Below, in pieces: positions 1 to 64,000 of a stretch of 64,000 nt of DNA. The stretch's first letter is position 1; every line of letters starts with the position of its first letter. The notes beneath the pieces were generated by a model. The model saw only the letters and a list, made by a program, of their open reading frames with translations, was not told the DNA's origin and ran no database searches. The DNA is from Brachyspira hyodysenteriae ATCC 27164 (GTDB lineage: Bacteria; Spirochaetota; Brachyspiria; Brachyspirales; Brachyspiraceae), in the NCBI RefSeq assembly GCF_001676785.2, contig NZ_CP015910.2, positions 2,728,001-2,792,000 of the forward strand, written 5' to 3'. Both the position numbers and the translations under genes were made by a program.

Positions 1-47
1 ATAAGGAGCAGGCTACTGTAGTAATAAGAAAAAGCAAGGCTGTTTGA
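1..47 (+). CDS. C-terminal end of an upstream gene (partial)
   Basis: Frame 3 is open from the window edge and ends with TGA at 45-47, giving a 14-residue tail (…VVIRKSKAV). A strong terminator follows at 111-143, which fits the end of a real gene. The product cannot be identified from this fragment. Confidence 0.45.
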   Translation, partial: KEQATVVIRKSKAV

Positions 48-110
48 TTTTATTATTTTAGTATTATATTTAGAAAATTATTTTATTTATTTTAATAAAT
101 AAAATTTGAG

Positions 111-143
111 AATCCCTCCTAAAAGTTTTAGGAGGGATTTTTT
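111..143 (+). terminator. Rho-independent terminator
   Basis: A near-uninterrupted inverted repeat with arms AATCCCTCCTAAAA and TTTTAGGAGGGATT is followed directly by a T run. It closes the transcript that enters from the left edge. Confidence 0.9.
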
Positions 144-196
144 ATATTATTAATACTGTATAAAAAATCATTTTGTAAAAAATGAATAATAGCACC

Positions 197-224
197 TTGA
201 CAAATAAAGTCTTTTAAGTAAAAT
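197..224 (+). promoter_or_regulatory. Promoter for cysS
   Basis: TTGACA at 197-202, a 16-bp spacer and TAAAAT at 219-224, about 30 bp upstream of the cysS start codon. Confidence 0.65.
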
Positions 225-255
225 GTTAATTATATTTTAAGGAAGAAAATTTAAT

Positions 256-1680
256 ATGAAAGATATAGTATTTTATAATTCACTCACTAGAGAAAAAGAA
301 GTATTCAAACCTATTAATGCTAATGAAGTTGGTATGTATTCATGCGGACCTACTGTATATAATTATGCTCATATAGGTAATTTCAGGGCATATATATTCA
401 GCGACTTACTTAGAAGGGTATTAGAGGATTATGGATATAATGTTAAGCTTGTAATGAATTTGACAGATGTCGATGATAAAACTATAAAAAATTCTAAAGA
501 AAATCATATATCTTTGAATGATTATACAAAGAAATATAAAGAAGCATTTTTTGAAGATATAAAAACATTGGGAATAAAAAAAGCTACTGTAAACCCAGCA
601 GCCACTGATCATATAAAAGAGATGATTAATATTATAGAACTTCTTAAAAAGAATGGTCATACTTATGAATCAGACGGTTCAGTTTATTTTAAAATAAGTA
701 CATTCCCTCAATACGGAGAATTGGCTAATTTGGATAAGCAGGAACTATTAGACGGTGCTTCCGGACGAGTTCTTAATGATGAATATGATAAAGAAAATGC
801 AAGCGACTTTGTACTTTGGAAAGCATATACAGAAGATGACGGAGATGTTTATTGGGATTCTCCTTTCGGAAAAGGCAGACCTGGATGGCATATAGAATGT
901 TCTGCTATGAGCTGCAAATATTTAGGAAAGCATTTCGATATACATACTGGAGGAGTTGATAATAAATTCCCTCATCATGAAAATGAAATAGCACAGAATG
1001 AAGCTGCTTTTAATGAAAAGTTCGTTAATTATTGGCTTCACTGCGAGCATTTGATAGTTGATGGCGAGAAAATGTCTAAATCTAAAGGTAATTTCTACAC
1101 TTTAAGAGATTTACTTGATAAAGGACTTTCTCCTGAGGCTATAAGATACTCACTTATTAATTCTCATTATAGAAAACAATTAAATTTCACTATTGAAGGA
1201 ATTAAACAGTCTCAAAGTGCTATTGACAGAGTTAATGATTTGATATTTAGATTAAAAGATATAAATAATACTGAATCTAATGAAATTAATGAAAATTTAT
1301 TAAAAGAGTTAGAAGTTTCTAATGAAAAGTTTTCTGACTCTATTTACAATGATTTAAATATTTCCGAAGCACTTGGAATATTATTTACTTTGGTAAAAAC
1401 TGTAAATACATCTTTTGATTCTATTAATGTAAATACAAGAGATGCTATATTAAAATTTATAGGGAGAGTAAATAATATTATAAACTGCTTTAATATGGGC
1501 GATACTGATAAAAAATCAAATAATGAAGACGAAGATAAAATAAATAAATTAATAGAAGAAAGAACTATTGCCAAAAAAGAGAAAAATTATCAAAAGGCAG
1601 ATGAGATAAGAAATCAGTTATTGTCTATGGGAATAGAGATAATGGATACACCTCAAGGTGTTAAGTGGAAAAGAAAATAA
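256..1680 (+). CDS. cysS: Cysteinyl-tRNA synthetase
   Basis: Class I aminoacyl-tRNA synthetase that charges tRNA-Cys in the cytoplasm. The N-terminus has CGPTVYNYAHIGN, which holds the zinc-ligand Cys30 and the HIGH-type motif HIGN at 39-42. GWHIECSAM and the HHENEIAQ segment carry the other zinc ligands. KMSKS lies at 272-276. The 474-residue length and the C-terminal basic helix (KKEKNYQKADEIRNQL) are normal for bacterial CysRS. The ATG at 256 is preceded by AAGGA and lies just downstream of a TTGACA promoter. The exonuclease gene starts 15 bp later and is probably co-transcribed. Confidence 0.97.
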   Translation: MKDIVFYNSLTREKEVFKPINANEVGMYSCGPTVYNYAHIGNFRAYIFSDLLRRVLEDYGYNVKLVMNLTDVDDKTIKNSKENHISLNDYTKKYKEAFFEDIKTLGIKKATVNPAATDHIKEMINIIELLKKNGHTYESDGSVYFKISTFPQYGELANLDKQELLDGASGRVLNDEYDKENASDFVLWKAYTEDDGDVYWDSPFGKGRPGWHIECSAMSCKYLGKHFDIHTGGVDNKFPHHENEIAQNEAAFNEKFVNYWLHCEHLIVDGEKMSKSKGNFYTLRDLLDKGLSPEAIRYSLINSHYRKQLNFTIEGIKQSQSAIDRVNDLIFRLKDINNTESNEINENLLKELEVSNEKFSDSIYNDLNISEALGILFTLVKTVNTSFDSINVNTRDAILKFIGRVNNIINCFNMGDTDKKSNNEDEDKINKLIEERTIAKKEKNYQKADEIRNQLLSMGIEIMDTPQGVKWKRK

Positions 1681-1695
1681 ATATAAAGGAATTGT

Positions 1696-2559
1696 GTGGA
1701 TTTAATAAAAAAAACATTTCAGCATATAGAAGGTATAGGACCTAAAAAAGAAACACTTCTATGGGAAGAAGGTGCTGTTGATTGGGAAGATACTTTAAAG
1801 AATATAAATTATTATGCTATGCCAAGCAGCATGAGAGAAGCGTTAAAAAATGAACTTCCTAAATCTATATATAATTATAATTCAAAAAATTACAGCTATT
1901 TTTTGAAAAGGTTTCCGGATTCCATAATATATAGACTTTATCCTGTTCTTATGGATAAAACCGTTTTTCTAGATATAGAAACTACAGGCATAAAACCGTC
2001 TAAGGCACATGTTACAGTTATAGGCTGTTATGACGGAAAAGAGATGAAAGTTTTTGTGCATGGCAGAAATGAGCATGAATTTTTAGACTATATAAAAAAT
2101 TATTCTATAATTGTAACTTTCAATGGTTCTTGTTTTGATATACCATTTTTAGAAAGATATTTTGCTACAACTATAAAATGTGCTCAGATAGATTTGCGTT
2201 TTGTACTTAAAGATTTGGGATATACAGGCGGACTTAAAAAAATAGAACAAGATGTAGGTATTTCCAGAGGCGATGACATGGAAGGTGTTAATGGATATAC
2301 TGCAGTTTTATTATGGAATTATTATCAAGATACTAAAGATGAAACAGCAATAGATTCATTAATACATTATAATTTACTTGATACTATTAATTTAGAGCAT
2401 TTGCTTTGTTTAGCATATAATAAATATGCAGAAAGCTATAATTGCCAGCTTTTAGAGTATAAAACTTTACCTTCTGTAGATCATTATAAACCTAACAAAA
2501 AATTAATTGATGCTTTACACAAAAAGCCTTATAAATATGCTCCTAAAAGCGAAGATTAA
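1696..2559 (+). CDS. RNase H-like (YprB/DEDD-type) 3'-5' exonuclease domain protein
   Basis: 287 residues. After a short N-terminal region with a GIGPKKE segment resembling a helix-hairpin-helix, an RNase H-like exonuclease core begins near residue 87. It has FLDIETTG (acidic motif 1), VTFNGSCFDIPFL (motif 2), AQIDLRFVLKD, and a late YNLLDTINLEHL acidic segment. This matches the YprB/RNase_H_2 family of predicted 3'-5' nucleases. The substrate is unknown. The start is GTG at 1696 with AAAGGA five bases upstream; there is no in-frame ATG nearby. It follows cysS by 15 bp and overlaps the 3' end of the convergent gene by 4 bp. Confidence 0.85.
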   Translation: MDLIKKTFQHIEGIGPKKETLLWEEGAVDWEDTLKNINYYAMPSSMREALKNELPKSIYNYNSKNYSYFLKRFPDSIIYRLYPVLMDKTVFLDIETTGIKPSKAHVTVIGCYDGKEMKVFVHGRNEHEFLDYIKNYSIIVTFNGSCFDIPFLERYFATTIKCAQIDLRFVLKDLGYTGGLKKIEQDVGISRGDDMEGVNGYTAVLLWNYYQDTKDETAIDSLIHYNLLDTINLEHLLCLAYNKYAESYNCQLLEYKTLPSVDHYKPNKKLIDALHKKPYKYAPKSED

Positions 2560-3707
2560 TAAGCCTGATCCAATATTGTCATTATTGAATCAAAATTCAT
2601 AGTTCTAGGAAGCTGATCCATTCCAGGATATTTTAATGCTAACTCCGCAACTTTATCAAATTTACTTCTATCTATATTTATCTCATTAAGTCTTGTAGGT
2701 AAATTTATATTATGAAGGAATTGCTTTATATGCTGTGCAGATTGGTTAGCAATTTCAAAAGGTGTCATTTCAGGATCTATTCCATCTATTACATTTGAAA
2801 GCACAACATATTTATTAGGTGCAACAGTAATATAATACTCCATAATATGAGGAAGCAATATAGAACATACCATAGATTTATTAACTGCATATACGCTATT
2901 TATAGCAATAGATAAAGCTCTTATAGCACCCAAACTGCTATGACATGCTGAAGTAGCACATAACATATTTGCAGTTGCCAAAGTTGTTATATTATCTATA
3001 TTATTGCTGTCAGATATAAGTTTTTTTAATCCCTGCATACTTATTTTCATAGCATGTACTATCAAAGGTTCTGTTATGCTTGTAAGAGTATTACTCATAT
3101 ATATATCAAATGATAAAGCAAATACTGATAAAGCACTGCTTATAGTATATTTTACAGGTACAGTTGCATATAAAGTAGGGTCTATAATACAATTTGAAGC
3201 ATATACATTAGATTCATTATTCTGCTTATTTACTTCTTCATATTTATCATATAAGCACATACCTGTAGCTATTTCAGATAAAGAACCTAATATTGTAGGC
3301 ACAGCTATAATAGGCAAAGGTTTATGATATACAGGCTGACCATTTATATAATCTGAAGCTTCTCCGCTATTTGTTACTACAATTGCAGCACCTTTAGCTG
3401 TATTTTGTATTTTGAAGCCTCCTACAGCAACTATAGATTCTGCCTTACTATATCTCACCAAATTGGCAATAATATCTGCAGCATCGCTTGTGCTTGTAGA
3501 ATTTACATCTGAATAAACCATTACATTTATAAAATTATCATTAAGTTTATTCACTATTTGATCTATTAATCCGGTTTGATTGAATGATGCTCCATCTGTA
3601 ACCAATACAGTTCTTCCGCCGTATTTCTTTATTGCATCTGGTAAGCAGTCAAGAGAATCAACTCCGAATGTTATTTTTGTTGGTATGTTAAATTCTATTA
3701 TAGCCAT
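2556..3707 (-). CDS. Iron-containing alcohol dehydrogenase homologue, probably non-catalytic
   Basis: 383 residues that align along their whole length with group III Fe-dependent alcohol dehydrogenases such as FucO: N-terminal TKITFGVDSL, IIAVPTILGSLSE, and ILLPHIMEY near 283-291. The key residues are changed. At the metal ligands (Asp, His, His, His in FucO) my alignment puts Ser194, Leu198, Arg263 and Lys277. The nucleotide-binding GGGSxxD motif reads GGFKIQN (96-102). The frame is intact, so this looks like a retained pseudoenzyme rather than a decaying gene. The fold assignment is firm; the lack of activity is inferred. Confidence 0.88.
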   Translation of the reverse strand: MAIIEFNIPTKITFGVDSLDCLPDAIKKYGGRTVLVTDGASFNQTGLIDQIVNKLNDNFINVMVYSDVNSTSTSDAADIIANLVRYSKAESIVAVGGFKIQNTAKGAAIVVTNSGEASDYINGQPVYHKPLPIIAVPTILGSLSEIATGMCLYDKYEEVNKQNNESNVYASNCIIDPTLYATVPVKYTISSALSVFALSFDIYMSNTLTSITEPLIVHAMKISMQGLKKLISDSNNIDNITTLATANMLCATSACHSSLGAIRALSIAINSVYAVNKSMVCSILLPHIMEYYITVAPNKYVVLSNVIDGIDPEMTPFEIANQSAQHIKQFLHNINLPTRLNEINIDRSKFDKVAELALKYPGMDQLPRTMNFDSIMTILDQAY

Positions 3708-3867
3708 AGTCTTCTTCTATTATATATATTTTTATATTTCTTATTATATATCTTCGGAAATGTTAACCTTAATTTTTAATGTTAATAGTCAATTAATTTT
3801 ATACATTTTAGAATATTTACATTTGCCAGCCACTTTTCTTTACTATTTTTTTATATAAATTTATTGT

Positions 3868-3938
3868 TATGCTCGTCGACGAAGTCCGCCTAGGCAGGTG
3901 TCGCCTACAATAACCTACTTGTGGCTACGACTCTCTTT
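3868..3938. other. Short GC-rich island in AT-rich spacer
   Basis: Within an otherwise roughly 80% AT spacer (3708-3973), about 70 bp are rich in G+C. They contain a SalI-like GTCGAC, a CCTAGG palindrome and a TAGGC…GCCTA inverted repeat. The island sits just before the tandem array. No reading frame or known element is recognised. Confidence 0.5.
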
Positions 3939-3973
3939 TATATTTTTTATTATAGTTGATATTAATATAAAAA

Positions 3974-4750
3974 TTGAATATTAGTAATGTTATAAGTTTT
4001 AAAACGATAAAGGAGCAGCTGATAACTGACGAAGGAAGTTGTCAGCTATTTGCCAGCGACTTTATCGCTAGCAATAATAAAAAATTAAATATTAGTAATG
4101 TTATAAGTTTTAAAGCGATAAAGGAGCAGCTGATAACTGACGAAGGAAGTTGTCAGCTATTTGCCAGCGACTTTATCGCTAGCAATAATAAAAAATTAAA
4201 TATTAGTAATGTTATAAGTTTTAAAGCGATAAAGGAGCAGCTGATAACTGACGAAGGAAGTTGTCAGCTATTTGCCAGCGACTTTATCGCTAGCAATAAT
4301 AAAAAATTAAATATTAGTAATGTTATAAGTTTTAAAGCGATAAAGGAGCAGCTGATAACTGACGAAGGAAGTTGTCAGCTATTTGCCAGCGACTTTATCG
4401 CTAGCAATAATAAAAAATTAAATATTAGTAATGTTATAAGTTTTAAAGCGATAAAGGAGCAGCTGATAACTGACGAAAGAAGTTGTCAGCTATTTGCCAG
4501 CGACTTTATCGCTAGCAATAATAAAAAATTAAATATTAGTAATGTTATAAGTTTTAAAGCGATAAAGTAGCAGCTGATAACTGACGAAAGAAGTTGTCAG
4601 CTATTTGCCAGCGACTTTATCGCTAGCAATAATAAAAAATTAAATATTAGTAATGTTATAAGTTTTAAAGCGATAAAGGAGCAGCTGATAACTGACGAAG
4701 GAAGTTGTCAGCTATTTGCCAGCGACTTTATCGCTAGCAATAATAAGAAA
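3974..4750. repeat. Tandem array: seven copies of a 111-bp unit with nested inverted repeats
   Basis: Units start at 3974, 4085, 4196, 4307, 4418, 4529 and 4640, exactly 111 bp each (777 bp in all), nearly identical. Each unit carries an outer inverted repeat, AGCGATAAAG…CTTTATCGCT, enclosing an inner one, AGCTGATAAC…GTTGTCAGCT, with one G·U wobble. A single strand could therefore fold into a two-level hairpin of about 65 nt per unit. Variants are few: copy 1 differs at its start, copies 5 and 6 have GAAAGAAG, and copy 6 has GTAG for GGAG. The period is a multiple of three, so a TTG-started frame stays open for 5.4 units. There is no ribosome binding site, and copy 6 has an in-frame TAG. Confidence 0.97.
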
Positions 4751-4753
4751 AAA

Positions 4754-5989
4754 TTATTCTATTATGTATAAATATTCATCTTTTATGAATGGTCTAATTT
4801 CATCAAAGTCAAAAACTATTTCTGTTTCACCATAAACATAAGCTGTTATAGTATATATAGGCCATACAAAATGCACACCGTCAGCATAAATGTAAAAAGA
4901 TGTATCAGCTAAAGTTATTTCATCTAAAGGGACTAAGTAACTTTCTTCATCTCTATCTTCTATTGATAAAAGTTTATCTCTCATAATACTTTTTAATTCA
5001 ATATCATCAAAATCTTTTATAAAATTAGTAGCTTCTATTTTTTCACCTGTTTCTAATGAATATACTAAATTATAATTATTGTACACTCCATGTGCTCCGC
5101 CTAAATATAATGTTGAAGTTCTTGTTATAGATATAGTTTTATCATTAAAATAAGTTATGTTGATAGATTTACTTGATTCATAGCTGTCAGCTGAATTTGT
5201 TAACCATTCATCATAAGGATCACTCATATCATTTTCAAATAATTTTGATATGCTTTCCTTTTTATCTTCAAATTCTAAATTTTCATTTCTTTTTAGATTA
5301 TTTAGATTGAAACCTTCATTTATATCAAAAGAAATTTTATCATATACTTCTAATTTGTTAGTGTCATCAGGTATAAGCAAAAATATAGAATCTTTATATG
5401 AGAATGTTGATGCACTTCCATATTCATTAGTTTCAGAAACATCTGAATATGCATAGTTATATACAGCTGCTTTTAATGATGAAGTTGTATTTATTTCTTT
5501 TGATGAACTATTTAATGATTTGGAAGTCATTTTAAATGATGTAATATTTGAATATGTACTTTCTATACTGTCGCCGTTTTCAGCTTCTGCATATATTCTA
5601 TTATTTGTTATATCAAGAATGCTGTTTTTATCATAAAATTGATTTATATCATTTAAATTTTTATAATTAAAAGCTGCCTTTATTTTTTCATAATTAGGCA
5701 TTAATTCAGAGTTATTTTCAGGCCATCTGTCATTTAAATATACAGAAAAGAAATCTCCTTCATCATTTTTTAAGTAATTGTGATGAGATATCCATTCTAT
5801 ATTTTTTGGTGTATTAAAACTATCATTTTTTGTATTATTATTGTTTGATTCTTCAGCTTGTTTTAATTCATTAGTTTGAGTTTCTATTGTATTAGTATTG
5901 GTTTGATTATTATTAATGTTATTATTTTTATTATTTGAACATGATATTATTAAAAGTATAAAAGATAATGTAATAATATTTCTAATCAT
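4754..5989 (-). CDS. Lipoprotein with DUF3298 (RsiV-like) C-terminal domain
   Basis: 411 residues. A signal peptide ends in the lipobox IISC (Cys17). An Asn/Thr-rich linker to about residue 60 follows, then a large globular region. The C-terminal part has STLYLGGAHG, and near the end FYIYADGVHFVWPIYTITAYVYG and VFDFDEIRPF. These are hallmarks of the DUF3298/DUF4163 exported domain seen in RsiV-like proteins. It is probably anchored on the periplasmic or outer surface; no ligand can be named. The tandem array abuts its 3' end, with the stop 3 bp beyond the last repeat unit. It has its own promoter, back to back with that of the peptide-binding genes. Confidence 0.82.
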   Translation of the reverse strand: MIRNIITLSFILLIISCSNNKNNNINNNQTNTNTIETQTNELKQAEESNNNNTKNDSFNTPKNIEWISHHNYLKNDEGDFFSVYLNDRWPENNSELMPNYEKIKAAFNYKNLNDINQFYDKNSILDITNNRIYAEAENGDSIESTYSNITSFKMTSKSLNSSSKEINTTSSLKAAVYNYAYSDVSETNEYGSASTFSYKDSIFLLIPDDTNKLEVYDKISFDINEGFNLNNLKRNENLEFEDKKESISKLFENDMSDPYDEWLTNSADSYESSKSINITYFNDKTISITRTSTLYLGGAHGVYNNYNLVYSLETGEKIEATNFIKDFDDIELKSIMRDKLLSIEDRDEESYLVPLDEITLADTSFYIYADGVHFVWPIYTITAYVYGETEIVFDFDEIRPFIKDEYLYIIE

Positions 5990-6021
5990 AATTGTTTTCC
6001 TGAATTAAAAAGTTAGTAAAC

Positions 6022-6050
6022 ATAATATTTTATATTGTTCATTTTGTCAA
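6022..6050 (-). promoter_or_regulatory. Promoter for the DUF3298 lipoprotein
   Basis: On the minus strand, TTGACA (6045-6050), a 17-bp spacer and TATTAT (6022-6027), 33 bp upstream of the start codon. Confidence 0.75.
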
Positions 6051-6082
6051 TATAAAATATTACTGTATAGAGAAATTTTTTA

Positions 6083-6111
6083 TTGACATTATAAAGTTTA
6101 TAGTTTAATAT
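6083..6111 (+). promoter_or_regulatory. Promoter for the first two peptide-binding genes
   Basis: TTGACA (6083-6088), 17-bp spacer, TAATAT (6106-6111). Transcription would start near 6118. This rules out the in-frame ATG at 6110 and supports translation from 6155. Confidence 0.75.
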
Positions 6112-6154
6112 GTATAAAATTTATATATTTAAATTTATACATAGAGGCTGTATT

Positions 6155-7762
6155 ATGAAAAAGATATCAATTGTTTTTTTAATGATGTTTTTGATTATAA
6201 TATCATGCGGTAAAAAATCAGAAACAAATACTGAGTCAATTTCATCTATATCAATTAATTTAGGTCCTGAACCTAAGACTATGGATCCTACATTGAATTC
6301 TATTAACGTTGTATCATCTTATATACTTCATGCTTTTGAAGGATTAACAAAGATAGATTCAAATAATAATGTAAGACCTGGTATGGCAGAAACTTGGGAT
6401 ATATCAGATGATGGTTTAGTATATACATTCCATATAAGAAAGAATGCAAAATGGTCTGATGGTAAACCTGTAACTGCACATGATTTTGAATATTCTTGGA
6501 AAAGGGCTGTTGATCCAAAGACTGCAGCTGAATACTCATATATGATGGAAATAGTAAAAAATGCCAAAGAGATTAATGCAGGCAATATGGATTATAATAG
6601 TTTAGGAGTAAGAGCTATTGATGATTATACACTTGAAGTGCAGCTTGAAAATCCTGCTATTTATTTTATAGACTTCATAGCTTCTACAGTAGTGTTTATG
6701 CCTGTTAGAAAAGATATTATAGAACAATATGGAGATCAATGGACTTTAACTCCTGAAACATATATAGGAAACGGTCCATATAAAATGAAAGAAAGAGTAA
6801 TAGATGAGAAAATAGTTTTTGACATTAATACTAACTATTACGATGCTGATAAACAAGTAGCTAAACAAATTAATTTTGTACTTATGAGCGATCCTAATAC
6901 TGCTATTGCCGGTATAAGAGGCGGTACAATAGATTTTTCTGCATTAGAGCCTCCTTCTGCTGAAATAGAAAAATTAAATAATGAGGGTTATATAGTAGCA
7001 AATAATGCTATAGGGACTTATTACATAGAATTAAATATCACTAATAAAGCTTTTGAAGATAAAAGAGTAAGACAGGCTTTATCTCTTGCAATAGACAGAA
7101 ACTATTTAGTAAAGAATGTTACTAAAGGCGGACAGGTTCCTGCGGGAGCTTTCGTACCTACTGAAGTAAGAGGATTAAACTCTACATTTAGAAAAGAAAA
7201 TAAAGAATATATAGATGTTAATGATTATGAGAATAATGTAAAAAAAGCAAAAGAATTAATGGCTGAGGCTGGTTATCCTGATGGTGCAAATTACCCTGTT
7301 ATAGAATTAAAAGTTTCTCCTGGTATTTATGTATTAGTTGGAGAGGCTTTGCAGCAGATGTGGAAAGAGAATTTAAATGTTAATGTATCTTTAGTACAGG
7401 AAGAATTCCCTATCACGCTTCAGACTTTAGTAGAAAAAGATTATCAAATGGCTAGAATGGGTTGGACAGGTGATTATAATGATCCTATGACTATGCTTGA
7501 TGTTATGACTAGCGGCGGCGGAGTAAATCATACAGGATTTGCTAATAAAGAATATGATGATAATCTATTAACAGCAAAACAAACTGAAGATAATAATATA
7601 AGAATGTCTGCTATGGCTAAAGCTGAAAATATACTTATGGAAGAAATGCCTATTATACCTTTATATTATAGAGCAGATTCTTTTATGAAAAATCCTAAAT
7701 TAGATGGTGTGGTATTAAATCCTTTAGGAAGACATAAATTTAATTATTCATATATTAAATAA
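6155..7762 (+). CDS. Oligopeptide ABC transporter substrate-binding lipoprotein (OppA type), copy 1
   Basis: 535 residues, SBP family 5. It captures peptides at the cell surface for an Opp-type ABC importer. Signal peptide with lipobox IISC (Cys18). Typical motifs are GPEPKTMDPTLNS at the start of the mature part, GLTKIDSNN, WSDGKPVTAHDFEYSWKRAVDP and NGPYKMKER. A longer frame begins at 6110, but that codon overlaps the -10 box. The ATG at 6155 has AGAGG upstream and starts directly with a good signal peptide. It is followed 20 bp later by a close paralogue, so the two form one transcript. No permease or ATPase genes for this system are in the window. Confidence 0.93.
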   Translation: MKKISIVFLMMFLIIISCGKKSETNTESISSISINLGPEPKTMDPTLNSINVVSSYILHAFEGLTKIDSNNNVRPGMAETWDISDDGLVYTFHIRKNAKWSDGKPVTAHDFEYSWKRAVDPKTAAEYSYMMEIVKNAKEINAGNMDYNSLGVRAIDDYTLEVQLENPAIYFIDFIASTVVFMPVRKDIIEQYGDQWTLTPETYIGNGPYKMKERVIDEKIVFDINTNYYDADKQVAKQINFVLMSDPNTAIAGIRGGTIDFSALEPPSAEIEKLNNEGYIVANNAIGTYYIELNITNKAFEDKRVRQALSLAIDRNYLVKNVTKGGQVPAGAFVPTEVRGLNSTFRKENKEYIDVNDYENNVKKAKELMAEAGYPDGANYPVIELKVSPGIYVLVGEALQQMWKENLNVNVSLVQEEFPITLQTLVEKDYQMARMGWTGDYNDPMTMLDVMTSGGGVNHTGFANKEYDDNLLTAKQTEDNNIRMSAMAKAENILMEEMPIIPLYYRADSFMKNPKLDGVVLNPLGRHKFNYSYIK

Positions 7763-7782
7763 TAAAATGTTAGGAGAAAAAT

Positions 7783-9381
7783 ATGAAAAAAATAATAACT
7801 GTATTTTTAATGGCGGCTTCATTATTTGTTCTGTCATGCGGAGGAAGCGGAGGAAATAATAATGATGCTATAGTAATTAATATGGGGGCAGAACCTAGAA
7901 CTATAGACCCTAGCCTAAATAGTTTGAATGTTGTTTCTGCTATGTTATATCATCCATTTGAAAGCTTAACAAAAATAGGTGCTGATGGAAAACTTACAGG
8001 CGGTATGGCAGAAAGCTGGGATATATCAGAGGACGGAAAGACATATACTTTTCATTTAAGAACTAATGCTTTATGGTCTGATGGTAAACCTGTAACAGCA
8101 TACGATTTTGAATACAGCTGGAAAAGAGTTGTTAATCCTGATGTTGCAGCACAGTATGCTTCTTTATTAGAAATAATAAAAAATGCTAAAGAGATTAATG
8201 CCGGTAATATGGATTATAATGAGCTTGGTGTAAAAGCTATAGATGATCATACTTTTCAAGTAGAGCTTGTTGATCCTGCTGCTTACTTCTTGGAGTTTAT
8301 GACTACAGTTTCAGTTTTTGCACCTGTAAGAAAGGATATTATAGAACAGTATGGAGATGATTGGACTTTATCACCTGAAACTTATATATGTAATGGTCCT
8401 TATCAAATGACTGAAAGAGTAATGGACGAGTACATCACTTTTGAAGCTAGAACTAATTATTATAATGATGAAACAGTTGCTAAGAAATTAAAATTCATTT
8501 CTATGGCTGATCCTAATACAGCTATTGCTGGAATTAGAGGAGGTACTATACATTTTTCAGCATTAGAACCGCCTTCTAGTGAAATAGAAAAATTAAAAGC
8601 AGAAAATTATATTGCTCTTAAAGACGGAGTAGGTACTTTCTATTTATCTCTTAATATCACAAATAATGCTTTGAAAGATAAAAGAGTGAGACAGGCTTTA
8701 TCTTTGTCTATTGACAGAAATTATTTAGTATCAAATGTAACTATGGGCGGACAGGCAGCAGCTCAAGGTTTTGTTCCTCCTTCTATGGATGGTATCAATG
8801 GTCCGTACAGAGAAGAAGCAGGAATACTTATAGATACTGACAACTATACAGCAAATGTAGAAAAAGCTAAAGCTTTGATGGCTGAAGCTGGATATGCTAA
8901 CGGAGAAGGTTTCCCTGTATTAGAGATAAGAGTTTCTCCTGGACTTCATATAATAGTTGCTGAAGCTATACAGCAGATGTGGAAATCTAATTTAAATATA
9001 GATGTAACATTAAAGAATGATGAATATCCTTTAGTTCTTCAGTATTTATTAGAAAGAAACTTTGATATTGGTTCTATGGCTTGGAATGCAGATTACAGAG
9101 ATCCTATGACTATGCTTGAGATTATGGTTAAAGGCAATACATTCAACTATGGTTTATATGATAATGACGCTTATAACACTTTAGTTAACAATGCTAGAAA
9201 AACTGCTGATCCTGCTGTTAGAATGAAATATATGATGGATGCAGAAAAACTATTGATTGATGATATGCCTTTTATACCTCTTTATCATAGATCATATACT
9301 TTAATGGTTAGTCCTAAATTAAAAAATGTTGTATATAATGCTTTAGGAAAACATAAATTCAATTACTGTTACATAGAATAA
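7783..9381 (+). CDS. Oligopeptide ABC transporter substrate-binding lipoprotein (OppA type), copy 2
   Basis: 532 residues and a clear paralogue of the preceding gene, with the same WSDGKPVTAYDFEYSWKR, YGDDWTLSPETYICNGPY and PNTAIAGIRGGTI blocks. Lipobox VLSC (Cys19) is followed by a Gly-rich tether (GGSGGN). It starts with TTAGGAG upstream, 20 bp after copy 1, and ends in a terminator. Divergence from copy 1 is concentrated in the middle and late parts, where SBP family 5 proteins contact their ligand. Different peptide preference is therefore plausible but not shown. Confidence 0.93.
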   Translation: MKKIITVFLMAASLFVLSCGGSGGNNNDAIVINMGAEPRTIDPSLNSLNVVSAMLYHPFESLTKIGADGKLTGGMAESWDISEDGKTYTFHLRTNALWSDGKPVTAYDFEYSWKRVVNPDVAAQYASLLEIIKNAKEINAGNMDYNELGVKAIDDHTFQVELVDPAAYFLEFMTTVSVFAPVRKDIIEQYGDDWTLSPETYICNGPYQMTERVMDEYITFEARTNYYNDETVAKKLKFISMADPNTAIAGIRGGTIHFSALEPPSSEIEKLKAENYIALKDGVGTFYLSLNITNNALKDKRVRQALSLSIDRNYLVSNVTMGGQAAAQGFVPPSMDGINGPYREEAGILIDTDNYTANVEKAKALMAEAGYANGEGFPVLEIRVSPGLHIIVAEAIQQMWKSNLNIDVTLKNDEYPLVLQYLLERNFDIGSMAWNADYRDPMTMLEIMVKGNTFNYGLYDNDAYNTLVNNARKTADPAVRMKYMMDAEKLLIDDMPFIPLYHRSYTLMVSPKLKNVVYNALGKHKFNYCYIE

Positions 9382-9414
9382 TTAATAAAATAATAATAAA
9401 TAATTATTTATTAA

Positions 9415-9444
9415 AAAGGGGCTTTATTATAAGCCTCTTTTTTT
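9415..9444 (+). terminator. Terminator after peptide-binding gene copy 2
   Basis: AAAGGGGCTT, TATTAT loop, AAGCCTCTTT and a T run, with one G·U pair in the stem. Confidence 0.85.
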
Positions 9445-9539
9445 ATTTTCATAAGTCAACATTCTTTAAATAAAATTTTCTATTTTTTTATCAATTTATA
9501 ATTTACATAGCAGCTAATTAAATTTTAATTAATTAGTTA

Positions 9540-9567
9540 TTGACAAATATTTATATTAGGATATAAA
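9540..9567 (+). promoter_or_regulatory. Promoter for peptide-binding gene copy 3
   Basis: TTGACA (9540-9545), 16-bp spacer, TATAAA (9562-9567). Confidence 0.7.
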
Positions 9568-9608
9568 TAATATGTTAACATAATAATTTATTATATTGGA
9601 TGAGTTCT

Positions 9609-11198
9609 ATGAAAAAAATAATTTGTTTATTAATCACACTTTGTTTATTATTGATATCATGCGGTAATGATCAGGATGGCGTTGAAACTATAAGAGTAAG
9701 TATTGGGGCAGAACCTCAAAGTATAGATCCTTCATTTTTGTCAGCAATAGACAGTATGATCTATGCAGTACATGTATTTGAAGGACTTACATCAAAAGAT
9801 GAAAATGGAAACATAATAGGAGGAGTTGCTGAAAGTTGGGATATATCTGAAGACGGACTTACTATTACATTTCATTTAAGAGATAATGCTAAATGGTCTG
9901 ATGGAAAAAATGTTGTTGCAGATGAATTTGTATATTCTTTCAGAAGATTAGCAGATCCTAAAACAGCATCAGCATACAGCTTTTTAATAACTCCTGTAAA
10001 AAATGCTGATAAAATACTTAAAGGAGAACTTCCTGTAGAAGAGCTCGGAATAAAAGCATTAGATGAAAAAACTTTAGAAATATATTTTGAAAGCCCTACA
10101 GCATATTTTTTGGAATTAGCAGCTATTCCTATATTCTCACCTCTTAGAGAAGAATTTATAAGTGATGATTGGACTTTCTCTACTAATACATACATAGGTA
10201 ATGGTCCATATAGAATGATAAAAAGAAAACCTGATGAGATAATATCATTAGAATTGAATACTAATTATTGGAATAAAGATGCTATGATAGCTAAAAGAAT
10301 AGATTTTATAATGTTCTCTGATGTATCCACTGCTTATGCTGCTTTGAAAGAAGGCTCTATTTTATATTCATATAAAATACCTACTACAGATATAGATTTG
10401 CTAAGAGAGGAAGGATATTTAGTTACAACAGATTCTTTAGGAACAGCTTATTATGCTTTGAATAATACAAATGAAGTTTTAAAAGATAAAAGAGTAAGAA
10501 GAGCATTAGCTTTAGCTATAGATAGAAACTATATAGTAGAAAATATCACAAAAGGCGGAGAGAAACCTGCGGCTGCTTTTATACCTTATGGCTTGAAAGA
10601 TGTAAAAGGTGATTTCAGAGAAAATGGAGGCGGATATTACAGCGTTAAAAAAGAAGATTATCAAGCGAATATCGAAGAAGCAAAAAAACTTTTAGAAGAA
10701 GCAGGATATACTAATGGAGAAAATTTCCCTGTATTGGAATTTAAAACAAATCCAGGAACAGGCATTACAATAGCAGAAGCTATTCAGCAAATGTGGAAAG
10801 AGAATCTAAATATAGATATGACTATCACTCAGGAAGAATGGTCAGTATTTCAAAAGAACAGACAGACAAGAAATTATGTGGTATGCAGAGCTGATTGGAT
10901 AGGAGATTATCTTGATCCTATGACTTTTGCTGATCTATTCGTTAGTACAAGTGCAGGAAACAGAGTAGGATACAATAATCCTGAATATGACAGACTTATA
11001 TTAGAGGCTAAAAACACTATTGATAACAATATAAGAATGGCTAATATGCATAAGGCTGAAGATAAACTAATAGGTGAAGATATGGCTTTTATACCTATTT
11101 ATCATTATACATCTTGTTCAATGCAAAATACTAAATTGAAAAATGTTTTAGTTGATACTTTAGAAATAAGAAGATTTTTTTATTCGTATATAGAATAA
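9609..11198 (+). CDS. Oligopeptide ABC transporter substrate-binding lipoprotein (OppA type), copy 3
   Basis: 529 residues. Lipobox LISC (Cys18), then GAEPQSIDPSFLS, WSDGKNVVADEFVYSFRR, NGPYRMIKRKPDE and KDKRVRRALALAIDRN, all SBP family 5. It is more distant from copies 1 and 2 than they are from each other and has its own promoter and terminator. An ATG nine bases upstream (9600) is in frame, but GGATGAG lies at a proper distance only for the ATG at 9609, and MKKII is the usual signal-peptide start. As with the other copies, no cognate permease is nearby. Confidence 0.92.
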   Translation: MKKIICLLITLCLLLISCGNDQDGVETIRVSIGAEPQSIDPSFLSAIDSMIYAVHVFEGLTSKDENGNIIGGVAESWDISEDGLTITFHLRDNAKWSDGKNVVADEFVYSFRRLADPKTASAYSFLITPVKNADKILKGELPVEELGIKALDEKTLEIYFESPTAYFLELAAIPIFSPLREEFISDDWTFSTNTYIGNGPYRMIKRKPDEIISLELNTNYWNKDAMIAKRIDFIMFSDVSTAYAALKEGSILYSYKIPTTDIDLLREEGYLVTTDSLGTAYYALNNTNEVLKDKRVRRALALAIDRNYIVENITKGGEKPAAAFIPYGLKDVKGDFRENGGGYYSVKKEDYQANIEEAKKLLEEAGYTNGENFPVLEFKTNPGTGITIAEAIQQMWKENLNIDMTITQEEWSVFQKNRQTRNYVVCRADWIGDYLDPMTFADLFVSTSAGNRVGYNNPEYDRLILEAKNTIDNNIRMANMHKAEDKLIGEDMAFIPIYHYTSCSMQNTKLKNVLVDTLEIRRFFYSYIE

Positions 11199-11253
11199 AA
11201 ATTATATTTTAAATATATTTTTTCGATTATTAAATTAAAGCATAATAATAAAA

Positions 11254-11290
11254 AAAGTTAGTATTTGATTTTTGAATACTAACTTTCTTT
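11254..11290. terminator. Terminator between convergent genes
   Basis: A perfect 12-bp stem AAAGTTAGTATT / AATACTAACTTT with a 9-nt loop, followed by T-rich DNA on the plus side and preceded by an A run. It can act in both directions, between the third peptide-binding gene and the rhodanese gene. Confidence 0.8.
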
Positions 11291-11315
11291 ATTATTTTCT
11301 AATCATTTTTATTAA

Positions 11316-11633
11316 TTATTTTGCTAAGGCCATTGCTAATTGACTGTGTCCGGCATAAATTAGATTATATATTTCTTTAAATCCGTTTCTATCCATATAA
11401 TGAGCCAAAGCCTCTGATCTAGCACCTGTAGCACAATATAAAAGATATTTTCCTGACTTATCTAAATCATTAACTAATTTTTCGGATATCGGATCATTCA
11501 AATCTATTAATATGCTTCCTTCTATTGCTCCTGTCATATTAACTTCCATTTTGCTTCTTACATCTAATAACTTTATATCATTACCTGACTTTATTAAATC
11601 AGCAGCCTCTTGAACATTTAAAGATTTTAACAT
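11316..11633 (-). CDS. Rhodanese-like domain protein
   Basis: 105 residues, a single cytoplasmic rhodanese domain. LLDVRSKMEVNMTGAIEGSILIDL carries the conserved DVR…GxI/H-type element, and LLYCATGARSE gives the catalytic cysteine in a six-residue active loop (CATGAR). It probably carries a persulfide sulfur; the acceptor is unknown. A GTG nine bases upstream gives a longer frame, but AGGTG lies 7 bases before the ATG at 11633, so I chose that start. It stands alone between a bidirectional terminator and the GerMN gene. Confidence 0.88.
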   Translation of the reverse strand: MLKSLNVQEAADLIKSGNDIKLLDVRSKMEVNMTGAIEGSILIDLNDPISEKLVNDLDKSGKYLLYCATGARSEALAHYMDRNGFKEIYNLIYAGHSQLAMALAK

Positions 11634-11716
11634 TATAAACACCTATTTTTTAATATACATACTATAGGTATATTATAACATAAATATATATAAAATCAAT
11701 ATATACTTTATTAAAT

Positions 11717-13597
11717 TTACTCAAATCTAGTGAAAGGCATATTCTCTATAGCACCTTCAGCCCCTATAGTTTCATTTAGCTGACCATTTATAAGAAATAT
11801 AACATTATCTATACCCTCAAATTGAGTAGCTGTATATACTAACTGATAAATCTGCACCATAGTTCCTTCATTTCCTAAAGGATTAAATTCAAAATTCTCA
11901 TTGAAATTTAAATATACTGTATTATTCTCAATGAATATATCGAGCAATTCGGTATCTTTAGGTATGCAGCTTATTATATTTCTATTATTTTCTTCGTCAG
12001 TAGCACCAATCAATAATTCTTTTATGGCTTCCTCTACAGAAGATTTATTATTAAATTTTCTTTCTCTAAATATCAATGTTATAGAGCCTGTAGATTCGCT
12101 GTATTCAACTAAATATATTCCTTCATTACTATTTTCTTTGAGTTTTCTTTCTTTTATATCTCTAGTAATATTATTATTAGCTTTTTTTATATTATAATTA
12201 TTTATATCATTCTGAGCTTTTTTAATAATTTCTTTTTTATATTCAGCATTATTATTTTTTATTATATTATCATTTTTCAATACTGAGGTTTCTTTTATAT
12301 TATCTTTTAATTCATTATTTTTTGCTATAGTGCTTTCTATACTTTCTATTGTATTATTTTCTTCATCTGCAGGCTTATTTATTATTGAATTGTTATTATT
12401 TTCCCTGCTGTTATTTACTATAGTATTATTTTCTCTTACAGGATTATTATTATTTGGATTAACCATATCTTTTATTACTCTATTATAATCAATATTGGGT
12501 TTATCCAAAGAATTAGTCATTGTATAAACAGATGTCTGCATTATATCTTTTCTATTTGGCTTTGTATTATTATTTACTATAGTATTGTTTGCAGATTTTT
12601 TAGTATTATCATTTATTGTATTTTCTTTTATATCATTATTTAGCGTATTATTATTAACTTGATTGTTATTTACTACTCTTTCTTTATCATTATTATTCAA
12701 ATATTTATCAATATCAAAATTATAACTTTCATTTGTATTTATATTATCTTTCTTAGTATTTTCTACATAGCTAGCCGGAGGCTTTGTACTGAAAGTAGTA
12801 GTTGATGCCGGCTTCATAGTTGTTGTTTCTCTTTTTGTAATATTATCTTTTGGCTTTAAAATATCATCGAATATACCTTTTTTAGTTTCTGTATTATTTT
12901 GTATATTGGTATTTTGAACATTATTATTCTGTCTATTTTCTAATATCATCTGCTCAAGATAATTATATGTTTTCTCTTCTTGAGTATGAGTATTTTCTAT
13001 ATCTGCAACAATGATATTTTCTTCACTATTATTTGCAGCATCATTTTCAGGTATTCTATTTAATGTATTCATATTATTTGAATGTATAACAGATTCATGA
13101 TTATTTCCATAATCTACATATCCGCTGTCATAAAGTATAGAATTATTACTTCCGCTGTTATTAAAGAAAGGAAGCAAAGATTCTTTAGTTATTATACCCG
13201 AGTTTGTAATATTTTCAGACATCATATCCAAAGAAGTTTCTATTTTGGAATTTGTTTCATATGCCATTACAGATAGAGTTTCATTTGTATCTGCTTTTAT
13301 AAAGAAGTTAAATAATGGTATATTATTTAAAAAGCTCATTTTATTTTGATCTTCTGTAACACCATCACTTTCTAACAGCATTGCTTCTTTATGATTAATA
13401 GAAAAGAAATCTTTTATAGCTATATCTACCATAGGAGAATATTTTTTCACAACTGTAAATATCAAAGCTGCTGCGATGATAAAAGTTACAGAAATAATTA
13501 TAGGTTTTTTCAAATTTATTTCTTTACTTTCGTTTCTAATTTGTCTCGTATATGATATACTTTTAGATTTTGATTTAAGCTGCTCGTATCTTGGCAC
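11717..13597 (-). CDS. Membrane-anchored protein with C-terminal GerMN domain and long Asn-rich linker
   Basis: 626 residues. A basic N-terminus is followed by one transmembrane helix at about residues 32-51 (PIIISVTFIIAAALIFTVV). Some 400 low-complexity residues rich in Asn, Thr and Lys come next, then a folded C-terminal domain from about 490. That domain has GSITLIFRER, IPKDTELLDIFIENNTVYLNFNE and FEGIDNVIFLINGQ, the pattern of the GerMN (sporulation/germination) domain, here in a non-spore former. The start is GTG with GGAG eight bases upstream. It is likely a periplasmic envelope protein on a long flexible tether; its partner is unknown. Confidence 0.85.
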   Translation of the reverse strand: MPRYEQLKSKSKSISYTRQIRNESKEINLKKPIIISVTFIIAAALIFTVVKKYSPMVDIAIKDFFSINHKEAMLLESDGVTEDQNKMSFLNNIPLFNFFIKADTNETLSVMAYETNSKIETSLDMMSENITNSGIITKESLLPFFNNSGSNNSILYDSGYVDYGNNHESVIHSNNMNTLNRIPENDAANNSEENIIVADIENTHTQEEKTYNYLEQMILENRQNNNVQNTNIQNNTETKKGIFDDILKPKDNITKRETTTMKPASTTTFSTKPPASYVENTKKDNINTNESYNFDIDKYLNNNDKERVVNNNQVNNNTLNNDIKENTINDNTKKSANNTIVNNNTKPNRKDIMQTSVYTMTNSLDKPNIDYNRVIKDMVNPNNNNPVRENNTIVNNSRENNNNSIINKPADEENNTIESIESTIAKNNELKDNIKETSVLKNDNIIKNNNAEYKKEIIKKAQNDINNYNIKKANNNITRDIKERKLKENSNEGIYLVEYSESTGSITLIFRERKFNNKSSVEEAIKELLIGATDEENNRNIISCIPKDTELLDIFIENNTVYLNFNENFEFNPLGNEGTMVQIYQLVYTATQFEGIDNVIFLINGQLNETIGAEGAIENMPFTRFE

Positions 13598-13702
13598 TTG
13601 TTTACTCCAGAGTATTATATATCATTTAAATTATCGATAAAAAACTGAATGCTATTAGAATTTATTTTACTGGGAGACAAATTGAATATATTGACATTTT
13701 AA

Positions 13703-13741
13703 TAAAAAAACCCTTTTAGAAAACTAAATTTCTAAAAGGGT
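13703..13741 (-). terminator. Terminator of the TPR operon
   Basis: A perfect 13-bp stem (ACCCTTTTAGAAA / TTTCTAAAAGGGT) followed by a T run on the minus strand. It separates the TPR gene from the GerMN gene. Confidence 0.9.
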
Positions 13742-13765
13742 AATTTATTCTTATTTAATTATTTT

Positions 13766-15061
13766 TTATTGTAAATGAACAGCATTGCGTGATAAGAAAT
13801 TTTTTCTGTCATTAGCATATTTAGCTTTAGAAGAAGTAGGATATTCAGCTAAATATTGATTATAAGTTTTGTAAGCTTTTTCAAAATCTCTTATATTGTT
13901 ATTGCCTTTTTCATATATTTCAGCTAAAAGAAGTATAGAATCTCCGCGTTTAGAAAATTTTACATTTTTTTCTAAAGATTTCTCTAATATATTAGCACCG
14001 TCAGAAATTCTTCCAAGCTGTTTCAAACTATCAGCCATTTCATAAACAGCATTTCCGTATAATGGAGTTTGAGAATAATTGTTCATTACATCATTAAAAT
14101 ATACTATAGCTTCATCATGTTTATTTTCAGATTTTTTCATAACGCCCATAGAATATATAGCTGCTGCTTTTTCATTATTGCCGCTATTTTTTAATTTTGA
14201 AGCTTCATTATACATATTAAAAGCATTGTTATAATCTTTCTTTTGATTATAAATATCTCCTATTCTAAAATGACTGTATACAGAATATTTAGAATTTGGA
14301 TATGAAGTTATAATATTGCTGTAAGCATTGATTGCATTTTCATAATCTTTAACATTTTTTAATTCTTCTGCTGAATTGAATAATGCTATGATTTCAGGAT
14401 TAGTTTCAACTGCTTTAGCAGGCTTATCAGTTTCTTTTTTTATTATTGAAGTTTGAGCATTATTTGCTGCCTGATTAGTCTGATTTGCATCATTAGGAAC
14501 TACATCATTTGTATTAACCATATTAGTATCTGTATTGTTAGTATCCATCATATCATCAGTCATAACATCATTAGTCATCATCATATCATTAGTAGACATA
14601 GTGTTAGTGTCATTATCAGGATCTAATATAGCATTAGTTTCCATAGAAGCTATGCCCTGACTATTAGTTACGTTTATAGTATAGAAATATTTTCTTATGA
14701 TACTTTCTTCATTATCAACTTGGAAATCAAGTTTTCCTATACCTGCAGTCAAAGTTCTGAAAGTAAGGAAAGCATTAGTTTTATCTCTTGTAAATCTTAC
14801 GAAGTCAAGATTAGTAGAATAGCTTGTTATACGAATATATCTGTCAAAGTTAGTAGCATTCAATTTTATTGAGAAAAGTGTATTTTCAGATAAATCTACA
14901 GACTTAACCAAATCAGCTTCTATAGGACCATTTTTCATACGAACGGAAGAAGCATTAGTTACAACCTGATCATCCGGCTGTACAGTAATTGTTTCCTGAG
15001 CAAATGCTGCATTGATCACAACAAACATTGCAACAATAGAAGAACATAAAAAAACACGCAT
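13766..15061 (-). CDS. Exported TPR-repeat protein
   Basis: 431 residues. A cleavable signal peptide ends AFAQ (about residue 22). A β-rich N-terminal domain reaches about residue 135. A low-complexity Asp/Asn/Thr/Met linker (about 145-200) follows, then C-terminal tetratricopeptide repeats from about 222 (KDYENAINAYSNIITSYPNSKY, KKDYNNAFNMYNEASK, HDEAIVYFNDVMNNYSQT, and more). The layout resembles YbgF/Tol-Pal-associated or Bam-type periplasmic TPR scaffolds, but no specific partner is visible. TTAGGAG precedes the ATG. It is translated 24 bp after a small lipoprotein gene on the same transcript and ends in a strong terminator. Confidence 0.85.
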   Translation of the reverse strand: MRVFLCSSIVAMFVVINAAFAQETITVQPDDQVVTNASSVRMKNGPIEADLVKSVDLSENTLFSIKLNATNFDRYIRITSYSTNLDFVRFTRDKTNAFLTFRTLTAGIGKLDFQVDNEESIIRKYFYTINVTNSQGIASMETNAILDPDNDTNTMSTNDMMMTNDVMTDDMMDTNNTDTNMVNTNDVVPNDANQTNQAANNAQTSIIKKETDKPAKAVETNPEIIALFNSAEELKNVKDYENAINAYSNIITSYPNSKYSVYSHFRIGDIYNQKKDYNNAFNMYNEASKLKNSGNNEKAAAIYSMGVMKKSENKHDEAIVYFNDVMNNYSQTPLYGNAVYEMADSLKQLGRISDGANILEKSLEKNVKFSKRGDSILLLAEIYEKGNNNIRDFEKAYKTYNQYLAEYPTSSKAKYANDRKNFLSRNAVHLQ

Positions 15062-15085
15062 AATTTTCTCTCCTAAAAGTTAGTA

Positions 15086-15370
15086 TTATTTTTTTCGGCT
15101 TTCTACAAAGTTTCTTGAGTACTCTAAATCTTCAAAATTCAGATTTTCTTTTGTAGATAACATTTCGCCTTTTAAAATTTTTTCCTCATCCTCTTTAAGA
15201 AGATTGATGGCTTTTGAGTTTTCCTCTTCCGGACTTAATGGTATTACTTTAGGTTTAGAGCAAGAACCTATTAATATTCCAGAGAGTATTACTAATAATA
15301 ACCAAACAAATAAAATTATGAAAAATAAAATCTTTTTCGTCCTGTAAAAATCTTTTACTTTTTCAACCAT
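15086..15370 (-). CDS. Small single-pass membrane protein or lipoprotein
   Basis: 94 residues: a basic N-terminus, a hydrophobic helix at about 14-35 and the lipobox-like IGSC at about 36, then a charged, Glu/Lys-rich tail. It could be a lipoprotein with a long signal peptide or a plain membrane anchor with a periplasmic tail. It is the first gene of a two-gene transcript with the TPR protein, so the two may act together at the envelope. No family was recognised. Confidence 0.7.
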   Translation of the reverse strand: MVEKVKDFYRTKKILFFIILFVWLLLVILSGILIGSCSKPKVIPLSPEEENSKAINLLKEDEEKILKGEMLSTKENLNFEDLEYSRNFVESRKK

Positions 15371-15534
15371 TAAGTTATACCTCTAATCAAATTATAAAAT
15401 ATAGTAAAAAAATTGCAATGAATTTATACTCATATATTAAAATTTACAATAAATTTACTAATAAAATTCAGATGCAGCTGTTAAAATATATCGTATGATT
15501 GAAATTAATGTTTAGCATTTAAATTTTTATACAT

Positions 15535-16509
15535 TTAATTTAACTTTTCAATCCATTTAAATACTTTATCCAATATATGTTCACTGTCCATAGCCTCAAA
15601 GAATATACCATTAACTAAATTATTATGATAAATATTTTTATTATCAAATATAATACACTCAGCCAAGCCGTCATGAAAGCTATTAACCTTATTAGAAAAA
15701 TTAATTGAATTATCAGCATCACAAATAGGATCCAATTCTGAATGAACGCATAATACCTTTGTTTTCTCGCTTCCGTCTATATGATTATAAGGATTAGCAT
15801 CTTCTCTATTATATTCCTCTTCAAATAGCTGATCAAGCATAGGAGTTATTATATCATTAGTACATACATTTAAATCAGTTGGTCCTCCAAGCGATACATA
15901 TCCTTTAAAAATATTAGAATCTATATTGTATTTCTTATGCATTTCCTTATGGTATACAAGCAAAGCTCCCAAATGTGCACCTGCTGATGAACCTATTACT
16001 ATAATATCAGAATAATCAATATTCTTATTTTTCAAAACTTCTAGTGCCTTATTAAATCCTGCAAATACATCTTCTATTTGAGCGGGGTATTTATATTTTT
16101 TACTTAATCTGTATCCTAATAAAATAGTATGGAATTTCTCTTTTGCAAATCTTCTTCCAACGAATCTGTATAAATTAGCATTACCCTCTCTCCAGCCTCC
16201 GCCATATAAATAAACTATAACCTGTTTCTTTGGACTTTCATTTTCTTTTAACTGAGGTGCAAAATATAATATATATTGGGCCTTATTTTTATCAAATATA
16301 TACTTTTCAGGCTTTATTTTCTTATCAGCTTTTATAAAATTAACAGCCATACTTGGATAAGTGAGATACTCGCCAAGTAAATTTTTTCTTCTTATCTTTT
16401 CCTCTATTTTTTTCTGTTTTCTTTCCAATTTGGATTTTTTTTCTTCAAGTTTCTTTTGTTCTTTTTCTTTTTTTATTTGCTCTTTTTCTTCTTTTTTATT
16501 ATCTTCCAT
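15535..16509 (-). CDS. Alpha/beta hydrolase (esterase/lipase, HGGGW-type)
   Basis: 324 residues. The first about 43 residues are almost wholly Lys/Glu/Arg and should form a charged helix. The hydrolase core follows: YLYGGGWREG is the oxyanion-hole motif, IVIGSSAGAHLGA holds the nucleophile elbow (Ser in GSSAG), HSELDPICDAD the likely acid, and SEHILDKVFKW the C-terminal His. This is the BD-FAE/carboxylesterase type. It is the last of three genes transcribed together (acyltransferase, zinc-ribbon membrane protein, hydrolase), so the substrate is probably an ester made or remodelled by that set. No signal peptide. Confidence 0.87.
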   Translation of the reverse strand: MEDNKKEEKEQIKKEKEQKKLEEKKSKLERKQKKIEEKIRRKNLLGEYLTYPSMAVNFIKADKKIKPEKYIFDKNKAQYILYFAPQLKENESPKKQVIVYLYGGGWREGNANLYRFVGRRFAKEKFHTILLGYRLSKKYKYPAQIEDVFAGFNKALEVLKNKNIDYSDIIVIGSSAGAHLGALLVYHKEMHKKYNIDSNIFKGYVSLGGPTDLNVCTNDIITPMLDQLFEEEYNREDANPYNHIDGSEKTKVLCVHSELDPICDADNSINFSNKVNSFHDGLAECIIFDNKNIYHNNLVNGIFFEAMDSEHILDKVFKWIEKLN

Positions 16510-16538
16510 AAGAATACTCCTTAACTTAAAATTATAAA

Positions 16539-17207
16539 TTATATATGAAAAATCTTTATTATAGATGAAATAAAATCAATTCTAAATAATATAAGCATAG
16601 CTAAAATAACTATTATTCCTCCTCCCAAAGCTGATAAACTGCTCCAAAATACAAAATTAAATAAAGGTAGAATTATCATTAATATTGATATAAATGAAGC
16701 AGACATTATATAAGAAACATATTCATTAAAATATTTTCTATCTATAACTGCAATAAAAAACATAGCAATATTTAAACCAAGCGATAAAAAAGGAATGACA
16801 TAATTAAATGACCATTTATAAAATCCGGTACACATATCCACTACAATAACAATAGGCATAAGTATAAAAAACTCTATAAGTAATTTTTGTCTTAAATATA
16901 AAGTATCCGCTGTAAAACATACATATGTAAAATATGCAGATAATATTGATATAACAGATATTACAGCCCAATTATATTTTGAATTAGTTGAAATATTTAC
17001 TATTATCAAAGCTATTATTGCTGCTAATGATGAAATCAAAACTATTTTCTGAGCATTGATTTTTTTCTGCATTTTATAAAACCATTCATAAGAATGATAT
17101 TCTTCATTTATTATAGTATTATCATTATTATTTAATTCTTTCAAACATAAAGGACATATATTTTTATTAGTTTTTACTTTTAATCTGCAGTTATTACAAT
17201 AAGCCAT
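16539..17207 (-). CDS. Zinc-ribbon multi-pass membrane protein (DUF6320-like)
   Basis: 222 residues. The N-terminal MAYCNNCRLKV…NICPLCLKEL is a two-CxxC zinc ribbon. Six or so hydrophobic segments follow from about residue 50 to the end, with few charged residues between them. The combination of zinc ribbon and polytopic membrane part next to an acyltransferase fits what I know of DUF6320 proteins; the family name is from memory. It starts 5 bp after the acyltransferase stop, so translation is probably coupled. Confidence 0.78.
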   Translation of the reverse strand: MAYCNNCRLKVKTNKNICPLCLKELNNNDNTIINEEYHSYEWFYKMQKKINAQKIVLISSLAAIIALIIVNISTNSKYNWAVISVISILSAYFTYVCFTADTLYLRQKLLIEFFILMPIVIVVDMCTGFYKWSFNYVIPFLSLGLNIAMFFIAVIDRKYFNEYVSYIMSASFISILMIILPLFNFVFWSSLSALGGGIIVILAMLILFRIDFISSIIKIFHI

Positions 17208-17212
17208 TTTAT

Positions 17213-18478
17213 TTATACTCCGTAATCATTAGAATAAATTTCCACTTCTGTAATATTAGATATATATCTAAAAAAATATTTTATTATATCAGTTTCTATT
17301 ACTGTTCTATTAAATGTAATAGATAATTTATCATCGAAACTGCATAAGCCGCAATTTAAAGGACTGTTTATTGTAGGATATACAACAGCTTCAAAATGAC
17401 TTATATAATCTTTCATATCATCAGGCAAGGATATACTTCCAAAATTCGATACGGTCATAGTTTTCATTTTATCTTCAAAAAGTTCAAATGCCAAATTAAC
17501 TATAAAATTTTTAATAACTAAAGGTATAAACTTTGCAAATATATTATTTTCTAATTTCGTATTCTCATATATAAAGTTCTGAAGTCTTTCCTTACTGATT
17601 TTATCTTTCATCTCTCTATTTGTAATCATTATAATATCATCAAAAGTTAATTCCTTGTCTGTGGCAATCAATATATTAGCAACACCAAAGAAATTTTTTA
17701 AAGATATTGAAGGAAATATGCTTCTTAAATTAACAGGCACGCACATAACTATATTTTTTCCGTCAAGTCTGTTTTTTATTCTAGTTTCATAAATAGAATA
17801 AACCAAAACTGATAATATATAAGATGTTATTGTAGTATTATGCTTTTTACTTTCTTCTTTTATACTTTTCAAACTCAATATTCCATGAACTACATTATCG
17901 CCATAAAATTTTAAAGGCTTTCCTTTAATCAAATAAATATTTTTTATCTTTTTTTCTTTCTTAGTTTCTATTTTATTTTTAGTATGCACATAAAAACTGT
18001 CATCATAGTCTGCCATTATAGGAACAGTATCTTTAAATATATCATCATTTTTATCATCAATATTTTTTCCTAGCAAAACAAAATAATGATATAGTAAAGA
18101 TTTTAAAAAACTTATTAAAGCTGTAGCATCAGCAAGAGAATGATAAACTTCTGTAAAGATTCTATATTTATAATACCCTACTCTCAAAAGATATCCGTTA
18201 TTTAATTTGCTGTTTATATTATAGCAAGGGTAATATTTATCTTCTTCTACGATCAATCTTCTATGATTTTCTTCAAAATAATTCCAAAAAAGTCCTTTCT
18301 TTATCATAAGCGAAAGTGTCGGAAATCTTTTTATTGTGATATCTAATGCATTCTGAAGTATTTGAGGATTAACCTCTTCGCTAAGAACAACGGATACTCT
18401 GAATATTGGTATATTTTTTTTATTTTTTATAGAAACGAAAAGTTTAGCAGCATTATCCAATTTATAAAGATGTTTCAT
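17213..18478 (-). CDS. Condensation-domain-like / alcohol O-acyltransferase family protein
   Basis: 421 residues. The early segment has the acyltransferase active-site motif HxxxD as VYHSLADATALISFLKS (His about 110). The later part has NGL-type DFG-like VSNFGSISLPDDM and MCVPVNLRSIFP. These are typical of the superfamily that holds NRPS condensation domains, WS/DGAT and alcohol acetyltransferases. It would transfer an acyl group from CoA or a carrier to a hydroxyl or amine; neither partner is identifiable. It is the first gene of the three-gene operon and has no NRPS/PKS genes around it. Confidence 0.8.
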   Translation of the reverse strand: MKHLYKLDNAAKLFVSIKNKKNIPIFRVSVVLSEEVNPQILQNALDITIKRFPTLSLMIKKGLFWNYFEENHRRLIVEEDKYYPCYNINSKLNNGYLLRVGYYKYRIFTEVYHSLADATALISFLKSLLYHYFVLLGKNIDDKNDDIFKDTVPIMADYDDSFYVHTKNKIETKKEKKIKNIYLIKGKPLKFYGDNVVHGILSLKSIKEESKKHNTTITSYILSVLVYSIYETRIKNRLDGKNIVMCVPVNLRSIFPSISLKNFFGVANILIATDKELTFDDIIMITNREMKDKISKERLQNFIYENTKLENNIFAKFIPLVIKNFIVNLAFELFEDKMKTMTVSNFGSISLPDDMKDYISHFEAVVYPTINSPLNCGLCSFDDKLSITFNRTVIETDIIKYFFRYISNITEVEIYSNDYGV

Positions 18479-18642
18479 AATAATCGCCCATAATTTAATA
18501 TTAATATTTTAAATCATTTGCTTTATTTTTCAATAATTAAATTAGGCATAAAAAATATATTTAGTATATTATAGTTCATATTTACCTTATTTTTTTGGTA
18601 TATCTTATCATACAAAACAAATGGCATTATATATATTAAAAT

Positions 18643-19095
18643 TTAAAATGTTTGCATCAACTCTAATATTATACCATCAGGATCTTTGAAATATAAAGCC
18701 TTACTCTTTGAAAATCCGTAAGAAGTAAAATCGAATTCCTGAGGCGATGATAAGCATTCTACATTATTATCAATTAAATGTTTATATACTTTTTCTATAT
18801 TATCTACTCTGAAGCATATTTCAGACGTAGAAATTTTATTTAATTTAGATTCATCTTTTATAGTTTCAGGACTTATAAATTGCAATAATTCTATAGGAGG
18901 AGCTATTATATTATCGCTGCCGTTAAGATAAGCAATTTTTACTTTGCAGTCATTCATTGCAAAAAGAGCATCTGTTTCTTCGCCTTCCATTAAAGCCTCT
19001 CCTATTAATGTTAAGCCTAAAACATCTCTGTAAAAATTAATAGATCTTTCCATATCGCTTACTGTAAGACCTATATGCATTACTTCCTTTAACAT
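18643..19095 (-). CDS. VOC-family (glyoxalase I-like) protein
   Basis: 150 residues forming two βαβββ modules: MHIGLTVSDMERSINFYRDVLGL at the start and EICFRVDNIEKVYKHLIDNNVECL…ALYFKDPDGIILELMQ at the end. Metal-ligand candidates are His9 and the C-terminal Glu in ILELMQ. It could be lactoylglutathione lyase-like or another VOC metalloenzyme; the substrate cannot be told. A GTG nine bases upstream is in frame but lies inside the TTAGGAGTG ribosome binding site, so the ATG at 19095 is the start. Confidence 0.87.
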   Translation of the reverse strand: MLKEVMHIGLTVSDMERSINFYRDVLGLTLIGEALMEGEETDALFAMNDCKVKIAYLNGSDNIIAPPIELLQFISPETIKDESKLNKISTSEICFRVDNIEKVYKHLIDNNVECLSSPQEFDFTSYGFSKSKALYFKDPDGIILELMQTF

Positions 19096-19181
19096 AAAAT
19101 TCACTCCTAATAAAATTTTATCAATATAATTCTAACAAAAAATAAAATAATATGAAATATATTTAATAAAATTAAATTTTA

Positions 19182-19271
19182 TTAACGCACGGTGAATGAA
19201 TTATCATATATAAATTTAAATCATATTTTTAAATTAATCTATATTTAAAGTTCTGCTATGCGTGCGGTGTA
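19182..19271. repeat. Core copy of dispersed intergenic element (copy C)
   Basis: Starts with AACGCACGGTG and ends with GCTATGCGTGCGG about 75 bp later, with AAATTTAAAT in the middle. It is the reverse orientation of the cores at 23878-23960 and 30218-30302. The flanking GC boxes seen in those two copies are absent. It lies between the divergent VOC and yebC genes in a 300-bp spacer. Confidence 0.75.
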
Positions 19272-19314
19272 TAAGAATATAAATATGATAATCAATCAAA
19301 ATATACATTATAAG

Positions 19315-19343
19315 TTGACAATAGTTGTATTTTGATATATAAT
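19315..19343 (+). promoter_or_regulatory. Promoter for yebC
   Basis: Consensus TTGACA (19315-19320), 17-bp spacer, TATAAT (19338-19343), 52 bp before the start codon. Confidence 0.9.
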
Positions 19344-19395
19344 TATGGCGAATAAATAATCTATAAATAAAAAATCTAATAAACAGAGGTGTAAT

Positions 19396-20139
19396 ATGTC
19401 AGGACACTCCAAGTGGGCTAGTATTAAACATAAAAAAGCCGCAAATGACTCAAAAAAAGGTAAAATTTGGTCAAAAATAGCAAAAGAAATAACAATCGCA
19501 GTAAAAGAAGGCGGAAGCCCAGACCCAGACCAGAATGCAAGATTAAGAATGGTTATAGTAAAAGCTAAAGGTACTAACATGCCTAATGATAATATAGACA
19601 GAGCTATAAAAAGAGGTGCTGGAGCAGGCGAAGGTGCTAATATCGAAGAAATGTCTTATGAAGGTTATGCTCCAGGCGGAGTTGCTATCATTGTAGACGT
19701 TGCTACAGATAATAAAAATAGAACTGCTGCTGAAATAAGATCTATATTCAGTAAAAACGGCGGAAACTTGGCAGAAAACGGTGCAGTTTCTTGGCAGTTT
19801 AAGAAAAAAGCTGTTGTAATGATACCTGCTGCTGGAAATACTGAAGAAAGTTTAATGGATATAGTACTTGATGCCGGCGCTGAAGATATAGAACAAGATG
19901 AAGAAGTATTTACTATCACTGGACCTATGGAAACTTTATCATCTATAGTTGATGCTTTAAAAGCTAAAGGTATAGAACCTGAAAGTGCTGAAATTGTACG
20001 CGTTGCTGATAATACTATGACTATAGCTGAAAATGATGCTAAAAAAGTTATGAAAATCATAGGTTTATTTGAAGACCATGATGATGTTTCTGCTGTAGCT
20101 ACTAACTTAGAAATCACTGATAACTTAATAGAAGAATAA
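19396..20139 (+). CDS. yebC: YebC/PmpR family regulatory protein
   Basis: 247 residues, full length for the family. It begins MSGHSKWASIKHKKAANDSKKGKIWSK, the family signature, followed by GGSPDPDQNARLR, DNIDRAIKRGAG and YEGYAPGGVAIIV. YebC proteins are cytoplasmic and are described both as DNA-binding transcription regulators and as translation factors acting on proline stretches. GAGGTG precedes the ATG. ruvC follows 42 bp later, the classic yebC-ruvC neighbourhood. Confidence 0.96.
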   Translation: MSGHSKWASIKHKKAANDSKKGKIWSKIAKEITIAVKEGGSPDPDQNARLRMVIVKAKGTNMPNDNIDRAIKRGAGAGEGANIEEMSYEGYAPGGVAIIVDVATDNKNRTAAEIRSIFSKNGGNLAENGAVSWQFKKKAVVMIPAAGNTEESLMDIVLDAGAEDIEQDEEVFTITGPMETLSSIVDALKAKGIEPESAEIVRVADNTMTIAENDAKKVMKIIGLFEDHDDVSAVATNLEITDNLIEE

Positions 20140-20181
20140 TAATTATCATAAAATAAACAATCAAAAGCAATTAATATCTTT

Positions 20182-20664
20182 ATGATAACTTTAGGAATAG
20201 ACCCGGGATTTGCTAGATGCGGATATGCTTTTATAGAAGCAAAAAACTCTGCATATAAAATAGTGGATTCCGGGCTTATTGAAACCTTTCAAAATCAAGA
20301 ATATAATCAAAGACTTTCTTTTATATATACTCAATTAGATGAACTTATAAAAAAATATAAGCCTTCTAATGCCGCAATAGAAGAATTATTTTTCTCTAAA
20401 AATACTAAAACCGCAATAAAAGTTGCCGAAGCTAGAGGCGTTATAATATTAGCTTTAACACTTAATAACATTGAGTTTCAGGAATACAAACCGAAAGAGG
20501 TAAAGTCTCAAATAACAGGCAATGGAAATGCAAATAAAGATGCCATGATGAAAATGGTAAACCTATTCACAGGCTCTAATATTATTCAAGATGATACAGC
20601 CGATGCTGTAGCTATTGCCTTGGCTCATGCCTCAAGAAACAGAATATTCAATGATATCAAATGA
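20182..20664 (+). CDS. ruvC: Crossover junction endodeoxyribonuclease RuvC
   Basis: 160 residues. RuvC resolves Holliday junctions as a dimer with RuvAB. The four catalytic acids are in place: Asp7 (LGIDPGF), Glu67 (AAIEELFF), and Asp138/Asp141 (DDTADAVAIALAH). The length is normal. No good ribosome binding site precedes ATG 20182, so translation may depend on read-through from yebC. The 3' end overlaps the convergent gene by 8 bp. ruvA and ruvB are not in the window. Confidence 0.95.
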   Translation: MITLGIDPGFARCGYAFIEAKNSAYKIVDSGLIETFQNQEYNQRLSFIYTQLDELIKKYKPSNAAIEELFFSKNTKTAIKVAEARGVIILALTLNNIEFQEYKPKEVKSQITGNGNANKDAMMKMVNLFTGSNIIQDDTADAVAIALAHASRNRIFNDIK

Positions 20665-21385
20665 TAGGTTTTTCATAATTAATATCATCTATCAAATATA
20701 TATTATCTTTATGATTAGTCTTAGGTGTTTCAGTGTCTTCTGATGTTTCCGATGTTTCTGAATTTTCTGATGTTTCTGAGTCTTGAGAACTTTCATCTGT
20801 TGATCTTTGATTTTCTAGTATAGATTCAAATTCTGCTTTATAATTCTCTAATATAGTGCCGCTAAAATCAGCATATAATAAAATATCTTTTAATTCTTCT
20901 AAATCATAAACATAAGTATATGTATACTTTGCACTGCCTATAGTTTCTAAAGCTCTTACGGCTAAAGTACTATTATACAATAACTCCTTAAGTAGAGTTA
21001 AACTTTTCTGACTTGCAATTTGCGAATTTGTTAATGAATAAAATTCGCTTTCACCATATTTATTTAAAGATGTATTTCTAGGTTCATTTTTACCTAATCT
21101 ATATATGAGATCTATTTTATCATTATCATTAATACGCTGTTTAAAAAGCAAAGAAGGAGTATATAAATTAATATTAATAGAATTACTGTTTACTTTTATC
21201 ATTAAAGTATTGAAGTTTAAACTATTTTGTTCCTGCTTTTTTATAAAAATAGAAATTTCTTTTTCATCTGTTATAGGATCTATTTTTTCAACCAAATGCC
21301 ATTTACCAATTGAATAATACTGCGAATATAATATAGAAGAACTGATAAAAATCATAGCAATAATAATTCTATTTATTATGTACAT
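20657..21385 (-). CDS. Hypothetical exported protein with Ser/Glu/Thr repeat tail
   Basis: 242 residues from the ATG at 21385, which has GGAG 6-7 bases upstream. An in-frame ATG 12 bases earlier is possible. The N-terminal signal peptide is MYIINRIIIAMIFISSSILYSQ. The body starts GKWHLVEKIDPITDEKEISIFIKK, a β-rich exported domain of unknown family. Around residues 200-225 there is a low-complexity run of SETSE-type repeats encoded by a short imperfect DNA repeat (about 20725-20795), which could vary in length. No function can be given. Confidence 0.75.
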   Translation of the reverse strand: MYIINRIIIAMIFISSSILYSQYYSIGKWHLVEKIDPITDEKEISIFIKKQEQNSLNFNTLMIKVNSNSININLYTPSLLFKQRINDNDKIDLIYRLGKNEPRNTSLNKYGESEFYSLTNSQIASQKSLTLLKELLYNSTLAVRALETIGSAKYTYTYVYDLEELKDILLYADFSGTILENYKAEFESILENQRSTDESSQDSETSENSETSETSEDTETPKTNHKDNIYLIDDINYEKPII

Positions 21386-21494
21386 AAACAACTCCATTTA
21401 CTTCTCTATAGTTATATTATGATAGTTTTCTCAATTAAAATCAATAATAAATATGAAATTAAAAAAAAATTTTGTGTATTTTAGTTTACATATC

Positions 21495-21536
21495 AAAATA
21501 AAAACAGCAGAAAACTAATAATTTAGCTCTCTGCTG
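21495..21536 (-). terminator. Terminator of the PfkB kinase gene
   Basis: Minus-strand stem CAGCAGA / TCTGCTG with an 18-nt loop, followed by TTTTTATTTT. Confidence 0.7.
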
Positions 21537-21566
21537 CAATAAAAAATAATAAAATAAATGTTATTT

Positions 21567-22493
21567 TTATTTTAAATTAATTTCTTTAATTTCTACTTTA
21601 TCAAGTAAATTATTCATATCTTCAAATGTTGTAAGCCCCTCATTAAAAGCTGTAGCAGTACCTGAAGCTATAGCATATTTATATGAATCTAGTATACTTA
21701 AATTTTTACTTATACCATATACAATACCAGCTACCATAGCATCTCCGGCACCAACAGAACTTATAAGCTTTCCATCAGGAGCATTACCTATATAAGAGCC
21801 GTCCTTATTAACTAAAGCAGAACCATCTTTTCCCAATGATACTATAACATTCTCACTGCCGTCTTCTACTAATTGCTTAGCATAAGTTATAATATCATAT
21901 ACTGTTCTTATATCCCTTCCAAAATATTCAGATAATTCTTTTCTATTTGGTTTAGTAAGAAAAACATTTTCTTTCACTGCTATTTTAAAAGCATTCTCTC
22001 TTGAATCTAATATTATTTTTACATTATTTTTTGATTTTGTTTTTTGTATAATATCTTTATAAATATCTTCTTTAACAGAACTAGGCACACTTCCTGAAAG
22101 AACTAATATATCATTATCTTGAATATTGTCTATAATAGAAAGTAATTCATCTATATTTTCAGGCAATATTTTAGGAGATTTACCCATTATTTCTGTTTCT
22201 TTCTTTTCTGTTTTTATTTTCACATTGATTCTAGTATTTTGTGCAAGAGAAATAAAGTTATCTTTAATTCCATATTTATTTAAATCTGTTTTTATATATT
22301 CCCCTGTAAAACCTCCGCAAAATCCTAGAGCAATGGATTCAATTCCAAAATTTTTCAATACTTTAGAAACATTTATTCCTTTACCTCCGGCTAAAGTATA
22401 AGAGTTATTTACTTTATTTAATTCTCCCTCTTCAAATTTATTCATGTCTATGTAATAGTCTACTGCTGGATTTAATGTTAAAGTATAAATCAT
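21567..22493 (-). CDS. fruK: 1-phosphofructokinase-type PfkB sugar kinase
   Basis: 308 residues. LTLNPAVDYYIDM at the start and LAGGKGINVSKVLKNFG at 34-50 are the N-terminal PfkB signature of the hexose-phosphate branch (FruK/LacC). SSVGAGDAMVAG holds the anion hole and the catalytic base Asp251. It would phosphorylate fructose-1-phosphate, or possibly tagatose-6-phosphate, with ATP. No fructose PTS gene is adjacent, so the exact sugar phosphate is not settled. AGGAG precedes the ATG and a terminator follows. Confidence 0.87.
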   Translation of the reverse strand: MIYTLTLNPAVDYYIDMNKFEEGELNKVNNSYTLAGGKGINVSKVLKNFGIESIALGFCGGFTGEYIKTDLNKYGIKDNFISLAQNTRINVKIKTEKKETEIMGKSPKILPENIDELLSIIDNIQDNDILVLSGSVPSSVKEDIYKDIIQKTKSKNNVKIILDSRENAFKIAVKENVFLTKPNRKELSEYFGRDIRTVYDIITYAKQLVEDGSENVIVSLGKDGSALVNKDGSYIGNAPDGKLISSVGAGDAMVAGIVYGISKNLSILDSYKYAIASGTATAFNEGLTTFEDMNNLLDKVEIKEINLK

Positions 22494-22632
22494 GAAAACT
22501 CCTCTTTTTTAGTAAATAATATTAATTACATAGAAGTATATACGAAAAAATAAAAAAATAAAATATCAATTACAATAAAAAACTATTATCATATTTTACT
22601 TAATCAAAGTAAAAATATATAAAAAATAATTC

Positions 22633-22661
22633 TTTGACTTTTTTTGTAATTTAATTATACT
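22633..22661 (+). promoter_or_regulatory. Promoter for galE
   Basis: TTGACT (22633-22638), 17-bp spacer, TATACT (22656-22661), 40 bp upstream of the start. Confidence 0.75.
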
Positions 22662-22700
22662 TTATTTATATAATAAAACTTTTTAATTTGGAGTATTAAT

Positions 22701-23693
22701 ATGGCTGTTTTAGTATGCGGAGGAGCCGGATATATAGGCTCACATGTAGTTAATGAACTTTTAAAACAGAATATAGAAACTGTTATAATAGATTCATTAG
22801 AATATGGGCATAAAGATGCTATTAAAGACTGCAAGAATTTTTATCAGGGAAATATAGGAGACAGTGATTTACTTGATAAAATTTTTAAAAGTCATGATAT
22901 TGATTCTGTAATGCATTTATGTGCTTATATAGAAGTAGGAGAAAGTGTACAAAATCCTGCTAAATATTATCATAACAATGTATCTAATTCTATTAATCTT
23001 CTTAATGCAATGCTTAAAGCAAAAGTAAAGAATTTTATATTTTCTTCTACAGCTGCAGTTTATGGAGAACCAGAAGCTATACCATTAAAAGAGGATTGCA
23101 GAAAAGAACCTACTAATCCTTATGGAGATAGTAAATTAGCATTAGAAAAAATACTTTCTTGGTATACTAAAGCTTATGATTTTAATTATGTGGCTTTAAG
23201 ATATTTTAATGCTTCAGGTGCTCACCCAGACGGACATATTGGTGAAGATCATAAACCTGAATCACATTTGATACCATTAATACTTCAAGTACCGCTTGGA
23301 AAAAGAGAATCCATAAAAATATTCGGTGATGACTACCCTACTCCTGATGGAACTTGTTTAAGAGATTATATACATGTTTGCGATTTGGCTTTAGCACATA
23401 TTGCAGCTATGAATTACTTAAAGAAAGGCGGAAAAAGTGTTGCTTGTAATTTGGGTAATGGAAACGGATTTAGTGTAAAAGAAGTTATTGAAGTAGCTAG
23501 AAAAGTAACAGGACATCCTATACCTGCAGAAGTTTGTCCTAGAAGAGCCGGAGATTCATCAGAGCTTATTGCAAGCAGTGAGAGAGCGAAAGAAGTTTTA
23601 GGCTGGACTCCTACTATAGACTCATTAGAAACTATAGTACAAACTGCTTGGAATTGGCATAAAAATCATCCTAACGGATATAATGACAGATAA
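22701..23693 (+). CDS. galE: UDP-glucose 4-epimerase
   Basis: 330 residues, extended short-chain dehydrogenase fold. The NAD-binding GGAGYIGSH is at 7-15 and the catalytic triad is Ser116/Thr117, Tyr141 and Lys145 (NPYGDSKLALEK). LRYFNASGAHPDG and the PRRAGDSSELIAS stretch near 280 are typical GalE. It interconverts UDP-glucose and UDP-galactose for glycan synthesis. It has TTGGAG upstream, its own promoter and its own terminator, so it is monocistronic. Confidence 0.94.
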   Translation: MAVLVCGGAGYIGSHVVNELLKQNIETVIIDSLEYGHKDAIKDCKNFYQGNIGDSDLLDKIFKSHDIDSVMHLCAYIEVGESVQNPAKYYHNNVSNSINLLNAMLKAKVKNFIFSSTAAVYGEPEAIPLKEDCRKEPTNPYGDSKLALEKILSWYTKAYDFNYVALRYFNASGAHPDGHIGEDHKPESHLIPLILQVPLGKRESIKIFGDDYPTPDGTCLRDYIHVCDLALAHIAAMNYLKKGGKSVACNLGNGNGFSVKEVIEVARKVTGHPIPAEVCPRRAGDSSELIASSERAKEVLGWTPTIDSLETIVQTAWNWHKNHPNGYNDR

Positions 23694-23718
23694 TATTTAT
23701 TTATAACAATAAAAAATT

Positions 23719-23746
23719 AAAGGGGCTTAAATTAAGTCCCTTTTTT
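23719..23746 (+). terminator. Terminator of galE
   Basis: AAAGGGGCTTAA / TTAAGTCCCTTT stem with one G·U pair and a T run. Confidence 0.85.
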
Positions 23747-23764
23747 ATAGCTTTATTCTAATTT

Positions 23765-24073
23765 CCCACCCTCTATGCTTTTCAATTAATTTATAAAATT
23801 TTTGTTTTTATTTCTTTAAGGCTATAATTAAAAAAACATGCCCGCCCTAGATTATTTAAAAATACAGATTTACAAATACGCACGTTTAGCAATTCTAAAT
23901 ATATAAATTAATTAATCATTCAAATTTAAATTATATAATAAAATCTACTCACCGTGCGTTTAGATAGCCAAAAATCTAATCAAAAGCTTGGGTGGGTTGT
24001 GCTTTTTTGTGTTAGTTAACAAAATAAAGAATATAAATATGTGAAATAAAGGCAATAAATATATAGGGCGGGG
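23765..24073. repeat. Symmetrical intergenic element of about 310 bp (copy A)
   Basis: Fills the 450-bp spacer between convergent galE and jag. Order: CCCACCC (23765), about 69 AT-rich bp, CCCGCCC (23841), about 30 bp, an 83-bp core from ACGCACG (23878) to ACCGTGCGTT (ends 23960), about 30 bp, GGGTGGG (23990), about 69 bp, GGGCGGGG (24066). The left half thus mirrors the right half. The same layout with the same spacings is found at 30103-30413. The outer spacers are also similar in the same orientation: TTTTCAATTAATTTATAAA in A, TTTTCAATCAATTTATAAA in B. No reading frame or promoter is evident. Confidence 0.85.
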
Positions 24074-24093
24074 AATTAGAATAAAATTTTAAT

Positions 24094-24125
24094 ATATAAA
24101 AAAAGGAGGCTTAAAAAGCCCCCTT
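24094..24125 (-). terminator. Terminator of the rpmH-jag cluster
   Basis: Minus-strand stem AAGGGGGCTT / AAGCCTCCTT with a T run, 22 bp past the jag stop codon. Confidence 0.85.
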
Positions 24126-24146
24126 ATTAATTAAATCATATAATGA

Positions 24147-24851
24147 TTATCTGTTTCTATAATATGATTTATTATAACCGCCTCTGTCATTATATCTTTT
24201 ATTGTTGTAACCGCCTTTTCTTTTTGAATATACTTTTACACTTCTGTATGGCGGTTCACCATCACTCTTAGTTTCAACATCATTATCATTTTGAAGTTCT
24301 AAGTGTATTATTCTTCTTTCATATGGCGACATAGGATCTAGAGCTACAACTCTTCTAGTCTTTTTAGCTTGCTGAGCAGCCTGACGAGCAATATGCTTTA
24401 AAGTTTCTTCGCGTCTTTCTCTGTATCCATCAACATCTAATATAATATGCCTTTCAGTATCATCATTGAATTTTTTAGAAGCTATCAATGAAATAATAAA
24501 CTGTAAAGCTTCCAAAGTAGCACCTTTTTTACCTATTAAAACACCAGAGTCCTCTGTAGAAATATTAATATAAATTCTTTTTTCACTTTCTTCTTTAGCA
24601 GTAACCTCAGCATCAACGCCCATATATTTTAAAATATTAGATACTATAGATTGAAATTCACCTAAATTTGTAGAAATTTCCTCATAATAAACTCTTATAA
24701 TAGTAGGAGATTCTTCTCCAAAACCTAACAATGTTCGTTTACCCTTATCTATTACCTCAATTCTAACCTGATCTTCCGTAAGATTAAGTTCCTCCAGTGC
24801 CTTACTAACGGCTTCCTTTTCTGATTTACCACTAAACTCTTTTACTAACAT
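24147..24851 (-). CDS. jag: Jag/KhpB RNA-binding protein (Jag-N, KH, R3H)
   Basis: 234 residues. Jag-N domain at 1-55 (VKEFSGKSEKEAVSKALEE…LLGFGEE). The KH domain has VLIGKKGATLEALQFII, and the R3H domain about 140-205 has LDPMSPYERRIIHLELQ. A Gly/Tyr/Arg/Asn-rich tail (KGGYNNKRYND…) is an extra, probably RNA-binding, extension. The family links cell-envelope growth with RNA binding and always travels with yidC. GGAGG lies before the ATG. It follows yidC by 64 bp. Confidence 0.94.
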   Translation of the reverse strand: MLVKEFSGKSEKEAVSKALEELNLTEDQVRIEVIDKGKRTLLGFGEESPTIIRVYYEEISTNLGEFQSIVSNILKYMGVDAEVTAKEESEKRIYINISTEDSGVLIGKKGATLEALQFIISLIASKKFNDDTERHIILDVDGYRERREETLKHIARQAAQQAKKTRRVVALDPMSPYERRIIHLELQNDNDVETKSDGEPPYRSVKVYSKRKGGYNNKRYNDRGGYNKSYYRNR

Positions 24852-24915
24852 AGTATCCTCCTTTCTATATGATAAAGCAACATTTTTTATATCGCTTTTA
24901 ATTTGTTAATAACCA

Positions 24916-26796
24916 TTATCTCTTTTTTCTTTTTTTCTTTTTACCTATCTGTTTTGTTTCTTCTTCCTCAACTATTTCATTAGTATTAGATTTATCTATC
25001 TTTGAAGTTATAAACTGCTGAGCAACCCCAAATATATTCTGTGCTGTCCAATATAAAGCAAGTCCGCTTGCAAAGTTATAGAACATAAGAAGCATCATAA
25101 GCGGGAAAATAGTAGTCATCATCTTCATCTGTGCAGCTGCACTAGAATTTCCTGCTGAAGACGAAGGCTGCAATTTCATACTTAAATAACTAGTCAATGC
25201 CATCACTATAGGGAATAAGTTAAAATTAAAACCTCCTAATATAGGTATGCCTGCCGGAAATACAAATAATTTATCAGGAGAAGAAAGGTCTGTTATCCAT
25301 AAGAATGGAGTATTCCTTAATTCTACCATAGACTGCATAAGATAGAAAAATGCTATTAACAATGGAAATGGCAATAACATAGGAAGACATCCGCCTAAAG
25401 GATTAATCTTCTCTTTTTTATAAATAGCCATTATCTCAGCATTTAATTTATCAGGATTATCTTTATATTGTTCTCTTATGCGCTCTATTTTAGGATTAAC
25501 CAATTGCATCTTTTTCATAGATTTATAAGAAGCATGATTGAGCGGAAAAGTTACAAGCTTAAATAAGAATGTAAACAACAATATAGCCCATGCATAATTC
25601 TTTGTAATATTATACAGAGCATTAAGAATAACATCTAATATATAAGTTAAAGGTCTTAAATTAAGTCCTAAGAAAGATTCTTGGAATATAGATTCATAAG
25701 ATTCTTCTAAATAATACTTAGAAAAAGTTCTTCTTACTTTAGGTCCCATAAATACTGAATAATTATCAGTAATAGAAGAACCGCTTTTAATAGTATGTTT
25801 AGACATTAAATTTGCTACATGAAAATCATTTCTATATTCATTAGTTGAAGGCTTAGAAAAAGTCATAGTTTCAAAAACAGTATTATTAGATTGTGCAGGA
25901 GAAGAAATAATAGCAAAATATCTATTATTCAAAGCTACCCATTTATCCTCACCTTCATATATAGCATATCTCATCTGATTAGTTTTGATTCCCTTTGAAG
26001 AATTACCAAATCCAAATAATCTTGAGAAAATATTATCTTTTACTATATCTCCTGTTAATAATATTTTAGATTTACCATTTCCTTTTATCAAATATTGTGC
26101 TTTAGTAGCATCTTCTCTTATGGCATTTTTATCTGTTCTGTATGGACCTATACCTGTAGCGAGAAAATATGAATAAAATAGAGAAAGATCTTTTTCACCT
26201 ACATTTTCTATATTAACAGAATTTTTTAACTGATATGGATCTTCACCAAAAGTAAAAGTTTTAGTTATTTTAACTTCTGTATTATCAATAATAGCATTAG
26301 CAGAATATGAAACTTTATCGCCGCTTTCTTCTATTAATTGATAATCCAAATTTTCAGGTATTGCTATAGAATTTGATAGGTTTTGAAAAGTTACAGTAAA
26401 AGGATAAATACCTTCATAAACCTGCTCCACCATATCAATAATTTCATTAGTAGCATCTGCCCCTAAATCCTGCGGATAATAATTTTTTAATTTATATGAA
26501 TACAAAGAACCATTTTTAAAAGTTGCTATAACATACTCATTTTCAAGTATTTTTTCATTATCATTTATTACAGCATTTGTATTTTCTATCTTTTCTATTT
26601 TTTGCATTTGAGCAGTATTCAATAGAATGTTTTCAGAAGTTATATTATTATTATTATTATTACTGACAGCATTTGAATTTGTACTTACATTAGAATTATA
26701 AACAGGCTTCATTGTTTTTGCCTGATAGAACATGTATAGAAACATTATTATAGCGGAAAGTCCAATAGCTATAACCATTCTTTTATTATTGCTCAT
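24916..26796 (-). CDS. yidC: Membrane protein insertase YidC
   Basis: 626 residues, the Gram-negative form. N-terminal signal-anchor helix (about 8-24), a poly-Asn linker, a large periplasmic β-domain (about 60-370), then the conserved five-helix insertase core with YAWAILLFTFLFKLVTFPL, the cytoplasmic hairpin QLVNPKIERIREQYKDNPDKL and NPLGGCLPMLLPFPLL. The tail is basic (GKKKKRKKR), as in proteins that contact the ribosome. It inserts inner-membrane proteins alone or with Sec. It sits in the rpmH-rnpA-yidD-yidC-jag order, 89 bp after yidD. Confidence 0.96.
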   Translation of the reverse strand: MSNNKRMVIAIGLSAIIMFLYMFYQAKTMKPVYNSNVSTNSNAVSNNNNNNITSENILLNTAQMQKIEKIENTNAVINDNEKILENEYVIATFKNGSLYSYKLKNYYPQDLGADATNEIIDMVEQVYEGIYPFTVTFQNLSNSIAIPENLDYQLIEESGDKVSYSANAIIDNTEVKITKTFTFGEDPYQLKNSVNIENVGEKDLSLFYSYFLATGIGPYRTDKNAIREDATKAQYLIKGNGKSKILLTGDIVKDNIFSRLFGFGNSSKGIKTNQMRYAIYEGEDKWVALNNRYFAIISSPAQSNNTVFETMTFSKPSTNEYRNDFHVANLMSKHTIKSGSSITDNYSVFMGPKVRRTFSKYYLEESYESIFQESFLGLNLRPLTYILDVILNALYNITKNYAWAILLFTFLFKLVTFPLNHASYKSMKKMQLVNPKIERIREQYKDNPDKLNAEIMAIYKKEKINPLGGCLPMLLPFPLLIAFFYLMQSMVELRNTPFLWITDLSSPDKLFVFPAGIPILGGFNFNLFPIVMALTSYLSMKLQPSSSAGNSSAAAQMKMMTTIFPLMMLLMFYNFASGLALYWTAQNIFGVAQQFITSKIDKSNTNEIVEEEETKQIGKKKKRKKR

Positions 26797-26885
26797 AAAA
26801 TGTTAAAGCTCCTTAAATCAATAATATACAAACAAGAATTCTTTAAGCAATTAAAAAAGGAAGATGGTCTAACATATAAAAAATA

Positions 26886-27095
26886 CTATGGCACAGGATC
26901 ATATATTTTTTTTGCTAGGGGGTTACATCTCAGTACTCTGGCAATTGCAAGAAAACTACCCTTTATAGCTCCGTATTTAATGACAGCCTGTTTAGCATAT
27001 TCAGAACATGAAGGTATATATCTGCAGGAAGGTCTTAAATAAGGTGAAATAGCTTTCTGATACAAAAAAATCAAAAACAAAAGAATATTTTTCAT
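26886..27095 (-). CDS. yidD: Membrane protein insertion efficiency factor YidD
   Basis: 69 residues. FLYQKAISPYLRPSCRYIPSCSEYAKQAVIKYG and RVLRCNPL are the YidD signature with its three conserved Cys. It is a small amphipathic, membrane-associated helper of YidC. The start codon overlaps the rnpA stop (ATGA), so the two are translationally coupled. Confidence 0.95.
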   Translation of the reverse strand: MKNILLFLIFLYQKAISPYLRPSCRYIPSCSEYAKQAVIKYGAIKGSFLAIARVLRCNPLAKKIYDPVP

Positions 27096-27472
27096 ATATA
27101 CAAAACCTTCTGAAATAATTTTAATAAGTCTCTTTTATAATCATCAAATGAAGGCAGCTTATAACTATCAAACCTATTAACTATAATAAAATAATCATAT
27201 CCAGTAGGAATTTTATCTTTTTGAGTTCTATATATTTCTCTAACTATCCTCTTAGCTCTATTTCTGCCCACAGAATTAGTTTTGTTTCTTTTTATAGTTA
27301 CAGCAAACCTAGAATATGAGCGATTATTTTTTAATAAGAGCACAGTGTATCTAGAATTATAAATTCTTTTAACACTGCTGCTATTATTAAAGAATGCTGA
27401 TATATCGCTTCTGTGCTTTAACCGCTCTTTACTATATAATTTCAATGAGTATTCCCTGTAACAGTTTTCCAT
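27092..27472 (-). CDS. rnpA: Ribonuclease P protein component
   Basis: 126 residues. YSKERLKHRSDISAFF at the start and the RNR signature NSVGRNRAKRIVREIYR in the centre identify the protein subunit of RNase P, which helps the RNA subunit process tRNA 5' ends. It begins 28 bp after rpmH on the same transcript and overlaps yidD by 4 bp. Confidence 0.95.
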   Translation of the reverse strand: MENCYREYSLKLYSKERLKHRSDISAFFNNSSSVKRIYNSRYTVLLLKNNRSYSRFAVTIKRNKTNSVGRNRAKRIVREIYRTQKDKIPTGYDYFIIVNRFDSYKLPSFDDYKRDLLKLFQKVLYI

Positions 27473-27500
27473 AAGTACTGCTTAATAATTGCTTAATATT

Positions 27501-27644
27501 TTACTCATCTGCTGCAGTTAAACGATATCTACCCTTTCTTCTTCTGCGTTTTAAAACATCACGTCCATGTTTAGTTGCCATACGTTTAAAAAATCCGAAT
27601 TTTCTAGCACGACGCAACTTACTTGGCTGATAAGTTCGTTTCAT
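27501..27644 (-). CDS. rpmH: 50S ribosomal protein L34
   Basis: I translated this short gene directly: 47 residues, [18 protein letters not shown]… with [19 protein letters not shown], the L34 signature, plus a short acidic tail (TAADE). AAGGAG lies 8 bases before the ATG. It is first in the cluster, with a perfect promoter 70 bp upstream. Confidence 0.97.
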
Positions 27645-27715
27645 ATATGTCTCCTTAAAGATTATATTTCTTTATTAATTTCATAGTAAAAAAATTTATA
27701 CAAATATACTCGTGT

Positions 27716-27744
27716 ATTATACTATACAACTTTAGTCTTGTCAA
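27716..27744 (-). promoter_or_regulatory. Promoter of the rpmH cluster
   Basis: Perfect consensus on the minus strand: TTGACA (27739-27744), 17-bp spacer, TATAAT (27716-27721). Confidence 0.92.
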
Positions 27745-27851
27745 GTACATAAAAACGGTTCAAAAAAACAGCTATATATTAATATATCACAATTTATAAT
27801 ATATTTTATTTATAAATTTGATATTATATCATTTAATGATATAATGATCTG

Positions 27852-28331
27852 ATGAAGAAATACTTACTTGAGAATAAATTAGAAGATATTACTCCATTAA
27901 TAGAAAATTTATCTACCGAGGTAAAGAAATATATACCAAGTAATGAAATGGATTTATTTGCAGCTGCATTATATGAAGTAATTATGAATGCAATTGAGCA
28001 TGGAAATCTTAATATTTTATATGAAACCAAAAAAAACTGGCTTAAAAAAAATATTTACCATAAAAAATTAAAAGAACTCTTAAAAACCGAAAAAGCTAAA
28101 AGCACAAATGTAGAAATAACATTGCAGATAGAAGAAGATAATATTACTATTGCAGTTAAAGATCAAGGACTTGGATTTAAGCCTAAACAGGAAGCAAAAA
28201 AAATAAATAATGACGGATTTGCACGTGAAAGCGGAAGAGGAATTATGATGATTAAATCATACTTTGATGAAGTGAAATTCAATAAAAAAGGCAATGTTAT
28301 AACATTAACAAAATTAATAAAAAAAGAATAA
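27852..28331 (+). CDS. RsbW-like anti-sigma factor / serine kinase ATPase domain protein
   Basis: 159 residues. A GHKL ATPase: ALYEVIMNAIEHGN is the N box, VKDQGLGF the G1 box and ESGRGIMMIKSYFDEV the G2 box. A Lys-rich insertion at about 60-85 is unusual for this small family. Such proteins bind a sigma factor or phosphorylate an anti-anti-sigma partner. No STAS-domain or sigma gene is adjacent. A histidine kinase fusion follows 106 bp later and a second RsbW-like gene lies at 30521-30952. There is no clear ribosome binding site before ATG 27852. Confidence 0.85.
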   Translation: MKKYLLENKLEDITPLIENLSTEVKKYIPSNEMDLFAAALYEVIMNAIEHGNLNILYETKKNWLKKNIYHKKLKELLKTEKAKSTNVEITLQIEEDNITIAVKDQGLGFKPKQEAKKINNDGFARESGRGIMMIKSYFDEVKFNKKGNVITLTKLIKKE

Positions 28332-28437
28332 TTTTTTGAAATATAAACTTTTCTTTAAATTAAGAAAAAGTTATCGGATAATTTTATAAAAATTTATTAA
28401 TAGCAGCAATAAAATAATTTTTAAAGAGATTCAATTT

Positions 28438-29988
28438 ATGTCTAATGATAAAAAAACAAAAAAAGTGAAAAATACTAAATATTTCCGTAAATCACCTCCT
28501 ATACAATTAGATACAGGATTTGTAAGTTTAGAAAGATTTATGGCTATTAATGAATATGATGACGGATCTTTTTCCAGAGAATATAACTGTGATATAATAA
28601 ATAGAAAAGGAAGAGATGCTGTTATTATAGTACCATATACATATATAGATAATCAAATACATGTTCTTATGATAAGCACTTTCAGACCTGTTGTTTATTA
28701 TAGAGAAAAAGTAATGACAGGAAAAAGCCCGGAAGAAATTGATGAACATACTATGAATTTCTTAGAATTCCCTGCTGGTATGCTCGAAGAAGATGAAATC
28801 AATGAAAAGAATCCTAATCAGGGAATAAAAAAATGTGCTAAAAGAGAGCTTGAAGAAGAGACAGGATATAGTGTAGATTTAAAAAAGATAAATGTACTAG
28901 GGCATAGATATTATAGTTCTTCAGGCATTATAACAGAAAGAATTAACATTGCCACATGCGATATAACAGGATTAACTCCAAAAAAAGAGATTCAAACTGA
29001 CGGATCTGTAATGGAAGAAACTATAGAATCTTTTTTTGTACCATTTGATAAGGCTATGAGATGGTGTAAAGAAGGTGTTATAAAAAATGCAGGTACTGAA
29101 ATAGGACTTCATAGGCTTTATTTTTCAATATTATACGAACATCAAAAAAACCATAATTTAATACTTCAAAAAAGGCTTCACACTCTTTTAAATGAAATAA
29201 ATTCTCTTAAAAAAAGTGCTGAACATTATAATAAATTAATAAGAGAATTTAAAGCTACTGTATCACATGAATTAAGACATCCTTTCACAGAAATAATGGG
29301 ATATATTAATCTGCTTAAAAAGAATAATATGCCTGAGGAAAAAAGAGAAGAGTTCTTTAATATAGTTTCAAGAAGTATTAAAAAACTTTATGATACTAAC
29401 AACAATCTAATACAGATCGCATTAAAAGATGATGAAAGTTCAAAATATGTATCTGAATTTAATATAAAAGAAGAACTTGATATAATCATAGATGGTTATA
29501 AATTCATTTATCCTAAAAATATAAATATAGAAATGAATATAGAAAAAAACTGTACTACATTAATAGGATATCATGAAAGATTCAGACTTATTATGGAAGG
29601 CATAATATCAAATGCTTTCAAATTCACTAAATCAGGAACCATATCTATAAATGTAAGACCTTTAGATACGATAGAAAAAAAAGAACTTGATTTCTCACCT
29701 GATCTATTTAATTACCATACTATGAAAAATATAATACCTAATGAAATTGAAATAATAGTAAAAGATACAGGAAAGGGAATAAAACCAAGTAAATTAAAAA
29801 AAGTATTTATACCATTTTATCAAGCTGATTCTAGATTTGAAAGAGAGTATGGCGGAATGGGTATTGGTTTATCTGTTGTAAAAGATTTGCTTGATACTAT
29901 GCAAGGCACAATAAATATAGACAGCTCAGAAGGTGCCGGAACTATAGTAAAATTAAGAATGCCTTTTGGTATTCCAAGCAAGAATTAA
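28438..29988 (+). CDS. Nudix hydrolase-histidine kinase fusion
   Basis: 516 residues. Residues about 60-230 form a Nudix domain of the ADP-ribose pyrophosphatase type: FPAGMLEEDE at 111-120 and RELEEETGY at 136-144. The Nudix box is split by about eight extra residues. A coiled linker (240-270) leads to the dimerisation helix ATVSHELRHPFTE with phospho-acceptor His277. An HATPase_c domain follows, with IISNAFKFTKSG (N box), VKDTGKGIKPSK (G1) and GGMGIGLSVVKDL (G2). There is no transmembrane helix, so it is a soluble kinase that may sense a nucleotide. No response regulator is adjacent. Confidence 0.9.
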   Translation: MSNDKKTKKVKNTKYFRKSPPIQLDTGFVSLERFMAINEYDDGSFSREYNCDIINRKGRDAVIIVPYTYIDNQIHVLMISTFRPVVYYREKVMTGKSPEEIDEHTMNFLEFPAGMLEEDEINEKNPNQGIKKCAKRELEEETGYSVDLKKINVLGHRYYSSSGIITERINIATCDITGLTPKKEIQTDGSVMEETIESFFVPFDKAMRWCKEGVIKNAGTEIGLHRLYFSILYEHQKNHNLILQKRLHTLLNEINSLKKSAEHYNKLIREFKATVSHELRHPFTEIMGYINLLKKNNMPEEKREEFFNIVSRSIKKLYDTNNNLIQIALKDDESSKYVSEFNIKEELDIIIDGYKFIYPKNINIEMNIEKNCTTLIGYHERFRLIMEGIISNAFKFTKSGTISINVRPLDTIEKKELDFSPDLFNYHTMKNIIPNEIEIIVKDTGKGIKPSKLKKVFIPFYQADSRFEREYGGMGIGLSVVKDLLDTMQGTINIDSSEGAGTIVKLRMPFGIPSKN

Positions 29989-30102
29989 TAATATTATTAA
30001 ATTAGACTAATAATTCAAAACGAATTCATATTATTAATATGCAATAATTTAAACAAATATTAGGTAAGCTGTGAAATTTAAGTTTTAAAACTTATTTTCA
30101 CT

Positions 30103-30413
30103 CCCCGCCCCTTTTATTTTTCAATCAATTTATAAATATACAATTTCATATTTCATCATTATCTACTTAGAAAATATAACACCCACCCAAAATTTTTTTT
30201 AATTAAGCATATTAATCAACGCACGCTAAGCAAAATTATAAATATTAATAACATTGGAATTCAAATTTAAATATATTAAAAAAATGCCGTCCACCGTGCG
30301 TTAATTAAATTATAAATTTTATATTCTCTAGGGCGGGCATGCTTTTTCTTAAACAAAATACTAAATATAATGAAATAATAAATACTATAAAAATAAAAAA
30401 ACAAAAGGGCGGG
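30103..30413. repeat. Symmetrical intergenic element of about 310 bp (copy B)
   Basis: Lies in the 530-bp spacer between the convergent kinase and anti-sigma genes. Order: CCCCGCCCC (30103), 70 bp, CCCACCC (30182), 30 bp, an 85-bp core from AACGCACG (30218) to ACCGTGCGTT (ends 30302), 28 bp, GGGCGGG (30331), 69 bp, GGGCGGG (30407). It matches copy A box by box and spacer by spacer. The rest of the spacer is AT-rich with nothing recognised. Confidence 0.85.
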
Positions 30414-30520
30414 AAATGAAAATAAAATAACAAAAAATATAGTTTTAAATACTAAAAATATAAATATATAACCATATAATAAATAATTGAATGCAAACAA
30501 TTTTTATTAGAAATAATAAA

Positions 30521-30952
30521 TTAATTTCTATTTTTTTTTATTATTATTTTTCTTCCATTATCTTCAAAATAAAAATCATCTGTATATAAAGAAATAAGAA
30601 ATATCCCTCTTCCGCTGTCTTTATAAATATTATCCTGAGACTCTGTTAAACATATCATAGCTGAGAAATAATCAAAACCATCTCCCTCATCTTCTATAAC
30701 GACCTTAATCATTTCATCATTTATATAAAAATCTATACTTACATTTTTATTATAATCATTTTTATTTCCATGAACTATTGCATTAGTTAAAGCCTCCTCA
30801 AAAGCTACTCTAAATGCATCACATCCTTCTATTTGATTAGAATGTAAAAAATCGAAAAAATCATTGGAAACTTTAGGTACCAATAACTTATTACTAGGAA
30901 TTTTTACTGACAATATTTTTTCCACTTTATTTCCGCAATATTCTATACTCAT
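30521..30952 (-). CDS. RsbW/SpoIIAB-like anti-sigma ATPase
   Basis: 143 residues, the compact form of the family: FRVAFEEALTNAIVHGN (N box), VVIEDEGDGFDYF (G1) and DSGRGIFLISLYTDDF (G2). It probably binds a sigma factor or an anti-sigma antagonist. It has its own divergent promoter facing away from the aminotransferase gene. Together with 27852-28331 it brackets the Nudix-kinase gene. Confidence 0.88.
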   Translation of the reverse strand: MSIEYCGNKVEKILSVKIPSNKLLVPKVSNDFFDFLHSNQIEGCDAFRVAFEEALTNAIVHGNKNDYNKNVSIDFYINDEMIKVVIEDEGDGFDYFSAMICLTESQDNIYKDSGRGIFLISLYTDDFYFEDNGRKIIIKKNRN

Positions 30953-31016
30953 AGTTCAACTCTATAGCAATAATAAATTATAGTACTATAACTACTTACA
31001 TTATATTTAACTATAA

Positions 31017-31044
31017 AGTATAGTAAAATAAGCTTCATTGTCAA
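31017..31044 (-). promoter_or_regulatory. Promoter for the RsbW-like gene
   Basis: Minus strand TTGACA (31039-31044), 16-bp spacer, TATACT (31017-31022). Confidence 0.75.
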
Positions 31045-31065
31045 GTTTTTTAAAATATAAAAATA

Positions 31066-31093
31066 TTGACATTAATTCTATTTTGAATACAAT
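31066..31093 (+). promoter_or_regulatory. Promoter for the DegT aminotransferase gene
   Basis: TTGACA (31066-31071), 16-bp spacer, TACAAT (31088-31093). Its -35 box is about 20 bp from that of the divergent promoter. Confidence 0.75.
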
Positions 31094-31129
31094 TTAATTG
31101 TTATTTTATTTTTTTATAAAGGATTTTTT

Positions 31130-32245
31130 ATGAAATACATGAACCTTTACAGAGGATATGAAAAGAGAAAAGAAGCTATTGATAAAAAAATATCTTCTAT
31201 TATAGAGAGAAGTCAGTTTATATTCGGCGAAGAATTAGAATCATTAGAAAAAGAATTATCAAACTATACTGGTGCTAAATATGCTGTAGGAGTTTCATCA
31301 GGGCATGTTGGTTTAGTACTTGCTCTTTTAGCATTAGGATTCAATGCTGGTGAAGATCATTCTCAAAAAGAAGTAATAGTACCTGCTATGACATTCTTTT
31401 CTACCGCTGAGGCTCCTGCTTTCTTAGGAATGAAAGTAAGAGTTTGCGATATTGATGAATACTTTAATATGGATGTAAAAAAGCTCGAAAGTTTGATCAA
31501 TAAAAATACTGTTGCTATTATACCTGTTAATTTATTCGGACAATGTGCTAATTATGATGTTATATTAGATATTGCTAAGAAGCATAATATATTTGTTATA
31601 GAAGATGCTTGTCAGTCATTTGGAGCTAGCTATAAAAATATCAAATCATGTTCCGGAAAATTGGGAGATATAGCTGTAACATCATTTTTCCCAGCTAAAC
31701 CTTTAGGCTGTTTCGGTGACGGCGGAATGGTGTTTACTAATAACGAAGAATTATATAAAAATCTTAAACAGCTTCGTCATCATGGAGATGAAGGCGGAAT
31801 GATTCATGTTAAATTAGGAACTACAGGAAGACTTGATAATTTACAGGCTGGTATTTTGCTTGAGAAATTCAAAGGCTTTGATGCAGATATGGATCATAGA
31901 AGAAGTGCTGCTGAATACTATAATGAAAAATTAAAAGATGTAGTAAAAGTCCCTCAAGTTGCTGAGTATACTCAAAGCGTACATGCTCAGTATGTTATAC
32001 AGGTAGAAAATAATAGAGATGAAGTAAGAACTAAATTAAATGAATTAGGAATACCTACTGCACTTTATTATCCTCATCCTATACACTTAGCTCCTATACT
32101 TGTAAAAAAACTAGGATATAAAGAAGGAGATATGCCTGTGTCTGAATATGCTTCAAAACATAATCTTGCTTTGCCTATAGATAATGATATTCTTAAAGAA
32201 GAACAAGATATGGTTATAGATGCAGTAAAAAAAGTTGTAAAATAA
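31130..32245 (+). CDS. DegT/DnrJ/EryC1/StrS-family PLP aminotransferase
   Basis: 371 residues, fold-type I PLP enzyme. EDACQSFGASYKN holds the cofactor-pairing Asp, VTSFFPAKPLGCFGDGGMV holds the Schiff-base Lys, and GTTGRLDNLQAGILLEKF is a further signature of the nucleotide-sugar aminotransferase group. It would transaminate a keto-sugar nucleotide for surface glycan or flagellin glycosylation; the sugar is unknown. It is a single-gene transcript with its own promoter and terminator and no sugar-pathway neighbours. Confidence 0.92.
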   Translation: MKYMNLYRGYEKRKEAIDKKISSIIERSQFIFGEELESLEKELSNYTGAKYAVGVSSGHVGLVLALLALGFNAGEDHSQKEVIVPAMTFFSTAEAPAFLGMKVRVCDIDEYFNMDVKKLESLINKNTVAIIPVNLFGQCANYDVILDIAKKHNIFVIEDACQSFGASYKNIKSCSGKLGDIAVTSFFPAKPLGCFGDGGMVFTNNEELYKNLKQLRHHGDEGGMIHVKLGTTGRLDNLQAGILLEKFKGFDADMDHRRSAAEYYNEKLKDVVKVPQVAEYTQSVHAQYVIQVENNRDEVRTKLNELGIPTALYYPHPIHLAPILVKKLGYKEGDMPVSEYASKHNLALPIDNDILKEEQDMVIDAVKKVVK

Positions 32246-32267
32246 TAATAAATATATAATTATAATG

Positions 32268-32299
32268 AAAAAAGCAGGTGTTTAGGCACTTGCTTTTTT
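32268..32299 (+). terminator. Terminator of the aminotransferase gene
   Basis: AAAAAAGCAGGTG / CACTTGCTTTTTT stem with a 6-nt loop and one G·U pair. Confidence 0.88.
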
Positions 32300-32410
32300 A
32301 TTTTATTTATATGAATTAGCTTTTAAATAGGAAATTATATTTCACTTTTTTTTGTAATTTCATGATTTAAAGAAATTAATTTATTATACTAGTAATATAA
32401 CTTAATAAAT

Positions 32411-32439
32411 TTGACAAATAGAACAATGTTTTATATCAT
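32411..32439 (+). promoter_or_regulatory. Promoter for the deoC-udp-bmp operon
   Basis: TTGACA (32411-32416), 17-bp spacer, TATCAT (32434-32439), just before GAGGAG and the deoC start. Confidence 0.7.
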
Positions 32440-32458
32440 ATTTAAATGAGGAGAAAAT

Positions 32459-33112
32459 ATGGATAATCTTAATAAATTAATAGACCATACTATTTTAAGA
32501 CCTGATGCCACAATAGATGAGATAAGAAAGCTATGTATAGAAGCAAAAGAATATGGATTTTATTCTGTATGTGTAAATTCAGCTTATGTCAATGTAGCTT
32601 ATAATTTTTTATTGCATTCAGATGTAAAAGTATGTTCTGTAGTAGGCTTTCCTTTGGGTGCTATGATGAAAGAGGCAAAAGCTTATGAAACAAAAGTTGC
32701 TGTTGATAGCGGAGCTGATGAAATAGATATGGTAGTAAATGTTGGTTTCTTAAAAAGTAAAAAAATAGATCTTTTTGAAAGAGATATAAAAAAAGTAAGA
32801 GATGCATGCCATGCTAGTGTATTAAAAGTAATTATAGAAACTTGTCTTTTAACAGATGAAGAAAAAGTATTAGCATGTAAAATAGCCAAAGAATGCGGAG
32901 CAAATTTTGTTAAAACTTCTACAGGATTTTCTACAGGCGGAGCAACAGAACATGATGTAAAACTTATGCGTGAGGCTGTAGGCAAAGAAATGGGAGTTAA
33001 AGCTTCAGGCGGTATAAAAACTTATGAAGATGCTATAAAAATGGTAGAGGCAGGTGCTAACAGACTTGGAACAAGCAGCGGAATAGCAATAATGAAATCT
33101 GCATTAAAGTAG
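32459..33112 (+). CDS. deoC: Deoxyribose-phosphate aldolase
   Basis: 217 residues. It cleaves 2-deoxyribose-5-phosphate to glyceraldehyde-3-phosphate and acetaldehyde. The Schiff-base Lys152 is in [15 protein letters not shown] and the second active-site Lys181 in [20 protein letters not shown] (88-96) is also diagnostic. GAGGAG precedes the ATG. It heads an operon in which two nucleoside phosphorylases follow after 13 bp, giving the steps from deoxynucleoside to central metabolism (a phosphopentomutase gene is not in the window). Confidence 0.96.
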
Positions 33113-33125
33113 GAGACAGCTATTT

Positions 33126-33935
33126 ATGGAATATAAAGAACCTAAAGCATTCTATGATGAAAAGGCATTCAAAAATGATCTCCTTCAATACCATATAAAA
33201 TTAAAAAAAGGCGATGTTGCAAGATATGTACTTCTTCCGGGAGATCCTAAAAGAGTGGGATATATTGCAAAATTTTTGGATAATCCTGAATTAAAAGCAG
33301 ATTATAGAGAATATGTAACAGTAACAGGTAAATATAAAGGAGTAGATGTTTCTGTAACTTCTACAGGTATAGGAGGTCCTTCTGCTTCAATAGCTATGGA
33401 AGAGCTTATTAAAGTAGGTGCTGATACATTTATAAGAGTTGGTACTGCAGGCGGACTTAGCCTTAAAGTAAAGCCTAATGATTTAGCAATAGCTCAGGCT
33501 GCAATAAAAGATGAAGGCACTACAAAAGAATATATACCTCTTGAATATCCTGCTATTGCAAATACTGATGTTATGCTTGCTTTAAGAGATGCTGCTAAAA
33601 AAATAAATGCCAATTATCATATAGGTGTTGTTCATAGTAAAGACTGTTTCTATGGAGAATTAGAACCTCAAAATTCTTTTTTCAGAGAAAAGTTTGAAAA
33701 TAATCTTAGATATTATACATTATGCGGTGCTATAGCTTCAGAAATGGAATGTGCTGCTCTTTTTGCATGCGCATCTTTAAGAAAAGTAAGAGCTGGAGGA
33801 ATAATGCATATAGTGGAAAATACTATGGTTGAGAGAATGGGTACTCATTTAGAATACAGCGATAATATAGAAAATATGATATTAACAGCATTAGAAGCTA
33901 TTATTTTATTAAATGAGAAAGACAAAAAAAGCTGA
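33126..33935 (+). CDS. udp: Uridine phosphorylase-family nucleoside phosphorylase, copy 1
   Basis: 269 residues. PGDPKR (phosphate site), STGIGGPSASIAMEEL and RVGTAGGL mark the PNP_UDP_1 family, uridine phosphorylase branch. The nucleoside-binding motif reads SEMECAALFA, where most family members and the next gene have EMES. It splits pyrimidine nucleosides into base and (deoxy)ribose-1-phosphate. The Ser-to-Cys change and divergence from copy 2 suggest different substrate preference; that is inference. Confidence 0.9.
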   Translation: MEYKEPKAFYDEKAFKNDLLQYHIKLKKGDVARYVLLPGDPKRVGYIAKFLDNPELKADYREYVTVTGKYKGVDVSVTSTGIGGPSASIAMEELIKVGADTFIRVGTAGGLSLKVKPNDLAIAQAAIKDEGTTKEYIPLEYPAIANTDVMLALRDAAKKINANYHIGVVHSKDCFYGELEPQNSFFREKFENNLRYYTLCGAIASEMECAALFACASLRKVRAGGIMHIVENTMVERMGTHLEYSDNIENMILTALEAIILLNEKDKKS

Positions 33936-33962
33936 AAGAAGTAATTAAAGAGGTAATTAAAT

Positions 33963-34748
33963 ATGTTTCCAAAAGCTTATTATCAAGAAAATGAAAATTT
34001 AGTTCATCATTTAAAATTAAAAAAAGGCGATGTCGGAAGATATGTTATTATGCCTGGAGATCCTAAAAGATGCGTCAAAATAGCTAAAAGATTTGATGAT
34101 GCCAAATTAATAGCAGATTACAGAGAATATGCAACTTATACAGGATATATAAACGGAGTTAAAGTTTCAACTACTTCTCATGGTATAGGCGGACCTTCTA
34201 CCGCAATAGCTTTGGAAGAACTTATTAAAGTTGGTGCAGATACTTTTATTCGCGTTGGCACTTGCGGCGGAATGAATATGGAAGTATTGCCTGGTGATGT
34301 TGTTATAGTTAATGGAGCTATAAAAGGTGGCGGTACAATGGACAACTATATACCTAAAGAGTTTCCATGCGTGCCTAATATAGATGTACTTGAAGCAATG
34401 ATTGAAGGTGCTGATAAAATAAAAACAAGAACTCATGTAGGTGTCGTACAGTGCAAAGATGCTTTCTATGCTCAGCATGCTCCTGAAAGTATGGCTGTGG
34501 ATAAGGAATTATTATATAAATGGGATAGTTATATTAAAGCGGGCTGTTTAGCTTCTGAAATGGAATCTGCTACATTATTTGCAGTTGGGGCTGCTAAAAA
34601 TGTAAGAACAGGAGCTGCTATGCTTGTTTTGCATAATCAGGAGAGAGTAAAAAATAATATTAATGATCCAAAAAACTATACAGGAGAAGAAGCAATAGAT
34701 TTAATAATAGAATCAATTAAAATTTTGATAGACAAAGATAAAAAATAA
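33963..34748 (+). CDS. udp: Uridine phosphorylase-family nucleoside phosphorylase, copy 2
   Basis: 261 residues, paralogue of the gene 27 bp upstream. PGDPKR, HGIGGPSTAIALEEL, RVGTCGGM and SEMESATLFAVG are all canonical for uridine phosphorylase. An AGAGG ribosome binding site precedes it, and the Bmp lipoprotein genes follow after 30 bp on the same transcript. Confidence 0.91.
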   Translation: MFPKAYYQENENLVHHLKLKKGDVGRYVIMPGDPKRCVKIAKRFDDAKLIADYREYATYTGYINGVKVSTTSHGIGGPSTAIALEELIKVGADTFIRVGTCGGMNMEVLPGDVVIVNGAIKGGGTMDNYIPKEFPCVPNIDVLEAMIEGADKIKTRTHVGVVQCKDAFYAQHAPESMAVDKELLYKWDSYIKAGCLASEMESATLFAVGAAKNVRTGAAMLVLHNQERVKNNINDPKNYTGEEAIDLIIESIKILIDKDKK

Positions 34749-34778
34749 TAACAATAAAAAATATTTTAGGATGGAATT

Positions 34779-35861
34779 ATGATTAAAAAAATTATGTTAT
34801 GTGTGTTATTTATCACATCTTTATTTGCATTGTCATGCAGCAAAAGCCCAAATACTAATACAAGTACTTTTGAAATAGCTGTACTTATAGACTTAGGTCC
34901 TATTGATGATAAATCTTTTAATCAGGGATCATGGGAAGGTGTAAAGGATTATGCCGAAAATTATGGTATAAGTTATAAATATTATAGAGTTCCTGATAAG
35001 GACATAGATTCTTATTTAAACACTATAGATCTTGCAGTTAAATGCGGTGCTAAATTAATAGTAACCCCTGGATATATGTTTGAACCTGCAATATATAAAG
35101 CTCAAGATATTTACACAAACGTAAATTTCATACTGATAGATGGAGAACCTCAAGACGGAACTTATACAGATTATAAAACATCACCTAATACAGTAGCAAT
35201 TCTTTATTCTGAAGAGGAAGCAGGATTTTTAGCAGGATACGCTATAGTAAAAGAAGGTTATACTAATTTAGGATTTATGGGAGGTGTTGCTCACCCTGCT
35301 GTAGTTAGATTCGGATACGGATTTGTACAGGGTGCTGATTATGCTGCTGTTGAATCAAAATTACCTAAAGATTCTGTTAATATAAAATATACTTATATAG
35401 GCAATTATGATCCTACACCTGAAAATCAAACTTTAGCTACTTCTTGGTATAAAAGCGGAGTACAAGTAATATTTGCTGCTGCTGGTGCTGCTGGAAATTC
35501 AGTTATGAGTGCTGCTGAAAATAATAACGGATTGGTAATAGGAGTTGATGTTGATCAGAGTTTTGAATCTCCTACTGTTATTACTTCTGCTATGAAATTG
35601 ATAAGAGAATCTGTTTATAATGCTGTTGCATCTTATTATAACGGAAATTTCAGCGGAGGAAAAACTACTATATTAGGAGCTCAAGTTAAAGGTATAGGAC
35701 TTCCTATGTCTACTTCTAAATTTAAAGTTTTTACAGAATCTGACTATAATATTATATATGACTCTCTTGTAACAAAAACAATTAAAGTATTAAAAGATAC
35801 TGATATAGAAAATGTAAATAATTTACATTTAAATTCAGCAAAGGTTAATTATATAAAATGA
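34779..35861 (+). CDS. Bmp-family nucleoside-binding lipoprotein, copy 1
   Basis: 360 residues. Lipobox LSC (Cys20). IDDKSFNQGSWEGVKDYAE is the Bmp/PnrA signature (DxSFNQ), and EEAGFLAGYAIVKEGYTNLGFMGG and VIGVDVDQSFESPTVITSAMK follow. Relatives such as Treponema PnrA bind purine nucleosides at the cell surface. First of four tandem paralogues directly behind the phosphorylases. A 63-bp stretch (35211-35273) is identical to copy 2. Confidence 0.93.
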   Translation: MIKKIMLCVLFITSLFALSCSKSPNTNTSTFEIAVLIDLGPIDDKSFNQGSWEGVKDYAENYGISYKYYRVPDKDIDSYLNTIDLAVKCGAKLIVTPGYMFEPAIYKAQDIYTNVNFILIDGEPQDGTYTDYKTSPNTVAILYSEEEAGFLAGYAIVKEGYTNLGFMGGVAHPAVVRFGYGFVQGADYAAVESKLPKDSVNIKYTYIGNYDPTPENQTLATSWYKSGVQVIFAAAGAAGNSVMSAAENNNGLVIGVDVDQSFESPTVITSAMKLIRESVYNAVASYYNGNFSGGKTTILGAQVKGIGLPMSTSKFKVFTESDYNIIYDSLVTKTIKVLKDTDIENVNNLHLNSAKVNYIK

Positions 35862-35907
35862 TTTGTTCTCTATATAAAAGATTAGCAGTAAGAGGTGATT
35901 TTTAAAT

Positions 35908-36981
35908 ATGAAAAAACTTCTTACTCTTCTTATTGTGTTTGTTTTTTTATACACTGTTTCCTGCAGTAATACAAACAGTGGAAAATCACTTGGTTATGAA
36001 ATAGCAGTTATCATGAGAAATATAGATGACAAATCATTTAATCAAAGTACTTGGAGAGGAGTAAAGGATTATGCTGAACATTATGGCATAAGCTATAAAT
36101 ATTATAAAGTTCCTGATAAAAATGTACAATCAACATTAAATGCTATAGATATTGCTGTTCGTATGGGAGCAAAATTGATAGTAACACCAGGAAGTATATT
36201 TGAACCTGCTATTTATAAAGCACAGGATATATATACTAATGTACATTTTATATTGATAGACGGAAAGCCTCAGGATGGAACTTACACAGATTATAAGACA
36301 GCAAAAAATACTATTGCTATTCTTTATGCTGAAGAGGAAGCAGGATTTTTAGCAGGATACGCTATAGTAAAAGAAGGTTATACTAATTTAGGAGTTATAG
36401 GAGGTATGGCTCTTCCTCCTGTTATAAAATTCGGATACGGATTTGTACAAGGGGCAGAATTTGCAGCAGATGAATTAAAAATTCCTAAAGATAGTATAAA
36501 TATAAAATACACTTATGTTGGAAATTATGATGATTCTCAGGAAAATCAAAATTTAGCTGCATCTTGGTATAAAAGCGGTACACAGGTAATATTCGCTCCG
36601 GCAGGAGGCGCTTCTTATTCTGTTATAAATGCTGCTGAGAATAATGGAGGTTTAGTTGTAGGAATTGATGTTGATCAAAGTTTTGAATCTCCTACTGTTA
36701 TTACTTCTTCTATGAAATTGATAAGAGAATCTGTTTATAATGCTGTTGCTGCTTATTATAATGGTAATTTTAATGGAGGAAAAACTTTCATATTAGATAC
36801 AAGAGTTAATGGAGTAGGACTTCCAATGTCTACTTCTAAATTTAAAGTTTTTAAAGAATATGATTATAATATCATATATAACTCTCTTATGAGAAAAAAA
36901 ATTAGGGTATTAAAAGATACTGATGCGGAAAGTGTTGATAAATTACCTTTGAATTTAGTAAAAATTAATTATATAAATTAA
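35908..36981 (+). CDS. Bmp-family nucleoside-binding lipoprotein, copy 2
   Basis: 357 residues, lipobox VSC (Cys19). NIDDKSFNQSTWRGVKDYAEHYG and DVDQSFESPTVITSSMK show the same fold, and the spacing to copy 1 is 46 bp with AAGAGGTG before the start. It differs by a shorter N-terminal strand (VIMRNIDDK without the TxxGxI insert) and by a basic C-terminus. Identical DNA patches shared with copy 1 (36331-36393, for instance) point to recent duplication or gene conversion. Confidence 0.92.
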   Translation: MKKLLTLLIVFVFLYTVSCSNTNSGKSLGYEIAVIMRNIDDKSFNQSTWRGVKDYAEHYGISYKYYKVPDKNVQSTLNAIDIAVRMGAKLIVTPGSIFEPAIYKAQDIYTNVHFILIDGKPQDGTYTDYKTAKNTIAILYAEEEAGFLAGYAIVKEGYTNLGVIGGMALPPVIKFGYGFVQGAEFAADELKIPKDSINIKYTYVGNYDDSQENQNLAASWYKSGTQVIFAPAGGASYSVINAAENNGGLVVGIDVDQSFESPTVITSSMKLIRESVYNAVAAYYNGNFNGGKTFILDTRVNGVGLPMSTSKFKVFKEYDYNIIYNSLMRKKIRVLKDTDAESVDKLPLNLVKINYIN

Positions 36982-36994
36982 TTAGGAGATTAGT

Positions 36995-38068
36995 ATGAAA
37001 AAAAATTTCGGCTTAATGATAATTATTACAGCTTTTATATTAATGATTTCATGCTCCAAAACTGAACAAGTTGGAGAATTCGATATAGCTTTGATAACAG
37101 AAGGTAAAATAGATGATAAATCATATAATCAGGGAGCTTGGGAAGGATTAATTAGATATGCTGAAAGTACAGGAAAAAAATACAAATATTATCAGGCTGC
37201 TGAAAATAATACAGAAGCATATATTGATGCTATAGATTCAGCAGTTTCTGAAGGCGTAAAATTAATAATAACTCCGAATTATTTATTTGAAACAGCTGTA
37301 TACAAATCTCAGGATAAACATCCGGATGTTAATTTTATAATTATAGATGGTGTTCCTCAAGATGGTACTTATACTGATTTCAGAATAGAAAAAAATGTTC
37401 ATGCTATGATTTATGCTGAAGAAGAGGCTGGTTTTTTAGCGGGATATGCTATAGTAAAAGAAGGATATACTAACTTAGGAGTTATAGGCGGAATGCCTGT
37501 ACCTCCTGTTATAAGATTTGGATACGGATTTGTTCAGGGTGCAAATTATGCAGCTAAAGAATTAAATATGCCTACTAGAAGCATAAAAATAAATTATACA
37601 TATATTGGCAATTTCAGTGATACCGGTGAAAATAAAGAACTTGCTTCTTCTTGGTATCAAAATGGGGTGCAGGTAATATTTGCTCCTGCAGGAGGTGCTG
37701 GAAAATCTGTTATAAGTTCTGCCGAAGAAAATAATGGATTAGTTATAGGTGTTGATGTTGATCAAAGTTTTGAATCCCCTGTTATTATTACTTCTGCTAT
37801 AAAAAGAATAAGAAATTCAGTTTATAATGCAGTTGATTCTTTTTATAATGGTACTTTTAAAGGCGGACAAACTACTATATTAGATGCAAAAGTAAATGGT
37901 ATAGGGCTTCCTATAAAAACTTCCCAATTTAAAAACTTCACTGAGAATGATTATAATGCCATATATAATCAGCTTTCAGAAGGTAATATTAACATTTTAA
38001 AAGAAAGAAATGCGAGAACTGTAGAAGAATTACCTTTGGATATAGTAGAAATTAATTATATAAAATAA
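36995..38068 (+). CDS. Bmp-family nucleoside-binding lipoprotein, copy 3
   Basis: 357 residues, lipobox ISC (Cys20). GKIDDKSYNQGAWEGLIRYAE has Tyr in place of the usual Phe in the SFNQ motif. DVDQSFESPVIITSAIKRIRNSVYNAV has a more basic following helix. It starts 13 bp after copy 2 with TTAGGAG upstream. Confidence 0.92.
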   Translation: MKKNFGLMIIITAFILMISCSKTEQVGEFDIALITEGKIDDKSYNQGAWEGLIRYAESTGKKYKYYQAAENNTEAYIDAIDSAVSEGVKLIITPNYLFETAVYKSQDKHPDVNFIIIDGVPQDGTYTDFRIEKNVHAMIYAEEEAGFLAGYAIVKEGYTNLGVIGGMPVPPVIRFGYGFVQGANYAAKELNMPTRSIKINYTYIGNFSDTGENKELASSWYQNGVQVIFAPAGGAGKSVISSAEENNGLVIGVDVDQSFESPVIITSAIKRIRNSVYNAVDSFYNGTFKGGQTTILDAKVNGIGLPIKTSQFKNFTENDYNAIYNQLSEGNINILKERNARTVEELPLDIVEINYIK

Positions 38069-38127
38069 ATTTTGGCTTTAATAATTTTTAGCAAATAAAT
38101 ATATTATAAAATAGGAGACATCATATT

Positions 38128-39204
38128 ATGAAAAAAATTCTTGTTTTAATCATCACCTTAATGAGCTTCATTTTAATGATTTCATGCGGCGGCGGAAAAA
38201 AATCTGGAGGATATGAACTAGCATTAATAACAGATGTTGGTACTATAGATGACAGATCATTCAATCAGGGATCATGGGAAGGATTAACAAAATATGCTCA
38301 GGAAAAAGGCATATCTCATAAATACTACCAGCCTTCTCAAAAAACTACTGATGCTTATGTTGATGCTATAGATTTAGCAGTATCTGCAGGTGCTAAATTG
38401 GTAGTAACTCCTGGTTTCTTATTTGAACCTGCTGTATACAGAGCTCAAGACACACATCCGAATGTAAGTTTTGTACTTTTAGATGGTACTCCTCAAGACG
38501 GAACTTATACTGACTTTAGAATTGAAAAAAATGTTTATTCTGTACTTTATGCTGAAGAACAAGCTGGATTTTTAGCCGGATATGCTATAGTAAAAGAAGG
38601 ATACACTAATTTAGGCGTTATGGCTGGTATGGCTGTTCCTGCTGTTATAAGATTCGGATACGGATTTATTCAGGGTGCTAATTATGCAGCTAAAGAAATG
38701 AATATGCCTGTAGGAAGCATAAAAATTAACTATACTTATATAGGTAACTTCAATGCTACCCCTGAAAATCAGACTTTAGCTACTTCTTGGTATCAAAGCG
38801 GTGTACAAGTTATATTTGCTCCTGCAGGCGGTGCCGGAAACTCTGTTATGAGTGCTGCTGAACAAAATAACGGATTGGTTATAGGTGTTGATATAGATCA
38901 AAGTGCTGAATCTCCTACTGTTATTACTTCTGCTATGAAAATGCTTGGAGAATCTGTATACAATGCCATAGATGATTTCTATAAAAATCAATTCCCAGGA
39001 GGAAAATCTGTTATACTTGATGCTAAAGTTAATGGTATAGGACTCCCTATGTCTACTTCCAAATTCCAAAAATTCACTCAGAATGATTATGATGCTATAT
39101 ATCAAAAACTTAATAATAGTGAAGTAAAAGTTCTTACTGATAAAGATGCTAAAGATGTTAATCAATTACCTTTAGATATAGTTACAGTTAATTTAATACA
39201 ATAA
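38128..39204 (+). CDS. Bmp-family nucleoside-binding lipoprotein, copy 4
   Basis: 358 residues, lipobox ISC (Cys20) with a GGG tether. It has the most canonical motifs of the four (TDVGTIDDRSFNQGSWEGL, IDQSAESPTVITSAMK). Last gene before a terminator. ATAGGAG precedes the start, 59 bp after copy 3. It is probably the principal partner of the ABC transporter that begins 160 bp downstream; this is inferred from position. Confidence 0.93.
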   Translation: MKKILVLIITLMSFILMISCGGGKKSGGYELALITDVGTIDDRSFNQGSWEGLTKYAQEKGISHKYYQPSQKTTDAYVDAIDLAVSAGAKLVVTPGFLFEPAVYRAQDTHPNVSFVLLDGTPQDGTYTDFRIEKNVYSVLYAEEQAGFLAGYAIVKEGYTNLGVMAGMAVPAVIRFGYGFIQGANYAAKEMNMPVGSIKINYTYIGNFNATPENQTLATSWYQSGVQVIFAPAGGAGNSVMSAAEQNNGLVIGVDIDQSAESPTVITSAMKMLGESVYNAIDDFYKNQFPGGKSVILDAKVNGIGLPMSTSKFQKFTQNDYDAIYQKLNNSEVKVLTDKDAKDVNQLPLDIVTVNLIQ

Positions 39205-39230
39205 AGAATATTAATACTAAAATATTTTAA

Positions 39231-39271
39231 GAGAGATGCCGGATATAATCTGGTATCTCTATTTTTTTTTT
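39231..39271 (+). terminator. Terminator of the deoC-udp-bmp operon
   Basis: AGAGATGCC / GGTATCTCT stem followed by ATTTTTTTTT. Confidence 0.88.
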
Positions 39272-39279
39272 ATAAATAT

Positions 39280-39308
39280 TTGACAATTCAAAATCATTTA
39301 ACTATATT
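39280..39308 (+). promoter_or_regulatory. Promoter for the nucleoside ABC transporter genes
   Basis: TTGACA (39280-39285), 17-bp spacer, TATATT (39303-39308). Confidence 0.75.
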
Positions 39309-39364
39309 TTATATATAATTATTTTATTAAAATAATTATATATAAAAGTTATATAGGAAATATA

Positions 39365-40894
39365 ATGGAAAATTCAGAGTATGTAGTTGAAATGCTTAAT
39401 ATAACTAAACGTTTTAAAGGTATAATAGCAAATGATAATATCACTATACAATTAAAACGAGGTGAAATCCATGCTTTGCTTGGAGAAAATGGAGCAGGAA
39501 AATCTACTTTAATGAGCGTGCTTTTCGGACTTTATAAACAAGAAGAAGGTATAATTAAAGTTAATGGTAAAGAAGTAAATATTGATAATCCTAATACTGC
39601 TAATGCCTTAGGTATTGGTATGGTGCATCAGCATTTTAAATTAGTTCATAATTTTACCGCTTTAGAAAATATTATGCTTGGTGTAGAAACTGTTAAAAAT
39701 GGAATACTTCAAGTTGATGATGCAAGAAAAAAAGTTATGGAATTAAGCAAAACCTACGGACTTGAAATTTATCCTGATTCTTTAATAAGTGATTTAACAG
39801 TAGGTATGCAGCAGAGAGTAGAAATTTTAAAAATGCTTTATAAAGATAATAACATACTTATTTTTGATGAGCCTACTGCCGTACTTACTCCTAGCGAAAT
39901 AGAAGAGCTTATGAAAATTATGAAATCTTTAACTAAAGAAGGAAAATCTATTCTTTTCATAACTCATAAATTAAATGAAATTAAAGAAGTTGCTGACAGA
40001 TGTTCTGTACTTCGTAAAGGTAAATATATAGGTACTATTGATGTAAAAAGTACTACAAAAGAAGAGATGTCTGAAATGATGGTTGGAAGAAAAGTATCTT
40101 TAGTTGTAGATAAGACAGAGGCTAAACCTAAAGATATAATATTATCAGTAAAAGATCTAAATGTTAAATCTCCTCATAGTGAAAAAAATATTGTTAAAAA
40201 TGTTTCTTTCGATGTTCGTGCCGGAGAGATAGTATGTATTGCTGGTATTGACGGAAACGGACAAAGCGAACTTATATATGCACTCACAGGTTTGATTGAT
40301 ATGTCAAGCGGAAGCATTCATTTAAATGGCAAAGACATTACTAACCTATCTATAAGAAATAAAACTCTAAGCGGAATAGGTCATATTCCAGAAGACAGAC
40401 ATAAACATGGACTTGTACTTGATTATACTCTTGGAGAAAATACAATACTTCAAACTTATTTCACAGAAAGATTTCAAAATAAAGGCTTCTTAAAATTCAA
40501 AGAAATAGAAAATTATGCTAATGAACTTATAAAAAGATTTGATATAAGAAGTGCTGAAGGAGCTAAAACTATAGCCAGAAGTATGTCAGGAGGTAATCAG
40601 CAAAAGGCTATCATAGCAAGAGAAATAGACAGAAATCCGGATTTACTTATAGCAGTTCAGCCTACAAGGGGATTAGATGTTGGGGCTATAGAATATATAC
40701 ATAAAGAATTAATAAGACAACGTGATAATGGAAAGGCGGTTTTACTTGTTTCTTTGGAGCTTGACGAAGTTATGAATTTAAGCGACAGAATACTTGTTAT
40801 ATATGAAGGTGAGATTGTAGCTAATGTTAACAATAAAGATTTAACTATTAATGAATTAGGTCTTTACATGGCAGGCTCTAAAAGAAGTGCATAA
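39365..40894 (+). CDS. Nucleoside ABC transporter, duplicated ATP-binding protein
   Basis: 509 residues with two ABC domains. Domain 1: Walker A GENGAGKST, signature LTVGMQQR, Walker B ILIFDEPTAVL. Domain 2: degenerate Walker A IDGNGQSEL without Lys, signature MSGGNQQKA, and LLIAVQPTRGLD where the catalytic Glu is Gln. The asymmetric, one-active-site layout is usual for the RbsA/NupO type. It energises import of nucleosides delivered by the Bmp lipoproteins through the two permeases encoded downstream. It is separated from them by a nuclease gene. Confidence 0.94.
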   Translation: MENSEYVVEMLNITKRFKGIIANDNITIQLKRGEIHALLGENGAGKSTLMSVLFGLYKQEEGIIKVNGKEVNIDNPNTANALGIGMVHQHFKLVHNFTALENIMLGVETVKNGILQVDDARKKVMELSKTYGLEIYPDSLISDLTVGMQQRVEILKMLYKDNNILIFDEPTAVLTPSEIEELMKIMKSLTKEGKSILFITHKLNEIKEVADRCSVLRKGKYIGTIDVKSTTKEEMSEMMVGRKVSLVVDKTEAKPKDIILSVKDLNVKSPHSEKNIVKNVSFDVRAGEIVCIAGIDGNGQSELIYALTGLIDMSSGSIHLNGKDITNLSIRNKTLSGIGHIPEDRHKHGLVLDYTLGENTILQTYFTERFQNKGFLKFKEIENYANELIKRFDIRSAEGAKTIARSMSGGNQQKAIIAREIDRNPDLLIAVQPTRGLDVGAIEYIHKELIRQRDNGKAVLLVSLELDEVMNLSDRILVIYEGEIVANVNNKDLTINELGLYMAGSKRSA

Positions 40895-40951
40895 GATTTT
40901 GGTTTATAGCATTATAATTGTTTTTATTATATTCTTTGGTTAATAGTTGTT

Positions 40952-41812
40952 ATGAGAAATATAAATAGAATGAATGATTACTTTGTGCGTTACCTTCTAG
41001 GCTCTATTGGTAATGAAGATATACTTGAAAATATAGTCAATTGTGTGCTTATAGATTCAGGTTTTGAAGAAGTTCATAATTTAGAAATAATTAATCCTCA
41101 TAATTTACCTGAAAATATTAATCTAAAAGAATCAGTACTTGATGTTAAGGCTATTACTAAAGATAATAAAAAAATTATTATAGAAATACAATTATCAGGG
41201 AATATAGATTTTGTTAAAAGAATATATTATTATATATCAAAAAATATAGTAAGCGAATTAAATGAAAATGAATCTTATGATATTATTAGCCAGGTTATAA
41301 GCATTAATTTTGTAAATTTCAATATGGACTTTAATGATGAAGGTAAGGAACATAGATGCTTTAAATTAATAGACACTCAAAATCATAATGTATCATTAGA
41401 TATTATTCAAATGCATATAATAGAAATTCCAAGATTTACAAAAATATTAAATAATTCTAGTATAGATGATATTAAAAAAAATAAAATATTATCTTGGATT
41501 GAATTTTTTACAGTTAAAGATTTAGATAAAGTTAAAGAAAAATTAAAGGAGCTTAATAATATTATGCCAAAAGTAATAGATAAATATGAGAGATTTATAT
41601 CAAGTGAAGAAGAGATGGAAGTTTATAATGCCAGAGATGCATTTTTATACGGACAAACCATAATGCTTAAAAGAGAAAGAGAAGAAGGTATAAAAGAAGG
41701 CATAGAAAAAGAAAAATATTCATTAGTAAGAAATATGAAAAAGAAAAATATGGATATAAATCTTATTAGTGAATTAACAGGTTTGAGTATAGAAGAAATA
41801 GAAAAACTATAA
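40952..41812 (+). CDS. Rpn-family PD-(D/E)XK nuclease / putative transposase
   Basis: 286 residues. DYFVRYLLGSIGNEDILENIVN at the start and the nuclease core SVLDVKAITKDNKKIIIEIQLS (Asp … Glu-x-Gln) identify the Rpn / PDDEXK_2 family (recombination-promoting nucleases, often called transposases). The C-terminus has the usual EGIKEGIEKEKYSLVRNMKKKNMDINLISELTGLSIEEIEKL helix. It sits in the same direction between the ATPase and the first permease of one transporter, 57 bp after the former. No terminal inverted repeats or target duplication were seen, so it may be a simple gene insertion. Confidence 0.9.
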   Translation: MRNINRMNDYFVRYLLGSIGNEDILENIVNCVLIDSGFEEVHNLEIINPHNLPENINLKESVLDVKAITKDNKKIIIEIQLSGNIDFVKRIYYYISKNIVSELNENESYDIISQVISINFVNFNMDFNDEGKEHRCFKLIDTQNHNVSLDIIQMHIIEIPRFTKILNNSSIDDIKKNKILSWIEFFTVKDLDKVKEKLKELNNIMPKVIDKYERFISSEEEMEVYNARDAFLYGQTIMLKREREEGIKEGIEKEKYSLVRNMKKKNMDINLISELTGLSIEEIEKL

Positions 41813-41824
41813 TAAAAAATTATG

Positions 41825-41854
41825 AGTCTATTTTAAGTTTACTTAAAATAGACT
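41825..41854. other. Perfect 13-bp hairpin after the Rpn gene
   Basis: AGTCTATTTTAAG, TTTA loop, CTTAAAATAGACT. No T run follows on the plus strand, so it is not a standard terminator. It could be an end of the inserted segment, an RNA-processing or stability element, or a weak minus-strand terminator. Confidence 0.6.
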
Positions 41855-41950
41855 AAAAGCGAATAATTTTTTTATAAAGGATATAATAAATAAAAATAAA
41901 AAATACTAGATAAAATTATTAATAATGTATTGTTATAAAAGGAGTGCTTA

Positions 41951-43066
41951 ATGGATTTAAAAAACAAATTGGCTGGTATTTTGGAGAAAGAAGGATTTGT
42001 TAATATATTTTCTTCTTTTCTCGCTATTATTATAGGGCTGCTTCTGGGTCTTATAATACTTCTTATAAGTAATGTTCATGATGCTTTTCCCGCTTTTATG
42101 ACAATACTTTCAGGAGGATTTTCTGGAGGCTCTAGAGGAATGGGACAGGTTATATACACTGCCACACCTTTAATACTCACAGGGCTTTCGGTTGGATTCG
42201 CTTTTAAAAACGGACTCTTTAATATAGGAGCTCCCGGACAATTTATAGTAGGTGCTTATGCTGCTGTATTAGTAGCAGTAAAATGCACATTCCTTCCGCC
42301 TGCTCTACATTGGTTTGTAGCTTTAATAGTTTCTTTTATAGCCGGAGGACTTTGGGCTTATTTACCTGGTTTTTTAAAGGCTCATTTCAATGTTAATGAA
42401 GTTATTTCAAGCATTATGATGAATTATATTGGTATGTATTTAGTTAATTATCTTGTTACGCTTACAGTTTATGATATGCTTAAAAACCAATCTCAAAATA
42501 TTCCTCCTTCTTCTATGATTCCTACTATGGGACTTAATGTTATATTCAGAGGTTCAAGTGCTAACGGAGGATTCTTCATTGCTGTAATAGTAGTAATAAT
42601 AGTATATATAATACTTTCAAAAACTACATTCGGTTTCGAGCTTAAAGCATGCGGACTCAATAAAGATGCAAGTAAATATGCAGGTATTAACGAAAAAAGA
42701 AATATTATTCTTTCTATGGTTATAGCAGGTGCTTTGGCAGGACTTGGCGGCGGACTTTTATATCTTTCTGGAGTTGGAAAACATATAGAAGTTGTTGATA
42801 TACTTGCTGAAGAAGGTTTTATGGGTATCCCTATTGCATTACTCGGACTATCTCACCCTATAGGAATATTAATCGCCGGACTTTTTATTGCTCATATAAC
42901 AGTAGGCGGTTTTTATATGCAGATATATGATTTTACTCCTGAAATTATAGAGATGATTATATCTTCTATAATATATTTCAGTGCTTTTGCTTTACTTTTT
43001 AAATCTATTGTTGGATTTATATCCAAAAAGCTAGTCAAAAAAGAAGAAAAAAATGCTAATGAGTAA
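41951..43066 (+). CDS. Nucleoside ABC transporter permease 1
   Basis: 371 residues, BPD_transp_2 family, about ten transmembrane helices. A cytoplasmic N-terminal stretch is followed by LGLIILLISNVHDAF. Later GLSVGFAFKNGLFNIGAPGQFIVGAYAA and the ATPase-facing loop ELKACGLNKDASKYAGINEKRNIILSM are typical of NupP/YufP-type permeases. AAAGGAG precedes the ATG. It is separated from the ATPase gene by the Rpn gene. Confidence 0.92.
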   Translation: MDLKNKLAGILEKEGFVNIFSSFLAIIIGLLLGLIILLISNVHDAFPAFMTILSGGFSGGSRGMGQVIYTATPLILTGLSVGFAFKNGLFNIGAPGQFIVGAYAAVLVAVKCTFLPPALHWFVALIVSFIAGGLWAYLPGFLKAHFNVNEVISSIMMNYIGMYLVNYLVTLTVYDMLKNQSQNIPPSSMIPTMGLNVIFRGSSANGGFFIAVIVVIIVYIILSKTTFGFELKACGLNKDASKYAGINEKRNIILSMVIAGALAGLGGGLLYLSGVGKHIEVVDILAEEGFMGIPIALLGLSHPIGILIAGLFIAHITVGGFYMQIYDFTPEIIEMIISSIIYFSAFALLFKSIVGFISKKLVKKEEKNANE

Positions 43067-43097
43067 AGAATAGAAAATATAAAAGGAGATTTTTTTA

Positions 43098-44051
43098 ATG
43101 GAAACAATTTATTTTTTAGTACAGCAGACTATGTTTTTTTCTATTCCGCTTTTACTTGTAGCATTAGGCGGAATGTTTTCTGAAAGAAGCGGAGTAGTTA
43201 ATATTGCTCTTGAAGGTATAATGATAATTGGGGCTTTTGCAGGAATATTTTTTATAAGCAGATTAGGAGCTAATTTCCCTCCTATGATAACATTATTTTT
43301 AGCGATGATTATATCAGCTTTATCAGGTCTTATATTTTCTCTTCTTCATGCTTATGCTGCTATTAGTATGAGTGCTGATCAGGTTATAAGCGGTACAGCT
43401 TTAAATATATTTGCTCCTGCTTTTGCTATATATGTTACAAGAGCTATTCAAACAGTTCAGCAAATAAGTTTCGTTAATAATTTTAGAATAGAATCAGTAC
43501 CTATACTTGGAAGCATTCCTATAATAGGAGGATTATTCTTCAAAAACACATACATAACAACATATATAGGATTCATAATATTAGCTCTATCTTGGTTCAT
43601 TCTTTATAAAACCAGATTCGGACTTAGACTAAGAAGCTGCGGAGAGCATCCTCAAGCTGCAGATTCTGTAGGTATTAATGTTTATAAGATGCGTTATATT
43701 GGTGTTGCTATATCAGGAGCATTGGGAGGTTTAGGAGGACTAGTATTTGTTATTCCTACTTCTACAAACTTTAATGCTACTGTTGCAGGTTACGGATTCT
43801 TGGCTTTAGCAGTACTTATATTCGGACAATGGAAGCCTATGAAAATACTTTATGCTGCTTTCTTCTTCGGACTTATGAAAACATTAGCTTCTGCTTATTC
43901 CGGAATACCTATACTTGCAAGTCTTCCTATATCAAACAATATATACAAAATGATTCCTTATATAACAACTATAATAGTACTTGCATTTACTTCTAAAAAT
44001 TCACAGGCTCCTAAGGCATCAGGCATTCCTTATGATAAGAGTGTAAGATAA
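43098..44051 (+). CDS. Nucleoside ABC transporter permease 2
   Basis: 317 residues, the second, shorter permease of the pair. PLLLVALGGMFSERSGVVNIALEGIMIIGAFAG and LRLRSCGEHPQAADSVGINVYKMRYIGVAISGALGGLGG are the family signatures (coupling loop EHPQAADSVGI). AAAGGAG lies upstream, 31 bp after permease 1. A strong terminator ends the operon. Confidence 0.93.
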   Translation: METIYFLVQQTMFFSIPLLLVALGGMFSERSGVVNIALEGIMIIGAFAGIFFISRLGANFPPMITLFLAMIISALSGLIFSLLHAYAAISMSADQVISGTALNIFAPAFAIYVTRAIQTVQQISFVNNFRIESVPILGSIPIIGGLFFKNTYITTYIGFIILALSWFILYKTRFGLRLRSCGEHPQAADSVGINVYKMRYIGVAISGALGGLGGLVFVIPTSTNFNATVAGYGFLALAVLIFGQWKPMKILYAAFFFGLMKTLASAYSGIPILASLPISNNIYKMIPYITTIIVLAFTSKNSQAPKASGIPYDKSVR

Positions 44052-44060
44052 TTTATAAAT

Positions 44061-44094
44061 AAAGCTGAGGGTTTTACAGCTCTCAGCTTTTTTA
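44061..44094 (+). terminator. Terminator of the nucleoside transporter operon
   Basis: AAAGCTGAG / CTCAGCTTT stem followed by TTTT. The rest of the 317-bp spacer to 44368 is AT-rich, with a weak 9-bp hairpin at about 44213-44248 and the promoter below. Confidence 0.9.
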
Positions 44095-44302
44095 TTATTT
44101 ATTGTTAATATGCTTTATATAATAAAATTCTATTAATTCAAAATCATATATTTATAATTTTATTATTAATGCTGTAAATAAGCAATCATAGCTTAAAAAG
44201 ATAATTATATACAAACTATTTATAATATATCACATTTTCTAAATAGTTGTTTATTTTTTGTTAGCATGACAATATATTTTGTTTCATCATATTAAAAAAA
44301 TA

Positions 44303-44330
44303 TTGACTTTACATTTTATTTAAATATACT
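44303..44330 (+). promoter_or_regulatory. Promoter for the small acidic protein gene
   Basis: TTGACT (44303-44308), 16-bp spacer, TATACT (44325-44330). Confidence 0.65.
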
Positions 44331-44368
44331 ATATAATTATGTATAATTTTTATAAATAGGTATAGAAT

Positions 44369-44641
44369 ATGGCTAATTGTGAAGAATTAAATATATTAAT
44401 CGAAAATATAGATCATCAAATATTATTCGATAATGCTTTAAAAATAAATGAATTATTAGAAGATGATATATTATTAGATGATATAATGAGTGAAAATTTA
44501 TTTGTTTACTCTTTTGAATTATTGGACATGATAAAATCAGATCCTGAATCTTATAAAATATCAGATATAAATAATGATGAAAAAATCAATGCAATATCTA
44601 GTATTATAAGAAAAATGGAATTATCTTTTATAGAATTCTAA
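44369..44641 (+). CDS. Small acidic protein of unknown function
   Basis: 90 residues, rich in Asp/Glu and Ile/Leu/Asn, predicted all-helical, with no signal peptide or Cys pair. The run ELLEDDILLDDIMSENLF is notably acidic. A recognisable promoter and AGGT upstream support a real gene. It ends 3 bp from the convergent glycosyltransferase gene. I recognise no family; a small protein-binding or inhibitor role would be speculation. Confidence 0.65.
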   Translation: MANCEELNILIENIDHQILFDNALKINELLEDDILLDDIMSENLFVYSFELLDMIKSDPESYKISDINNDEKINAISSIIRKMELSFIEF

Positions 44642-44643
44642 TC

Positions 44644-46437
44644 TTATTTTTTTATAAATCCAGTTATAAAACCTTTTATAAAAAATACTCCATAAGTAAG
44701 ATGCGACAAAAATATACCTATAGCCTTACAAAAACCCTTTATAGGAGATAATGTACTAGCCCAGCTTCCAAGCAAACATAATGCATAAAAACTATGAGGA
44801 AATAATAATAAAGCTAAGAATATATTTTTATTAATAGCTGGAATATAATTATTTAAAATTTGAGGCAAATTAAAGTATAAAGCAAAAGGCACAAAAATTG
44901 TATAAAGTAAGAATATTGAAGGAATGAAATACGATAAACTTAAAGAATTGCCGCCAAATCTTTTAACAAAATATCCCCTATGCCAAGCATAACCTTTTAA
45001 CTGTTTAAAATGCCCAAAAAATAAATCTCTCCTATGATGATATACCAATGCTTCAGGAGTATATAATATTTTTTCATTTTCTTTCATTATGTTATTGCAA
45101 AGAATAGTATCTTCACCAGGCCAATACTCACTGTCAAAACCTCCTACCCTATCATAAAGCTCCCTAGTAATAATAAAATTGCAGCTTGGATAATCATTAA
45201 CATACTGAACTTTATCCGGTATATATCTAGCTTTATGTTTTCCGCTCATAAGTGTAGAACTGTAAATAAGTCCGCTTATCTGCTTTGAAAAATTGTCCTT
45301 AGGCGTATTAATAGCAGGTCCTCCCAAAGCTGAAACTTTAGTACTTTCCATAGCCCTCAATGCATTATGAAGCCAATCTTTTTCAGGGTATGTATCATCA
45401 TCTAAAAATGCTAATATACTTCCATTAGATTTTTTTACTCCCATTGCTCTTTTTAAAGCCGGAGGAATTTCACCTGTTTCTATTATTTTAATCCTATTAT
45501 CTTTGAATAATTCTATATTAACCTCATCATCTGTATATTTATCTGGAAGTATTATCACTTCAAAATTTGTATGTATCTGTTCAAGTAAATATTCTGTTTC
45601 TTCTTTTATATAATCATTAATTTTTTTTAAAGGGATTATAATACTTACAAGAGGCTTTTCTTTTAACTCGCAAAATAAATCTTTATAAAAATTAACAATA
45701 TTAAGCCTATAAAATATTGCCAATGTATCAATAAATGTTCTCCAAAGTATAGGAAATCTAATAAATCCGAAATGCCTATTAGGATTAACTATAACAGGAG
45801 CAGATACTATTTTTTTTCCATTGGAATTGCAAGCCACCAATACTTCTAAATCATAAGCAAAAGCTTTAACTAATATTCTAGGGAAAATATTTATAATGGC
45901 ATCTCTTTTAAAAAGTTTTAATCCTGTTTGCGTATCCTGTATAGGAAGATGAAAGAATATTTTTACAAACATAAAATATATAAAAGATATTAACTTTCTT
46001 ATATTAGAATAATTAACTATAGAATCTTTATGCCTCTTAGAACCTATAACAACATCAGCATTCTCTTTTTGCATAATCACAAAAAAATTTTCTAATTGAG
46101 AAGGATCTATTTCCATGTCCCCGTCGCAAAATATTATATATTCACCGCTTGACATTTCGCATGCTCTTTTTAAAGCATGTCCTTTGCCTTGATTTTCTCT
46201 TGCATAAATACCTATTATATTTTTTAAATTTTTATTTGTATTATTATTTTGAAAGTTAGTACATATTTTTTTTATTTCTTCTCTTGAATTATCACTGCTT
46301 CCATCATCAGAAATAATTATTTCAAAATTCATAAAAAAAGGAGAAACTTTTTCTATAAGTATATTAATATTTTTTTCTATTGTTTTTTCTATATTATATA
46401 CAGGAACCAATATAGACACTAATTCATTTATTTTCAT
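44644..46437 (-). CDS. Membrane protein with two tandem GT2 glycosyltransferase domains
   Basis: 597 residues. Domain 1 (about 5-235) resembles dolichol-phosphate mannosyltransferase-like GT2: SILVPVYNIEKTIEKN, IIISDDGSSDNS, IIFCDGDMEIDP. Domain 2 (about 250-495) is a second GT2: VSIIIPLKKINDY, ILAFLDDDTYPEKDWL, and FDSEYWPGEDTILCNN with the late ED motif. Two or three hydrophobic helices close the protein. One domain may make a lipid-linked sugar and the other use it, but donor and acceptor are not identifiable. It stands alone. Confidence 0.88.
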   Translation of the reverse strand: MKINELVSILVPVYNIEKTIEKNINILIEKVSPFFMNFEIIISDDGSSDNSREEIKKICTNFQNNNTNKNLKNIIGIYARENQGKGHALKRACEMSSGEYIIFCDGDMEIDPSQLENFFVIMQKENADVVIGSKRHKDSIVNYSNIRKLISFIYFMFVKIFFHLPIQDTQTGLKLFKRDAIINIFPRILVKAFAYDLEVLVACNSNGKKIVSAPVIVNPNRHFGFIRFPILWRTFIDTLAIFYRLNIVNFYKDLFCELKEKPLVSIIIPLKKINDYIKEETEYLLEQIHTNFEVIILPDKYTDDEVNIELFKDNRIKIIETGEIPPALKRAMGVKKSNGSILAFLDDDTYPEKDWLHNALRAMESTKVSALGGPAINTPKDNFSKQISGLIYSSTLMSGKHKARYIPDKVQYVNDYPSCNFIITRELYDRVGGFDSEYWPGEDTILCNNIMKENEKILYTPEALVYHHRRDLFFGHFKQLKGYAWHRGYFVKRFGGNSLSLSYFIPSIFLLYTIFVPFALYFNLPQILNNYIPAINKNIFLALLLFPHSFYALCLLGSWASTLSPIKGFCKAIGIFLSHLTYGVFFIKGFITGFIKK

Positions 46438-46538
46438 AATTTATTTTCAGTCAAAATTTTTTTATATTTTTTTATACTTAAGAATTAAAGATTATTATAC
46501 AAAAAGTATTAATCAAAGTCAACATAACACTTTATAAA

Positions 46539-47051
46539 TTAAGGTATATTTATAGTTTTAGGATCTGTTTCTTTTTTTTCTACAGACCAATCTTCCTCAT
46601 TATTAGGATCCATCTCAGCTATTTTTTCAAGTCCCATACATATATATGTACCTTTAGCAGTTACAGCTACTTTATCATCATTAAGAAGTATATATCCTTC
46701 TCCTTCAAATATTCTGCCGTCTCCGGAAGTGATTTTTCCTATTATTCTTATTTCTTCATTAATAGGCACAGGTTTTTTATACTTTGTTGTAAGAGTCATA
46801 GTAACTCCCCATTTATCTTCACCTGTATAAGGCATCATAGCTCTGCCTATAGTCTCATCTAAAATAGCAGCAAGTATTCCTCCATGAACTCTTGAAGGAT
46901 AGCCTTGATGCACATCTTTAAAAGTTACCAAAGCACATAATGATTTATCTTCCAACTCATAAAACTCAGCTTTTAAACTCAAATCATTTTTAAATCCGCA
47001 TACAAGACACATTCTAGAATTATTTTGCTTATTCAAAACTTTCAATTCCAT
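46539..47051 (-). CDS. PaaI-type hotdog thioesterase
   Basis: 170 residues from ATG 47051, which has TAGGAG five bases upstream. The reading frame extends 105 bases further, but that part looks non-coding. CLVCGFKNDLSLKAEFYELED, then VHQGYPSRVHGGILAAILDETIGRAM is the catalytic hotdog helix with HGG and Asp/Glu. It hydrolyses an acyl-CoA. The N-terminal CxxC (MCLVCG) recurs in a subset of such proteins. Monocistronic, divergent from the YtxH operon. Confidence 0.88.
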   Translation of the reverse strand: MELKVLNKQNNSRMCLVCGFKNDLSLKAEFYELEDKSLCALVTFKDVHQGYPSRVHGGILAAILDETIGRAMMPYTGEDKWGVTMTLTTKYKKPVPINEEIRIIGKITSGDGRIFEGEGYILLNDDKVAVTAKGTYICMGLEKIAEMDPNNEEDWSVEKKETDPKTINIP

Positions 47052-47242
47052 AATAACTCCTACGATAAATTTTACAGAATCAGTTATAATTATTGTACAA
47101 TACCTGCATAACAATAAACTAAAAATTATAATATTTTTAATAACTATTATATGCATAATATATTAAAGCTTTTTATATAAAAAAACAATATTACTTATTA
47201 GTTTATTTATAGTTTTTATAACATAAAAGCATTTTTGATTAG

Positions 47243-47271
47243 TTGACAAAAATGTAAATTAAATTTAATAT
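47243..47271 (+). promoter_or_regulatory. Promoter of the YtxH envelope operon
   Basis: TTGACA (47243-47248), 17-bp spacer, TAATAT (47266-47271). Confidence 0.8.
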
Positions 47272-47305
47272 TAAAGCTAAGTTATGTAACTAGGAGGATA
47301 TTATT

Positions 47306-47572
47306 ATGTCTAGAGAAGTATCAGGTATGTTTTCATTTTTATTAGGTTTATCAGCTGGTTTAGCATTGGGCGTACTATTTGCTCCAAAAGCAGGTGAAGA
47401 AACAAGAGAAGATATCAAAGAAACTATGGACAATATCAAATATAAAGTAGATGATATTTATCATAGAAGTGTATTAAAAACTTCAGAATTAGTTGAAAAA
47501 GGAAAAGAAAAAACTAATGATTTCTTTGAAAAAAGAAAAAAGAAATCTTCTGAAGAAACAGTTGAAGAATAA
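47306..47572 (+). CDS. YtxH-domain membrane-associated protein
   Basis: 88 residues. MFSFLLGLSAGLALGVLFAPKAGEETRED is the YtxH signature: a glycine-zipper transmembrane helix followed by APK.G…R. A charged amphipathic helix follows. Such proteins are small membrane anchors linked to envelope stress. A perfect AGGAGG precedes the start. First gene of a four-gene run. Confidence 0.88.
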   Translation: MSREVSGMFSFLLGLSAGLALGVLFAPKAGEETREDIKETMDNIKYKVDDIYHRSVLKTSELVEKGKEKTNDFFEKRKKKSSEETVEE

Positions 47573-47580
47573 TAATTAAT

Positions 47581-47988
47581 ATGCAAGATATTACATTTCA
47601 AATTAATGTTATAGCTATATCTTTAGCTTTCATTGCTATTTCTATATTAATATTAGTATTAGCTATATTTTTTGTTTTACTTGCAGGTTATTTTAGATTT
47701 ACTAATAGATTCGATAGAATACTTGAAAATATCGAATCTATTAGTGAAAAAATAGGAAGCATTGCCGACACAGTAAATGATGAAACTAATAAAGTAAAAG
47801 TAACATTAGATAGTATACATGAATCTTTTAACAGTTTATCTAATAGCATTAATAATTTTAGCTCTATAACTACAGATATATCTAATAATTTTAGTATTAT
47901 TAATATATTTAAATCTATATTTGCCTTATTTACTGGTAAAAATAGAAAAAAAGATGATTTCACAGAAAATGATGATGAGGATTTTTGA
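47581..47988 (+). CDS. DUF948-like membrane protein with coiled coil
   Basis: 135 residues. One N-terminal transmembrane helix (about 8-36), then a long heptad-like helix (IESISEKIGSIADTVNDETNKVKVTLDSI…). DUF948-type proteins commonly accompany YtxH proteins. It starts 8 bp after the YtxH stop, so translation is likely coupled. Confidence 0.78.
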   Translation: MQDITFQINVIAISLAFIAISILILVLAIFFVLLAGYFRFTNRFDRILENIESISEKIGSIADTVNDETNKVKVTLDSIHESFNSLSNSINNFSSITTDISNNFSIINIFKSIFALFTGKNRKKDDFTENDDEDF

Positions 47989-48012
47989 TTTAAATTTAGG
48001 AATTATTTAGTT

Positions 48013-49083
48013 ATGATAAAAAAAATATTTTTTTCAATTTTTTGTATAGTTTTATTTTCTTCTTTTTTATATTCACAAGATACAAATTGGGTTATTAGAA
48101 TAAGAGACGGAGAAGGAAATATAAAAAAGCTTATCACTGCTGAAGAATGTTTATCTGAAATATCTAATCTTACTGTTTTAAGAGGAGCTCCTGAAGAGGC
48201 TATTAATGCTCTTCTTACTAATGAGTTTCAATTATGGCAGTTTGCTTCACAAATCATAGAACAGGAAGTGGTGTACTTAAAAGCTGTTGAAGAAGGATAT
48301 GATAAAGACGAAGAAATATTAAAATTAATATCTAAAGAAAGAGATAATCAATTATCACAAATTTATATGCAAAGTAAAGTGTCTGATAATTTTGCTATAG
48401 TGACAGACGCTGAAAAAAGAAAATTCTTTAATGATAATATATCCAGAATAAGAGCAGCTGTAGGTCCTAATGTAAGATATGAACAAGTTGCTATGGAAAT
48501 AGAAACAACAATTCTTCAAGAGCGTATGAGAAATGAATATGACAAAATTATAGAAATTGGAAAAAGTAAATATAATTTGAAATATTCGCTTGATACTGAT
48601 CCTTGCATTACTATAGAAGATCAAACTGTACCTTTGTCAGAATTTAATGATATGTTTAATGAATCTATAAAACAGGCAGGAGCTAATATACCGGCAGCTT
48701 TGAGATTACAGGCAAAAGAAGGAATGTTTAAAGCTTTCGTTGCTAGAGAAATTATGATGTATGAAGCTAAAAAGGAAGGTTTTTATGATACTCCTCAGGC
48801 TAAAGCTATAGAAAATTTCTTGACTAGAAGTGCCGTTACTTCGCATTATATAGATAAAACTATAAGATCAACTATACCCACTCCTACAGAAGAAGAAATT
48901 AATCTTGCTTATGAAAGATATGGTAAAATGTATAATATAGATTCTTTGCCTTATGCAGATGCTCAAAAAGCATTGGCTAGTTTAGTAGTTGAAGCTAAAA
49001 CTCAGCAAAAATATCAAATATTAGTTACAGATCTAAGATACAGATACAATATAGAAAAAAATATTGATTTATTAAAAAAGTGA
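48013..49083 (+). CDS. SurA-like periplasmic chaperone without PPIase domain
   Basis: 356 residues with a signal peptide (…LFSSFLYSQ). A SurA-N-like helical module seems to occur twice: LWQFASQIIEQEVVYLKAVEEGYDKDEEI … TDAEKRKFFNDN (about 75-140) and MFKAFVAREIMMYEAKKEGFYDTPQA … TEEEINLAYERY (about 235-305). Each is followed by a helical segment. No parvulin domain lies between them. It probably holds outer-membrane proteins in the periplasm; the outer-membrane-like gene that follows after 22 bp is an obvious client. Confidence 0.78.
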   Translation: MIKKIFFSIFCIVLFSSFLYSQDTNWVIRIRDGEGNIKKLITAEECLSEISNLTVLRGAPEEAINALLTNEFQLWQFASQIIEQEVVYLKAVEEGYDKDEEILKLISKERDNQLSQIYMQSKVSDNFAIVTDAEKRKFFNDNISRIRAAVGPNVRYEQVAMEIETTILQERMRNEYDKIIEIGKSKYNLKYSLDTDPCITIEDQTVPLSEFNDMFNESIKQAGANIPAALRLQAKEGMFKAFVAREIMMYEAKKEGFYDTPQAKAIENFLTRSAVTSHYIDKTIRSTIPTPTEEEINLAYERYGKMYNIDSLPYADAQKALASLVVEAKTQQKYQILVTDLRYRYNIEKNIDLLKK

Positions 49084-49105
49084 AAAGTGATTATTAACTA
49101 ATATT

Positions 49106-49999
49106 ATGAAAAATAGATTATTAATTATATACTTTATATTTTTTATATTATTCTGTTTTTCTCAAATATCTTTTGCCAGAAGAAACGATTTTGAATTGGA
49201 TGTAACTCCTCTTATAGAAAAAAATAAAATGTTTTCTGTAGGTATAGGAGGAATATTTTCTGAATATAATGGCTGGTTTAGTGACGGAAAACTAAATATT
49301 TTAGACCCTTATAACCCTAATATAAGCAGAAGAGACTTATATTTCACATTTATGCCTTATTTCAAAGTAAGACCTATTAAATATTTGGAATTAGGAGTAT
49401 CAACAAGTTTCACATATCAAAGACAAGATTGGAGAAACGATATAACAAGTGAAACTAATATGACTGATACTTTTAATTTTGATTCTATAAATGCCACTAT
49501 GAAAGCCACTCTTTTAGATTGGTATTTATCTATAGGTGTTAAAGTAGGATTAAGCTACAGCTTTATGAAAAATACTCATATATATGCTGATATAAAAGAC
49601 CCTTTTAATATATATACAACTATAATGATTGCTGGTATTCCTAAAGTAATACCGCTTAATTTTTTCTTCTGCTACACTTTCGATACAAGAGATAATTTAT
49701 TAAAAGATATTCTTAATACAGGCGAAATATCCGGCGGAATAGAGGTTATCACTTCTCCATTTATAACTTTATATACAGGGGTTAATTATATATTTCCGTA
49801 TACAAAAGAATCAGCTCTATCCTATTTAGATATATTTGTAAAATTCAAAGCTACAATATCTGATTTTCTATATATGACTGTATCATATCAAAAAACAGTA
49901 TTAGGCTCAGGAAATGCACCAAACAGCTCAACATTTAATTTTGGTATTGAATATATGTTCTATACTCCTCAATGGGATTGGTGGAGTTTAAAAAGATAA
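49106..49999 (+). CDS. Predicted outer-membrane beta-barrel protein
   Basis: 297 residues. Signal peptide ending in SFA, then alternating polar/hydrophobic strands rich in Tyr, Phe and Asn, with repeated short turn motifs (YLELGVSTSFTYQ, YLSIGVKVGLSYSF, ITLYTGVNYIF, LYMTVSYQKTVLG). It ends in an aromatic-basic tail (WDWWSLKR). This fits an outer-membrane barrel of about 12-14 strands; a transport or structural role cannot be specified. Confidence 0.75.
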   Translation: MKNRLLIIYFIFFILFCFSQISFARRNDFELDVTPLIEKNKMFSVGIGGIFSEYNGWFSDGKLNILDPYNPNISRRDLYFTFMPYFKVRPIKYLELGVSTSFTYQRQDWRNDITSETNMTDTFNFDSINATMKATLLDWYLSIGVKVGLSYSFMKNTHIYADIKDPFNIYTTIMIAGIPKVIPLNFFFCYTFDTRDNLLKDILNTGEISGGIEVITSPFITLYTGVNYIFPYTKESALSYLDIFVKFKATISDFLYMTVSYQKTVLGSGNAPNSSTFNFGIEYMFYTPQWDWWSLKR

Positions 50000-50002
50000 A
50001 CA

Positions 50003-50740
50003 TTATATAGAAAATATAATATTAATACTCTTTCCTAATAAATGCTGTGATATAGTCTGTATGAATGCCAATATAGTTCTTAATATTCCAAAGAAAAGCA
50101 ATGCATAAAGTATTAAAAATCCATAAGGATATATTTTATCATAAGTATCTTTACCTTTTGGAGAGAGGAAAAATCTTAATATCCAGCCTCCGTCCAATGG
50201 AGGAAAAGGCAATAAATTAAAAAACATAAGCATTATATTAATCATATAAAACATAAACAACATTGTTAATATTATAGGCAAAGCATTGATCATAAAATTT
50301 GATAAGCCATTATTATTCTGTTCTAAAAACATTATTATTTTATATATTATAAAAGTGCCGTCTGTAGTAAATGTTAATATTTTCATTATGATAAATGATA
50401 CAGTTGCTATCATAAGATTAGCAAAAGGACCGGCAAATGATACTAAAGCCTGATCTCTTTCAAAATTATTAAAATTATTAGGATTAACAGGAACTGCCTT
50501 CATCCAGCCTATAACCGGAATACCTGTAACTGCTGCAATTATTGGAAGAACTACACTTCCTAATATATCAATATGTGCTAAAGGATTGAGAGTAAGTCTG
50601 CCCTCTCTCATAGCTGTTCTATCGCCGAACATAAATGCGGTTTTTGCATGAGAATATTCATGTGTGCTTGCTGATATTATAAATACAACATAAGATATGA
50701 TGCCTATTGAAAGTTTGTTAGAAAATATTTCATAAACCAT
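50003..50740 (-). CDS. Site-2 protease family protein (M50, YwhC-type)
   Basis: 245 residues, about six transmembrane helices. Zinc motif HEYSH at 27-31 (SASTHEYSHAKTAFMFGD) and the second motif NLLPFPPLDGGWIL near 170-183 supply the metal ligands of an intramembrane metalloprotease. GRLTLNPLAHIDILGSVVLP is the usual linker of this soluble-substrate-free subfamily. Its target is unknown. It lies tail to tail with the β-barrel gene. Confidence 0.92.
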   Translation of the reverse strand: MVYEIFSNKLSIGIISYVVFIISASTHEYSHAKTAFMFGDRTAMREGRLTLNPLAHIDILGSVVLPIIAAVTGIPVIGWMKAVPVNPNNFNNFERDQALVSFAGPFANLMIATVSFIIMKILTFTTDGTFIIYKIIMFLEQNNNGLSNFMINALPIILTMLFMFYMINIMLMFFNLLPFPPLDGGWILRFFLSPKGKDTYDKIYPYGFLILYALLFFGILRTILAFIQTISQHLLGKSINIIFSI

Positions 50741-50894
50741 TATTTGTTTCCTTAAAATATATGTATTTAAATATAAAAAACTTTTATTATTATTCAGTAT
50801 AAAAATTATTTTTTATTTTAAATAAAAAAATATCAATTTAAGGTTAAAACATATAAAACTGTTATATGATAAAATAATTATTTATTATTGCAAT

Positions 50895-50940
50895 AAAAAT
50901 TGTGAGACTCTAGTAAAATTTAAAGAGGCTCACAATTTTT
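50895..50940 (-). terminator. Terminator of the amino acid ABC operon
   Basis: 12-bp stem AAAAATTGTGAG / CTCACAATTTTT with a T run on the minus strand. Confidence 0.85.
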
Positions 50941-50964
50941 ATAATTACTTTATAGTATTTATAA

Positions 50965-51693
50965 TTAATGATTCAATACCTTATACAAGAAGTCTTTAAC
51001 TCTATCATGCTTAGGATTAGAGAAGAACTCATCAGGTTTTTCATCTTCAAGTATCTTTCCGTCATTCATAAAGAGTATTCTAGTAGCAACATTCTTAGCA
51101 AAACCCATTTCATGAGTAACAATTATCATAGTCATGCCTTCTCTTGCAAGCTCTATCATAACATCTAAAACCTCTTTAATCATCTCAGGATCCAATGCAG
51201 AAGTAGGCTCATCAAAAAGCATAATATCAGGCTCCATAGCCAAAGCTCTTGCTATAGCTATTCTCTGCTTCTGTCCCCCTGAAAGCTTGCTAGGATAAAC
51301 ATCTTTTTTATCAACCAATCCTACTTTATTAAGAAGTTCTATAGCTTTTTTCTCAGCATTTTCTTTTGAAACCTTTTTTACTTTCATAGGGGCTAAAGTG
51401 ATATTTTGCATAACTGTTTTATGAGGAAACAAATTGAAATGCTGAAACACCATTCCAAGTTCCTGCCTCATTAAATTAATATCAGTACCCTTATCCATGA
51501 TATTTTTACCATTAATAATAATATCACCCTGAGAAGGTTCTTCAAGTCTGTTTAGGCATCTTAAAAATGTTGATTTACCGCTTCCTGAAGGTCCTATTAC
51601 AGCGATAATTTCTCCTTTTGCAATATCAACATCTATACCTTTAAGTACTTCCAATTTTCCGAATTGTTTATGTAAATTTCTAACCTTAATCAC
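50965..51693 (-). CDS. Polar amino acid ABC transporter ATP-binding protein
   Basis: 242 residues. GPSGSGKST (Walker A), [15 protein letters not shown] (signature), [14 protein letters not shown] (Walker B) and the switch His in [11 protein letters not shown]. GlnQ/ArtP type. It overlaps the permease gene by 8 bp and completes a binding protein-permease-ATPase set. Confidence 0.96.
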
Positions 51694-52399
51694 TTTCTCT
51701 CAAACCCTCCTCTACTTTCTTCATAATCATAGCAAATACAGAAGTAAGTATAAAATATATTATACCAACAGCAATTAAAGGCTCAACTCCTCTATATGTT
51801 TGGCTTGTAATGATATTGGCAGATCTAAGCAAATCAACTCCGCCTATAAATCCGACAACAGAAGTCTCTTTAAGCAATGCTATAAACTCGCTTACAAGAG
51901 GAGGAAGTATTTTTTTTATGGCCTGAGGTATTATGATTTCTTTCATAGACATAGAATAATTCATACCCAAAGCCCTTGCAGCTTCCATTTGTCCTTTATC
52001 CAAACTTTGTATACCAGCCCTTATAATCTCAGCTACATAAGCTCCGGAGTTTATTCCAAAGGCAATAGCTGCTATAATGAGTATAGGAGTATCTCTTAAA
52101 TTATCAACGAAAATGACATTAGCCCATATCATAAGCTGTACTACAACAGGAGTACCTCTTAAAATATTTACATACCAAAATGCTAACTTTGACAAAGGAT
52201 TGAAATCTCTTAATTTTTTAGAGTTTTTAAATGGATAGAATTCTGAAAGCTGAAGTAATGCAACTAATATACCTAATATAATACCTATCACTGTAGCACA
52301 AGCTGTTGTTCCTACAGAAAATAATAATCCTTTTATGACATAAATGTATCGCTCATTTGATATGAATATTAACTTTAGAAGTTCTAAATATTCAAGCAT
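51686..52399 (-). CDS. Polar amino acid ABC transporter permease
   Basis: 237 residues, HisM/GlnP family, about five to six helices. [18 protein letters not shown] and [42 protein letters not shown] contain the EAA coupling loop. It probably works as a homodimer, since only one permease gene is present. Confidence 0.95.
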
Positions 52400-52422
52400 A
52401 TATATAACCTTTATAGAAAATA

Positions 52423-52470
52423 TATCTTCTTCTTATTATAATACCTAAAAAGGAAAATAAGAAGAAGATA
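52423..52470 (-). other. Perfect 15-bp hairpin between binding protein and permease genes
   Basis: TATCTTCTTCTTATT / AATAAGAAGAAGATA with an 18-nt loop, in the 82-bp gap. It has no strong T run, so it probably stabilises the upstream mRNA or ends part of the transcripts. That would give more binding protein than permease. Confidence 0.7.
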
Positions 52471-52481
52471 CAAAATATATA

Positions 52482-53234
52482 TTATTCCCCAAAATACTTG
52501 CTTATTAAAGCATCATAAGTACCGTTTTCTTTAAGTGTTTTTAAAGCCTCATTCATTTGAGCAAGAAGTTCTGTATCTTCTTTTCTCATAGCAATGGCGT
52601 ACTCTTCACTGCTTACTTCATCTGTAAGGCTAATAACTAATTTTAAATCATTATTTTGATTAAAATATTGTTTAGCAGGTTCAGAATCTAAAACTACAGC
52701 ATCTACTTTTTGGCTTTTCAAAGCTATTACAGCTTCTGATGTAGCACTATATCTCTGAACATTTACATTAGACATCTCGCTTACAATTAAATCACCTGTA
52801 TAACCTAATACAACACCAACATTTTTACCTTCTAAACTATCAAATCCATAAATATCTTTATTATCACTATGAACTAATATAGTTTGTTTAGATTCATAAT
52901 AAGGATCTGTGAAATTAACAAATTTTTTTCTCTCTTCAGTAGCTGTCATACCAGCAGCAATGATATCTATTTTTTTAGCTTCTAAAGCAGGAAGAAGTCC
53001 GTCGAATTGCATATCTACTATTTCTATTTCTTTACCTATTAATTTAGCTGCTTCTGCTATTAAATCCATATCAAAACCAACGATTTTATCACCTTCTCTA
53101 TATTCAAAAGGTACAAATTCAGCATTAGTGCCTACATATAGTTTGTTTTTTTCTTCTTTCTTTTGACAGCTTATAAATAGAACTAAAACTATTGATAAAG
53201 CTGCAAGTATTTTTACAATATTATTCTTAAACAT
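52482..53234 (-). CDS. Polar amino acid-binding lipoprotein
   Basis: 250 residues from ATG 53234, which has AGAGGA upstream. A further ATG 33 bases earlier only adds a non-hydrophobic leader. Lipobox ISC (Cys23). LYVGTNAEFVPFEYREGDKIVGFDMDLIAEAAKLIGKEIEIVDMQFDGLLPAL is the SBP family 3 signature. It delivers an amino acid (Gln, Arg or similar) to the permease. Confidence 0.94.
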   Translation of the reverse strand: MFKNNIVKILAALSIVLVLFISCQKKEEKNKLYVGTNAEFVPFEYREGDKIVGFDMDLIAEAAKLIGKEIEIVDMQFDGLLPALEAKKIDIIAAGMTATEERKKFVNFTDPYYESKQTILVHSDNKDIYGFDSLEGKNVGVVLGYTGDLIVSEMSNVNVQRYSATSEAVIALKSQKVDAVVLDSEPAKQYFNQNNDLKLVISLTDEVSSEEYAIAMRKEDTELLAQMNEALKTLKENGTYDALISKYFGE

Positions 53235-53270
53235 AGTTAAATCCTCTAATTTTTTTACATTTTCCAAATT

Positions 53271-53298
53271 ATTCTATATAATAATGTAAAAAAGTCAA
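53271..53298 (-). promoter_or_regulatory. Promoter of the amino acid ABC operon
   Basis: Minus strand TTGACT (53293-53298), 16-bp spacer, TAGAAT (53271-53276). Confidence 0.65.
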
Positions 53299-53442
53299 GG
53301 TAAAATATATGCTTTTCAAATACTAATTTATCACATAAATATGGCATTAACTGTTTTATAAAAATAAATAAATTTGAATTAATAAAATATATAATATATA
53401 ATTTCTAATCTGAATATATAAAAATAATGGAGATAAAAATAT

Positions 53443-54051
53443 ATGAGAGGTTCTGCGGTAGCAGTAATATTTATTATAGTGAATATAATAGCTATCAGCA
53501 TATTTATGATAGTATCCACTACTTCAATAAAAGAATCTATATTAACAGAAGAAAAATTATCTAGAGAATCATTAGACTCTATAATAGATACTTATTATAA
53601 AAAAAATATAGCCTCAGAAAATTATTATAATGCAGTATCTGTAATACCAAAAATAGATATATATGTTTTGCATTCTCTAAGTAATTATATAGAAAGAATA
53701 AAATCAATAGAAGCGGATTCTACTTTGATAGAAAAACCATTGACATTTCAAGAATATCAATATGTACAGGCAAGAATAACTGAAAATATAAATAAAATTA
53801 ATTATACAGCTAGAAATTATCCGGTATTAAGGACAAATCTTAATTATATATCTGCTGTAAATGAAATGCGTCCTATAATAGAAGATGAAAAAAAATATAT
53901 ATCTGCTTATAATGATCATGTATTAGAATATAATAGGCTTACAACAACTCCGCCTTCAAGCATAGTGGCAGGCATAATGGGTAAATTTCCATTCTTAAAA
54001 TTTGAAACAGGTACTAATATTATAGCACAAACTTCACATATGTTTCAATAA
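53443..54051 (+). CDS. LemA family protein
   Basis: 202 residues. One N-terminal transmembrane helix (about 6-27), then a helical bundle: EENINKINYTARNYP-type segment, EKKYISAYNDHVLEYNRLTTTPPSSIVAGIMGKFPFLKFE. The YNxxVxxYNxxxxxxPxxxxAxxxgfxxxxxFE pattern is the LemA signature. Orientation is mostly periplasmic; the role is not well known. GGAG precedes the start. Confidence 0.82.
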   Translation: MRGSAVAVIFIIVNIIAISIFMIVSTTSIKESILTEEKLSRESLDSIIDTYYKKNIASENYYNAVSVIPKIDIYVLHSLSNYIERIKSIEADSTLIEKPLTFQEYQYVQARITENINKINYTARNYPVLRTNLNYISAVNEMRPIIEDEKKYISAYNDHVLEYNRLTTTPPSSIVAGIMGKFPFLKFETGTNIIAQTSHMFQ

Positions 54052-54138
54052 ATAAAAATATATCATTAATATATTTGCAAAAATTATAACTTTTACTATA
54101 ATATAATAAACTAAAAATTCGGATTAATATAAAATATC

Positions 54139-55176
54139 ATGAACGATAACGTAAAAGAATTAAAAAGCCTCAAAAGAGTAACACAAAAAGAAATAGCCAA
54201 AAGACTTGGAATAAGCAGAACAACTGTAGCAAGAGCAATAAACGGAAGCGAATTTATTAAAGAAGAAACGAAATCTAAAATATTAGAATTAGCATCTGAA
54301 TTAAATTATGAAAAAAACTATATAGGAAGCTCTTTAGCAAATCAAAAAGAAAAGGTAGTGTATTGCCTTATAGCTGATTCTTTTAATGAATTTTATACAA
54401 AAGAAATAATACGAGGACTTAATACCGTTCAAAAAGAATATTCTGTATATAACTATAATCTAAAAATCATTCCTACAGAAATACATTCTCCTGATAAACA
54501 GGTAGAAACTTTAAAAAATATCTTAAAAGAAGATAATATAGATGGATTAATAATAACTCCGTTAAACAGAGATATAATACACAATATACTAAAACCTTAT
54601 TTTGGTAAAATTAATATAATTTCTATAGGAACAAGATTGTCTGAAAATATACCGCATGTAGGTCCTAATCATATAAAACAAGGCTCCATAGTAGCAGGAA
54701 TAGTTTCTAATCTTTTAAGAGATAATGAAAAACTTCTTATTATAGATAATGGAGATGATAATATTTCTTCAGGAATGTATTTAGAAGGTTTCTTGCAAAG
54801 AATAAAAGACACTAATATAGATACTATAGGCCCTATTTACTGCGGAAATATAGAAGACAGCATACATACTATAAAAAAAATATGCCATAAAGAAGATATT
54901 AAAGGAATTTATATTAATAGATATGCTCAGGAAATTTACGATATGATAGATAAAAACATATTAAAAGGCAAGAAAATAGTTACTCATGGTATGGCAGAAA
55001 GCATAAAAAACTTAATAAAATCAGGCATAATATCATTTACTGTTATGGAAGGCGTATTTATGGAAGGTTATAATGCCGGAAAAATAATGTTTGAAATGAT
55101 ATACAAAAAAAATGTGAGTGTTAATTGGGAGGTATCAGATTCTAAAATAATATTTTTAGAGAATTTACAAAATTAA
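54139..55176 (+). CDS. LacI-family transcriptional regulator
   Basis: 345 residues. The helix-turn-helix at about 14-33 reads VTQKEIAKRLGISRTTVARAINGSEFI, followed by the hinge region and a periplasmic-binding-like sugar domain. The N-terminal extension before the HTH is longer than usual by about 10 residues. Regulated genes are not evident: neither LemA nor rplS is a typical target, and no palindromic operator was spotted nearby. Confidence 0.92.
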   Translation: MNDNVKELKSLKRVTQKEIAKRLGISRTTVARAINGSEFIKEETKSKILELASELNYEKNYIGSSLANQKEKVVYCLIADSFNEFYTKEIIRGLNTVQKEYSVYNYNLKIIPTEIHSPDKQVETLKNILKEDNIDGLIITPLNRDIIHNILKPYFGKINIISIGTRLSENIPHVGPNHIKQGSIVAGIVSNLLRDNEKLLIIDNGDDNISSGMYLEGFLQRIKDTNIDTIGPIYCGNIEDSIHTIKKICHKEDIKGIYINRYAQEIYDMIDKNILKGKKIVTHGMAESIKNLIKSGIISFTVMEGVFMEGYNAGKIMFEMIYKKNVSVNWEVSDSKIIFLENLQN

Positions 55177-55205
55177 TATTATTGAAATTTATTTTGGAAT
55201 TTTAC

Positions 55206-55234
55206 TTGATAAAATTAACATATTATGATAGAAT
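55206..55234 (+). promoter_or_regulatory. Promoter for rplS
   Basis: TTGATA (55206-55211), 17-bp spacer, TAGAAT (55229-55234). Confidence 0.6.
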
Positions 55235-55333
55235 ATTGCAACTATATTCTATAATGTTATATTTGTTTATTTTAGATTCTTACGGAAATTAAATAACATT
55301 AATATAAATAAAATTAATTAGGAGATATTACAA

Positions 55334-55771
55334 ATGGATCAACAGATAAGATTAGTAGAAGCAAAATATAAAAAAGAAGCCATATTACCTTTTGAAATAG
55401 GTGATACAGTAAAAGTTTGGGTAAAAATTATCGAAGGCGATAGAGAAAGATTACAGGCCTATGAAGGTACTGTTATTTCTATTCGCGGAAAAGGAATTAA
55501 TAAAAGTTTCATTGTTAGAAAAATATCTTACGGTGTAGGTGTTGAAAGAATATTCTTATTGAATTCTCCTAGAATAGATCATGTTGATATCATAAGAAAA
55601 GCTAAAGTAAGAAGAGCTAAACTTTACTATCTTAGAAATAAAGTTGGTAAAAAAGCTCGCTTAGTAGAAAGATTAGGCGTAAAAATACCAAAACATTCAG
55701 ATTTAATTAAAAATACTACTGAAGAAAATGCTTCAGCAGCAGAAGAAAATAATTCTTCTTCAGCAGAATAA
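55334..55771 (+). CDS. rplS: 50S ribosomal protein L19
   Basis: 145 residues. [56 protein letters not shown] and the [21 protein letters not shown] tail are L19. About 25 extra residues at the C-terminus are acidic and Ser/Ala/Asn-rich, longer than most L19 proteins. TTAGGAG lies upstream. It is not beside trmD/rimM, unlike in many bacteria. Confidence 0.96.
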
Positions 55772-55808
55772 TATTTTTGAAATTTTGTTATTTTAAGGAG
55801 AATTTTTT

Positions 55809-56636
55809 ATGGGATATAAAATTGTTGCCAGAGAACAATGGTCAGAAAAAGTTTTTATGATGAAAGTAGTAGCTCCTGATATTGCTAAACATCGTAAAGC
55901 CGGCAATTTTATCATATTCAGATTAGATGAGAAAGGTGAAAGAGTACCTCTAACTATAGCTGATGCTGATCCAGAAGCTGGTACTATTACTATAGTTACT
56001 CAAAGTATAGGATATTCAACTACTAAGCTTATGGGACTTAAAGTAGGAGATGAAATAATGGACATTATAGGACCATTAGGTCAGCCTACTCATATAGAAA
56101 AAAAAGATGGAATAGTTTTAGGTGTAGGCGGTGGCGTAGGTATTGCTCCTTTACATCCTATAGTAGAAGCTCATCATAAAGCTGGAAATAAAGTTATATC
56201 TATATTGGGTGCTAGAGATAAATCACTTATCATTATGGAAGATATGATGAAAAAAATATCTGATGAAGTTCTTATCTGTACTGATAATGGAAGTTACGGA
56301 GAAAAAGGTCTCGTAACTGATATGATTACTAGAATATATGAAAGAGGCGAAAAAATTTCTGAAGTTATAGCTATAGGTCCTGCTATTATGATGAAATTTG
56401 TTGCTTTACTTACAAAAAAATATAATCTTCCTACAGTTGTTAGCTTAAACCCTATTATGATAGATGGTACAGGTATGTGCGGATGCTGCAGAGTAAAAGT
56501 AGGAGATCAAACTAAATTCGCTTGTGTTGAAGGCCCTGAATTTGACGGACATTTAATTGACTTCGATCTTCTTATGAAAAGACAGGCTATGTACAAAAAA
56601 GAAGAACATGAATGTAATTTGAAATTAGCTAACTAA
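55809..56636 (+). CDS. NfnA-like FAD/NAD-binding, [2Fe-2S] oxidoreductase subunit
   Basis: 275 residues, the small-subunit family of ferredoxin-dependent NADH:NADP+ oxidoreductase (NfnA/SudB) and the PyrK relatives. An FAD domain (VPLTIADADPEAGTITIVTQSIGYST), an NAD domain with GVGGGVGIAPLHPIVEAHHKAGN, and the C-terminal cluster motif GMCGCCRVKVG…FACVEGPEFDGH follow in order. The partner glutamate-synthase-like subunit, normally the next gene, is missing here; a terminator follows. AAGGAG precedes the start. Confidence 0.9.
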   Translation: MGYKIVAREQWSEKVFMMKVVAPDIAKHRKAGNFIIFRLDEKGERVPLTIADADPEAGTITIVTQSIGYSTTKLMGLKVGDEIMDIIGPLGQPTHIEKKDGIVLGVGGGVGIAPLHPIVEAHHKAGNKVISILGARDKSLIIMEDMMKKISDEVLICTDNGSYGEKGLVTDMITRIYERGEKISEVIAIGPAIMMKFVALLTKKYNLPTVVSLNPIMIDGTGMCGCCRVKVGDQTKFACVEGPEFDGHLIDFDLLMKRQAMYKKEEHECNLKLAN

Positions 56637-56648
56637 TATTTTGATTAT

Positions 56649-56687
56649 AAAAAAGTTACAGTCTAATATAGATTGTAACTTTTTTTG
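56649..56687 (+). terminator. Terminator after the NfnA-like gene
   Basis: AAAAGTTACAGTCTA / TAGATTGTAACTTTT stem with one G·U pair, 3-nt loop and T run. Confidence 0.9.
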
Positions 56688-56708
56688 TTTCTATATAAAC
56701 ATAAAATA

Positions 56709-57122
56709 ATGAAATTACATATTGATGCTAGTATAAAAAACATAAATCTACAAAAATTTGAATGGGAAAATACGTACTTTCAAATAACATTAAATATAAA
56801 AAATAATTATCCCATAAAAATAAAATTAAATGATATAAAATTCAATCTTATTAATTCTCTAAATGAAAAATTCCTCTATGGAGAATGTGATTATTTATCA
56901 ATAAAGTCAAAAGAAAATAAAGATATTACTTTTGATCTAATTTTAAACAATAAAGAATTTGCAAATCTGATAAATAACTTTATCAATTTTAAAAAATCTA
57001 TATTTAAAATACATATAATAAATGGTAAAGCAAATTTATTTTCCGTAATTCCATTTAATTTAAAAAATTATGAGCATAATATTGATATACTTAATATTAT
57101 AAATTATTTATACAGATCCTAA
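56709..57122 (+). CDS. LEA type 2-like protein (no signal peptide)
   Basis: 137 residues from ATG 56709; a TTG frame upstream starts inside the terminator. LHIDASIKNINLQKFEWENTYFQITLNIKNNYPIKIKLNDIKFNLIN is the β-sandwich pattern of the LEA14/WHy domain, as in the two lipoproteins that follow. Here no lipobox is present, so it may stay in the cytoplasm. The start has no clear ribosome binding site. Confidence 0.68.
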   Translation: MKLHIDASIKNINLQKFEWENTYFQITLNIKNNYPIKIKLNDIKFNLINSLNEKFLYGECDYLSIKSKENKDITFDLILNNKEFANLINNFINFKKSIFKIHIINGKANLFSVIPFNLKNYEHNIDILNIINYLYRS

Positions 57123-57192
57123 AATTATTATATATTACTATTTTTAGTTATATTTGTTATATTAAATAGATTAAAATAAAAAGGTATGATTT

Positions 57193-57684
57193 ATGATTAA
57201 GAAAATAACTGTTATAATTTCTATATTGTCAATGCTATTTGTATTGTCTTCATGCGAAACACTTCAATCATCAGCAAGAGAAATAACAAGAAGCTACATA
57301 GAAGAACATAAACCTGATATAAAAGCAAAAAGTGCTAAAATATCAAGTGTAACATTACAAGATATCACCCTAACTACTCTTTTTGAAATAAAGAATAATT
57401 TAGATTTTGAAGTTCCTATAGATAAAGTTAAAATAGACCTTATTAATACTTCAGGAAAAACTTTTGCAACAGCTACTTCTGTAGAAACATTAAAAATACC
57501 TGCAAATCAGGCAAGAGATATTAATTTAGATTTCAAAGCAAAATATTTAGATGTATTTACAACAGCTTTCGATGCTATAAAATCAAAATCTTTTAAATGT
57601 GATGCTAAAATAACTTTAACATTCACTGTATATGGAATGAAATTTGAATTCCCTTATACTAAAGAATTGACATTTACAGAATAA
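57193..57684 (+). CDS. LEA type 2 family lipoprotein, copy 1
   Basis: 163 residues. Signal peptide with lipobox LSSC (Cys21). Then SVTLQDITLTTLFEIKNNLDFEVPIDKVKIDLINTSGKTFA, the conserved WHy/LEA14 β-sandwich. It probably covers an envelope surface; its function is not known. Confidence 0.83.
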   Translation: MIKKITVIISILSMLFVLSSCETLQSSAREITRSYIEEHKPDIKAKSAKISSVTLQDITLTTLFEIKNNLDFEVPIDKVKIDLINTSGKTFATATSVETLKIPANQARDINLDFKAKYLDVFTTAFDAIKSKSFKCDAKITLTFTVYGMKFEFPYTKELTFTE

Positions 57685-57729
57685 ATAAAAATTACTGTAA
57701 TACTTTTATAGTTAAAGTAATAGAATATT

Positions 57730-58218
57730 ATGAAATTAATTAAAATATCTGCTTTTTTAATGCTTATAATTATATCATGCTCTAGGGTAAAATCTGAGGC
57801 AGATAAAATTACAAGGGAATATATAGAGAAATATAAACCTGATATAACAGTAAAATCTGCCTCTATAAATAATATTACTTTAACAGATATTACATTAAAT
57901 ACATTGCTTGAAATAAAAAATAATTTACCATTTGAGCTTCCAATAGAAAAACTTGAAATAAATCTAATTAATTCTTCAGGAGATATATTTGCTAATTCAA
58001 TATCATCTGAAGAATCAAATATTATAAAAATACCCGCAAATGATTCAAGAGAAATGAATATGAAATCTAAAGCAAAATATATAGATTTATTTCAAACAGC
58101 TCTAGATGCCATAAAAATGGAAGCTTTTAAATGTAATGCTGATATAATTTTAACTTTTAATGTTTATGGTATGAATTTTAATTTTAAATACAATGTAGAA
58201 ATAAACTTTATGAAATAG
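57730..58218 (+). CDS. LEA type 2 family lipoprotein, copy 2
   Basis: 162 residues, lipobox IISC (Cys17), a close paralogue of the gene 45 bp upstream (ITREYIEKYKPDITVKSASINNITLTDITLNTLLEIKNNLPFELPIEKLEINLIN). Its stop codon directly abuts the stop codon of the convergent mcsB-like gene. Confidence 0.83.
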   Translation: MKLIKISAFLMLIIISCSRVKSEADKITREYIEKYKPDITVKSASINNITLTDITLNTLLEIKNNLPFELPIEKLEINLINSSGDIFANSISSEESNIIKIPANDSREMNMKSKAKYIDLFQTALDAIKMEAFKCNADIILTFNVYGMNFNFKYNVEINFMK

Positions 58219-59226
58219 CTATTTTTTTAATATGTCTCTTATAACATTAGCCCTTATTTCTTCAATATTTCTATAATAATTGCTTTTTTCGTACATCTGT
58301 TTTAAATGAGCATTTTTACCTACAAATCCCATATAATATATAGTATCTAAATTTATATTATCAATTATATCATAATAAAGTCCTAATCTAAGCCATAAAC
58401 TATAATTGATAAGTTCTCTATATTTTAAAGTTCTTGCAGATAATAATATAGCATTGCTTCTGTAAATTCTATCTTCAGCCTTAACCCTATCAAGTTTTTT
58501 TATTCTATTTCTTATTTTCTTTTCTTTTTCAGATATTTCTTTAACCTTTTCTATAATAGTATCAAGTATAAATTTCTCAGTAACACCTATCATAATATTA
58601 TTACTTAATACAAGTAATCCGTTTTGTAAATTAACTTCCAATCCCTTTTTATTGCATTCTCCAATAATATAATCTATATTATCAGGGGTTTTCCAAGTAA
58701 GACAAGGCACCGCAATACAAACTTCAGCTCTCATAGCAGTACCAATTATATTTGGAGAGCTGGTAAGAAATCCGAACTTTTTATCATAAGCAAAATCTAC
58801 TTTCTGATCTAAAGCACTTTCTATTTCATATGCCTTATTAAAACAATTCTCTAATTCTAATCCTCTAGCTATAACCTGTATCTCTAAATGCTCATTTGAA
58901 TTGATTAATAAAGATATATCCTCATCTTCATCTGTAAATAATGATGCATGAACTATATTCTTATTGCTTGGTATAGTAAGATTTTCTATAAGCATTCTAA
59001 TATTAATTGAAGGCAAATCAATAAGTTTTTGATATGATAAATTGAGATTTAATTCTTCTATGCTGGATTTTAAAATATTTTCTGTATTTTTAAAATCTTC
59101 TTTATCCATATTGTGAAAGAATCTAATATCATCTAAATTCCTATAAATTGAAATTTTAGAATATAATACTATATTATCATCTTCACCTTTTTTGTATATC
59201 CAATTTGCTGTATTATTAACGGACAT
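58219..59226 (-). CDS. mcsB: McsB-like protein arginine kinase homologue, catalytic residues lost
   Basis: 335 residues, aligned to B. subtilis McsB from memory. Recognisable blocks: IVLYSKISIYRNLDDIRF (SSRIRLARN in McsB), ISLLINSNEHLEIQ (VMLNEEDHIRIQ), FGFLTSSPNIIGTAMRAEV (YLTSCPTNVGTGLRASV) and EDRIYRSNAILLSAR. Key residues are changed. The catalytic Cys is Ser157, NEEDH reads NSNEH (109-113), the first phosphate-site Arg is Lys24, and the RGxxGEGS loop appears missing near 198-208. The frame is intact and the gene overlaps mcsA by 11 bp. Probably a non-catalytic scaffold or sensor. Confidence 0.85.
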   Translation of the reverse strand: MSVNNTANWIYKKGEDDNIVLYSKISIYRNLDDIRFFHNMDKEDFKNTENILKSSIEELNLNLSYQKLIDLPSINIRMLIENLTIPSNKNIVHASLFTDEDEDISLLINSNEHLEIQVIARGLELENCFNKAYEIESALDQKVDFAYDKKFGFLTSSPNIIGTAMRAEVCIAVPCLTWKTPDNIDYIIGECNKKGLEVNLQNGLLVLSNNIMIGVTEKFILDTIIEKVKEISEKEKKIRNRIKKLDRVKAEDRIYRSNAILLSARTLKYRELINYSLWLRLGLYYDIIDNINLDTIYYMGFVGKNAHLKQMYEKSNYYRNIEEIRANVIRDILKK

Positions 59227-59764
59227 CTTTTTTTTCGCTCTTAGTTTTTTTAGATATTAAATCTTTTTTCAAATGTTCTAATTTATCTCTTATCAAAGCA
59301 GCTTCTTCATATTTTTCTATTTTTATAAGCAGCTCTATTTCTTCTCTATATTTATTAATTTTAGATTCTATATCTTTATTAGTTAAATTCTTACTTGATA
59401 TTTTTCCTATATGCCTATTTTCTCTATGAATTTTTTTTATATGCTTATTGAGTTCAGATTTAAAATACTCATAGCATTTAGGACAAGATACTACATTTGT
59501 TTTTAGGAAATCATCTAAAGAATATCCGCAAACTTTGCATATTTTATTAGAATGAGGAGTTTTTTTCTTTTTCTTTTTTGATGGTAATGATTTATAATTA
59601 GGAAATATAGTATCAATATTATTAAACTCTAATTCCAAACATTTTTCTATAATATTGCCGTTTACTTCACATTCTTTGCATATATTAATTTGTCTACGCT
59701 CATTACCTATTATTTCTTGAATATATAATACAGCTTTTTCTTTGCCACAGATATTGCACTTCAA
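59216..59764 (-). CDS. mcsA: McsA-like zinc-finger protein with UVR motif
   Basis: 182 residues. Four CxxC pairs form two zinc fingers: CNICGKEK…CKEC in the first 35 residues and CKVCGYSLDDFLKTNVVSCPKC near 80-105. The UVR motif follows, EIELLIKIEKYEEAALIRDKLEHLK (about 143-170). In Firmicutes McsA activates McsB and delivers CtsR to ClpC. Here neither ctsR nor clpC is adjacent. Confidence 0.88.
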   Translation of the reverse strand: MKCNICGKEKAVLYIQEIIGNERRQINICKECEVNGNIIEKCLELEFNNIDTIFPNYKSLPSKKKKKKTPHSNKICKVCGYSLDDFLKTNVVSCPKCYEYFKSELNKHIKKIHRENRHIGKISSKNLTNKDIESKINKYREEIELLIKIEKYEEAALIRDKLEHLKKDLISKKTKSEKKDVR

Positions 59765-59838
59765 AATGATTGCCCCTAATAACTTATTATTAAAATTTTA
59801 TCATTTAATAAAAAAAAAAGCAAATCATTAATATAATT

Positions 59839-60549
59839 TTATCTTAATTTTATAAAAATATCTAAATCTTCTCTATTTGTAATCTTGATATTATCAGAGG
59901 AACATTCAGATATTTTTACATTTCCGAAATATTTACTGTATATTTCAGCATCATCAGTAACTAAATCAGCATTTTTATCATTGATATACTTTTCAATAGC
60001 CGACATATAATTATCAAATTTAAAACCTTGAGGAGTAGCAGCCCTATAAAGATATGTTCTGTCTATTGTTTCTATTATATTATTATTTTCATCAACTTTT
60101 TTAACAGTATCAACTACTTTAGAAGCCAATATAGCAGCATCATATTTTAAAACTGTTTCATATAATAATGCAATCTCTTTTTTCTTTACTAAAGGTCTAA
60201 CACCATCATGAATAAATACATAATCTGTCTTAATATCTTCTTTATGCTCATTTAAAAAACTCATAGCATTATATACAGAATATACTCTTTCACTGCCGCC
60301 TTTTATATAATGAATATTCTTCTTTATTTTTTCTTTAATAAACTCTTCTTTTTCTATATATTTTTTTATATTCTTTATCTCTTCTTCTGCACTAACCAAA
60401 ACAACATTATTAAAATTAAATTTAAGCATATTTATAAGAGTATGAATAAATATAGGCTTATTATCAACCTTTATAAACTGCTTTTTTACCTTGCCTGCAA
60501 ATCTTCTTGAACTTCCTGCTATTAATATTACTAAAGTTGTATTATTCAT
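59839..60549 (-). CDS. ispD: 2-C-methyl-D-erythritol 4-phosphate cytidylyltransferase
   Basis: 236 residues. ILIAGSSRRFAGKVKKQF is the nucleotide-binding motif (GxSxRF…KKQ), FIHDGVRPLV holds the metal-binding Asp, and RAATPQGF and VTDDAEIYSKYFGNVKI are typical of IspD. It makes CDP-methylerythritol in the MEP isoprenoid pathway. It starts 14 bp after the MATE gene, so the two are likely co-transcribed. Confidence 0.93.
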   Translation of the reverse strand: MNNTTLVILIAGSSRRFAGKVKKQFIKVDNKPIFIHTLINMLKFNFNNVVLVSAEEEIKNIKKYIEKEEFIKEKIKKNIHYIKGGSERVYSVYNAMSFLNEHKEDIKTDYVFIHDGVRPLVKKKEIALLYETVLKYDAAILASKVVDTVKKVDENNNIIETIDRTYLYRAATPQGFKFDNYMSAIEKYINDKNADLVTDDAEIYSKYFGNVKISECSSDNIKITNREDLDIFIKLR

Positions 60550-60563
60550 AAATATTTATTCTC

Positions 60564-62411
60564 TCAATTATTTTTATCATTATTATTTTTATTTCTTAAA
60601 TTCATTCTTTCTTCTCTGCGTTTTTGGCTTTCTATTTTTTTCTCTTCTCTTAATCTATGTCTTGCCTCTCTTCTAGATTGAACTTCCTGCTTCATCTGTA
60701 ATTTTTTAGCCTCTTTTTCTTTTTTCCTATTTTCATTATACTCTTTACGTTCTTGATTTTTCTTCTCTCTCAATTCTTTCATCTCTTCAAGCTGCATTCT
60801 CCATTCTGCTCTTTCTAATTTTCTCCTCTCTTCTTTTTGTCTTTCTCTCTCTTCCCTCTTTTGCATTTTTTCTATCTTTTCAAGTTCCTTTTCTCTAAAT
60901 AAAACAAGCTTAACAGGATCTTTTATTTTACTTAATTTATCTCTCATTTTCTGAACATAATCTTTTCTCTTTCCTATATTTTTAGGAAATAATTTAGCCC
61001 CCAAAGAGTCTACAAACAATCTAGTCCTTAAAACAAGACTGTTCTGTGTTTTCAAATTAATAACAGATACCCAAGGCACTCTTAATATTATAACAAATGC
61101 TATGATTCCAGCCATAGTATTTGAAAATAAATTACCCCAGAATACTGACCAATATGATAAATACTTGCTTGTTAAAAGAATAAATATAAATCTCAAAAAC
61201 CATATCCTAAGCAAGCTTATTATAAGAGGTATCCTAGTTCTTCCAAGACCAATTAAAGCCCCCTGAGAAACCATAGCAACACCAAAACCTAATACACCAA
61301 AAGCAAATATAGGAAGTGATTTATTAGCTACATATAAGTCCTCAGCCTCCCTGGTAAATAATATAGTAAGATGAGGAGTAAGAGGTATAATAATAGCTAT
61401 AAGAACAACAGCCGTAATAACGGACATTATAATTCCTGTATAACAAGACTTTCTGGCTTTATCATTATACTTAGCACCTATATTCATACTAACCATTGTA
61501 GTAACAGCAGATCCGAAAGCAGCAGTAAAATTGAAACATATATTAACTATATTATTGGATATACCTTGACCATTTAATACTGAAGCTCCATATTTTTCAA
61601 CTTCTGTATTGATAAGGAAAAATCCCAAATTGGTTAAAAATGTATTAAGCATAGAAGGAACACCTATAATCATAAGTTCTTTCAATACAGTAGAATCAAA
61701 TTTAAACTCTTTTAAAGATAATTGATCATCTCCTTTCTTTATAAATAAATCATAATACATCCAAACTGTTACTATAGAATAAGTTGAAAATGAAGCTAGT
61801 ACACTTCCTACTACACCTAAATGAAGTAAATAAACATATATAAAATTAAATAATACTTTTAAAAGCAGTAATATTATACTTCTTATAAGAGTAGCTTCCG
61901 GTTTACCATTAGCATTTTTTATACCATTATATAAAGCAGCTAAAAATGTCATAGGCATAACAAAGCTGTATAAGGATAAATATGTAAATACATTCTCTTT
62001 AATATTAGGAAGAAGATTCATTGATACTAATATGCTCACAACATATAGTGTAGGCCCCATAGCAATTCCAAACATTACACCTATAACAACTATTTGTGTG
62101 GATATTCTTTTGGCATTTTTAAAGTCACCTAGTCCATTATACTGACCAACTATTGCCATAGCAGCAACACCCAAACCTTGAGATAATGCTGTCATCATAT
62201 TTATTATAGGTTCTGCAAAATGTACGCTGCTTGCTATAACAGTACCTGCAACATTATTAAGAAAAAGGCCGTCCATTAATGGTATCATAGACTGAACTAT
62301 ACTCATTATAAGAGTAGGAATAGATAACATTATTAATGTATTAGTAATAGGACCATGAAGTATTAAATCACGTCTTGCTTCTGTAGATTGACTTTTAAAA
62401 AAACTAATCAT
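60564..62411 (-). CDS. MATE-family efflux transporter with long charged C-terminal coiled coil
   Basis: 615 residues. Twelve membrane helices within about the first 450 residues (GPITNTLIMLSIPTLIMSIVQSM at the start, GLGVAAMAIVGQYNGLGD, QGALIGLGRTRIPLI). About 125 residues, almost all Lys/Glu/Arg, follow from about 490 to the end (EKMQKREERERQKEERRK…). MATE proteins are usually about 450 residues, so the tail is an addition, probably a cytoplasmic coiled coil. Antiport of drugs or metabolites with Na+ or H+; substrate unknown. Confidence 0.9.
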   Translation of the reverse strand: MISFFKSQSTEARRDLILHGPITNTLIMLSIPTLIMSIVQSMIPLMDGLFLNNVAGTVIASSVHFAEPIINMMTALSQGLGVAAMAIVGQYNGLGDFKNAKRISTQIVVIGVMFGIAMGPTLYVVSILVSMNLLPNIKENVFTYLSLYSFVMPMTFLAALYNGIKNANGKPEATLIRSIILLLLKVLFNFIYVYLLHLGVVGSVLASFSTYSIVTVWMYYDLFIKKGDDQLSLKEFKFDSTVLKELMIIGVPSMLNTFLTNLGFFLINTEVEKYGASVLNGQGISNNIVNICFNFTAAFGSAVTTMVSMNIGAKYNDKARKSCYTGIIMSVITAVVLIAIIIPLTPHLTILFTREAEDLYVANKSLPIFAFGVLGFGVAMVSQGALIGLGRTRIPLIISLLRIWFLRFIFILLTSKYLSYWSVFWGNLFSNTMAGIIAFVIILRVPWVSVINLKTQNSLVLRTRLFVDSLGAKLFPKNIGKRKDYVQKMRDKLSKIKDPVKLVLFREKELEKIEKMQKREERERQKEERRKLERAEWRMQLEEMKELREKKNQERKEYNENRKKEKEAKKLQMKQEVQSRREARHRLREEKKIESQKRREERMNLRNKNNNDKNN

Positions 62412-62617
62412 ACTTATCCTTTCAAATTTCTCATATAAATAATATAACCGATTATTATATATTATATTTTATATTAAATAAAAAATTTTGCATAAATAAA
62501 ACAAAAAAATTAATGTTTTTTGCTTATTATACAAGCAGATAATTATATCAATAATAATAATTTTTTAAATATATTTTTATCATTTTATATAAAGTGTGAA
62601 AAACTCAGAATATTTTT

Positions 62618-62641
62618 AAGGGAGCCTATTAAAGCTCCCTT
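62618..62641. terminator. Stem-loop after the PBP gene
   Basis: AAGGGAGC / GCTCCCTT stem. The T-rich side faces the plus strand, so as a minus-strand terminator for the PBP gene it is imperfect. Confidence 0.5.
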
Positions 62642-62648
62642 CTTTATT

Positions 62649-64000
62649 TTAACTTCTTATATTTCCTAAACTAGGATCTTCTATATTATCTTCAGGCAGT
62701 AGATATATATTATTATCATTGTTATTATTTTGGATATTATCATTTTGATTACTATCATAGCTGTTACTATTTTCATCTAAAGGAGTATAATAAAAATCTC
62801 CCTCATCTTCCATCATAGCATCATTAGTTGCTTCATTTCTAGGGGTAGCTGTTCTAAGGTGATCTATAGGACATTGAGTAGATAAATCAACATTTCCTCC
62901 TACTGTAAGCGGCGATACATTTACACAAGTATGATTTCTAGGAAGTCCTGAATCCTGACAAATTTCCACTATTAATACATCATTAGGAACAGGCCAATTA
63001 AATTCTCTTTTAGATGATGGAGTTATAGAATCAAGATATTGAAATGTAGCCAAAGCAGTAGTAGCTCCTCCTGTAACATTATTTGGAAGCAAATCATTTC
63101 TATCGCTTCCTATCCAAGTAATAGTAACTATTTCATCATTATATGCAGCAAACCAGTTATCTCTATGCTCACTTGTTGTACCTGTTTTAGCTGAATATGA
63201 AGGATATTTAAATCCATAAGTACTAGCACTTCTATATGCAGTTCCGCCTGGTGCTATTACTTTCTGTAAAGTAGAATTTAAAAAATAATAAGATGATGGG
63301 GAAGTTGCACTTATTTTGTGAGGAGTTCTATCGACTAAAGCTGTAACACTAAGTTCATTACCATCTATATCAATAATTTTATCTACTATATAAGGCTCAT
63401 ATTTAATACCGCCATTAGCCAATGCACTATATGCTGAAGCTAAATCAAGCGGACTCATTTCCATAGTTCCTAAACCTATAGATAAAGCATTTGGTATATA
63501 AGCATTTTCTCCAAAAAATTCCCTTGAATGTTCTATAAAATAAGAAAGTCCTATATCATTTAATAATTTAACAGCTATAGTATTAATTGATTTTGATAAT
63601 GCTGTTTCTAAAGTTATTTCGCCTCTATACCTTCTGTCAAAATTTCTAGGTGAATATGCAGGTTTTCCGGCTCCTTGAGGATAGCTGTAATTTGTATCAA
63701 GCATAGTAGAAAAAGGCTGCGCACCGCCTTCGAATGCATATAAATAAATAAAAGGTTTAATTACACTCCCTATTTGTCTTTTTGCCTGAACTGCTCTGTT
63801 AAACTGATTTTGCAATGTGTATCCGTCTCCACCTATCATAACAAGTATTCCACCTGTTTTTGGATCTATTGATACCATTGCACCTTGATAACTTCTATTT
63901 GAAGAACTAGACTGTAATTTTCTTATATTTTCTTTCATTACAGAATCAGCTATTCTATAATATCTTTCATTTACTGTTGTATATATTTTAAGGCCGGATA
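62649..64000 (-). CDS. Class A penicillin-binding protein, transpeptidase part (5' end outside window)
   Basis: The frame stays open to the window edge, 62 bases beyond the first in-window ATG (63938), and those bases encode SGLKIYTTVNERYYRIADSV, the typical link before a transpeptidase domain. The visible 450 residues hold the transpeptidase: SxxK as GSVIKPFIY, SxN as SKSIN, KTGT as SAKTGTTSEHRDNWF, followed by an Asn/Asp-rich low-complexity tail. It cross-links peptidoglycan in the periplasm. The glycosyltransferase half lies outside. Confidence 0.93.
   Translation of the reverse strand, partial: SGLKIYTTVNERYYRIADSVMKENIRKLQSSSSNRSYQGAMVSIDPKTGGILVMIGGDGYTLQNQFNRAVQAKRQIGSVIKPFIYLYAFEGGAQPFSTMLDTNYSYPQGAGKPAYSPRNFDRRYRGEITLETALSKSINTIAVKLLNDIGLSYFIEHSREFFGENAYIPNALSIGLGTMEMSPLDLASAYSALANGGIKYEPYIVDKIIDIDGNELSVTALVDRTPHKISATSPSSYYFLNSTLQKVIAPGGTAYRSASTYGFKYPSYSAKTGTTSEHRDNWFAAYNDEIVTITWIGSDRNDLLPNNVTGGATTALATFQYLDSITPSSKREFNWPVPNDVLIVEICQDSGLPRNHTCVNVSPLTVGGNVDLSTQCPIDHLRTATPRNEATNDAMMEDEGDFYYTPLDENSNSYDSNQNDNIQNNNNDNNIYLLPEDNIEDPSLGNIRS

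Follow-up and report, generated by a model that had tools for sequence, protein, structure and literature searches.

Few bacteria are known to organize an origin domain through dispersed sites, and in each case short motifs are used. The ram motifs of the RacA/ram system are short single palindromes, and the MatP/matS site family, based on a 13-bp terminus site, delimits a single stretch of the chromosome several hundred kb long. In Bacillus subtilis, the ram sites lie densely near the origin and have been called centromere-like, with the RacA protein anchoring and condensing the chromosome (PMC6593407). The NBS and SBS sites of Noc and SlmA number in the tens over the chromosome and are depleted toward the terminus (PMC4726725), and the Ter macrodomain of MatP/matS is cited in PMC6549158. 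In REP/BIME elements, modules of distinct types stand in opposite orientations at regular spacing and form mosaics and tandem arrays between genes (PMC2817692).

Genomes of Brachyspira, a genus of gut spirochaetes, contain ∼100 or more precisely built 310-bp sites that crowd around the replication origin and the binding site of the segregation machinery. The window in which we found them is a stretch of 64,000 nucleotides of the B. hyodysenteriae ATCC 27164 chromosome, and it holds two copies. Copy A spans 23754–24083, as delimited by its boxes and by two half-model matches, a left half of β type on the plus strand (23754–23900, 59.7 bits) and a right half of α type on the minus strand (23938–24083, 73.2 bits). 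The initial annotation had described four CCC(A/G)CCC-type boxes around an ACGCACG…CGTGCGT core, and a box search located all of them: the outer CCCACCC (23765–23771) and inner CCCGCCC (23841–23847) on the plus strand, followed by the A box ACGCACG (23878–23884, plus), and on the minus strand the A′ box (23953–23959, CGTGCGT as read on plus), the inner box (23990–23996, GGGTGGG on plus) and the outer box (24066–24072, GGGCGGG on plus). Successive boxes are separated by exactly 69, 30, 68, 30, and 69 bp, so that the distances first estimated as about 69 bp from outer to inner box and about 30 bp from inner box to core are exact on both sides. Copy B (30093–30425, from boxes and half model) has the same plan, with boxes starting at 30104, 30182, 30219, 30295, 30331, and 30407 (span 30104–30413), and both of its halves are of α type, a rare homotypic pair. 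The window contains eight CCCRCCC boxes where 0.58 are expected (0 of 100 shuffles reached eight), and all eight fall within copies A and B.

Two genes converge on copy A, galE (UDP-glucose 4-epimerase; 22701–23693, plus strand; TIGR01179, 453 bits) and jag/eloR (24147–24851, minus strand; NF041568, 204 bits). Outside the element, GGGGCTTAAATTAAGTCCC followed by a T run (23722–23740, plus strand), read by eye and absent from the output of a terminator scan of the window, is the probable intrinsic terminator of galE, and the scan itself places an intrinsic-terminator-like site of jag at 24103–24125 on the minus strand, also outside. Close to copy A, at 24916–27472, are genes that we take from their translations to be yidC, yidD, and rnpA, with dnaA not adjoining; the common gene order elsewhere is dnaA-rpmH-rnpA-yidC. 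The box search also returned a lone ACGCACG (19185–19191, plus strand) in the gap 19095–19396. The orthologous place in another Brachyspira genome (L166) holds an element, and the lone box is probably a remnant, left by loss of an element.

The box plan is held across the family. Measured center to center over own and foreign copies, outer and inner boxes (O-I) lie 76–79 bp apart (mode 78), inner and A boxes (I-A) 36.5–37.5 bp, and the two A boxes (A-A′) 73–75 bp (mode 74), while the tail-to-tail spacing of neighboring copies is 40–44 bp and tandem arrays have a period of ∼344 bp. The pattern used to fetch foreign copies left the A-A′ and tail-to-tail spacings unconstrained. Box spacings are constant to ∼1 bp despite diverged AT-rich spacers, so the initial annotation passes its own refutation test of unconserved spacings. 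A different arrangement occurs at G010:C1:2494097–2495563, where half-elements stand in a same-direction array ∼235 bp apart, as opposed to the usual head-to-head plan. Element termini share TTATTCTAATT-like ends.

Each half belongs to one of two types, which a mixture model favors over a single type by ∼1000 BIC units. The α half carries CCCG boxes and ACGCACGGT, and the β half carries CCCA boxes and CCGCACGCAGA. Of 88 pairs of facing halves, 78 are α/β (p = 3e-14), with 22/24 in the own genome, and so are 31 of 34 back-to-back pairs, although these pairs, like the periodicity counts below, come from members of shared ancestry and are not independent trials. The element is a pseudo-palindrome in which two different half-sites face each other, as in the β/α copy A. 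The symmetry ascribed to it by the initial annotation therefore survives as a mirrored plan of boxes and not as a true dyad. Within the AT-rich spacers of both half types, in the own and the foreign sets, TT steps recur at 18–19 and 36–37 bp, a beat absent from control DNA. We looked in the spacers for 10.5-bp AA/TT phasing and did not find it, the period being ∼9/18–19 bp. The I-A (37 bp) and A-A′ (74 bp) spacings are multiples of 18.5, and the O-I (78 bp) and tail-to-tail (42 bp) spacings fit such multiples only roughly. This ∼18.5-bp beat may reflect a repeated protein footprint.

Further copies, whose absence from Brachyspira genomes would have refuted the initial annotation, are numerous. 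As a BLAST query, copy A finds 67 matches in its own 3.04-Mb chromosome, where there are also 22 instances of the exact core ACGCACG-N55-85-CGTGCGT and none of a reversed control pattern. A half-element sequence profile built from 52 halves finds at least 150 halves at no fewer than 99 loci, counts that are lower bounds, covering the best 150 halves per genome. By the same profile search, 24 of 26 Brachyspira genomes contain matches, including the fragmented assembly G003 with a single marginal match, and two (G001 and G019) contain no element. Among 120 genomes from 69 genera of the phylum, Brachyspira is the only genus to match, and the sister genus g2 gives no element match. A pattern scan of named genomes returned, among the matches listed, B. 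hampsonii, B. innocens, B. alvinipulli, B. pilosicoli, and others, together with three loci outside the genus (Streptomyces, an Acidobacteria MAG, and Xanthobacter) that resemble chance hits in genomes of high GC content. The pattern matches CCCGCCCTTATAGTTAAACAAACATTTTT... at G000:C1:2486422–2491435 come from a different repeat family, which has the CCCGCCC start in common. A literature search found the repeat family nowhere described in Brachyspira.

The distribution of the elements along the chromosome is centered on parS. The only chromosomal parS sites of the own genome (G000), each with one mismatch to the consensus, are at 3,037,832 and 3,038,035 (region 3037832–3038050), and the circular mean position of its 99 loci falls within a few kb of them. 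In five species with near-complete chromosomes the mean element position, 0.7–1.5 Mb away from dnaA, lies 7, 62, 21, 51, and 13 kb from parS and within error of it, with a 95% confidence interval of ∼100 kb in four of the five and V-test p values from 1e-2 to 2e-18; the five species share ancestry and so are not fully independent, the values for G004 and G008 use the best-scoring listed copies only, and some chromosome lengths were rounded, that of G009 being rechecked with the true length. G010 shows only weak centering (R = 0.27, p = 0.011). Plotted against origin and terminus, as the initial annotation proposed, the elements crowd at parS, drop steeply in density within ∼400 kb of it, and are rare toward the terminus.

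This position is also that of the replication origin. In the own genome, GC3 skew (third codon position, corrected for gene strand) switches sign at parS; in G009 the switch falls −23 to +16 kb from parS, and in G004 −26 to +23 kb from it. The skew of these three species therefore puts their origin at parS. The dnaA gene lies elsewhere, at 1173287 (∼1.17 Mb) in the own genome, 0.7–1.6 Mb from parS among the Brachyspira genomes compared, and near the pole opposite parS in G009. Skew sampling and parS establish the clustering as origin-centered, in place of a terminus-like reading suggested by dnaA at 1.17 Mb, which had itself replaced a reading as an origin at coordinate 1. Published Brachyspira genome papers assign the origin to dnaA (PMC2897892, PMC2650404), and the elements supply a marker of its position for this genus.

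At the parS locus itself, a compact copy, with an A-A′ core of nearly usual width and GC boxes only ∼15–24 bp from it, lies between the two parS sites in G000, G004, G006, and G008. Inspection of the parS locus in G009, G010, G013, and G015 showed no copy between or beside the sites. A gene that is presumably rsmI-like, judged from its translation, adjoins the parS locus in nine of nine genomes looked at. Seven genomes each have a single TIGR00180 match to the ParB family. The protein is present in both element-free genomes, one of which (G001) also has parS, so ParB-parS does not need the elements.

Locally, the elements are intergenic, and no locus overlaps an open reading frame of at least 90 amino acids by more than 52 bp. 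Placement was scored in 888 kb of the own genome, a sample that favors the parS side and has 53 classifiable loci. Of these, 25 lie between convergent genes, as against 98 of 698 gene pairs overall; divergent gaps are avoided. Among gaps longer than 100 bp, 48/262 within 350 kb of parS contain an element versus 3/117 beyond, so the supply of intergenic space does not account for the density near parS. Of the convergent gaps, 23/44 within 350 kb have an element; beyond 700 kb the figures are 0/8 for convergent gaps and 1/92 for all gaps. Element orientation matches replication direction in 61 of 99 typed halves of the own genome (p = 0.026, on halves that are not independent), and we rejected a KOPS-like polar signal as too weakly indicated.

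Among the explanations that invoke no organizing protein, a transcribed structured RNA or bidirectional terminator is very improbable. Many copies do sit between convergent genes, and the element strands fold better than shuffles (z = −3.4 and −2.9), but inverted boxes must give such folding, the facing box centers do not covary (outer 9/25 matching, inner 5/25), no Rfam match reaches gathering score in the window, galE and jag each have their own terminator-like hairpin outside copy A, and many copies are not between convergent genes. We rejected the hairpin reading through this absence of covariation, and the element is best read as a double-stranded DNA site, neither RNA nor gene. A selfish non-autonomous element of MITE or REP-like kind, inserted or retained with an origin bias, would account for the many intergenic ∼300-bp copies, the inverted halves, the tandem arrays, and the turnover between species (17 syntenic gaps have an element in some other Brachyspira; the own genome has one in ten of these and lacks it in seven). 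It is a poor candidate. Over non-self BLAST matches of at least 99 bp in the own genome, no dispersed copy exceeds 79% identity and most show 67%–73%, whereas the spacers of orthologous elements are ∼81% identical, like flanking intergenic DNA, so the copies dispersed before the species split, which speaks against recent transposition and disfavors the mobile-element branch of the initial annotation. Box spacings are exact despite diverged spacers, the elements center on parS in five species, and distant searches of plasmid and phage collections found no match. Orthologous boxes are 92% identical; outside the searched half the value is 87% (98/113 bases versus 3520/4329 elsewhere, p = 0.18, not significant), and the box G/C positions there are conserved in 88/101 cases versus 525/799 elsewhere (p = 5e-6). 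At L195, compared with L121 (4759–5238), the orthologous elements agree in all boxes and one half, and the other half has a spacer of different type; this exchange of one whole half-spacer suggests conversion between copies.

Three further readings are site-based. In the first of these, a bound protein would block division over unsegregated origin-proximal DNA and release it when only the terminus is at mid-cell. Such nucleoid occlusion is unlikely, though the likeliest of the rivals, since the number of sites and their depletion toward the terminus, with an element in only one of the 92 far gaps, resemble NBS (∼70) and SBS (24–52), which are under-represented in Ter (PMC4726725). However, NBS and SBS are short palindromes over most of the chromosome, element density is steep within ∼400 kb of parS, and the single ParB-family protein per genome leaves no Noc-like paralog by the TIGR00180 model. 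A still less likely reading is that of topological sites of BIME type, at which gyrase or some other topoisomerase would bind so that supercoils are taken up between convergent genes. The convergent enrichment (25/53) agrees with it, as does the alternating, mosaic, tandem-array architecture, which is like that of BIME-2, a gyrase binder (PMC2817692), but none of the eight convergent gaps beyond 700 kb carries an element although supercoiling arises there as well, hairpin covariation is lacking, and promoter avoidance would also yield a convergent bias. We hold it slightly more doubtful again that the elements are datA/DARS-like replication-control sites, either titrating the initiator or acting as origin modules. 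They do center on the skew-defined origin, with one copy between the parS sites in four species, but exact DnaA boxes (TTATCCACA) are not clustered near parS in the stretches read, and no titration locus is known to come near ∼100 loci over 1 Mb.

The reading we prefer, with a probability of roughly 0.6, is that a protein binds multimerically at these sites and that the complexes organize, mark, or anchor the origin domain together with ParB-parS. Anatomy, spacing, copy number, parS/origin centering, intergenic and convergent placement, and restriction to Brachyspira are computed features of the family; from them we infer protein binding, multimerization, and an organizing or positioning role in the origin domain. 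Of the possibilities raised by the initial annotation, the protein-organized site is strongly supported by the centering in five species, the fixed spacings, the lack of hairpin covariation, and the copy between two parS sites in four species, the binder itself being putative. This sequence-specific protein would contact the GC boxes and AT-rich spacers of each ∼150-bp half-site, with several subunits probably occupying an ∼18.5-bp lattice to form a large nucleoprotein complex of fixed geometry. With some 100 or more of these complexes distributed across the ∼1 Mb that surrounds parS and the origin, the origin domain would be marked, compacted, anchored, or segregated jointly with ParB-parS. 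Since seven genomes each gave one ParB-family match, the predicted binder is not a Noc-type paralog by the TIGR00180 model. More tentatively, the family might constitute a distributed, extended centromere, in which a genus-specific protein forms filaments of fixed geometry at 100 or more places over ∼1 Mb round parS, working with ParB-parS in building and moving the origin domain; if so, these filaments on an ∼18.5-bp α/β lattice would be a third layer beside ParABS and SMC. For a spirochaete genus, the elements add a large, regular, origin-centered site system that is physically interleaved with parS, and a single 310-bp DNA would serve as a direct pull-down bait for the putative binder.

Set against described systems, the family looks like an undescribed kind of protein-organized chromosome-positioning site. 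Its boxes bear no likeness to TGTTTCAYRTGAAACA, and the elements contain no TGTTTCACGTGAAACA-like 16-bp palindrome; they center on parS, with one copy between both parS sites in four species, but unlike ParB/parS they are missing from two Brachyspira genomes that have ParB. With REP/BIME they share opposed, distinct modules and tandem arrays. REP units, in contrast, are palindromes that form hairpins, have a GTAG-type head, and are linked to a RAYT transposase, whereas the Brachyspira boxes lack hairpin covariation, keep their spacing over 300 bp, and have an origin-centered distribution; unlike MITEs, the family has no recently dispersed, near-identical copies in the own genome (matches of ≥99 bp at ≤79%). 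Like MatP/matS, the family marks one region, but on the origin side and with a 310-bp site. As with Noc/NBS and SlmA/SBS, the elements number tens or more and are nearly missing toward the terminus; those sites are short single palindromes with a broad distribution, whereas the elements are composite and peaked at parS, and a second ParB-family protein, as Noc would be, was not found in seven Brachyspira genomes (TIGR00180). Like RacA/ram, the elements concentrate around the replication origin, but in place of a short GC-rich inverted repeat the unit, ∼310 bp long, combines six boxes at fixed distances and has halves of two types. By analogy, RacA/ram and Noc/NBS would be the closest working counterparts of the Brachyspira element, which is placed in neither class because its site architecture differs.
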